Below, piece by piece: positions 1 to 36,655 of a DNA stretch of 36,655 nt. The stretch covers positions 1 to 36,655 of the forward strand of contig JAUYFS010000033.1 of NCBI GenBank assembly GCA_030689665.1, written 5' to 3'. Position numbers and translations under genes: made by a program. This DNA comes from a bacterium (GTDB lineage: Bacteria > Patescibacteriota > Minisyncoccia > Minisyncoccales > JAUYFS01). The notes under the pieces are model-generated. The model was not told the origin of the DNA, made no database searches, and saw nothing but the letters and a program-made list of their open reading frames with translations. Numbering within the stretch: the stretch's first letter is position 1; every line of letters begins with the position of its first letter.

Positions 1-2
1 AA

Positions 3-74
3 GAGTTTGATGGAAGAAACCTTACGGTTAATGAAGCCAGACCGATGAAAAAGGATTTTTTTAAAAAATTCTAA
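3..74 (+). CDS. C-terminal fragment of an RRM-type RNA-binding protein (5' truncated by window)
   Basis: Frame 3 reads EFDGRNLTVNEARPMKKDFFKKF*; 'DGRxLTVNEARP' is the typical end of small bacterial RRM (RNP-1) proteins. Confidence 0.75.
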   Translation, partial: EFDGRNLTVNEARPMKKDFFKKF

Positions 75-89
75 AGAAGACTCAAAACA

Positions 90-128
90 AAAAACCTTGC
101 CGCTTTGCGGCAAGGTTTTTGTTTTTCT
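90..128 (+). terminator. Rho-independent terminator
   Basis: AAACCTTGCCGC-TTT-GCGGCAAGGTTTTTGTTTTT hairpin followed by T-rich tract after the RRM stop. Confidence 0.85.
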
Positions 129-176
129 TGATTTTTTCTGATTTTTGTGTTATCTTTTTTAAAAAGAGGTATTTTG

Positions 177-362
177 ATGATAAAACAAGGAATGGTGTTA
201 ACTAAAGAACAGCTTGAAGAACACGAACTTCGTTTTTCCACAACTTTTTCGGATTGTCTGGTATATATAAAAAAAGCAGAAAGAAAGACGATTTTTGTCT
301 TCTGGAATCCAAAAACTGGCGAAGTGGAGCTGATTTTACCAAGAAATTGTATTATATCTTAG
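177..362 (+). CDS. Small hypothetical protein (about 61 aa)
   Basis: Internal ATG at 177 preceded by AAGAGG (SD-like) fits better than the listed ATG at 147; MIKQGMVLTKEQLEEHELRFSTTFSDCLVYIKK... Confidence 0.6.
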   Translation: MIKQGMVLTKEQLEEHELRFSTTFSDCLVYIKKAERKTIFVFWNPKTGEVELILPRNCIIS

Positions 363-445
363 AATCTTAGATGTCGGATTTTTTTCGTCTTTTGGGGCGG
401 GGGATTTCCGACCTTTTTTTATTTCTGATTATTTTCTATAATAAA

Positions 446-561
446 TTCACCCTCCCAAATTTTTGGTTTAGAAGGGTTAAAGTCAAAGAATGGCATTAAA
501 AATTAAATAAAACTTAATATTCCTTCCATTTTTAGTAAAGTCAAAAACTTAGGAGGGTGAA
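446..561 (+). repeat. TTCACCCT...AGGGTGAA inverted-repeat element, copy 1 (116 bp), leader of the UvrD gene
   Basis: Left arm TTCACCCTCCCAAATTTTTGG and right arm TCAAAAACTTAGGAGGGTGAA; right arm places GGAGGG 12 nt before the ATG at 570. Confidence 0.8.
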
Positions 562-569
562 ATAAAAAA

Positions 570-3407
570 ATGGAATCAAATTTAAAAAACCTAAATAAGG
601 AACAAAAACAGGCGGTTATTTACAAACAAGGCCCGGTTTTGATAATCGCCGGGGCTGGAACCGGAAAAACAGCGGTGATAGCGCAGAGAGTGGTTTATTT
701 GATAGAAAAAAAACTCGCCAAACCAGAGGAAATTTTGGCGCTTACTTTTACTGATAAAGCGGCTGAAGAAATGGTTGAAAGGGTTGATGATTTGCTTTCT
801 TTCGGATACGCGGATTTGTGGATTTCCACATTTCATTCTTTTTGCGAAAGGATTTTGCGAGAAAATGGTTTGGATATCGGGATTTCAACTGATTTTAAAT
901 TATTAGACGAAACCAGCGCCTGGCTTTTGGTGAGGCAAAACCTGAACAGATTTAAATTTGATTATTACAAGCAGCTGGGAAATCCCAACAAATTTATTCA
1001 GGCGCTGATTTCCCATTTTTCCAGATGCAAGGACCAAGAAATTTATCCCGACGATTATTTGAGTTTTGCAAAAAAACAAAAAGAAGACAAAAAACGCTTG
1101 AATGAAGTGGCGGAAACTTACAAAACATACCAAGATTTGCTTTTGGAAAATAATTGCCTTGATTTTGGCGATTTAATAAATTTTTGTCTGGAACTTTTTA
1201 AAAAAAGACCGAAAATTTTAAAAAAATACAGGGATAAATTCAAATACATTCTGGTTGACGAGTTTCAGGACACAAACTGGGTTCAGTATGAACTGGTAAA
1301 ATTATTAGGGGAGCCGAAAAATAATTTAACGGTTTGCTTCGACGACGACCAGTCAATTTACGCTTGGCGAGGCGCTTCTTACAGAAATGTGGTTCAGTTT
1401 AGAAAAGATTTTGCCAAAGCAAAGGAAATAGCGCTAATAAATAATTATCGCTCCACGCAAAACATTTTAGATTTAGCTTATAAATTTATTCAAGCAAATA
1501 ATCCAAATAGGTTAGAGTTTATAAATGGCATAAATAAACAGCTAATAAGTTCTAGTAAGGAAAAAGGATTTATTGAGCACCTTCATTTTAAAACCCTGGA
1601 CCAGGAAATAATCGGCGTTGTTGATAAAATCGCGGAAATTTTAGAAAAAGACAAAACAGCCACATTCAGCGATTTTGCAATTTTAGCCAGAACCAACGAA
1701 GGCGCTGGGAATTTTTCCCGGGTTTTGGAAAGAGAGGGTTTGCCCTTCCAATTTTTGGCTTTAAGAGGAATGTATTCAAAGCCGATTATTTTGGACATAA
1801 TTTCTTATTTCAAGCTTTTGGACAATTATCACGAAAGTTCGGCAATGTTTCGCGTTTTAAATTTGCCGTTTCTCAAAATTTCAACTGAAGATATCGCGAA
1901 AATAACCCATTACAGCCACAAAAGAAATAGGTCTATTTACGAGAGTTTGTCAGAGTTGCCGGCAATCGGAGGAATTTCCAATGATTCTGAGAAAAAAATA
2001 AACTTGATTTTATCCTTGATAAAAAAACACTCGGAATTGGCAAAAGAAAAAAATGTTTCTGAAATTTTTATTTCTTTTCTTAAAGATTCCGGATATTTGG
2101 AATATCTGGCGAAAAAAGAGAGAAGAGAAGATTTTGACTTAATAAACCAGTTTTATGAAAAAATTAGAAATTTTGAAACAGCGAATTTAGACCCGATTCT
2201 CAAAAATTTTATGGTTGAAATGAATTTGGAACTGGAATCAGGGGAACAGGGGAAATTGAGTTTTGATGTGGAAACAGGACCTGATGTTATAAAAATAATG
2301 ACTGTTCACGCGGCAAAGGGTTTGGAATTCAAATATGTTTTTCTGGCGAATTTGGTTGATAAAAGATTTCCGGTTGATAATAGAAAGGATTCAATTGAAA
2401 TTCCCGAGGGCTTGATTAAGGATAAAATTCCTGAGGGCGATGTTCATTTAGAGGAAGAAAGAAGGTTGTTTTATGTGGGAATGACCAGGGCTAAAAGAGG
2501 ATTGTTTTTTTCTTCGGCTGAAAATTACGGCGGAATCAAAAAAAAGAAAATTTCCAGATTTTTGGCAGAACTTGGATTTAACGCCGGCAACATTGAATCA
2601 AATGAAGTAAATTTCAATACCAAAGAGAGAAAAATAAACAAGGAAAAAGAGGCGCACGAATTTTTACTGCCCAAATATTTTTCTTTTACCCAATTCAAAG
2701 CGTTTGACAATTGCCCTTTGCAATATAAATTTGCCCATATTTTAAAAATACCGGTCAGGGGCAAGGCGTCTTTCAGTTTTGGAAAAACAATCCACAACGC
2801 TTTATTTGATTTTGTTAAATTGGCTTCAGAACAAGGGCAAAAAATAGGTTTTGATAAATTATTTGGGATTTATGAAAAAAACTGGATTGACGAATGGTTT
2901 AAAGACAAAGAGCAGAAAAAAGAATATTTTGAGCAAGGAAAAAAATCTTTAGAAAAATTTTATGATGATTTTCGCGAAGAAAAACCGGAAATTGTTAAAA
3001 TTGGCGATGATTTGGCCCTGGAAAAAGATTTTAATTTGAAAATCGGAGGCCAGACAATTATCGGGAAAATTGACAGAATCGATAAGATTGGGGAACAAAT
3101 AGAAATAATTGATTACAAAACAGGAGCTTTCAAGGAAAAATTGGAAAAAGACGACAAAGAACAGTTGTTGCTTTACCAGATTGCCGCTGAAGAGGTTTTT
3201 AAAATTGAGCCCAAAAAATTAACCTATTATTATTTAGACCAAGGGCAAAAAATTTCATTTTTGGGAAGCGAAAAAGAAAAACAGGAATTAAAAGAAAAAA
3301 TTAATTCAAGAATTGAGAAAATAAAACAAAGCAAATTTGAGCCAACGCCCGGATGGCAGTGCGGCAGCTGTGATTTTAGGGATATTTGTGAATCTGCCAA
3401 AAAATAA
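570..3407 (+). CDS. UvrD/Rep-family superfamily 1 helicase with C-terminal PD-(D/E)XK (RecB/Cas4-like, probable Fe-S) nuclease domain
   Basis: Walker A AGAGTGKT, VDEFQDTN, QSIYAWRGA, NNYRST, TVHAAKGLEFKYVF, VGMTRAKRGL; C-terminal IGKIDRID...EIIDYKTG, QLLLYQIA and Cys pattern NCPLQYKF...CGSCDFRDIC. Confidence 0.92.
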   Translation: MESNLKNLNKEQKQAVIYKQGPVLIIAGAGTGKTAVIAQRVVYLIEKKLAKPEEILALTFTDKAAEEMVERVDDLLSFGYADLWISTFHSFCERILRENGLDIGISTDFKLLDETSAWLLVRQNLNRFKFDYYKQLGNPNKFIQALISHFSRCKDQEIYPDDYLSFAKKQKEDKKRLNEVAETYKTYQDLLLENNCLDFGDLINFCLELFKKRPKILKKYRDKFKYILVDEFQDTNWVQYELVKLLGEPKNNLTVCFDDDQSIYAWRGASYRNVVQFRKDFAKAKEIALINNYRSTQNILDLAYKFIQANNPNRLEFINGINKQLISSSKEKGFIEHLHFKTLDQEIIGVVDKIAEILEKDKTATFSDFAILARTNEGAGNFSRVLEREGLPFQFLALRGMYSKPIILDIISYFKLLDNYHESSAMFRVLNLPFLKISTEDIAKITHYSHKRNRSIYESLSELPAIGGISNDSEKKINLILSLIKKHSELAKEKNVSEIFISFLKDSGYLEYLAKKERREDFDLINQFYEKIRNFETANLDPILKNFMVEMNLELESGEQGKLSFDVETGPDVIKIMTVHAAKGLEFKYVFLANLVDKRFPVDNRKDSIEIPEGLIKDKIPEGDVHLEEERRLFYVGMTRAKRGLFFSSAENYGGIKKKKISRFLAELGFNAGNIESNEVNFNTKERKINKEKEAHEFLLPKYFSFTQFKAFDNCPLQYKFAHILKIPVRGKASFSFGKTIHNALFDFVKLASEQGQKIGFDKLFGIYEKNWIDEWFKDKEQKKEYFEQGKKSLEKFYDDFREEKPEIVKIGDDLALEKDFNLKIGGQTIIGKIDRIDKIGEQIEIIDYKTGAFKEKLEKDDKEQLLLYQIAAEEVFKIEPKKLTYYYLDQGQKISFLGSEKEKQELKEKINSRIEKIKQSKFEPTPGWQCGSCDFRDICESAKK

Positions 3408-3408
3408 C

Positions 3409-3525
3409 ACTCTTCCAAGTTTTGGCTTGAGGATCTAGGAATAACAAATAGAATTTCAGCTTAACAAAAATAACATTTAACCCTTAGAATTTTGTTTTTT
3501 TAAAAGCCAAAATTTAGGAGGGTAA
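3409..3525 (+). repeat. Degenerate copy of the TTCACCCT...AGGGTRAA element, copy 2
   Basis: Left arm CACTCTTCCAAGTTTTGGCTT (degenerate), right arm AGCCAAAATTTAGGAGGGTAAA; begins immediately after the UvrD stop codon. Confidence 0.6.
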
Positions 3526-3546
3526 AGGTCGCTGAGATTTTAAAAA

Positions 3547-3610
3547 TTCACCCTGTTAAATACTGCTTTGCAATAATTTCGCTGAAAGCGAAATTATTTA
3601 ACAGAGTAAA
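3547..3610 (+). repeat. Second-type hairpin element TTCACCCTGTTAAAT...ATTTAACAGAGTAAA, leader of the SDR gene
   Basis: Terminal inverted repeat ACCCTGTTAAAT/ATTTAACAGAGT, internal hairpin AATAATTTCGC-TGAAA-GCGAAATTATT; ends 4 nt before the ATG at 3615. Related copy at 17367-17421. Confidence 0.75.
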
Positions 3611-3614
3611 AATT

Positions 3615-4376
3615 ATGATTGATTTAAAAAATAAGGTTGCAATTATTACCGGAGCCAGAAGGGGCATGGGAAGGACACACGCTTTAATAATGGCTCAAGC
3701 AGGAGCAAGAGTAGCAATTTCCGATATTTCTTTGGAAGAATGCGAAAATGTTGTTTCTGAAATTGAGGCGCAGGCCGGGGAGGCAATGGCTTTTAAGTGC
3801 GATGTTACAAATGCCGAAGAAATCAATGAGATGGTAAAAAGGGTTGTTGGTGAGTGGGGCAAGATTGATATTTTGGTAAATAATGCAGGCGTTTTTTCTT
3901 TGAAACCATTTGTTGAAATGACGGAAAAAGATTGGGATTTTGTTTTGGATATAAATTTGAAAGGATATTTTTTAATGGCAAAATCAGTTGTGCCGCATAT
4001 GATTAAAAATAACAGCGGTTCCATTATAAATATTTCTTCAATTGCTTCAGGACAAGTTGGAATTGGGTTTGCCGCGGCAACCCATTATGTTGCTTCAAAG
4101 GGCGGAATTTCCGGTTGGACAGAGGCATTGGCAGTGGAGTTAGCGCCTCATAATATCAGAGTAAATGCGATTTCTCCGGGCCTGATTGACACGCCGATGA
4201 TAGATGTGATTAAAGAAAATAAAGAAGCGGAAAAAGCGGTTTTAGACAAGATTCCTATGAAAAGAGCGGGCAAGCCAGAAGAAATTTCATATATGGTGGC
4301 ATTTTTAGCTTCTGATATGGCTTCTTATATGACTGGTTCTAATGTTGTGATTGACGGTGGAATGTTGGCTGGCTAG
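3615..4376 (+). CDS. SDR-family NAD(P)-dependent oxidoreductase
   Basis: TGARRGMGRTHAL nucleotide-binding motif, NNAG, YVASKGG active site, C-terminal YMTGSNVVIDGGM. Confidence 0.93.
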   Translation: MIDLKNKVAIITGARRGMGRTHALIMAQAGARVAISDISLEECENVVSEIEAQAGEAMAFKCDVTNAEEINEMVKRVVGEWGKIDILVNNAGVFSLKPFVEMTEKDWDFVLDINLKGYFLMAKSVVPHMIKNNSGSIINISSIASGQVGIGFAAATHYVASKGGISGWTEALAVELAPHNIRVNAISPGLIDTPMIDVIKENKEAEKAVLDKIPMKRAGKPEEISYMVAFLASDMASYMTGSNVVIDGGMLAG

Positions 4377-4380
4377 ATTT

Positions 4381-4440
4381 TTAAAAGCCCTGCGGGGTTA
4401 AAAGCCCTGCGGGGTCTGACCCCGCAGGGCTTTTATTTTT
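4381..4440 (+). terminator. Terminator hairpin with duplicated left arm
   Basis: TTAAAAGCCCTGCGGGG twice in tandem (4381-4397, 4398-4414) then TCTGA and CCCCGCAGGGCTTTTATTTTT. Confidence 0.85.
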
Positions 4441-4454
4441 GGTAGAATAAAAAC

Positions 4455-5483
4455 ATGGCAATAAATTTACAAGAAAAATTTTTAAAGATAATTTTATATT
4501 TTATCATTTTGTTTTTAATTTTTTCAGTTTTGTTTTGCTATTTTTCCCGAAGCGAATCTTCCGAAGAAATATCAGCGAGTGTTTATGTCTCTGAAAAACC
4601 GCTGCATGAATTATTGTTTTTGGGGGATATGATGTTTGACAGGGGCGTTGAATATCAGATCGCAAAAAATCAAAATGATTTTTCTTATCCTTTCAAAAAA
4701 ATCAAAAATCTTTTAACCGAAGAAAAAATTATTGTTGCCAATTTAGAAGGTCCGATAAATTGCGCTCCGGCGCAATTTTCAGATAAATCTTTGAAATTTT
4801 CATTTGATTGCCGAATCGCTGAAAAATTGTCGGTTTTTGACCTGTTGTCTTTGGCTAATAACCATACTTTTAATACGGGAGAAAACGGCTTAAAAGAAAC
4901 AAAAAAGATTTTGGCAAGCAAAGGAATTAAGTATATTGGGCATCCTTTTTATCTTGAGAATTGTTTTTTGGATTACGAGAATTTGGTTTTTTTCGCCGTT
5001 AATCAGACCTATCCGTTTAATCCTTTGCCAGAGCAAGTTGTTGAAAAATTAAAAGAAGTTTCCGATGATAAATTTTTAATTGTTTTAGTCCATTGGGGCG
5101 AAGAATATCAATCTGAAAGCAATAATTCCCAAAAAAATTTAGCCCGCTTATTGGTTGATAACGGGGCAGATTTGATTATTGGCGGCCATTCCCACACCAT
5201 TCAGGAAGTTGAAAAATACAAGAATAAATTAATTTTTTATTCTTTGGGGAATTTTATCTTTGACCAGTATTTTTCAATTGAAACGCAAGAAAATTTAGGC
5301 GTTAGTTTGAAGATTTTTGAAAATAAATTAATTTTTTCTTTGATTCCGATTGACAGCGAACTTTCACAGCCATTTGTTTTAGAGGGAAAAGAAAAAGAGC
5401 AATTTCTGAAAGAATTGTCCGAAAAATCCGGCGAGGACTTAAGAAAAGATTTAGAAAAAGGAACAATAATCTTGAAACATTAG
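4455..5483 (+). CDS. CapA-family (PGA_cap) metallophosphoesterase, membrane anchored
   Basis: N-terminal TM, LLFLGDMMFDRGVE, NLEGPI, LANNHTFNTGENGL, VHWGEEY, GGHSHTIQ, FYSLGNFIFDQ motifs. Confidence 0.9.
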   Translation: MAINLQEKFLKIILYFIILFLIFSVLFCYFSRSESSEEISASVYVSEKPLHELLFLGDMMFDRGVEYQIAKNQNDFSYPFKKIKNLLTEEKIIVANLEGPINCAPAQFSDKSLKFSFDCRIAEKLSVFDLLSLANNHTFNTGENGLKETKKILASKGIKYIGHPFYLENCFLDYENLVFFAVNQTYPFNPLPEQVVEKLKEVSDDKFLIVLVHWGEEYQSESNNSQKNLARLLVDNGADLIIGGHSHTIQEVEKYKNKLIFYSLGNFIFDQYFSIETQENLGVSLKIFENKLIFSLIPIDSELSQPFVLEGKEKEQFLKELSEKSGEDLRKDLEKGTIILKH

Positions 5484-5502
5484 AAAGTCTAATGTCCTGC
5501 CA

Positions 5503-5556
5503 CCTATCCGCCAGTTGGCGGATTAATTTCATAGGCGGGATCCCGCTTTGGCGGGA
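5503..5556. repeat. REP-like palindromic repeat
   Basis: CCTATCCGCCAGTTGGCGGATTAATTTCATAGGCGGGATCCCGCTTTGGCGGG: nested palindromes ATCCGCCAGTTGGCGGAT and CCCGC-TTTG-GCGGG; GGCGGGATCCC core recurs at 7750. Confidence 0.75.
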
Positions 5557-5696
5557 AAAATTTAAAATTAGACAACAAGCCAGCCGATAAAAAAATAATC
5601 CCCAATAAAATTTTAAAAAAAATAAAAACTGAGCTGAAAAAAGAATTTAAAAAAGGCAAAATTCCGTGGAAAAAAGAATATGATGTCAAGGGATAA
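5535..5696 (+). pseudogene. Possible orphan C-terminal coding fragment
   Basis: Open frame ...GKNLKLDNKPADKKIIPNKILKKIKTELKKEFKKGKIPWKKEYDVKG* with no start codon, running out of the REP-like repeat. Confidence 0.35.
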
Positions 5697-5772
5697 AACC
5701 AGCAAAAGCAGGGTCAGACCCTCTTTTTTTGTCCCCTCTTTTTGTGTCGCATAAGCTGCGGGTAGGATTTGA

Positions 5773-5801
5773 TTGTATGGGTTTTTTATTTGCGATATAA
5801 T
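5773..5801 (+). promoter_or_regulatory. Sigma70-type promoter for the beta-propeller gene
   Basis: TTGTAT (5773-5778), 17 bp spacer, TATAAT (5796-5801). Confidence 0.65.
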
Positions 5802-5828
5802 TATTAAAAGTATTAAACATTTAAATTT

Positions 5829-7250
5829 ATGAACCCAAAAGGATTTTCTAATATTTTAATAATCGGTTTAGTTGTTTTATTTTTAGCTGGCGGCACTGGC
5901 TTTTTTTATTTATGGAATAAAAATAAGCAGACAGAAGAGAATCTACAAACCACTAAATTATTTACTATTCCCGAGAAACACGAATGTTTTTCTTTAATTA
6001 TTGGTCCTGATAATAAACAATTTGCGTATGTGGTGGGACAACAATATGAGCAAGGGAAAAAATTTGTTGTCGTAAATGGAAATGAGCACAAAAAATATGA
6101 TTATATTGATATCGACAGCTTGAGTTTTAGTTCAGGCGGCAAACATTTTGTTTATATAGCGGCAAACGACGTAATATGGCCGTATAAAAGTCCAGCGCTA
6201 GCGGGTGGAAAGTGGTGGGTTGTTATTGATGGCGTGGAGCAAAAGGAATATAACAACATTCATTCTTTTACTTTCAGTGCTGATGGGGAACAATTTGCCT
6301 ATGTAGCTAGCAAGAGCACTTATAAGTTAAGTTCCAATATTGTTTATGCGGCAGGGGATAATTTGGACTATAAAGAGTTTATCGTATTGAATGGTAAAGA
6401 ACAAAAGAATTATTATAGAATTCATTCTCCGGTTTTTAGTCCTGATAATAGCCGATTTGCCTTTATAGGTGCTCAGGAGCAAGGGAAAGAATTTCTTGTT
6501 TTAGATGGAGAAGAACAGGAGAACCTTTACGGCCGAATTCACTCTTTATCTTTTAGCGCGGACGGTCAGCAGATTGCATATGTAACTATTTTGTCTAGTT
6601 GGCCAATTAGTACACAAATTCTTGTCTTGAATGGAGTAGAACAGAAACGATATAATAGCATCGATGAGGTTGTTTTTCATCCTGGAGGAAAGTTTACCTA
6701 TAGGGGTTATGACGGAGAAACCAATCATTTTTTGGTGGTAGATAAAAAAGAATACAAAAATGGGAAAAGTCCCGTTTTCAGTCAAAACAATAAACACTTT
6801 GCCTATGTGTTAAGTGAAGCGAAAAATTCGGCTATGGTTCTGGATGGGACAGCACAACAAAACGGTAGTAATATAATCAGCCCCGTCGTTTTTAGTGAAG
6901 ACGGCAAACATTATATTTATGTTGTGCGGCCTATGGGTCCAGATTATTTACAAAAAGGAACCTCAAAGGCATTTGTGGTGGTAGATGGAATAGCTAAACC
7001 GGAAACAAATGCTGATAATATTATATTTCCGACCTTAAGTTCTGACGGGAAAAACTTTTCTTATGTTGTACAAAAATATAATACGATGAGTTATATTATT
7101 ATAAATGAAGAAGGATTGTCCCAAAACAAAAAAGGATGGTATCAATATGACCAAGTTTGGCAACCGATATTTACTAAAGACGGGAAAAATCTAATTTATA
7201 ACGCCCTTGTAGGAAGAGAAATTTGGTTAATAGTTAATAGTGTAAATTAA
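5829..7250 (+). CDS. Membrane-anchored WD40/PD40-like beta-propeller protein
   Basis: N-terminal TM GFSNILIIGLVVLFLAGG followed by repeated blades: SFSSGGKHFVYIA, TFSADGEQFAYVA, VFSPDNSRFAFIG, SFSADGQQIAYVT, VFSEDGKHYIYVV, TLSSDGKNFSYVV. Confidence 0.8.
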   Translation: MNPKGFSNILIIGLVVLFLAGGTGFFYLWNKNKQTEENLQTTKLFTIPEKHECFSLIIGPDNKQFAYVVGQQYEQGKKFVVVNGNEHKKYDYIDIDSLSFSSGGKHFVYIAANDVIWPYKSPALAGGKWWVVIDGVEQKEYNNIHSFTFSADGEQFAYVASKSTYKLSSNIVYAAGDNLDYKEFIVLNGKEQKNYYRIHSPVFSPDNSRFAFIGAQEQGKEFLVLDGEEQENLYGRIHSLSFSADGQQIAYVTILSSWPISTQILVLNGVEQKRYNSIDEVVFHPGGKFTYRGYDGETNHFLVVDKKEYKNGKSPVFSQNNKHFAYVLSEAKNSAMVLDGTAQQNGSNIISPVVFSEDGKHYIYVVRPMGPDYLQKGTSKAFVVVDGIAKPETNADNIIFPTLSSDGKNFSYVVQKYNTMSYIIINEEGLSQNKKGWYQYDQVWQPIFTKDGKNLIYNALVGREIWLIVNSVN

Positions 7251-7378
7251 AGAAAAAAGCAGTGATTACTTTTGGCTCTCTGGGTGTTTCCGGAGAGATT
7301 TTACTATTGCTGATTGGGGTTGATTTTTTTGTAAGATGTGCTCTTAAAATAAATTAAACCAAAGGGGGTTGGTACAAA

Positions 7379-7583
7379 TGAGTTTTGCTGTAAACCCGAA
7401 CATCAGCATCAGAGATTTTTTGTGAAAGATCCGAAATCACATGGTTTTGTGGTTGTAGACTCGGGACATTATCTCACAAAAAAAGGAGAATGGAAACGCA
7501 TTCCTCCTAATTCTGAAGGAATTTTCCCCGATGACGCTTTAAGAATATCAATGTTGAAAAAACCGGTAGCAACCGGCAAATAA
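7379..7583 (+). pseudogene. Small ORF (about 68 aa) apparently broken by a -1 change in a T6 tract
   Basis: ATG 7379 gives MSFAVNPNISIRDFL*; the other frame gives VKDPKSHGFVVVDSGHYLTKKGEWKRIPPNSEGIFPDDALRISMLKKPVATGK*. One extra T at 7416-7421 joins them. Confidence 0.5.
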
Positions 7584-7664
7584 TGTCCACATTTTTTGTG
7601 GGCGTTCGTTTTTTAAGGGTTGGTTTTGTGGTAAAATATACAACAATATGGCGACAAATAAAAG

Positions 7665-7713
7665 CGCAAAACACAAAACATGAAACATGAAGCATGAAAC
7701 ATGAAGCACAAAC
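7665..7713. repeat. Heptanucleotide tandem array (7 units)
   Basis: CGCAAAA CACAAAA CATGAAA CATGAAG CATGAAA CATGAAG CACAAAC. Confidence 0.8.
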
Positions 7714-7825
7714 TCAAAAATCTCCCGCCACATATATTTTATTTTAGTAGGCGGGATCCCCGATAAAATCGGGAAAAACGCAAAAGTCAAAAGTACAAAC
7801 CAAGGGGCAAAATTGTATTAAAAAA

Positions 7826-8527
7826 ATGGAAACAAAAGTATTATACGAAGACAATCACATAATTGCGGTTTATAAACCTTCCGGGGTTTTGACGCAGGGC
7901 GATAAGAGCGGAAAAAGGTGTTTAATGGATGCGGTCAAGGAATATCTCAAAGAAAAATACCAAAAGCCGGGAAATGTGTTTTTAGGATTGGTTCATAGGT
8001 TGGATAAGCCGGTGTCCGGCATTGTTTTGTTTGGGAAAACAAGCAAGGGTTCGGCAAGGTTATCAGAACAATTCAGAAATCACTCAATAAAAAAAGTTTA
8101 TCACGGAATTGTGATGGGAAAATTGAAAGAGCAAAAAGGGGAGATAAAAGAAAAAGTTAAAAAGATTGCTTTTTTTGCCAAGGGACTTGTTGATAAAGAT
8201 GAAAAAGAACTTTTGGAAGAAATAAAAAAAGCAACCAAAACAAGGACAGCGGAATTGTCTTATGAAGTTTTGGATTCAAATGACAAATATTCATTGGTAA
8301 AAATAATGCCAAAAACAGGAAGATTCCACCAAATAAGGATACAAATGGCGAATTTGGGAAATCCGGTTGTGGGGGATGTGAAATACGGAGCGCCTTTTCC
8401 ATTGAAAGACAGGTCCATTGCTTTATCGGCAAATTCAATAAGTTTTAAACTGGCGACAAAAGACGAGACAAAAACAATTTCCATTCCGCCAGTTTTTGAT
8501 TTGAAAAACATTGAAGGGAAAATATGA
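7826..8527 (+). CDS. RluA-family pseudouridine synthase
   Basis: VHRLDKPVSGIVLFGKT catalytic motif, MPKTGRFHQIRIQMA. Confidence 0.93.
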   Translation: METKVLYEDNHIIAVYKPSGVLTQGDKSGKRCLMDAVKEYLKEKYQKPGNVFLGLVHRLDKPVSGIVLFGKTSKGSARLSEQFRNHSIKKVYHGIVMGKLKEQKGEIKEKVKKIAFFAKGLVDKDEKELLEEIKKATKTRTAELSYEVLDSNDKYSLVKIMPKTGRFHQIRIQMANLGNPVVGDVKYGAPFPLKDRSIALSANSISFKLATKDETKTISIPPVFDLKNIEGKI

Positions 8528-8536
8528 AAAATTTTT

Positions 8537-9013
8537 ATGAAAATTATTGATGAAAAGTTTGAAAAAGTAAAACAAATAGCCAAATTAGATTATAACAAAA
8601 TTAAAAAAGTAAAATGTCCTTTTTTGCAGGATTATGTTTATTTTAATAAAGATGGTTTTGACCACTTATTATTTAAAACTTGGAACAGAAGCAGGTCTCA
8701 ATTAGAACAATACTCAAGACTAAGGCTTTTATCTCTAGTTCCTGAAATTATCGCTAAATCACATACTTTACAAGAATATGATGAACGAAAAATTTTTGTA
8801 AGACAAAAAATTAATTCTCGTTGGGAGCAAAGAATGAAAATGGTTCGTTATTATGTTTTTGTTGCAGTTGTTAAGACCGTAAGATTAAAAATAATCGTTA
8901 AAGAAATTGAGGGCGGCGAGAAGTTTTTCTATAGCTTGTATCCCTCTTGGAAAAAAGACAAAAAAGACCCCAAAAAGAAAATATTTTATTCTGGTAATCT
9001 AGAAGAGGATTAA
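8537..9013 (+). CDS. Hypothetical protein, possibly a barnase/EndoU/RelE-like (PBECR-type) nuclease fold
   Basis: YVYFNKDGFDHLLFK...LRLLSLVPEII... and KIIVKEIEGGEKFFYSLYPSW resemble phage-associated PBECR-type domains from memory; not confirmed. Confidence 0.4.
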   Translation: MKIIDEKFEKVKQIAKLDYNKIKKVKCPFLQDYVYFNKDGFDHLLFKTWNRSRSQLEQYSRLRLLSLVPEIIAKSHTLQEYDERKIFVRQKINSRWEQRMKMVRYYVFVAVVKTVRLKIIVKEIEGGEKFFYSLYPSWKKDKKDPKKKIFYSGNLEED

Positions 9014-9015
9014 AT

Positions 9016-9077
9016 AAAAAAGCACCCGTCTGCAGTTTATGTATTGACCGCGGGAGGGCCAAAGCCCTCACAGGTGC
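9016..9077 (-). ncRNA. Candidate stand-alone small RNA, three-way junction plus U6 terminator
   Basis: Minus strand GCACCUGU GAGGGC-UUUG-GCCCUC CC GCGGU-CAAUACAUAA-ACUGC AG ACGGGUGC UUUUUU; all three helices pair completely (two G-U wobbles). Confidence 0.6.
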
Positions 9078-9083
9078 ATTATT

Positions 9084-9112
9084 AAAATAACAAAATTTTA
9101 TATAGGTGTCAA
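9084..9112 (-). promoter_or_regulatory. Promoter of the candidate minus-strand small RNA
   Basis: Minus strand TTGACA (9107-9112), 17 bp spacer, TATTTT (9084-9089), 6 nt discriminator to G9077, the first base of the RNA stem. Confidence 0.55.
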
Positions 9113-9156
9113 TGGCTACCTGTGGAAAATTAAAATCATTTTTAATATCTTAAAAC

Positions 9157-9185
9157 TTGCCCAAAATCGTTCTCTGAGATAAAAT
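9157..9185 (+). promoter_or_regulatory. Sigma70-type promoter for the 2-oxoacid oxidoreductase operon
   Basis: TTGCCC, 17 bp spacer, TAAAAT. Confidence 0.5.
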
Positions 9186-9210
9186 AAAATATTACTTCAT
9201 TTTTTAGTTT

Positions 9211-10890
9211 ATGAAAGATTTTTCTTTTTTAATCGGCGGAAAAGCTGGCGACGGAATCAAACAAGCCGGGCATTTTTTAGCCCAGCTCTTTAATGAATTG
9301 GGATATAATATTTTTATTTACGAGGATTATCAGTCGCTGATAACTGGCGGACACAATTTTTCAATTGTCAGGGCCAGCGACAAAAGAATTTTAAGCCACA
9401 AGCAAAAAGTTGATTTTGCCATTGTTTTTAATAAAGACACCCTGGAAAAAAATCAGGAAAATTTCAAAAAAGAGACAATTATAATTTATGATTCTGATGT
9501 TATCCAAAGCAATGATTTGCCGAAAAAATACAAGGCAGTCGCTTTTCCAATGTCCAATGTTTTAAAAGAAAGCAATTTGCCGCTGATAGTGAGAAACGCG
9601 GTTTCTCTGGGAATTTTAGCAGGGATTTTGAAAATAGATTTTGAATTGGTTAAAAAAATCATTGAAAATTCAGTTCATAAAAAAATAGAAGAAAACATAA
9701 AAGTGGCTGAAATCGGATATAAAGAAGGTCTTGAACATAAAAACGGATTTGAAATTGAAAAACTCAAAAACGAACCTAGAAAAATTTTAACAGGCAATGA
9801 AGCAATTGCGCTTGGCGCGGTGCGGGCAGGAATGAAATTTTATTTTGCTTATCCAATGACGCCAGCTTCAGGCATTTTGCATTTTTTGGCTGCTAATGAA
9901 GATAAATTCGGAGTTAAAGCCATTCATCCTGAAAACGAAATCGCGGTTGCTTTAATGGCAGAAGGAGCGGCAACAGCAGGAAAAAGAGCAATGGTTGGCA
10001 CGTCGGGCGGAGGTTTCGCGCTAATGGTTGAAGCGCTAAGTTTGGCAGGCCAGGCGGAAATTCCAATTGTTTTTGTTTTGTCCCAAAGGCCAGGACCTGC
10101 GACCGGAATTCCGACTTACACTTCGCAGGCAGACCTTTTGTTTTCTTTATTTGCGGGCCACGGAGAATTCCTGAAAATTGTCGTTGCTCCTGGCGATGTT
10201 GACGAGGCAATGTTTTTAACGGCAATGGCAATGAATTTATCTTGGAAATACCAAACGCCAGCAATTATTTTAAGCGATAAACACCTAAGCGAAAGCGTTT
10301 TCAGCGCTTATTATGATGAAAATAAAATAAAAATAGAGCAGCCAAAATTATGGAGCGGCAAAGGAGATTATAAAAGATATTCTGACGAAAAAGACGGAAT
10401 TTCTTCCTTAGCTTTTTTGGGCGACAAAAACGCGATTGTGAAAGCGACAAGCTATGAACACAATGAATTCGGAATCACAACAGAAAACTCCGAAGAAGCC
10501 AAAAAAATGGCTGAAAAAAGATTAAGAAAAAAAATAACGCTGCTCAAAGAATTAAAAGGCGAAAAAACAATAAATGTTTTGGGAAACAAGAAAAGCAAAA
10601 ATGTTTTAATTGTCTGGGGTTCAACAAAAGGAGCTGCTGTTGAAGCGGCGGAAAACTTGGGAATCAAAGTTATCCAGCCAATGTTTATTGAGCCGTTTCC
10701 GGCTGATGAAATTAAAAAAGAATTAAAAGGAGCGAAAAAAATCATTGATATTGAAACAAACGCCACAGGGCAAATGGCATATATTCTTAAAGCCAACGGA
10801 ATTGAGGTTGATGAAAAGATTTTAAAATATGACGGCAGGCCGTTTATAATTGAAAAGCTGGAAGAAAAAATTAAAAAAATAATAAAATGA
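9211..10890 (+). CDS. korA: 2-oxoacid:acceptor oxidoreductase, fused gamma-alpha subunit
   Basis: N-terminal gamma domain GGKAGDGIKQAGHFLA...SLITGGHNFSIVR; alpha domain GNEAIALGAVRAGMKFYFAYPMTPASGI...GTSGGGFALMVEALSLAG. Confidence 0.9.
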   Translation: MKDFSFLIGGKAGDGIKQAGHFLAQLFNELGYNIFIYEDYQSLITGGHNFSIVRASDKRILSHKQKVDFAIVFNKDTLEKNQENFKKETIIIYDSDVIQSNDLPKKYKAVAFPMSNVLKESNLPLIVRNAVSLGILAGILKIDFELVKKIIENSVHKKIEENIKVAEIGYKEGLEHKNGFEIEKLKNEPRKILTGNEAIALGAVRAGMKFYFAYPMTPASGILHFLAANEDKFGVKAIHPENEIAVALMAEGAATAGKRAMVGTSGGGFALMVEALSLAGQAEIPIVFVLSQRPGPATGIPTYTSQADLLFSLFAGHGEFLKIVVAPGDVDEAMFLTAMAMNLSWKYQTPAIILSDKHLSESVFSAYYDENKIKIEQPKLWSGKGDYKRYSDEKDGISSLAFLGDKNAIVKATSYEHNEFGITTENSEEAKKMAEKRLRKKITLLKELKGEKTINVLGNKKSKNVLIVWGSTKGAAVEAAENLGIKVIQPMFIEPFPADEIKKELKGAKKIIDIETNATGQMAYILKANGIEVDEKILKYDGRPFIIEKLEEKIKKIIK

Positions 10891-11681
10891 GCAGGGAAAT
10901 GGATACAAAAATTGAAAAAACCTGGTGTCCGGGATGCGCTAATTTTACAATTGAAGCTGTTTTCAAAAATACTCTTTTGGAATTGGAAAAAGAGGGTTTG
11001 GATTTAAGCAAGGTTGTTGTTTTGAGCGGAATCGGCTGCCACGGGAAAATTTCCGATTATTTGAATTTAAGCAGTTTTTATTCTTTGCACGGAAGGGCAA
11101 TTCCTGTTGCGGAAGGAATAAAACTGGCAAACAAAGATTTAATTCCCATTGTTTTTGTCGGCGATGGCGATGCTTATGGAGAGGGTTTGGAACACTTGAT
11201 TTTTGCCGCTAAAAGAAATACCAATATAAATGTTTTTGTTCATAACAACAGAGTTTACGGACTGACAACAGGACAATTTGCGCCAACTTCGCCGGAAAAA
11301 TTCAAAGGAAGGTCAACTCCCAAGGGTTCTGTTGAAGAGCCGCTCAACCCGATTGAATTGATGCTGGCAAGCAAGGCGAGTTTTGTGGCGCGGGGCTATA
11401 CCGGCAAAGCGGAGCATTTGAAAGATTTGATGAAACAAGCCCTGCATCACAGGGGATTTAGTTTTATTGACATACTCCAGCCCTGTTTGGCTTATTTTGA
11501 CAGCCGGGATTTTTACGGAAAAAATGTTTATGAAATGGAAGCTCAAGATGTTTCTAATTTTAATTCAGCTATGGCAAAAGCATTGGAGTGGGATTATAAT
11601 AACGGGGGCAAAATTCCGGTCGGGGTTTTTTACAACCAAAAAAAATTAACTTTTGAAGAAAAAATATGTTTGACAAACTAA
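10887..11681 (+). CDS. korB: 2-oxoacid:ferredoxin oxidoreductase beta subunit (TPP-binding)
   Basis: WCPGCANF, GIGCHGK, GDGDAYGEGLEHLIFAAKRNTNINVFVHNNRVYGLTTGQ; overlaps korA by ATGA. Confidence 0.92.
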   Translation: MSREMDTKIEKTWCPGCANFTIEAVFKNTLLELEKEGLDLSKVVVLSGIGCHGKISDYLNLSSFYSLHGRAIPVAEGIKLANKDLIPIVFVGDGDAYGEGLEHLIFAAKRNTNINVFVHNNRVYGLTTGQFAPTSPEKFKGRSTPKGSVEEPLNPIELMLASKASFVARGYTGKAEHLKDLMKQALHHRGFSFIDILQPCLAYFDSRDFYGKNVYEMEAQDVSNFNSAMAKALEWDYNNGGKIPVGVFYNQKKLTFEEKICLTN

Positions 11682-11905
11682 GGGATTTGAAAAAGATAAA
11701 AGACATTCAGGATTCTTTTAAAAAAGAAAGGTTTGACGCGGAAAAAGACGGAGTAAAAATATCAATGAACGGAAATTTTGAGGTTGAAGAAATTATTTTA
11801 AACCCCGATTTTAATAACGAAAAAAATCAAGAAGCTTTAAAACAAAATTTCAACGATTTGGTAAAACAGGTCCAAATGAATTTAGCCAAACAATTTTTTA
11901 AATAA
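11666..11905 (+). CDS. YbaB/EbfC-family nucleoid-associated protein
   Basis: Size, position and DGVKISMNGNFEVEEIILNPDF pattern; overlaps the korB 3' end. Confidence 0.75.
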   Translation: MFDKLRDLKKIKDIQDSFKKERFDAEKDGVKISMNGNFEVEEIILNPDFNNEKNQEALKQNFNDLVKQVQMNLAKQFFK

Positions 11906-11929
11906 AAAATAAGAAAAATTTTTATTTTT

Positions 11930-12385
11930 ATGGCTAAATATTTTACAAAAAAGGGTTTGGAAAAATTGGAAAAAGAGCTGGACTTCTTGAAAAAAAATAA
12001 AAGAAAAGAAATTTCTGAAAGAATCAGGCAGGCCGCTTCTTTCGGCGACTTAAAAGAAAATGCGGCTTATGACGACGCCAAGGACTCACAGGCCTTTTTA
12101 GAGGGCAGAATTTCGGAACTGGAAGAAGCGATAAGAAGCGCGATGATTGTTGAAGAATCGGAAAAGACAGACAAAGTTCAAATCAGTTCAACTATAAAAG
12201 TTAGTTCTGACGACGGCGAGGAAAAATACCAAATTGTTTTGCAAGAAGAGGTAAATGTTATGGAAGGAAAAATTTCTTACCAATCGCCGTTAGGCAGTTC
12301 GTTTCTTGGCAAGAAAATCGGGGAAACAGTGAAAATAGAAACTCCAAGCGGCGAAAAAATTTATAAAATCGTTGAAATTAGTTAA
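11930..12385 (+). CDS. greA: Transcription elongation factor GreA
   Basis: GLEKLEKELDFLKKNKRKEISERIRQAASFGDLKENAAYDDAKDSQAFLEGRISELE; SPLGSSFLGKKIGETVKIETPSG. Confidence 0.96.
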   Translation: MAKYFTKKGLEKLEKELDFLKKNKRKEISERIRQAASFGDLKENAAYDDAKDSQAFLEGRISELEEAIRSAMIVEESEKTDKVQISSTIKVSSDDGEEKYQIVLQEEVNVMEGKISYQSPLGSSFLGKKIGETVKIETPSGEKIYKIVEIS

Positions 12386-12386
12386 T

Positions 12387-13067
12387 ATGGTTTTTAAAGA
12401 AAAACAAGAGCAACCTGATTATTTAGTCGGTTCAGTTGATTTTCTCGGCTCTAAAATAGATTTATCTCAAAAACCCTTTATCCCAAGGTCTGAAACCGAG
12501 TTTTGGGTGGAAAAATCGCTGGACAAACTGCAGGATATTAAAAAAGACAAAATTTATTGCTTGGATTTGTTTTCTGGTTCTGGTTGCATAGGGATAAGCG
12601 TTTTGAAAAAAATCAAAAACAGCTGTTGCGATTTTGGAGAAGTTGATAAAAATTTTTTGAAGCAAATTGAAATAAACTTAGCTGGGAATAAAATCAGCGG
12701 CGAAAGGAGAAAGATTATTAAAACAAATATTTTTTCTGGTGTAAAAAAGAAATATGATTGCATTTTTGCCAATCCTCCGTATGTTGCGGAAAACAGGATT
12801 GACGAGGTTGAGGAATCGGTGAAAATGTATGAGCCAAACAAGGCCCTATTTGCCGGGGAAGACGGAATGTTTTTTATAAGAAAATTTTTGAAAGAATTTG
12901 AAAATTATCTTAACGATGAAGGAATGGTTTTTATGGAATTTGACCCAGACCAAAAAAAAGAAATTGAGGACTTGCTAAAAGCAAAAAAAGGAATCAAATT
13001 TGAATTTTGGGAAGATCAATTTAAAAAATTCAGGACGGTTTTTATCAAAAAACAAGCGCAAAATTAA
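12387..13067 (+). CDS. prmC: Peptide chain release factor N5-glutamine methyltransferase
   Basis: IPRSETEFWVE, LDLFSGSGCIGISVLK, IFANPPYVAE (NPPY); ATG 12387 follows the greA stop. Confidence 0.85.
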   Translation: MVFKEKQEQPDYLVGSVDFLGSKIDLSQKPFIPRSETEFWVEKSLDKLQDIKKDKIYCLDLFSGSGCIGISVLKKIKNSCCDFGEVDKNFLKQIEINLAGNKISGERRKIIKTNIFSGVKKKYDCIFANPPYVAENRIDEVEESVKMYEPNKALFAGEDGMFFIRKFLKEFENYLNDEGMVFMEFDPDQKKEIEDLLKAKKGIKFEFWEDQFKKFRTVFIKKQAQN

Positions 13068-13106
13068 CCCTCCAAAATTTTTCTGCGAAAAACTTGGGAG
13101 GGTAAA
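13064..13106 (+). repeat. Short (43 bp) hairpin form of the TTYACCCT...AGGGTRAA family, leader of the acylphosphatase gene
   Basis: TTAACCCTCCAAAATTTTTCTGCGAAAAACTTGGGAGGGTAAA; the prmC stop TAA (13065-13067) lies in the left arm; GGAGGG 9 nt before ATG 13112. Confidence 0.85.
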
Positions 13107-13111
13107 AACTT

Positions 13112-13399
13112 ATGGACAAAAATCTCGGGCAAACCCACATTTTTGTTTTTGGAAGGGTTCAAGGAGTTTTTTTTAGAGATGCAGCCAAAAGACAGGCGCA
13201 AAAATTAGGGCTGTTTGGCTGGGTTAGAAATTTGAATGACGGAAGCGTTGAGATTTTGGCAGAAGGTAAAAAAGAAGCTCTGGAAAAAATGATAAACTGG
13301 GTAAAACAAGGGCCTATATTGGCAAAAGTTGAGAAAATAAAGACAGAGCAAGGAAATTTTTCCGGGCAATTTAAAAAATTTGAAATTAGATTTAACTAA
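13112..13399 (+). CDS. acyP: Acylphosphatase
   Basis: HIFVFGRVQGVFFRDAAKRQAQKLGLFGWVRNLNDGSVEILAEG. Confidence 0.95.
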   Translation: MDKNLGQTHIFVFGRVQGVFFRDAAKRQAQKLGLFGWVRNLNDGSVEILAEGKKEALEKMINWVKQGPILAKVEKIKTEQGNFSGQFKKFEIRFN

Positions 13400-14232
13400 T
13401 GAATTTTTTAAAATTGAGTTTATTTTCTATTTTTATTGTTATTGGTTTTGTTTCTTTTCTTTTTCAAACAGGAAAAGTTCAAACTGGAAAAATAAATTTC
13501 CTCCTTTTTGGCGATAATTTAGAAAAAATAACCGCGGTTTTAGACGGCGATACTGTTGTTTTGGAAAACGGAAAAGAGATTAGGTATTTGGGAATAAACA
13601 CAACAGAAAAAGAGCAGCCGTATACTGAAGAAGCGGCTGATTTTAATAGAAACTTGGTTTTAGGGAAAATGGTTCGCTTGGAATTAGATGTTGAAAACGA
13701 GGACAGATACGGAAGATTGCTTGCCTATGTTTGGAAAAACGGAGAATTGATTAATCAAAAAATAATTGAAAGCGGTTTGGCTATTAGTGTTGGGACTCAG
13801 CCAGACACAAAATACCAATACTTGTTTGACCAAGCCCAAGAAACGGCAAAAAATAATTGTTTGGGAATTTGGGAGGGTTTGTGCGAAAAAGAAAGGTGCG
13901 TGAAAATCGCAAATGTAGAGAAAAACTATCAAGGCAGGGAGAAAAAAAACAAAAACAATGAGTGGATAGAATTAGAAAACTTTTGTGGCCGCAAAATTTC
14001 TTTGGATAAGTGGTTGTTGAAAGACAATTCCTCAAGCAATTTTTATATTTTTGGCGGAGTTGATTTATTGGCTAATGCTAAATTATTTTTATATTCTGGG
14101 TGCGGAAAAAATTCAGACAAAAAACTTTATTGGCAATGTCCCGAGAGAGAATATTCAGTTTGGAATAATTCAGGAGACCAAGCATTTTTATTTGATGAGA
14201 AAGGTTTGCTTGCCGATTATTTTGCTTATTAA
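13399..14232 (+). CDS. Thermonuclease (SNase) family protein with C-terminal lamin-tail-like domain
   Basis: VLDGDTVVLENGKEIRYLGINTTE, EDRYGRLLAYVWKNG; C-terminal NNEWIELENFCGRKISLDKWLLKDNSS...FLFDEKGLLADYFAY. Confidence 0.88.
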   Translation: MNFLKLSLFSIFIVIGFVSFLFQTGKVQTGKINFLLFGDNLEKITAVLDGDTVVLENGKEIRYLGINTTEKEQPYTEEAADFNRNLVLGKMVRLELDVENEDRYGRLLAYVWKNGELINQKIIESGLAISVGTQPDTKYQYLFDQAQETAKNNCLGIWEGLCEKERCVKIANVEKNYQGREKKNKNNEWIELENFCGRKISLDKWLLKDNSSSNFYIFGGVDLLANAKLFLYSGCGKNSDKKLYWQCPEREYSVWNNSGDQAFLFDEKGLLADYFAY

Positions 14233-14285
14233 AGCGACTTTAATTGTAAGACTTCCCAGCATTGTTTACAATTTCTAACCTAAAC

Positions 14286-14373
14286 TTCCAAATAGCCATT
14301 TGCCCGAAAACACGCTATCAATTTCCCCAGCGAGGCCTGCGAGACGATTTTCTTGGCAAATGGCTATTTGGAA
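14286..14373. repeat. 19-bp perfect inverted repeat with 50 nt loop
   Basis: TTCCAAATAGCCATTTGCC (14286-14304) and GGCAAATGGCTATTTGGAA (14355-14373). Confidence 0.85.
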
Positions 14374-14450
14374 AGCTAGAAAGGTGTAAATAATACGATG
14401 ATTTTTTACACTTTAATTTATGCCGTAAAAGTGGTATTTTAAATAAAAGA

Positions 14451-15617
14451 ATGCCTAAAAAAAATTATTATTTTGATTACGCGGCAACAACACCGATTGA
14501 CCCAAGGGTAATAAAAGCAATGTTCCCTTATTTTTCTGATAAATTTGGAAATCCATCGTCAATTCATAGCGTTGGAACAGAGTCATTGGTTGTTTTAAAA
14601 AAATGCAGAAAAATTTTAGCCGAAGCTTTGGGTGCTGCGGATGAAAATGAAGTAATTTTCACAAGTTCTGCCACAGAAAGCAATAACCTGGTCTTAAAAG
14701 GAATTGCTCTTGCCAATAAAAAAAAGGGCAATGAAATAATCATTTCTCCGATTGAACATGCCTGCGTTTTTAAAAGCGCCGAATGGCTTGAAGGACAAGG
14801 TTTTAAAATTAAATTTGCCAAGGTTGATAAATACGGATTAGTTGATATTGAAGATTTGGAGCAAAAAATAAATTCCAAGACAATTTTAGTTTCAATTATT
14901 CACGCCAACAATGAAATTGGAACAATTCAGGATTTGGAAAAAATCGGCAAGCTTTGCAGAAAAAAGGGAGTGTATTTTCATACAGACGCGGCTCAAAGTT
15001 TCGGCAAGGTTGCTATTGATGTTAATAAAATGAAAATTGACTTGCTGACAGTGTCAAGCCATAAAATGTACGGGCCCAAGGGCGTTGCTTGTTTGTATAT
15101 TAAAAAGGGCGTAAAAATAGAGCCGATTCTTCACGGTGGCGGACAAGAATTTGATTTGCGTTCCAGCACAATAAATGTGGCGGGCATTGTTGGCTTTGCG
15201 AAAGCGGTTGAAATTTGCGTCAAAGAAATGAAAAAAGAGAGCGCGAAAACAATAAAATTCAGGAATTACATTATCAATTTTGTCAAAAAAAACATAAAAG
15301 GCGCGCATTTGAACGGGCATCCGCAAAAAAGATTGCCCAACAATATAAATTTTTCTTTTGAGGGGATTGAAGGAGAATCGTTGCTAATGGAATTAGACAG
15401 AAGAGGAATAGCTATTTCCACAAGTTCTGCTTGTTCTTCCGCAAAATTAGAGCCGAGTAGAATCCTTCTGGCAATCGGCTTGGACCCCTTTTTAACCCAA
15501 AGCGCAATCAGGATTTCTTTGGGAAGAATGACAAATAAAAAAGAAATTAATTATTTATTAAAAGTATTGCCAGAATCAATCAGGAAATTAAGAAAAATGT
15601 CGCCGTTTTTCAAATAA
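14451..15617 (+). CDS. Cysteine desulfurase (NifS/IscS family)
   Basis: YFDYAATTPIDPRV, TSSATESNN, HTDAAQSFGKV, SSHKMYGPKG, STSSACSSAKLEPS. Confidence 0.95.
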   Translation: MPKKNYYFDYAATTPIDPRVIKAMFPYFSDKFGNPSSIHSVGTESLVVLKKCRKILAEALGAADENEVIFTSSATESNNLVLKGIALANKKKGNEIIISPIEHACVFKSAEWLEGQGFKIKFAKVDKYGLVDIEDLEQKINSKTILVSIIHANNEIGTIQDLEKIGKLCRKKGVYFHTDAAQSFGKVAIDVNKMKIDLLTVSSHKMYGPKGVACLYIKKGVKIEPILHGGGQEFDLRSSTINVAGIVGFAKAVEICVKEMKKESAKTIKFRNYIINFVKKNIKGAHLNGHPQKRLPNNINFSFEGIEGESLLMELDRRGIAISTSSACSSAKLEPSRILLAIGLDPFLTQSAIRISLGRMTNKKEINYLLKVLPESIRKLRKMSPFFK

Positions 15618-15621
15618 AAAT

Positions 15622-16143
15622 ATGGAATATTCGGAAAAAGTTTTGGGACATTTTAAAAGACCAAGCAATTACGGAAGAATGAAAAATCCGGACGCGGTCG
15701 GAAAGGTTGGAAATATCGTTTGCGGAGATGTAATGTGGCTTTACATTAAGGTCGGAAAATCCGCCAGCGGGCGGAAAAAAGGCGAGGATTTTATAAAAGA
15801 CATAAAATTTGAAACATTTGGGTGTGTGGCAGCAATTGCTTCCAGCAGCGTTATCACTGATTTGGCAAAAGGGAAAACCCTAAGAGAAGCGCTGAAAATT
15901 TCCAAAGAAGATGTCTTGAAAAGTTTGAAAGGATTGCCGCCGATAAAGGTTCATTGCTCGCTTTTGTCTGTTGACGCTCTTTTTGACGCTATTTACAACT
16001 ATTTAAAAGCAAATAAAAAATTGATACCGCAAAATTTGGAAAAAAATCATTCAAGAACTCAAAAAGAAAAGGATTTAATAAAAGAAAAATACAAAAAGTG
16101 GGTTAAATTGGAAGAAACAATCTATAAAAAGGGAAAAATATAA
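15622..16143 (+). CDS. IscU-family Fe-S cluster scaffold protein with Lys-rich C-terminal extension
   Basis: VGNIVCGDVMWLYIKVG, ETFGCVAAIASSSVITDLAKGKTL, LPPIKVHCSLLSVDAL; three conserved Cys present. Confidence 0.9.
   Translation: MEYSEKVLGHFKRPSNYGRMKNPDAVGKVGNIVCGDVMWLYIKVGKSASGRKKGEDFIKDIKFETFGCVAAIASSSVITDLAKGKTLREALKISKEDVLKSLKGLPPIKVHCSLLSVDALFDAIYNYLKANKKLIPQNLEKNHSRTQKEKDLIKEKYKKWVKLEETIYKKGKI
15760..15775. repeat. Palindromic repeat fragment inside the iscU-like coding sequence
   Basis: TCCGCCAGCGGGCGGA resembles TCCGCCAGTTGGCGGA at 5507-5522; encodes part of SASGRK between VGK and KKGEDF. Confidence 0.55.
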
Positions 16144-16182
16144 GCAAAAATTTTTAAAGAAACAAATTCTTTGAAAAAATAT

Positions 16183-16212
16183 TTGTTGAAAAGGGGTAGT
16201 TTGTGATAAAAT
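16183..16212 (+). promoter_or_regulatory. Putative promoter for the histidine kinase gene
   Basis: TTGTTG, 18 bp spacer, TAAAAT. Confidence 0.4.
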
Positions 16213-16251
16213 AATTTAAATAAACTTGCAAATAATTTTAGCAACAAAAAA

Positions 16252-17262
16252 ATGGATTTATTTATAAAAATAATAAATCAACTGGACATTAAAAAGCAGT
16301 GCAAGAAATTTCAGCTCCCCTTGTACCAGTGCCCGCATTTTCTTTTTATTGTAATGGGCATTCTTATTATTGCGGCGATTTTAAGCACCTATTTTATCGG
16401 TTTAAGATATGTTGACGACCCCTTGCTGATTGTGCTGATTGTAATGGTTTTAACGGTCTTTCTTTTGCTTATTGCTTTTTTAATAAATAATTCTTTTGAA
16501 AAAGTGGCTGAGGTGGCGCAACTAAAAACAGAATTTATAAACATTGTTTCGCACCAATTAAAAACCCCGATTTTAAATTTAAATTGGGCAGCGGATATTC
16601 TTTTTTCAAAAGAGAAAGAAATCGCGCCCGAGAAAAAAGGTGAATTTGTTGAGATTATTCGCGAAAACATAAAAAGGATGAGAGAGTTGCTAAACGAATT
16701 GGTAATGGTTTCCAAAATAGAAAACGGCAGGCATATTTTAAATTTGGAAACAGTGAATATTTTGGATTTGTTCAATAATGTTGTTTCTTTTTTCAGGCCC
16801 TGCGCAACCAAAAAGAATGTGGCAATTAATTTTTACAGCGAAGGGGATTTTTCAAAAGACATAAAAATAGACCCCTTAAAACTTAAAATAATAATTGAAA
16901 ATCTGGTGGAAAACGCTGTCCGCTACACCAATTCCGGCGGCAGAATAGACATATTTTTAACGATACTTCCAAAAGAAAAAATAATTTTTAAAATTTCTGA
17001 CACTGGAATTGGAATTAAAAAAGATGATTACAAGATTATTTTTAAAAAATTTTGCCGTTCTGAAGAAGCCCAAAAAATAAAAACACAGGGATTGGGATTG
17101 GGTTTGTACATTGTGAAAACATACACAGAACAATTAGGCGGAAAGGTTTCTTTTTATTCAGAATATCAGAAAGGAACAACTTTTATTTTGGAATTTCCAG
17201 TTGCTTTTAAACAAGCCAAAAACTTGGAGCGGTTCACCCTCCCAAATTTTTGGCTAAAATAA
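16252..17262 (+). CDS. Sensor histidine kinase, two TM helices, HisKA plus HATPase_c
   Basis: IVSHQLKTPI H-box, ENLVENAVRYTNSGG N-box, KISDTGIGI, GLGLGLYIVK, GTTFILEFPV; last 16 residues are repeat-derived. Confidence 0.92.
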   Translation: MDLFIKIINQLDIKKQCKKFQLPLYQCPHFLFIVMGILIIAAILSTYFIGLRYVDDPLLIVLIVMVLTVFLLLIAFLINNSFEKVAEVAQLKTEFINIVSHQLKTPILNLNWAADILFSKEKEIAPEKKGEFVEIIRENIKRMRELLNELVMVSKIENGRHILNLETVNILDLFNNVVSFFRPCATKKNVAINFYSEGDFSKDIKIDPLKLKIIIENLVENAVRYTNSGGRIDIFLTILPKEKIIFKISDTGIGIKKDDYKIIFKKFCRSEEAQKIKTQGLGLGLYIVKTYTEQLGGKVSFYSEYQKGTTFILEFPVAFKQAKNLERFTLPNFWLK

Positions 17263-17352
17263 TTAGAATTGACAGCGATAATTTAAATAAATGGGTGATA
17301 TCAATATTTCAACAATTTATTATCAAACAAGCCAAAAACTTGGGAGGGTAAA
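17233..17352 (+). repeat. TTCACCCT...AGGGTAAA element, 120 bp copy
   Basis: About 6 mismatches from 30853-30972 over 120 bp; arms CCCTCCCAAATTTTTGGC / GCCAAAAACTTGGGAGGG. Confidence 0.9.
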
Positions 17353-17366
17353 GGTCATTTTAAAAA

Positions 17367-17421
17367 TTCACCCTGTTAAATTGCCTTTGGCAGTATTTAA
17401 CAGGACATTTAACAGGGTAAA
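17367..17421 (+). repeat. Second-type hairpin element, leader of the response regulator gene
   Basis: TTCACCCTGTTAAAT...ATTTAACAGGACATTTAACAGGGTAAA with duplicated right arm, TGCC-TTT-GGCA inside; ATG at 17427. Confidence 0.75.
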
Positions 17422-17426
17422 AAATT

Positions 17427-17798
17427 ATGAAAAATAAAATTTTATTTATTGAAGATGAGAGAGCATTGCATAAATCATTAAAAGAAATTTTAGAAATTGA
17501 AAATATTGAACTTATATCTGCCTTTGACGGAGAAGAGGGTTTGAAAAAAGTTCAAGAAGAAAGGCCGGATTTGATTCTTTTGGATTTAATTCTTCCCAAG
17601 CTTCATGGTTTTGATGTTTTAAAAAAAATCAAAGAAGACAAAGAGCTTCAGGAAATTCCCTTGATTATTTTGACCAATCTTGAGGATATCAATGAAGTGG
17701 AAAAGGTGCTTGAATTGGGAGTAACGACATATTTGTCAAAATCGTCATACACATTAATGGAAATAGTTAAAAAAATAAAAGAGATTTTGAATCCTTAA
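17427..17798 (+). CDS. Single-domain response regulator (CheY-like receiver)
   Basis: ILFIEDERALHKSLKE, PDLILLDLILPKLHGFDVLKKIK, PLIILTNL, YLSKSSYT. Confidence 0.93.
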   Translation: MKNKILFIEDERALHKSLKEILEIENIELISAFDGEEGLKKVQEERPDLILLDLILPKLHGFDVLKKIKEDKELQEIPLIILTNLEDINEVEKVLELGVTTYLSKSSYTLMEIVKKIKEILNP

Positions 17799-17807
17799 TT
17801 CTTTTTT

Positions 17808-19559
17808 ATGAAAATTGAAACAAAACAGCTAAAAGCTTTTATTTTAGATTCTAATTTGGCGAAAGAAGAAGACCTGGAAAACGCCCTGAAAGAAGCCATA
17901 GAAAAAAATCTTAAATTTGAGGATGTTTTAATCAATAAAAATTTAATTTCAAAAAAGGACCTATCCAAACTCAAGGCCTATATTTTAGGGATTCCTTACG
18001 TTAATTTGGAAAAAGAAACAGTTGAACCGGAAATTTTAAAAATTATTCCAGAGCCGATTGCCCGTTCCAATAATATAATCGCTTTCAGAAAAAGAGGCAG
18101 AAATTTGGAGGTAGCCATGGTTGACCCGGCAGATTTAAGGACCATAGATTTCATAAGGAAAACAGCCAACCTAAAAATATTGCCGCGTTTGACTGACGAT
18201 GAAAGCATAAAATCAGTTTTAAAACAATACCAAAAAAGTTTGGAAACTGAATTTAAAGACCTGATTGACCAAAAAGGCGAGGAAGTTAAAATTACCGCTA
18301 TTGAAGAACTAGCTGATAACGGCGAAGAAAATTTAAAAAAAGCGGCAAAAGAAATTCCCATAATAAGAATTGTGGATACTTTGCTTAAACACGCGATTAT
18401 CCAGAGGGCGTCTGACATTCATATTGAGCCGCAGGAAAAAGAAGTTGTTGTTCGTTATAGGATAGACGGGGTTTTAAGAGACGCGATGATTTTGCCGAAA
18501 CAGGTCCAAGAGGGAATTGTTGCCAGAATCAAGGTTTTGTCAAAATTAAAATTGGACGAGCACAGATTGCCTCAAGACGGCCGTTTCAAAATTGAAACCG
18601 GCGACTACAAATATTCAATCAGGGTTTCAATTTTGCCGATTTTTGACGGAGAAAAAGTCGTTATGAGGCTGTTGTCGGAAAGCAACAAAGGATTTACTTT
18701 GGAAGATATTGGTTTTTCCGGAAATTCTTTGGAATTGGTTCATGAAAATATAAAAAAACCAGTTGGCATGATTTTAATCACAGGACCGACCGGCTCTGGA
18801 AAAACAACAACGCTTTACACGATTTTAGAAATTTTAAATACCCCGGAAGTGAATATTTCCACTATTGAAGACCCGATTGAATACCGAATGTCAAGAATTA
18901 ACCAGACCCAAGTAAATCCTAAAATAAATTTGACCTTTTCAAGCGGATTGCGTTCTTTGGTAAGGCAAGACCCTGACATTATTATGGTCGGAGAAATCAG
19001 AGATAACGAAACCGCGTCTTTATCCATAAACGCGGCATTGACAGGGCACTTGGTTCTTTCCACGCTTCACACCAACTCAGCGGCAGGCGCGATTCCAAGA
19101 TTATTGGATATGGAGGTTGAGCCGTTTCTTTTGTCTTCAACCTTGAATTTAATAGTGGCGCAAAGATTGGTCAGGAGGTTATGCGAGGAAAAAATTCCTT
19201 ATAAATTAAATCAAGCGCAAACTAAAAATCTGGACAATTACTGCAATTTAAAAAATTTAGAGAAAGCTCTTAAAGAAGAAAAAATAATAGGACCTAAGGA
19301 GGGAATTGAAGATGCCACATTTTATAAGCCGAAAATCACCAAGGATTGTTCAGAGGGTTACAGGGGGAGAATCGGGATTTTTGAGGCCATGAGGGTTTCT
19401 GAAATCATAAAAGAAATGATTGTTAAAAGCGCCACCAGCGACAATATCCAAGACCAAGCGCAAAAAGAAGGGATGACTTTGATGGTTGAAGATGGTTTGG
19501 TTAAAGCTGCCCGCGGCTTCACGACGATTGAAGAAGTATTAAGAGTGATAACTGAGTAA
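17808..19559 (+). CDS. pilB: Type IV pilus assembly ATPase PilB (GspE family)
   Basis: GspE N-terminal domain; ASDIHIEPQEKEVVVRYRIDG, GPTGSGKTTTLYTILE, RQDPDIIMVGEIRDNETAS, GHLVLSTLHTNSAAGAIPRLLDM. Confidence 0.95.
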   Translation: MKIETKQLKAFILDSNLAKEEDLENALKEAIEKNLKFEDVLINKNLISKKDLSKLKAYILGIPYVNLEKETVEPEILKIIPEPIARSNNIIAFRKRGRNLEVAMVDPADLRTIDFIRKTANLKILPRLTDDESIKSVLKQYQKSLETEFKDLIDQKGEEVKITAIEELADNGEENLKKAAKEIPIIRIVDTLLKHAIIQRASDIHIEPQEKEVVVRYRIDGVLRDAMILPKQVQEGIVARIKVLSKLKLDEHRLPQDGRFKIETGDYKYSIRVSILPIFDGEKVVMRLLSESNKGFTLEDIGFSGNSLELVHENIKKPVGMILITGPTGSGKTTTLYTILEILNTPEVNISTIEDPIEYRMSRINQTQVNPKINLTFSSGLRSLVRQDPDIIMVGEIRDNETASLSINAALTGHLVLSTLHTNSAAGAIPRLLDMEVEPFLLSSTLNLIVAQRLVRRLCEEKIPYKLNQAQTKNLDNYCNLKNLEKALKEEKIIGPKEGIEDATFYKPKITKDCSEGYRGRIGIFEAMRVSEIIKEMIVKSATSDNIQDQAQKEGMTLMVEDGLVKAARGFTTIEEVLRVITE

Positions 19560-19563
19560 ATTT

Positions 19564-20787
19564 ATGCCTTTATTTCATTACGAAGCAAAAGATATAAATA
19601 ACAATTTAAGAAAGGGCTATTTGGAGGCAAAAGACAAAATAGATTTAGCCAAAAGGCTTCATAATGAGGGATTTTTTTTAATTGACGCTTTTAGCGACAA
19701 AGAAAAAAGCGGAGAAAAATTCGTGAATTTTTCCTCAATTCGGGAAATTTTTGGGATTTCAATAAAAGAAAAACTATTTTTTTTCAGAAATCTTCAAGTA
19801 ATGGTTTCGGCTGGAATTGCTTTGCCGAGAAGCATAAGAACCTTGGCAGAACAAACCAAAAATAATAAATTCAAAAAAGCTCTTTTACAAACAGAGGAAA
19901 ATCTTTTGAAAGGATTTAGTTTATCCCAGAGTTTTTCTTATTTCCCGGAAATTTTTCCTCCTTTAATAATAAATATGGTTAAGGTTGGGGAGGAATCAGG
20001 AACATTAGAAACAATTCTGGCAAATTTGACTGAACACTTGGAAAAACAAAATCAGCTGAAAAATAGAATAATCGGAGCTTTAATGTACCCCTCAATTATT
20101 ATTTTAGCGATGATTGGCATTGGAATTTTGATGCTGATTATAGTTGTTCCCAAACTTGCCGAAACATTTGAAGAATTGGGAATTGAGTTGCCAATAACAA
20201 CCAGAATTGTCATTTTCGCCGGGTACTCGCTTCTCAATTATTGGTATTTAATTTTGTTTTTATTGGTTGTCGTTGTTTTTCTTTTTCGCCGTTTGCTGAA
20301 AACAACGGGAGGAAAGGATTTTATAGACGAGATTGTGCTGAAAATTCCTGTTTTGGGCGAACTTTTAAAAAAATATTACACAGTTGAGATAATAAGAACC
20401 CTTTCTATTTTGATGAGAAGCGGCGTGCCGATTTTAAATTCTTTGGAAATAGCGGGAAATGTTGCTCTGAACAAGCATTTTAAAGATTCATTGGAAGAGG
20501 CGAAAAAAGAAGTAAAAAAGGGAGGCTCTTTGTCGGCAGCTTTAAAAAAGAGCTCTGAATTTTACTCGGATACGACAATTGAAATGTTTTTAGTTGGCGA
20601 AGAAACCGGACAAACCGGGCAAATTTTAGAAAAGCTGACGGCTTTTTACGACGACGAAATAGCCCAGACGACCCAAAACCTTTCTTCAATAATTGAGCCG
20701 ATTTTAATGATTATTATCGGCGCGGCCATAGGATTTTTCGCCGTTGCTATGGTTCAACCTATGTATTCAATGTTGGGTTCCATATAA
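19564..20787 (+). CDS. pilC: Type IV pilus inner membrane platform protein PilC (GspF family)
   Basis: FHYEAKDINNNLRKGYLEA, FFRNLQVMVSAGIALPRSI, LRTLSILMRSGVPILNSLEIAG-like repeat, GQTGQILEKLTAFYDDEI. Confidence 0.95.
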   Translation: MPLFHYEAKDINNNLRKGYLEAKDKIDLAKRLHNEGFFLIDAFSDKEKSGEKFVNFSSIREIFGISIKEKLFFFRNLQVMVSAGIALPRSIRTLAEQTKNNKFKKALLQTEENLLKGFSLSQSFSYFPEIFPPLIINMVKVGEESGTLETILANLTEHLEKQNQLKNRIIGALMYPSIIILAMIGIGILMLIIVVPKLAETFEELGIELPITTRIVIFAGYSLLNYWYLILFLLVVVVFLFRRLLKTTGGKDFIDEIVLKIPVLGELLKKYYTVEIIRTLSILMRSGVPILNSLEIAGNVALNKHFKDSLEEAKKEVKKGGSLSAALKKSSEFYSDTTIEMFLVGEETGQTGQILEKLTAFYDDEIAQTTQNLSSIIEPILMIIIGAAIGFFAVAMVQPMYSMLGSI

Positions 20788-20791
20788 AACA

Positions 20792-21691
20792 ATGAACTTC
20801 AAAAGAAAAACTAAAACAGGTTTTACCCTGATTGAATTATTAATAGTTGTTGCAATAATTTTTATTGTTTTTGCCTTGTCTGTTGTTTCCTTCAGGTTTT
20901 ATGAAAAAAAATCAACTCTTAACAATACCGTGAAAGAAATAGTCGCTGTTTTAAAATCAGCTCAAAACAAAACTCTGGCTTCAGAGGGAAATAGCAAATG
21001 GGGAGTTTATTTTGATTCGGGACAAAATAGATTTATTTTATTTAAGGGCAGCGAATACAATCCGGAAGGAGCTGAAAACGAAATAAACGAAATTTCAGAA
21101 AGAATTGAAATTAGCGCTTTAGATTTGGCTGGCGGAGAAAATAAAATCGTTTTTAAGCGTTTAACAGGAGAAACAGACCAGTTTGGAAGCGTTTCTCTAA
21201 GATTAAAAGAAAACCCAGCGGAAATTAAAACAATTTATATTGAAAATTCCGGGCAAATTTTCTCCAGCTTGCCGGTAAATCCCGATGACGAAAGCAGAGT
21301 AAGAGATTCAAGGCATTTTCATTTTGATTTGGGCTGGAGCATTCAGAACGCAACAACTTTAAAATTTAATTTTATTGACAGCGGGCAAATTAAAACTCAA
21401 GATATGGTTGCTTTTTTCAACGGAGATAAAACTGAGTTTAATTGGAATAACGAGGAAGAGCCTTTTGTGATTGACGAGGCAAATCAAATTTTTAAAATCC
21501 ATACCCATTATTTGGACGGGGCAAACACGGTTCTTTGCATTCATAGAGAAAGAGGCGAAAACCAAAATAATCAGGAGGTTTTTATTTACATAGTTGATGG
21601 CGGCGTGGACAAGGAAATTGCTCATTATTTTGCCGACAGCGGCGATTCCATTGCAAAAGGTTTTTATGTTTCCAGTTTTGAACCCCAATAA
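20792..21691 (+). CDS. Type IV prepilin-like protein
   Basis: MNFKRKTKTGFTLIELLIVVAIIFIVFALSVVSF class III signal; ATG 20792 after the pilC stop. Confidence 0.88.
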   Translation: MNFKRKTKTGFTLIELLIVVAIIFIVFALSVVSFRFYEKKSTLNNTVKEIVAVLKSAQNKTLASEGNSKWGVYFDSGQNRFILFKGSEYNPEGAENEINEISERIEISALDLAGGENKIVFKRLTGETDQFGSVSLRLKENPAEIKTIYIENSGQIFSSLPVNPDDESRVRDSRHFHFDLGWSIQNATTLKFNFIDSGQIKTQDMVAFFNGDKTEFNWNNEEEPFVIDEANQIFKIHTHYLDGANTVLCIHRERGENQNNQEVFIYIVDGGVDKEIAHYFADSGDSIAKGFYVSSFEPQ

Positions 21692-21692
21692 A

Positions 21693-22184
21693 ATGACCAA
21701 AAACAAAGGTTTCACAATTATAGAAATTTTAATCGTCATAACAATTGCGGGAATTTCATTTTCCGCGCTTCTGGGTTTAGCGGCCTTTTCTCTAAAAAAT
21801 TCAGTGCTGATAAAAGAAACCTATCAAGCCAATTATTTAGCCCAAGAAATGCTTGAAATCGCAAGAAATTTGCGCGACGGCACTGATTGGGGAACGGGCG
21901 GGATTGGTTCTTTTAGCGCTGATGTTGCTTTTCATCCAGAAAAAACCGCAGCAAGTCCTCCGAAATGGCAACTAATCTCCGGGACAGAAACAACAGGAAT
22001 TTTTTCCAGAAACTTGGTTTTTAAAAGGGTTTCCAGAGACGCCAATGACAATATTGAAGAGGTTTTTAATCCAGCCAACGAAGATGCAAATACCAGAAAA
22101 GCGATTGCAACCGCTTCCTGGAATAAACGGGGGATAGTTCATAAGGTTGAACTGTTTTTATATTTAACCAACTGGAAACAATAA
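21693..22184 (+). CDS. Type IV prepilin-like protein
   Basis: MTKNKGFTIIEILIVITIAGISFSALLG; ATG 21693 preferred to the upstream ATG at 21594. Confidence 0.85.
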   Translation: MTKNKGFTIIEILIVITIAGISFSALLGLAAFSLKNSVLIKETYQANYLAQEMLEIARNLRDGTDWGTGGIGSFSADVAFHPEKTAASPPKWQLISGTETTGIFSRNLVFKRVSRDANDNIEEVFNPANEDANTRKAIATASWNKRGIVHKVELFLYLTNWKQ

Positions 22185-22185
22185 A

Positions 22186-22731
22186 ATGTTTTTAAAATTT
22201 TACAAAAATAACAGGGGATTCGCGTTGATAGAGGCCTTGATTTATGTCGCGGTTTTGTCAGTGATTATTTTGGTTATTTCCACATTTTTTCTTTGGGTTA
22301 ATAAAGCAAGCATTAAAGCAACGGTAATGGAAGAAACCCTAAATAACGCTAATAAAGCAATGGAGATGATTGTTTATGAAATAAAAACTTGCCAAGAAAT
22401 TTATCAGCCAACCTCGGTTTTTTCCAATGATAATGGCCAGCTTTCTTTAAAAACAAATGAGTTTAAGCCAGATGGCGAAAGCGCGACAATTATTGATTTT
22501 TTTATCTGCAACGACAGCAGAATTTGTTTGAAGAAAGAATCCCAAAATCCGATTTTTTTGACCTCGGGAAGCGTTAATGTTGAAAAATTAAAATTTGATT
22601 TGGTTTTCAATGATGATTTGGAGCCGTCTGTGTCAATAGATTTGCAGGTTGATTACGATAATCCATTAGAAAAACCTGAATATCAGCATTCGGTTAATTT
22701 AAAAACAACAACAACCCTAAGAAATTATTAA
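22186..22731 (+). CDS. Type IV prepilin-like minor pilin
   Basis: MFLKFYKNNRGFALIEALIYVAVLSVIILVISTFFLW. Confidence 0.8.
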   Translation: MFLKFYKNNRGFALIEALIYVAVLSVIILVISTFFLWVNKASIKATVMEETLNNANKAMEMIVYEIKTCQEIYQPTSVFSNDNGQLSLKTNEFKPDGESATIIDFFICNDSRICLKKESQNPIFLTSGSVNVEKLKFDLVFNDDLEPSVSIDLQVDYDNPLEKPEYQHSVNLKTTTTLRNY

Positions 22732-22739
22732 AATCCAAA

Positions 22740-23999
22740 ATGTTTTCATTAAAAAATTTTAAAAAATTGAATTCTGGCTTTGCGGCTTTTTACTCTTTGA
22801 TTTTGATATTGGGAATTGTTTGCGCGACAACAGCGAGCATTTCTTTTGTTGTAAATAAGCAGCAAAAAGCAATAAAAAATGTTGTTCGTTCCTCTCAATC
22901 TTACTATTCCACTGAAGCGGGAGTGGAAGATGCTCTTTTGAGGTTAGTCACAGGTAAAAAATGGTCAAACCCTATCCTCTTAGAAGTGGGAACAGGGCTT
23001 GCTTCAACCACTATTTCTGATGATATTGGCGGGCAAAGAAATATCATTTCTCAAGGCAATGTTTCTGATCGGATTAGAAAAATAGAAGTAATCTCTAGAA
23101 TTTCTGTTGAGGAGGAGAATTTTTATTATGCCGCCCAGGTTGGAGATAATGGGATAGTAATGCAAAATAATAGCCAGATTAGGGGCAATGTTTTTTCCAA
23201 TGGAAGCATTTTGGCTAGTGGTTTGGCTTCAGCAACAGGGACAGTGATTGTGGCCAAAGACGAAAATCAAATCTCAGGATTGGAAGTAGGAAAGAATGCC
23301 AAAGTTTATACCTGTCAAAATTCAGAGATCAAAAGTACTTTAACTTGTGTCATAAATAAGGGATGCACTGCTCAAACCATAGAAGCTCTCACTGAAGAAA
23401 TTTCTCCACTCAATCCGCCAATCTCAACTTTAACTATTCAAGGGTGGAAAAAAGAAGCTAGTGACGGAGGAACAATCGGATATCTGCATTTATCTGGTAG
23501 TCAAACTTTGAGCTTAGGGCCAAAAAAAATTGAGGGAAATCTTTTACTGGAAAACCAGGCTAAATTAACAATAACTGGAACAATCTGGGTTACTGGAGAT
23601 ATCCATTTACAAAATAGCGCTATTTTAGAATTAGCTTCTGACTATGGGTCAAATAGCGGAGTAATTATTACCGATGAAGAAATTTTGTTAGAAAATAATG
23701 TCATTACTCGAGGTTCCAGTCAGAAAGAAAGCTATTTGATGTTATTGAGCACCAGTCCTTCTTTAGAACTCGGTGATCCGGCCATTGAGATGAAAAACAA
23801 TGCCCAATCCGATATTCTTTATACCTCCAGGGGAGCAATTAGTTTAATTAACAGCGCTAACCTAAGAAGTATTTATGCGACTAAACTTTTCCTTCAAAAC
23901 AATGTAGTTTTATCTTATGAGGTTGGCCTAGAAAGTGTTGAATTTTTTTCCGGGCCAAGTAGGGGATGGAAGGTAATTAGTTGGAAAGAAATTGAGTGA
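22740..23999 (+). CDS. PilX-like pilus-associated protein with repetitive beta-rich (bactofilin-like) region
   Basis: KLNSGFAAFYSLILILGIVCATTASISFVV N-terminus; repeated MQNNSQIRGNVFSNGSI / LLLENQAKLTITGTIWVTGDIHLQNSAIL / EMKNNAQSDILYTSRGAISLINSANL patterns. Confidence 0.75.
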   Translation: MFSLKNFKKLNSGFAAFYSLILILGIVCATTASISFVVNKQQKAIKNVVRSSQSYYSTEAGVEDALLRLVTGKKWSNPILLEVGTGLASTTISDDIGGQRNIISQGNVSDRIRKIEVISRISVEEENFYYAAQVGDNGIVMQNNSQIRGNVFSNGSILASGLASATGTVIVAKDENQISGLEVGKNAKVYTCQNSEIKSTLTCVINKGCTAQTIEALTEEISPLNPPISTLTIQGWKKEASDGGTIGYLHLSGSQTLSLGPKKIEGNLLLENQAKLTITGTIWVTGDIHLQNSAILELASDYGSNSGVIITDEEILLENNVITRGSSQKESYLMLLSTSPSLELGDPAIEMKNNAQSDILYTSRGAISLINSANLRSIYATKLFLQNNVVLSYEVGLESVEFFSGPSRGWKVISWKEIE

Positions 24000-24024
24000 T
24001 TTTGTTTATCAAATATTTTTTAAG

Positions 24025-24033
24025 TGATATAAT
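24025..24033 (+). promoter_or_regulatory. Extended -10 promoter upstream of pilM
   Basis: TGATATAAT (TGn-TATAAT), weak -35; 7 nt before ATG 24041, so any transcript would be nearly leaderless. Confidence 0.4.
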
Positions 24034-24040
24034 TTATAAA

Positions 24041-25174
24041 ATGTTTAATATATTTAATCTTGACCCGGAATTTTTTTCTTTGGATATTTCGGAGGACTCC
24101 GTAAAGTTTTTAGATATTGAAAAAAGCAACGACAAAATAATCGGAGTGCAAGTTAAAAATTTAATAAGCCAGAGGCCGTTGATAAAAGACGGAAATATTG
24201 TTGATGAAAAAGCACTTTTGGGAGTTTTATTAAAAATAAGGGAAATGACAAAAAAAAATTATTTGGCTTTTGCTCTTCCCGAAGAAAAAAGCTTTCTTCA
24301 AATGATAAAAATTCCAAAGGTGGAAAAAAGCAAAATTGAAGAATTGGTTTATTATGAGGTGGAAAACTACATTCCTCTTTCCATAAAAGATGTTTATGTT
24401 GATTTTCAAAAAGTGGAATCCCTGGCAAAACAAGACCTTAATCACATTAATGTTTTATTGGTCGCAGTTTCCAAAAATTTTGTTAATTCTTTCAGTCAAA
24501 TTGTGAAACAAGCCGGCTTCCGTTCCTTCGCTTTTGAAACAGAGTCCTTATCCATTGCCAGAGCTGTGGTTCCCGGCCAAATGACCCATAACCCGCTTCT
24601 TATAATTGACCTGGGAAAGGTTAAAAGCAGATTTATTATATTTTCAGGAAATAGCGTGAGGTTCAGTTCCTCGGTAAGCGTTTCTTCAAATGATTTCACC
24701 AGAAAAATCGCCAAAGAATTTAATTTAAACCCTGAAGAAGCAGAGGCGGAAAAAATAAAAAATGGCATAGAGTTTCAAGAAGTTCTTCATTTGGAAGGAA
24801 CTGCCGATGGCTTTAAAAAAGAAACAATAACCAACAAAACGATTTTTAATTCAACCAAGGGCTGTTTTATGAATTTAGTCAATGAAATTCAGGGGCATTT
24901 AGATTATTATTATTCCCATGATTTTTGCGAAAATTTGCCCAATGAGAACAGAAAAATCAACGAAATCATACTTTGCGGCGGCGGCGCTTATTTAAAAGGA
25001 TTGCCTGAGTTTTTAGAAAAGTCCTTTCATATGGAAGTAAAACTTGGAGATCCTTTGGTCAATTTTAATTCCCATGACAGAAAAATTTTAAGCAATTATT
25101 TAGGCAAAGAAAATTCATTGTTTTTTACCACCACACTGGGCCTTACTTTAAGGAATTTATATTCTAAAACATGA
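24041..25174 (+). CDS. pilM: Type IV pilus biogenesis protein PilM (actin-like)
   Basis: FFSLDISEDSVKFLDIEK, FALPEEKSFLQMIKIPKV, YYEVENYIPLSIKDVYVDF, LLIIDLGKVKSRFIIFSGN, EIILCGGGAYLKGLPEFL. Confidence 0.9.
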   Translation: MFNIFNLDPEFFSLDISEDSVKFLDIEKSNDKIIGVQVKNLISQRPLIKDGNIVDEKALLGVLLKIREMTKKNYLAFALPEEKSFLQMIKIPKVEKSKIEELVYYEVENYIPLSIKDVYVDFQKVESLAKQDLNHINVLLVAVSKNFVNSFSQIVKQAGFRSFAFETESLSIARAVVPGQMTHNPLLIIDLGKVKSRFIIFSGNSVRFSSSVSVSSNDFTRKIAKEFNLNPEEAEAEKIKNGIEFQEVLHLEGTADGFKKETITNKTIFNSTKGCFMNLVNEIQGHLDYYYSHDFCENLPNENRKINEIILCGGGAYLKGLPEFLEKSFHMEVKLGDPLVNFNSHDRKILSNYLGKENSLFFTTTLGLTLRNLYSKT

Positions 25175-25743
25175 TTAATCTTATTCCCGAAGAAGAAAAA
25201 ATAATATTGGAAGAAGAAAGGGGGTCAAAAATAAAAAACCTGTTCCTGATTTTTATTTTTTTCTGCTTATTGTCAATTTTTCTTTGTTCTTTGACATTTT
25301 ATTTCTATTATCTTGGGGAAAAAGAAGGAAAGGAAATTGAATTGAAAACGCTCCAACAAGAAATTGGATATCTGGAAAAATCTTCCTTGACTAAGGAAAG
25401 AACAAGGGTTGAAAAAGAAATTGATATTTTTGAGAAAAACTTAAAAAACAAAAAAGCTTTTTATTCTGATATATTAAAACCTATTTCCTTGTTAATTCCG
25501 CAAAATATTTATTTTAAGGAATTAACGATTTCTTTGCCTAAAACCTATTCTAAAAAAGAGACCACAAGCAGAAAAGAAGGTTTATCAGCGAGAATTAACG
25601 GTTATGCCGCGAACAGGACAGTTCTTTTGGAGTTGAAAGAAAATTTGTCAAAGGCGCCCTGGATTAATAATTTTTATTTTCCGCCGTCAAATTGGATTAA
25701 TGACAGAGATATAGATTTTTATTTAACTTTTGATATTCCATGA
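25171..25743 (+). CDS. pilN: PilN-like type IV pilus assembly protein
   Basis: MINLIPEEEK start, single TM, coiled coil; overlaps the pilM stop. Confidence 0.8.
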   Translation: MINLIPEEEKIILEEERGSKIKNLFLIFIFFCLLSIFLCSLTFYFYYLGEKEGKEIELKTLQQEIGYLEKSSLTKERTRVEKEIDIFEKNLKNKKAFYSDILKPISLLIPQNIYFKELTISLPKTYSKKETTSRKEGLSARINGYAANRTVLLELKENLSKAPWINNFYFPPSNWINDRDIDFYLTFDIP

Positions 25744-26294
25744 AAAAAACTGCCTTAATTTTTTATTTCTTGCTGGTTATAAATTTTATTTTTTTGGTTG
25801 TTTTATTCTTTAGTTTTAAAAATTGCAGCCAAATTTTTGAAGATTATCTTAGTATTGCCGCTGAAAAAAGAGAGTTGGAGACAATTCGCGGCAATTATCT
25901 TGAGGATTTGGAATTTATCAGACAAAACAAAACAAAAATAGAAGCTTTTGACAATTCTTTTGTTAATTCTCAAAACCCCTTGCTTTTCATTTCTTATTTG
26001 GAAAAAGAGGTTTCCAAAAGAGGCCTAATTTTTGGTTTTGCGGATATCAGCAATGAAGACAAAGAAAACAGCAACCAAGCCCTTAATTTCAAGCTGAAAA
26101 TTTGCGGGCCATTTCCCAAAGTATCCAATTTTTTGGGCGGGCTGGAAGAGTCGCCGTATATTTTAAGAGTAAAAAATTTAAGTATTTTTAGGGTTGAAAA
26201 AGAAACCCAAAACGAAAAAGACAAATGCAGTTCTTTAAAAATCGGGGAAGTTAATGCTACTCTGGAAGTGGAAACGCCAATTAAGATTTTTTAA
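25740..26294 (+). CDS. pilO: PilO-like type IV pilus assembly protein
   Basis: N-terminal TM, coiled coil, FLGGLEESPYILRVKNLSI; follows pilN. Confidence 0.75.
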   Translation: MKKTALIFYFLLVINFIFLVVLFFSFKNCSQIFEDYLSIAAEKRELETIRGNYLEDLEFIRQNKTKIEAFDNSFVNSQNPLLFISYLEKEVSKRGLIFGFADISNEDKENSNQALNFKLKICGPFPKVSNFLGGLEESPYILRVKNLSIFRVEKETQNEKDKCSSLKIGEVNATLEVETPIKIF

Positions 26295-26295
26295 A

Positions 26296-26559
26296 ATGTT
26301 TACTGATTTTTATAAAAAAATTTACGAGATTATTTACGAAAAATTTGTTTTAGCGTTTTTTCTTTTGGTTGTTTTGGTTGCTTTGATTCTTTTTGCCGCA
26401 GCAAATATTTTTTTACTTGAAAAAGAAATAGATGTTGAGAAAACAACGGAAAAATCTTTTCAAGAAAGATTTCTGAATGCTTACAGCTTTGTTGAAAAAA
26501 ATAAAAAAGGAGCAGATTTTTCCGATTCCTTGATTGATTTTTTTAATCTAAGGCGCTAA
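26296..26559 (+). CDS. Small single-TM protein at the end of the pilus cluster
   Basis: MFTDFYKKIYEIIYEKFVLAFFLLVVLVALILFAAANIFLLEKEID...; ATG 26296. Confidence 0.65.
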   Translation: MFTDFYKKIYEIIYEKFVLAFFLLVVLVALILFAAANIFLLEKEIDVEKTTEKSFQERFLNAYSFVEKNKKGADFSDSLIDFFNLRR

Positions 26560-26602
26560 TTTGACACAAAGGAAAATAAAAGCTAATATTTAAAAAAATT
26601 GA

Positions 26603-26645
26603 TTCACCCTCCAAAATTTTTCTACGAAAAACTTAGGAGGGTAAA
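26603..26645 (+). repeat. Short (43 bp) hairpin form of the TTYACCCT...AGGGTRAA family, leader of ndk
   Basis: TTCACCCTCCAAAATTTTTCTACGAAAAACTTAGGAGGGTAAA; GGAGGG 9 nt before ATG 26651; 4 differences from the 13064 copy. Confidence 0.87.
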
Positions 26646-26650
26646 AAATT

Positions 26651-27238
26651 ATGGCTGAAAAACAAGAAAGAACGGTTGTTCTGGTAAAACCAGACGGAGT
26701 AAAGCGCGGCTTAGTCGGGGAAATTATTTCACGAATTGAAAAACGCGGTTTAAAATTAATTGCCTTACAAATGGTTTGGGCGACAAAAGACCAAATAGAT
26801 GGTAATTATCCAAAAGATGAGGCCTGGTTGAAAAAAATTGGCGAAAAAACCGGAAAAAATTATCAAACCTATGGTTTGGACGTAAAAGCCGAATTGGGAA
26901 CCGATGACCCGATGGAAATCGGGAAAATGGTCAGACAATGGCTGATTGATTATATGACTTCTGGTCCAATGGTAAAAATGGTTGTCAGCGGAATTCACGC
27001 TGTTGATATGGTCAGGAAAATTACTGGAAGTACAATGCCCTCAGAGGCGGAAATGGGAACTATTAGAGGCGATTTTTCAGTTGATGACGCCACAGCTGCC
27101 AACAGAGGAAAAAGAGCAATCCATAACTTGGTCCATGCCTCGGGAACAATTAAAGAAGCGGAAAGTGAAATGCTCGTTTGGTTTGCGCCAGAGGAAATTC
27201 ATGACTACAAAAGGGCAGAAGAAGACATAATGTTTTAA
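26651..27238 (+). CDS. ndk: Nucleoside-diphosphate kinase (long form with insertion)
   Basis: ERTVVLVKPDGVKRGLVGEII, MTSGPMVKMVVSG, GTIRGDFS, NLVHASG catalytic His region. Confidence 0.95.
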   Translation: MAEKQERTVVLVKPDGVKRGLVGEIISRIEKRGLKLIALQMVWATKDQIDGNYPKDEAWLKKIGEKTGKNYQTYGLDVKAELGTDDPMEIGKMVRQWLIDYMTSGPMVKMVVSGIHAVDMVRKITGSTMPSEAEMGTIRGDFSVDDATAANRGKRAIHNLVHASGTIKEAESEMLVWFAPEEIHDYKRAEEDIMF

Positions 27239-27243
27239 AAAAT

Positions 27244-27390
27244 ATGTGGAAATTATTCGTGGCAATTTCAATACTACCAATCGCAATATCCATTGCTTAT
27301 TTTATTATCCACAAAGACAATATAATGGCAGTTGTTTTTATTCTTTTGGTGCCGCTTTATTTTTATATTTTTTCTCTTTTAAAAGAGTAA
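27244..27390 (+). CDS. Small two-TM protein (48 aa)
   Basis: MWKLFVAISILPIAISIAYFIIHKDNIMAVVFILLVPLYFYIFSLLKE*; absent from the ORF track because of length. Confidence 0.6.
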   Translation: MWKLFVAISILPIAISIAYFIIHKDNIMAVVFILLVPLYFYIFSLLKE

Positions 27391-27402
27391 AAAACTATGG
27401 GC

Positions 27403-27444
27403 TTGCCCTCCCAAATTTTTCTGCGAAAAATTTGGGAGGATGAA
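27403..27444. repeat. Short hairpin form of the family, near-perfect 16-bp arms, no annotated gene downstream
   Basis: CCCTCCCAAATTTTTC-TGC-GAAAAATTTGGGAGGA (15/16 pairing). Confidence 0.85.
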
Positions 27445-27489
27445 CTGGCGAGCTTTTAATCAGATTTGTTATAGCAAACTTTAGTTTGA

Positions 27490-27560
27490 TATCCCGATAC
27501 ACAAAGTGATCGGGATCCCGACCCCAAACATTTTGAAATTATTATGAAGGTGTCGGGATA
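27490..27560. repeat. Palindromic intergenic repeat
   Basis: ATCCCGATACACAAAGTGATCGGGAT and ATCCCGACCCC...GGTGTCGGGAT. Confidence 0.55.
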
Positions 27561-27729
27561 ACCGCTAGGATATAATAAAGAAGCATTGTCATTAGAAAGC
27601 ATCTGGTACAATTTTATTAAGGGGATTCCTAATTTGCCTTAATTTAACATCAGGGCATGCGGATACCCTTCTTAATAATTCCAGACGCTTCCTGACAGGG
27701 CTTCAAAATTTCAAAATTATTTATTTTCT

Positions 27730-28845
27730 ATGGATGCTCTAGATTTTCACAAAAAATACCGAGGAAAGGTAAAAATAATGCCCAAAATGGATGTTTCGCA
27801 AAAAAACCTTCATATTGTTTATACTCCGGGCGTTGCGCAAGTCACAAAAAAAATAGCGGAAAATCCGCAGAATTCTTTTATTTATACTTCTCGCTGTAAT
27901 AATGCGGCGATAATAACAGATGGAACAAGGACAATCGGAGTTGGCAACACGATTCCCGAAGCGTCAATGCCGGTAATGGAAGGCAAGGCGATTTTATTTA
28001 AAATACTGGGAAATGTTGACGCTTATCCGCTTTGTTTAGGAACTAAATCAGCCAAAGAAATCGTCAGAACTGTGGAAATTTTAGAGCCAAGCTTCGGCGC
28101 TTTTAACATTGAAGACATTGAGTCGCCAAAATGTTTTGAAATAATGGAAGAATTGGAACAGAAAAAAATCCTGACTTTTCACGACGACCAGCAAGGAACG
28201 GCAATTGTCGTTTTGGCGGGAATTTTAAACGCTTTTAAAGCGATGAAAAAAGATTTGAAAAAATCAAAAATTTGTTTGGCAGGAGCTGGGGCTGCCGGCT
28301 ACGGGGTTTTTAAAATTTTGAAAGAAATTGGGATTAAAAACCTGGTGGTTTTTGATAATAATGGGTTGATATATAAAAACAGAGAAGGCGATAATAAATA
28401 TCAACGAGAAATTGGTGATTTTAGCAATAGAGAGAATAAAAGAGGCGGACTAAAAGAAGCTATAGAGGGCGCAGATTTATTTATTGGATTGACTGGCAAG
28501 GCAGGACTTTTAAAAACAGAACATATTTCGCTAATGAATAAAAATCCGATTATTTTCGCGCTTTCAAATCCTGTTCCGGAGATTTTTCCGGAAGAAATCA
28601 ATAAAACGACAAAAAATTATTTATACGCCACAGGCCGTTCTGATTTTCCCAACCAAATAAATAATGCCATAGCTTTCCCGGGAGTTTTCAGGGGAATTTT
28701 GGATAAAAGACGAAAAATAGATTTAAAATTAGAGGTTAAAATTGCCAAAGCAATTGCCAACTTAATAAAAAATCCGAGCAAAAAAAGAATTTTGCCCGAT
28801 GTTTTTGATAAAAGATTGCTTAAAACCATAGCCAATTGTTTCTAA
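27730..28845 (+). CDS. NAD(P)-dependent malic enzyme
   Basis: GNTIPEASMPVMEGKAILFKILGNVDAYPLCLGTK, FGAFNIEDIESPKCFEI, FHDDQQGTAIVVLAGILNA, GAGAAGYGVFKIL. Confidence 0.93.
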   Translation: MDALDFHKKYRGKVKIMPKMDVSQKNLHIVYTPGVAQVTKKIAENPQNSFIYTSRCNNAAIITDGTRTIGVGNTIPEASMPVMEGKAILFKILGNVDAYPLCLGTKSAKEIVRTVEILEPSFGAFNIEDIESPKCFEIMEELEQKKILTFHDDQQGTAIVVLAGILNAFKAMKKDLKKSKICLAGAGAAGYGVFKILKEIGIKNLVVFDNNGLIYKNREGDNKYQREIGDFSNRENKRGGLKEAIEGADLFIGLTGKAGLLKTEHISLMNKNPIIFALSNPVPEIFPEEINKTTKNYLYATGRSDFPNQINNAIAFPGVFRGILDKRRKIDLKLEVKIAKAIANLIKNPSKKRILPDVFDKRLLKTIANCF

Positions 28846-28863
28846 AATTGATTCAGCCATATT

Positions 28864-29904
28864 ATGCTAAAAATCGGAATTGTCGGTTTGCCCAATGTCG
28901 GAAAATCAACTCTTTTTAAGGCGCTAACCAAAAAAAGCGTGGATATTGCTAATTATCCTTTTTGCACTATTGACCCTAATGTTGGAATTGTTGAAGTTTT
29001 GGACGAGCGCTTGGATAAATTGTCGGAAAAATTCAATTCAAAAAAGAAAATTCCGGCTGTGATTGAATTTGTTGATATTGCCGGTTTGGTAAAAGGCGCG
29101 AGCAAGGGACAGGGTTTGGGAAATAAATTTTTGTCCCATATAAGGGAAGTTGACGCGATTGTCCAGATTGCGCGGGTTTTTGAAGGAAAAGACATTATTC
29201 ATGTTGACGGCAATATTGACCCCTTGCGGGACATTGAAGTTATAAATACGGAATTGATTTTGGCTGATTTGGAAACAATTGAAAAATATTCTGAGAAATT
29301 GGGAAAAGAAATGAGACAGCAAAACAAAGAAGCGATGAGAGAAAAAGAGATTTTGGATAAAATTAAAAAACATCTTGACCAGGGGAAACTGGCAAATGAT
29401 TGCGAAATTTCTTTTGAAGACAAAAAATCAATAAAAAATTTAAACCTTTTAACCTTAAAGCCGTTTCTCTATGTTTATAATTTTTCCGGAGAAAATTTTA
29501 TTGTTCCTGAAGAATTGAAAAATAAAAAGTATATTCCGATTGACGTGAAAATTGAAGAAGACATTATGAATATGACAGCTGAAGAAGTTTCTGATTTTGG
29601 GATAAACTCCAATTTGAACAATTTGATAAAAGCGTCTTTTGAACTTCTTGATTTGATTGTTTTTTTTACAACCGGCGAAGATGAATCAAGGGCCTGGGAG
29701 ATAAAAAGGGGAACAACCGCGCAAAAAGCGGGCGGGGCAATCCACAGCGATTTTGAGAACAACTTTATAAGGGCAGAAATAATTCTTTGGGACAAGCTTT
29801 TGGAAATCGGTTCTTGGCCAAAAGCCAGAGAACTTGGTTTGATAAAATCAGAAGGCAAGGAGTACATTGTTAAAGATGGCGATGTTGTGAATTTTTTGAT
29901 TTAA
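28864..29904 (+). CDS. ychF: Redox-regulated ATPase YchF (Obg-related)
   Basis: GIVGLPNVGKSTLFKALT, NYPFCTIDPNVGIVEV, DIAGLVKGASKGQGLGNKFLSHIREVDAIVQIAR; C-terminal TGS region. Confidence 0.96.
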   Translation: MLKIGIVGLPNVGKSTLFKALTKKSVDIANYPFCTIDPNVGIVEVLDERLDKLSEKFNSKKKIPAVIEFVDIAGLVKGASKGQGLGNKFLSHIREVDAIVQIARVFEGKDIIHVDGNIDPLRDIEVINTELILADLETIEKYSEKLGKEMRQQNKEAMREKEILDKIKKHLDQGKLANDCEISFEDKKSIKNLNLLTLKPFLYVYNFSGENFIVPEELKNKKYIPIDVKIEEDIMNMTAEEVSDFGINSNLNNLIKASFELLDLIVFFTTGEDESRAWEIKRGTTAQKAGGAIHSDFENNFIRAEIILWDKLLEIGSWPKARELGLIKSEGKEYIVKDGDVVNFLI

Positions 29905-29940
29905 AACCAAAACCCCGCATTTGCGGGGTTTTGGTTTTAA
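29901..29940. terminator. Bidirectional terminator between ychF and rpmB
   Basis: TTAAAACCAAAACCCCGC-ATTT-GCGGGGTTTTGGTTTTAA, 18 bp perfect stem between convergent genes. Confidence 0.92.
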
Positions 29941-29952
29941 AATCCTCAAAAA

Positions 29953-30144
29953 TTACAAACCTTTTCTGGTCATAGTTTTTATGCACTTAGTACAGGCTTT
30001 CACTTTTCTTCCGTCAGCCATTTTAAAAAACTGAAGGTTTGGTTTTTGCCTTGCAGTAGCAGTCGGATTTATTTTACTTCTTGATTTTTTGTATCTTATG
30101 ACTTTTTGGGATTTTTTCCCGCAAATTTCGCAAACCCTTGCCAT
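29953..30144 (-). CDS. rpmB: 50S ribosomal protein L28
   Basis: MARVCEICGKKSQKVIRYKKSRSKINPTATARQKPNLQ...KVKACTKCIKTMTRKGL. Confidence 0.93.
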   Translation of the reverse strand: MARVCEICGKKSQKVIRYKKSRSKINPTATARQKPNLQFFKMADGRKVKACTKCIKTMTRKGL

Positions 30145-30216
30145 ATTTTTATTTTATTTATTACGCCAAATTATCTATAATGAAATAACAATACCACAAA
30201 ATAATTTATAAATCAA

Positions 30217-30819
30217 ATGAATTTTTTAATCGCTATTTTAATTTTGCTTTTTTCGGTTGTTATCCATGAAGTTTCCCACGGCTTAATGGCGGATTATTTG
30301 GGCGACCCCACAGCTCGTTATGCCGGCCGCTTGACCTTGAATCCAATAAAACATTTAGACCCCTTGGGCTCTATTATTTTGCCCCTAATTCTTTTTTTAA
30401 CCAGCAGCCCGATTTTGGTTGGTTGGGCAAAGCCGGTTCCGATAAATCCCTACAATTTAAAAGACCAACGATTTGGCCCGGCAAAAGTGGCCTTAGCAGG
30501 CCCGCTGTCAAATATTTTCGTGGCGATTTTTTTCGCCTTGCTGGTTCGTTTTCTTGGCGCTTTTGTTTCTTCGCCATTGATAATGATTTTCGCTTTTATT
30601 GTCCAGGTTAATTTGATGCTGGCTATTTTCAATTTGATGCCAATTCCGCCATTAGACGGTTCGCACATTCTTTTCGGTTTGTTTCCGGCAATAGAAGAAA
30701 AAACAAGGATGATTTTTTCCCAATTTGGAATCATATTTTTAATTTTTTTCATTTTTTTCCTTTTTCCTTTGATATTTCCGATTGTTCAATTTTTATACGG
30801 TTTTTTAATAGGTTATTAA
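30217..30819 (+). CDS. Site-2 protease family (M50) membrane metalloprotease
   Basis: VVIHEVSHGLMADYLGD (HExxH), NPIKHLDPLGSIILPLI, NLMPIPPLDGSHIL. Confidence 0.95.
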   Translation: MNFLIAILILLFSVVIHEVSHGLMADYLGDPTARYAGRLTLNPIKHLDPLGSIILPLILFLTSSPILVGWAKPVPINPYNLKDQRFGPAKVALAGPLSNIFVAIFFALLVRFLGAFVSSPLIMIFAFIVQVNLMLAIFNLMPIPPLDGSHILFGLFPAIEEKTRMIFSQFGIIFLIFFIFFLFPLIFPIVQFLYGFLIGY

Positions 30820-30852
30820 ATCAATTTGATAAAAAACCCTAGATAGGTTAAA

Positions 30853-30972
30853 TTTACCCTCCCAAATTTTTGGCTAAAATAATTAGAATTGACAGCGATA
30901 ATTTAAATAAATGGGTGATATTAATATTTCAACAATCTATTATCAAACAAGCCAAAAATTTAGGAGGGTGAA
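30853..30972 (+). repeat. TTTACCCT...AGGGTGAA element, 120 bp copy
   Basis: About 95% identical to 17233-17352; arms ACCCTCCCAAATTTTTGGC / GCCAAAAATTTAGGAGGGT. Confidence 0.9.
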
Positions 30973-31080
30973 CCGCTCCAAGTTTTTGACTTGGCTGGTT
31001 GGACGTAATAAAATAAATCAGTTAAATAAAAATTAATAATTCAGCAACTTTTTAAACAACCCAAAAACATGGGAAGGTAA
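30973..31080 (+). repeat. Degenerate tandem element abutting the 30853 copy
   Basis: Begins CCGCTCCAAGTTTTTGACTTGG, ends CCCAAAAACATGGGAAGGTAA, 7 nt before ATG 31088. Confidence 0.5.
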
Positions 31081-31087
31081 AAATAAT

Positions 31088-32728
31088 ATGGATATAAGCA
31101 AAACTCTTAAAATTTTAGCGCTGGTTGTGATTATTGGCGGCAGTATTGCCGGCTATTGGTTTTATCAAAAAACGATTTATTCAAAAGAAGTTTTGAAAGT
31201 TGAAATTTTGGGACCGGAAAAAATCGCTGCCGGCGAAGAATTTGAATACACGATTAAATACAAAAACAATGGAAATTTTCGTTTGGAGAATTTGAATTTT
31301 AATTTTCAATTTCCCGACCAAGCAATTGTCTCTGAAGAAGAAAACCAAAATTCCTTAAGAGTGGTAAAAGACCTTGAAGACCTTTATCCGGGCGAAGAAA
31401 AATTTATCCGCTACAGAGCGCGAATTTTCGGCACCCAGGATTCAATCCACACAGCGTATGCGACCATTGGTTTTAATCCCAAGGATTTAAATGCAAATTA
31501 TCAGGTCAAAACAAGTTTATCAACTAAAATTGATTCAATGCCCATAACCTTTGATTTTGATTTGCCCTCAAAGGCAATGAATGAAAAACCGCTTAATTTT
31601 TCCATAAATTATTTTTCAAACATTGATTATCCTTTATCTGATTTGAGAATTAAATTGGAGTATCCGGCTGGATTCCAATTTTTAGAAGGCCAACCGCTAA
31701 GTATTGAAAATGATGAGTGGGCTGTTCCGATTTTAAACAAAGTAGAGGGCGGAAGAATCAGCATAAAAGGGCAAGTTTCCGGCAGCGCGGGAGACAGTAA
31801 ATTATTTAAGGCAAAACTCGGATTTTGGAAAAACGATAAATATATTCTTTTAAAAGAAACCTCAAAAGCGACATTTTTAACAGAAGCGTCTATTTATATT
31901 ACGCAATTTATCAACAATTCTCCGCAATATAATCCGCGAGACGGAGAATTGCTCCATTATGAGATATTTTTTAGAAATGTCGGAGGCGAGGCGCTGGAGG
32001 ATTTGTCAATGCTTGTTAAATTGGATGGAAATGTTTTTGATTTAGACACTTTAAAATCAGACACAGGAAAATATAATTCCGGCGATAATTTCATAATTTG
32101 GAGTAAAAGGGAATCAGAAAACCTGCAATTTTTGGATGTTAATCAGGAAGGCAAGGCGGAATTTTGGGTGGAATTAAAAGACGATTGGCCTTTGGCAAAC
32201 AACGCAGGATTTAACCAAATTATAAGAAGCAAAATCAGCGTTGGGCAGACAAATGAAGAATTCAGCAGCAAGGTGGTTTCTAAACTGGCAATTAGTTCTC
32301 AGGTTTTATCCAGCGATAACGCTTATTTTAACAACAGCGGACCTTATCCGCCTCAGGTTGGAGAATATTCTACCTTAACTGTTGTTTTAAATGTAAAAAA
32401 TTATTTTAATGCAATGAAAAATGTTAAACTTAGGGCTGTTTTGCCGAGGTATATTGATTTAACGGGCCAGATTTCTCCAAGCGATTCAAAATTGGTTTTT
32501 GACCAAAAAAGCAGAGAAATGATTTGGGACATTGGCGATATGGGAATCGGAAAAGGAGTTTTAACAAAGGGGCCGGAAATAGCTTTTCAGGTCAGAATTA
32601 AGCCGGATTTGGATATGCCGCTCATTTCTATTCTTGGAGGCTTAAGTGTTGATGGAGATGACCAGTTTACAGGTTCCCGCGTTGAAGAAAAATTAGGCGA
32701 TGTGGTTTTGGATACGCAAGCTGAATAA
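31088..32728 (+). CDS. Membrane-anchored protein with repeated immunoglobulin/DUF11-like domains
   Basis: N-terminal TM; IAAGEEFEYTIKYKNNGNFRLENLNFNFQFP, DGELLHYEIFFRNVGGEALEDLSMLVKL, YSTLTVVLNVKNYFNAMKNVKLRAVLP. Confidence 0.75.
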   Translation: MDISKTLKILALVVIIGGSIAGYWFYQKTIYSKEVLKVEILGPEKIAAGEEFEYTIKYKNNGNFRLENLNFNFQFPDQAIVSEEENQNSLRVVKDLEDLYPGEEKFIRYRARIFGTQDSIHTAYATIGFNPKDLNANYQVKTSLSTKIDSMPITFDFDLPSKAMNEKPLNFSINYFSNIDYPLSDLRIKLEYPAGFQFLEGQPLSIENDEWAVPILNKVEGGRISIKGQVSGSAGDSKLFKAKLGFWKNDKYILLKETSKATFLTEASIYITQFINNSPQYNPRDGELLHYEIFFRNVGGEALEDLSMLVKLDGNVFDLDTLKSDTGKYNSGDNFIIWSKRESENLQFLDVNQEGKAEFWVELKDDWPLANNAGFNQIIRSKISVGQTNEEFSSKVVSKLAISSQVLSSDNAYFNNSGPYPPQVGEYSTLTVVLNVKNYFNAMKNVKLRAVLPRYIDLTGQISPSDSKLVFDQKSREMIWDIGDMGIGKGVLTKGPEIAFQVRIKPDLDMPLISILGGLSVDGDDQFTGSRVEEKLGDVVLDTQAE

Positions 32729-32743
32729 ATTTAATTTTTAATT

Positions 32744-34114
32744 ATGGACAACAATACAATGCAAAAAATAATTTCATTATCCAAAAGAAGGGGATTTATT
32801 TTTCCTTCGTCGGAAATTTATGGGGGCATTGAAGGTTTTTGGGATTACGGGCCTTTGGGTTCATTGCTAAAAAACAACATAAAAAAACTTTGGCTGGAAA
32901 ATTTTGTGCAAAAAAGAAAAGACATTGTTTTAATTGACGGCAGCGTGATAATGAACACAAAAGTTTGGCAGGCATCAGGCCATTTGAGCGCTGGATTTGC
33001 CGATGAATTGGTTGAGTGCAAAAAATGCAAAAAAAGATTTAGATTTGACCACATGGAAGAATTAAAAGGAAAAGAATTTGAAAAAAATTGGCGCAAGTGT
33101 CCGGAGTGCGGCGAAATTATAAAAGAAATTCCGAGAAAATTTAATTTGATGCTTAAAACATTTGTTGGCGCGATTGAGGATGATGCGTCCCGAGCTTATT
33201 TAAGGCCAGAAACAGCGCAGTCAATGTTCACTAACTTCAAAAATGTTTTGAATTCTTCAAGAATGAAACTTCCTTTTGGCATTGCTCAAATCGGAAAATC
33301 TTTCAGAAACGAAATAAACACCGGCAATTTTATTTTCCGTTCCAGAGAATTTGAAATCGCGGAAATTGAATATTTCACAAACCCGAAAGACGACGAAAAG
33401 TTCTTTGATTTGTGGTTTAAAGAATGGAATGATTTTATTTTGAAGCTAGGCGTTAAAAAGGGGAATCTTAGGGAAAAAGAGCACAAAAAAGAGGATTTGG
33501 CGCATTATTCAAAAAGAACAACTGATATTGAATATAATTTTCCTTTTGGCTGGTCTGAGTTGGCAGGAGTTGCTAATAGAACTGATTTTGATTTAAAACA
33601 GCATTCTGAATTTTCAGGAGAAAGTTTAAAATATCTTGAAGAAGAAGGGGGAAAAGAATTTTTCCCGTATGTCATTGAACCAACCATAGGCATAGACAGA
33701 TTGTTTTTAACGATTTTAGCTGACGCTTACAGCGAAATAAGCGGCGGTAGGGCGGGAGAAAAAAGCAATACTAAACAAGAAGCAGAGGTTGTTTTGAAGC
33801 TTCACAAAAAATTAGCTCCGATTACTGTCGCGGTTTTGCCGCTGGTTAAAAACAAAAAAGAAATAACGAAAAAATCAGAGCAAGTTTATGATTTATTGAG
33901 AAATTATTTTGTTGTTCAATACGACGAAACAGGTTCAATTGGCCGTCGCTACAGAAGACAGGATGAAATTGGTACCCCATACTGCGTAACCATTGATTTT
34001 GATACCCTAGAAGACGATACGGTAACAGTAAGGGACAGGGATACAATGAAACAGGAAGAAAGAGTAAAAATCAGCGAACTTCCGGAAAAAATACAAAAAT
34101 ATCTAAACGATTAA
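32744..34114 (+). CDS. glyS: Glycyl-tRNA synthetase, single-chain class II
   Basis: GGIEGFWDYGPLGSLLKNNI, RPETAQSMFTNFKN, FGIAQIGKSFRNEI, FRSREFEIAEIEYF, PYVIEPTIGIDRLFL. Confidence 0.95.
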   Translation: MDNNTMQKIISLSKRRGFIFPSSEIYGGIEGFWDYGPLGSLLKNNIKKLWLENFVQKRKDIVLIDGSVIMNTKVWQASGHLSAGFADELVECKKCKKRFRFDHMEELKGKEFEKNWRKCPECGEIIKEIPRKFNLMLKTFVGAIEDDASRAYLRPETAQSMFTNFKNVLNSSRMKLPFGIAQIGKSFRNEINTGNFIFRSREFEIAEIEYFTNPKDDEKFFDLWFKEWNDFILKLGVKKGNLREKEHKKEDLAHYSKRTTDIEYNFPFGWSELAGVANRTDFDLKQHSEFSGESLKYLEEEGGKEFFPYVIEPTIGIDRLFLTILADAYSEISGGRAGEKSNTKQEAEVVLKLHKKLAPITVAVLPLVKNKKEITKKSEQVYDLLRNYFVVQYDETGSIGRRYRRQDEIGTPYCVTIDFDTLEDDTVTVRDRDTMKQEERVKISELPEKIQKYLND

Positions 34115-34126
34115 AAGGCGATTATT

Positions 34127-35389
34127 ATGTTTTTTGAAAAAATAAAACTGCCAAACAAGGTAAGATTAATTCTTGTGCCTGATAAAAATGTTAATAGCGT
34201 GACTGTTTTGGGTTTGGTACGAATTGGTTCGCGATATGAAACAGAAAAAAACAACGGCGTTTCCCATTTTTTGGAGCATATGGTTTTTAAGGGAACTGAA
34301 AAAAGAAAAACGCCGCTAGAACTTATTGAAGTTTTGGATAAAATAGGAGGTGATTACAATGCTTTTACGGATAAAGAAATTACCGGCTTTCATGCTAAAG
34401 TTGATAAATCTCATATTGAAACAGCAATTGATTGGGTTTCCGAGTTGATTATTAGCCCCTTGCTTAAAGAAGAAGACCTTGAAAGAGAAAAAGGAGTTAT
34501 ATTAGAAGAGATTAAAATGTATTTGGACACGCCGATGAGTTTTATTTCCGATTTGTGGGAAAAGTTGCTTTATGGCGAACAACCATTGGGAAGATTGGGG
34601 TTGGGAAAAGAAGAAATTATAAAGAAAATGAAAATTCAACAAATGGTTGATTATTATCAAAATTATTATTCGTCTGAAAATTTGGTAATTGTAATAAGCG
34701 GTAATTTTAAAAAAGAAGAAGCGTGGAAACTAGTTAAAAGATATTTTTTAAAGATTGGCCGAAAAAAAATAAATAATCCAATAAAAATCAAAGAAATCCA
34801 GAAAAAACCAGAATCTTTCATAAATTTCAAGGAAACCGACCAAACTCATCTTTGTTTGGGGGTGAAAACCTATGATTTATTTCACAAGGACAGATATGTG
34901 CTGGATGTTATGTCCGTGATTTTAGGAGGAAATATGAGCTCTCGGCTTTTCTTGGAAATTAGAGAAAAAAGGGGTTTAGCTTATTATGTGAGAACCGCAA
35001 CTTCAAAGTATTTGGATACAGGAAGCTTATTTACTCAAGCTGGCGTGGCTCATAATAATTTAGAAAAAACAGCAAAAATAATACTGGAAAATTACAAAAA
35101 ATTAAAAGAAGAAATAGTTCCTGATGATGAGTTAAAAAAAGCCAAAGAGTATATAAAAGGAATTTCAACCATAGGAATGGAAAGCACTGACGCTAAAGCG
35201 CTTTTTTTCGGGATGCAGGAAGTTTTAACGAATAAAATAGTTTCTTTGGAAGAAAGGTTTAAAAAAATTGATAAAGTCAGTAAAATGGATATAAAGAGGG
35301 TTGCTAATGACATTTTTTGTCCAGAAAAATTGAATTTAGCAATTATCGGTCCTCACAAAATTAAAAAGGTCTCTTTTCTAAAAATTTAA
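34127..35389 (+). CDS. M16-family zinc metallopeptidase
   Basis: GVSHFLEHMVFKGTEKR (HxxEH), NAFTDKEITGFHAKV, EEIKMYLDTPMSFI, SRLFLEIREKRGLAYYVRT. Confidence 0.95.
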   Translation: MFFEKIKLPNKVRLILVPDKNVNSVTVLGLVRIGSRYETEKNNGVSHFLEHMVFKGTEKRKTPLELIEVLDKIGGDYNAFTDKEITGFHAKVDKSHIETAIDWVSELIISPLLKEEDLEREKGVILEEIKMYLDTPMSFISDLWEKLLYGEQPLGRLGLGKEEIIKKMKIQQMVDYYQNYYSSENLVIVISGNFKKEEAWKLVKRYFLKIGRKKINNPIKIKEIQKKPESFINFKETDQTHLCLGVKTYDLFHKDRYVLDVMSVILGGNMSSRLFLEIREKRGLAYYVRTATSKYLDTGSLFTQAGVAHNNLEKTAKIILENYKKLKEEIVPDDELKKAKEYIKGISTIGMESTDAKALFFGMQEVLTNKIVSLEERFKKIDKVSKMDIKRVANDIFCPEKLNLAIIGPHKIKKVSFLKI

Positions 35390-35400
35390 TTTAAAATTTT

Positions 35401-36655
<1,255 letters not shown>

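What the first reader, a model, noticed from the sequence alone, without database searches (positions are those of the whole stretch)
9016..9112. Candidate stand-alone minus-strand small RNA with a three-way junction
Between two + strand genes the minus strand carries TTGACA, 17 bp, TATTTT, 6 nt, then GCACCUGUGAGGGCUUUGGCCCUCCCGCGGUCAAUACAUAAACUGCAGACGGGUGC followed by UUUUUU. It folds into P1 GCACCUGU/ACGGGUGC (8 bp), P2 GAGGGC-UUUG-GCCCUC (6 bp), P3 GCGGU-CAAUACAUAA-ACUGC (5 bp), with junctions of 0, CC and AG. P1 plus U6 acts as terminator. The predicted +1 coincides with the first base of P1. It has no downstream gene on its strand, so it looks like an independent sRNA, not a riboswitch. 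The 10 nt loop CAAUACAUAA is a possible interaction site.
Basis: partly seen in the sequence, partly recalled or inferred. Interest (0 to 1): 0.72.

Follow-up and report, generated by a model that had tools for sequence, protein, structure and literature searches.

The report
New three-way-junction RNA paired with nuclease-like gene
A small bacterial RNA, confirmed by dozens of relatives with matching structure-preserving mutations, sits tail-to-tail beside a predicted RNA-cutting toxin gene across the tiny-genomed Patescibacteria, and most likely acts as that protein's RNA antitoxin, a pairing not in the RNA family database.

Summary
The minus-strand RNA (9022-9077, then U6) is one member of a conserved RNA class absent from Rfam. 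I found 65 copies in Patescibacteria genomes with a covariance model. All three helices covary: 97% of pair cells are paired, with 193 two-sided changes against about 51 in shuffles and at most 35 when slid. 60 of 65 copies have a sigma-70-like promoter, usually ending 5-6 nt before P1, so the RNA is its own transcription unit. It is not free-standing in function. It lies convergently downstream of one protein family (here ORF 8537-9013, distantly LPD3-like, with invariant Gly40/His43 and near-invariant Arg53/Ser133). Protein searches found the RNA 7-56 nt past the stop codon in 17 of 17 named loci. RNAs without the gene exist (13 of 65), and some sit beside broken gene copies. No intact gene with enough flank lacked such an RNA. 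The best reading is a two-part toxin/RNA-antitoxin-like module, analogous to the convergent DUF3800 gene/RNA pairs and to AbiF/RCd22. Nuclease activity and neutralisation are inferred; there is no expression data. The 10-nt loop as an antisense site is not supported.

The parts
9016..9077 (-). Structured small RNA (56 nt plus U6): three-way junction, member of a new RNA class (model R1)
   Evidence: Fold; R1 match 57.0 bits; covariation over 65 homologues. The window RNA is itself in the R1 seed, so its own score is not independent.
9107..9112 (-). -35 element TTGACA of the RNA promoter
   Evidence: conserved in homologues
9084..9089 (-). -10 element TATTTT, 17-nt spacer, 6 nt before the first base of P1
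   Evidence: 60 of 65 loci have >=9/12 match and 49 of those 60 end 5-6 nt before the model start
9070..9077 (-). P1 5' strand GCACCUGU
   Evidence: all 9 modelled P1 pairs show two-sided changes among homologues
9054..9069 (-). P2 hairpin GAGGGC-UUUG-GCCCUC
   Evidence: all 4 modelled P2 pairs show two-sided changes
9032..9051 (-). P3 hairpin GCGGU-CAAUACAUAA-ACUGC (loop variable in length and middle sequence)
   Evidence: 3 of 5 modelled P3 pairs show two-sided changes; loop listing
9022..9029 (-). P1 3' strand ACGGGUGC
9016..9021 (-). U6 tract directly after P1 (terminator of this copy; not conserved in this form)
   Evidence: most homologues use a separate hairpin
8537..9013 (+). Convergent partner gene, 158 aa, distant LPD3-like family, predicted nuclease toxin (invariant G40, H43; near-invariant P28, R53, V119, F131, S133)
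   Evidence: Homologues adjacent to the RNA in 52 of 65 RNA loci and in 17/17 loci found by protein; Pfam LPD3 weak; AF2 model pLDDT 91; Foldseek to phage LPD3 domains

Best explanation
A two-component module: a small convergent gene (8537-9013) encodes a predicted LPD3/BECR-like endoribonuclease toxin, and the 3' neighbour on the opposite strand encodes a roughly 60-nt three-way-junction RNA with its own constitutive-type promoter. The RNA most likely folds as drawn, binds the protein directly and blocks it, as an RNA antitoxin (type III-like in mechanism, but encoded tail-to-tail and as a single unrepeated RNA). Loss or titration of the RNA, for example when a phage shuts off host transcription, would free the nuclease and stop growth. 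Shown here by sequence: the RNA class, its strand, structure and promoter, its linkage with the gene, and gene-less RNAs. Inferred: that the protein is a nuclease and toxic, that the RNA binds it and neutralises it, and any phage or stress role.
For: RNA structure under selection: covariation 0/500 shuffles and far above slid controls. Own transcription unit: promoter at fixed distance in 60/65, against 8.4% of shuffled sequences scoring >=9/12. Linkage: 17/17 loci found by protein alone carry the RNA 7-56 nt past the stop codon; 10 of these contigs were not in the model seed. Co-occurrence by genome Fisher p = 4e-23 (order) and 8e-30 (phylum). Asymmetry expected of an antitoxin: 13 of 65 RNAs have no such gene beside them, others sit beside copies with in-frame stops or deletions (L062, L049; L139, L141), and one locus carries two RNAs of different subtypes in tandem with no such gene (L134). 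Every full-length gene with enough flank had an R1 RNA or a larger three-way-junction variant. No third conserved gene. Protein: invariant His in a helix, near-invariant Ser in the last strand of a four-strand sheet, the BECR active-site layout described in PMC5512222. Precedents: DUF3800-V and -IX RNAs lie convergently 2-38 nt from DUF3800 genes in these same genomes; abiF RNA RCd22 neutralises the AbiF toxin by direct binding (PMC12373285).
Against: No expression or toxicity data. No solved-structure match for the protein; the BECR assignment rests on residue layout only, and LPD3 itself is a domain of unknown function (PMC5512222). Type III antitoxins described so far are upstream of and on the same strand as the toxin (own knowledge). 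RNAs without the gene could instead serve another, unrecognised partner.
Confidence: 0.62

Rival explanations
1. The RNA is a cofactor or guide of the protein: a small ribonucleoprotein nuclease (as Cas13 relatives are) in which the RNA is needed for activity rather than for inhibition.
For: Tight co-occurrence, strong structural constraint. DUF3800, the other nuclease-like family with convergent RNAs, has been found with Cas12a2 systems and an RNase H fold (PMC10910872).
Against: RNAs persist without the protein or beside broken copies, odd for a mere cofactor. No variable guide-like segment except the short P3 loop, which is often only a few nt.
Confidence: 0.15
2. Type I-like antisense control: the convergent RNA overlaps and regulates the 3' end or translation of the + gene mRNA.
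For: Tail-to-tail orientation with a gap of 7-56 nt, so transcripts could overlap if termination is leaky.
Against: Covariation of all three helices on one strand is not needed for antisense pairing. Cognate RNA/mRNA-start duplexes are not clearly better than non-cognate ones (mean fractional rank 0.43). Most loci have a terminator between the two.
Confidence: 0.1
3. An independent trans-acting sRNA that regulates other mRNAs through its loop; the neighbour gene is incidental.
For: Own promoter and terminator; 13 copies lack the gene.
Against: 52 of 65 copies are beside the gene and 17/17 gene loci carry the RNA. Loop length and sequence vary.
Confidence: 0.06
4. Only a terminator or 3' stem-loop of the + strand gene.
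For: Lies 8 nt past the stop codon at 9013.
Against: Pairs are G-U on the minus strand where they would be A-C on the plus strand (122 against 9). Promoter conserved upstream on the minus strand. No T-run follows on the + strand. Gene-less copies exist.
Confidence: 0.01

Closest known systems
DUF3800 RNA motifs (Rfam DUF3800-II RF02961, -V RF02964, -IX RF02968) with DUF3800 genes
   Same: Small structured RNA on the opposite strand immediately downstream of a nuclease-like gene; DUF3800-IX folds as a small three-way junction too; present in the same phylum.
   Different: Different protein family (RNase H-like DUF3800 against LPD3/BECR-like). The window RNA does not reach the gathering score of any Rfam family. 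R1 does not find DUF3800 RNAs above noise.
AbiF / abiF RNA (RF03085), RCd22-AbiFCd (PMC12373285)
   Same: Predicted RNase toxin with a small structured RNA next to its gene; there shown to neutralise the toxin by direct binding, in cis and trans.
   Different: HEPN toxin; the RNA lies upstream and is co-transcribed with the gene; different RNA structure and length.
Type III toxin-antitoxin systems (ToxIN, CptIN, TenpIN)
   Same: Proposed logic: an RNA that binds and inhibits an endoribonuclease.
   Different: Own knowledge: type III antitoxins are tandem repeats upstream of the toxin in one operon with pseudoknotted units. Here a single non-repeated three-way junction, convergent, and an unrelated toxin family.
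LPD3 domain of phage/conjugative polyvalent proteins (PF18798)
   Same: Best Pfam match (15 of 52 members, best E 3.6e-7); Foldseek probability 0.97-0.99 to phage LPD3 domains.
   Different: Here a stand-alone ~135-165 aa chromosomal protein with an RNA partner. The window protein is below Pfam's cut-off (20.1 against 27 bits).

Membership tests
Any Rfam 15 family | Covariance-model score at or above gathering | tested here: not met
   None in the window; permissive search of 8950-9250 gives only chance-level scores, best 18.1 bits, E 0.71; the homologous RNAs in the further loci scanned are not matched either
DUF3800-type gene/convergent RNA module | RNA convergent and immediately downstream of its protein gene | tested here: met
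   Gap 8 nt in the window; 7-56 nt in 17 loci
DUF3800-type gene/convergent RNA module | Partner protein is DUF3800 (PF12686) | tested here: not met
   No DUF3800 in the window's genome; partner is weakly LPD3
Type III toxin-antitoxin | Antitoxin RNA in tandem repeats upstream of the toxin on the same strand | tested here: not met
   RNA is downstream, opposite strand, single copy
Type III toxin-antitoxin | RNA binds and inhibits the toxin protein | not testable with these tools
   Needs biochemistry; asymmetry of gene-less RNAs is only suggestive
BECR-fold endoribonuclease | Helix-borne catalytic His and S/T in strand 4 of the sheet | tested here: met
   H43 invariant in helix 38-45, S133 near-invariant in strand 129-136 (layout per PMC5512222); residue layout only, geometry not measured
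BECR-fold endoribonuclease | Structural match to a solved BECR protein | tested here: inconclusive
   No PDB match at E <= 0.001 for two good models
LPD3 (PF18798) | Pfam score above cut-off | tested here: not met
   Window protein 20.1 of 27 bits; L072 23.3 of 27 bits
Type I toxin-antitoxin | Antisense pairing with the toxin mRNA | tested here: inconclusive
   Only the mRNA start was tested: no clear cognate preference

The most novel reading that the evidence does not exclude
A phylum-wide toxin/antitoxin class of Patescibacteria in which a single convergent three-way-junction RNA is the direct antitoxin of an LPD3-type nuclease, kept in some genomes as gene-less protective RNAs (one a tandem pair of two subtypes); together with the DUF3800 pairs this would define a general 'tail-to-tail RNA antitoxin' design used by unrelated nucleases.
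Probability: 0.45. Interest if true: 0.85.

Novelty: new variant of a known kind. Interest (0 to 1): 0.72.

Why it matters
It gives a function-testable home to a structured RNA class and to a protein family of unknown function in organisms that can hardly be cultured. It suggests that the orphan DUF3800 RNA motifs of Rfam and this class share one design, in which a nuclease gene and its RNA are encoded tail-to-tail. If the RNA is the antitoxin, RNA-based toxin control is much more varied than the described type III systems, and the gene-less RNA copies would be natural anti-toxin RNAs.

Tried and rejected
Rfam at gathering and permissive thresholds: nothing for this RNA. A RAGATH-17 hit on the + strand at 17.4 bits (E 9.5) is chance. 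Exact-pattern scans of viral and genome collections: none. Of the DNA-search hits in relatives that I inspected, only L006 was a homologue; L007, L008, L002, L003 and L019 looked like chance. I first took the DUF3800-II hit in L080 as the partner RNA of the LPD3-like gene; it belongs to a separate DUF3800 gene beside it, so that link was dropped (an early notebook entry still says otherwise; a later one corrects it). The frameshifted neighbour of the gene-less RNA in L102 looks DUF3800-like by eye but was not confirmed. Three protein profiles from subgroups found no viral relatives and tblastn found none in phages or plasmids, so mobility on known phages or plasmids is unsupported. Antisense model tested and not supported. 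Profile comparison of the family with the PBECR3-like protein of L135 gave nothing.

Full report
WHAT IS THERE. The RNA folds into P1 (8 bp), P2 (6 bp, UUUG) and P3 (5 bp, 10-nt loop) at -27.9 kcal/mol, z -3.34. The stop codon of the + strand ORF 8537-9013 lies 8 nt from the last base of P1. The only minus-strand ORF nearby, 8898-9071, overlaps the RNA and looks spurious. No Rfam family matches. The window is contig 15 of a 455-kb genome; the named relatives found later are Parcubacteria-type MAGs, so this is most likely a Patescibacteria (CPR) genome.

FROM ONE SEQUENCE TO A FAMILY. The RNA is single-copy in its genome. A DNA search of 60 relatives gave one real homologue, L006: the same junction with changed but complementary P1 and P3, TTGACA upstream, and a homologue of ORF 8537-9013 beside it, 53% identical. 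Searching with that protein found homologues in 21 of 247 genomes of the order and 30 of 382 of the phylum. The opposite-strand flank just past the stop codon of nearly all of them folds into the same kind of three-way junction.

COVARIATION. On 49 aligned RNAs, 97.1% of pair cells are standard pairs, with 132 two-sided changes against 36 in shuffles (0/500) and at most 23 in slid controls. A covariance model (R1) built from them was then run on whole genomes without reference to the gene: it found RNAs in 26 of 246 genomes of the order and 33 of 382 of the phylum; many of these are the seed loci, others are new. On the 65 RNAs aligned by R1, 97.0% are paired, 16 of 18 pairs have two-sided changes, and there are 193 such cells against 51.5. 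That alignment leans towards the structure it was fitted to; one search was made on a MAFFT alignment. G-U pairs outnumber A-C mismatches 122 to 9, which fixes the minus strand as the functional RNA.

TRANSCRIPTION. In 60 of 65 loci a TTGACA/TATAAT pair matches at >=9 of 12, with the -10 ending 5-6 nt before the model start in 49 of those 60; 8.4% of shuffled upstream sequences reach 9. So P1 begins at the predicted +1. A run of five T lies within 50 nt 3' of P1 in 54 of 65, but a T4 directly after P1 in only 8. Most relatives have a separate hairpin between the RNA and the ORF, which by position could terminate both.

LINKAGE WITH THE PROTEIN. Of 65 RNA loci, 52 have the gene convergent and adjacent, counting degenerate copies; 13 do not. 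Conversely, a scan of 85,462 species genomes with a close protein alignment gave 17 loci, and all 17 carry the RNA 7-56 nt from the stop codon; seven of these contigs overlap the model seed and ten do not. Genome-level co-occurrence: 20 both, 1 protein only, 6 RNA only in the order (p 4e-23); 26, 4 and 7 in the phylum (p 8e-30). The protein-only cases are a stop-containing fragment (G132), a contig end (G490), two RNAs missed by filters (L064, L065; found with filters off) and one of three loci with a larger three-way-junction variant (L080; also L044 and L051). Flanking genes otherwise differ from locus to locus; no third component recurs.

GENE-LESS AND BROKEN CASES. RNAs with no LPD3-like gene beside them include L083, one of the strongest matches. 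RNAs beside genes with in-frame stops (L062, L049) or deletions (L139, L141) also occur. L134 carries two RNAs of different subtypes head-to-tail. In L135 a PBECR3-like protein (E 5e-4) follows the RNA on the same strand. RNA kept while the gene decays is what a protective RNA predicts; it does not prove it.

THE PROTEIN. It is a 120-172 aa family; G40 and H43 are invariant, P28, R53, V119, F131 and S133 near-invariant in 52 members. Pfam LPD3 matches 15 of 52 members (best 3.6e-7) and the window protein below the cut-off. The AF2 model (pLDDT 91) ends in a helix followed by a four-strand sheet, with H43 in a preceding helix and S133 in the last strand. Foldseek gives no PDB match and phage LPD3 domains at probability 0.97-0.99. 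PMC5512222 describes BECR RNases as having a helix-borne His and an S/T in strand 4. The nuclease reading is therefore reasoned, not demonstrated.

MECHANISM. Most likely a toxin held by an RNA antitoxin. Shown: RNA class, strand, promoter, structure, gene pairing, gene-less copies. Inferred: nuclease activity, toxicity, direct binding, biological role. The antisense alternative was tested against the mRNA start and not supported. The loop as an mRNA-targeting site is unlikely because it varies widely in length and its centre is not conserved.

COMPARISON WITH WHAT IS KNOWN. In the same genomes DUF3800 genes have Rfam DUF3800-V or -IX RNAs convergent 2-38 nt past the stop codon, -IX also folding as a three-way junction. 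DUF3800 has an RNase H fold and was earlier linked to ncRNAs (PMC10910872). AbiF/RCd22 is the tested precedent for an RNA that neutralises such a protein by direct binding (PMC12373285). Searches of open-access papers found no description of this pair; subscription papers were not searchable. I therefore file it as a new variant of a known kind.

Noticed in passing
L134:1446-1559: Two RNAs of the class, of different subtypes, lie head-to-tail behind what appears to be one promoter, with no LPD3-like gene: a gene-less RNA pair.
   Followed up: partly
L150, L147 (DUF3800-IX); L151, L152, L156, L157 (DUF3800-V): Known Rfam DUF3800 RNAs are convergent with DUF3800 genes, 2-38 nt past the stop codon, in the same Patescibacteria genomes: the same layout as the window module.
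   Followed up: partly
L080 (whole locus): Two such modules side by side: DUF3800 gene with DUF3800-II RNA, then an LPD3-like gene with a larger three-way-junction RNA.
   Followed up: partly
L044, L051, L080 (3' of the LPD3-like gene): A larger three-way-junction RNA variant (GCCGCU...AGCGGGAGA) not detected by R1; in L051 it overlaps the end of the ORF.
   Followed up: partly
L135:1501-2113: RNA of the class followed on the same strand by a terminator and a PBECR3-like ORF (E 5e-4): an upstream arrangement as in type III systems.
   Followed up: partly
L106:894-1322 and L083 (RNA-oriented coordinates 1177-1413): RNAs without an LPD3-like gene are convergent with other small ORFs (L106 ending KRYLMSCFPEE, L083 resembling the PBECR3-like ORF of L135 by eye), each preceded by a related small Cys-rich ORF; possibly other nuclease partners.
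   Followed up: no
window 9211-11681: Adjacent genes encode both parts of a 2-oxoacid:ferredoxin oxidoreductase (POR, POR_N, TPP and PFO beta domains) in a 455-kb genome.
   Followed up: no
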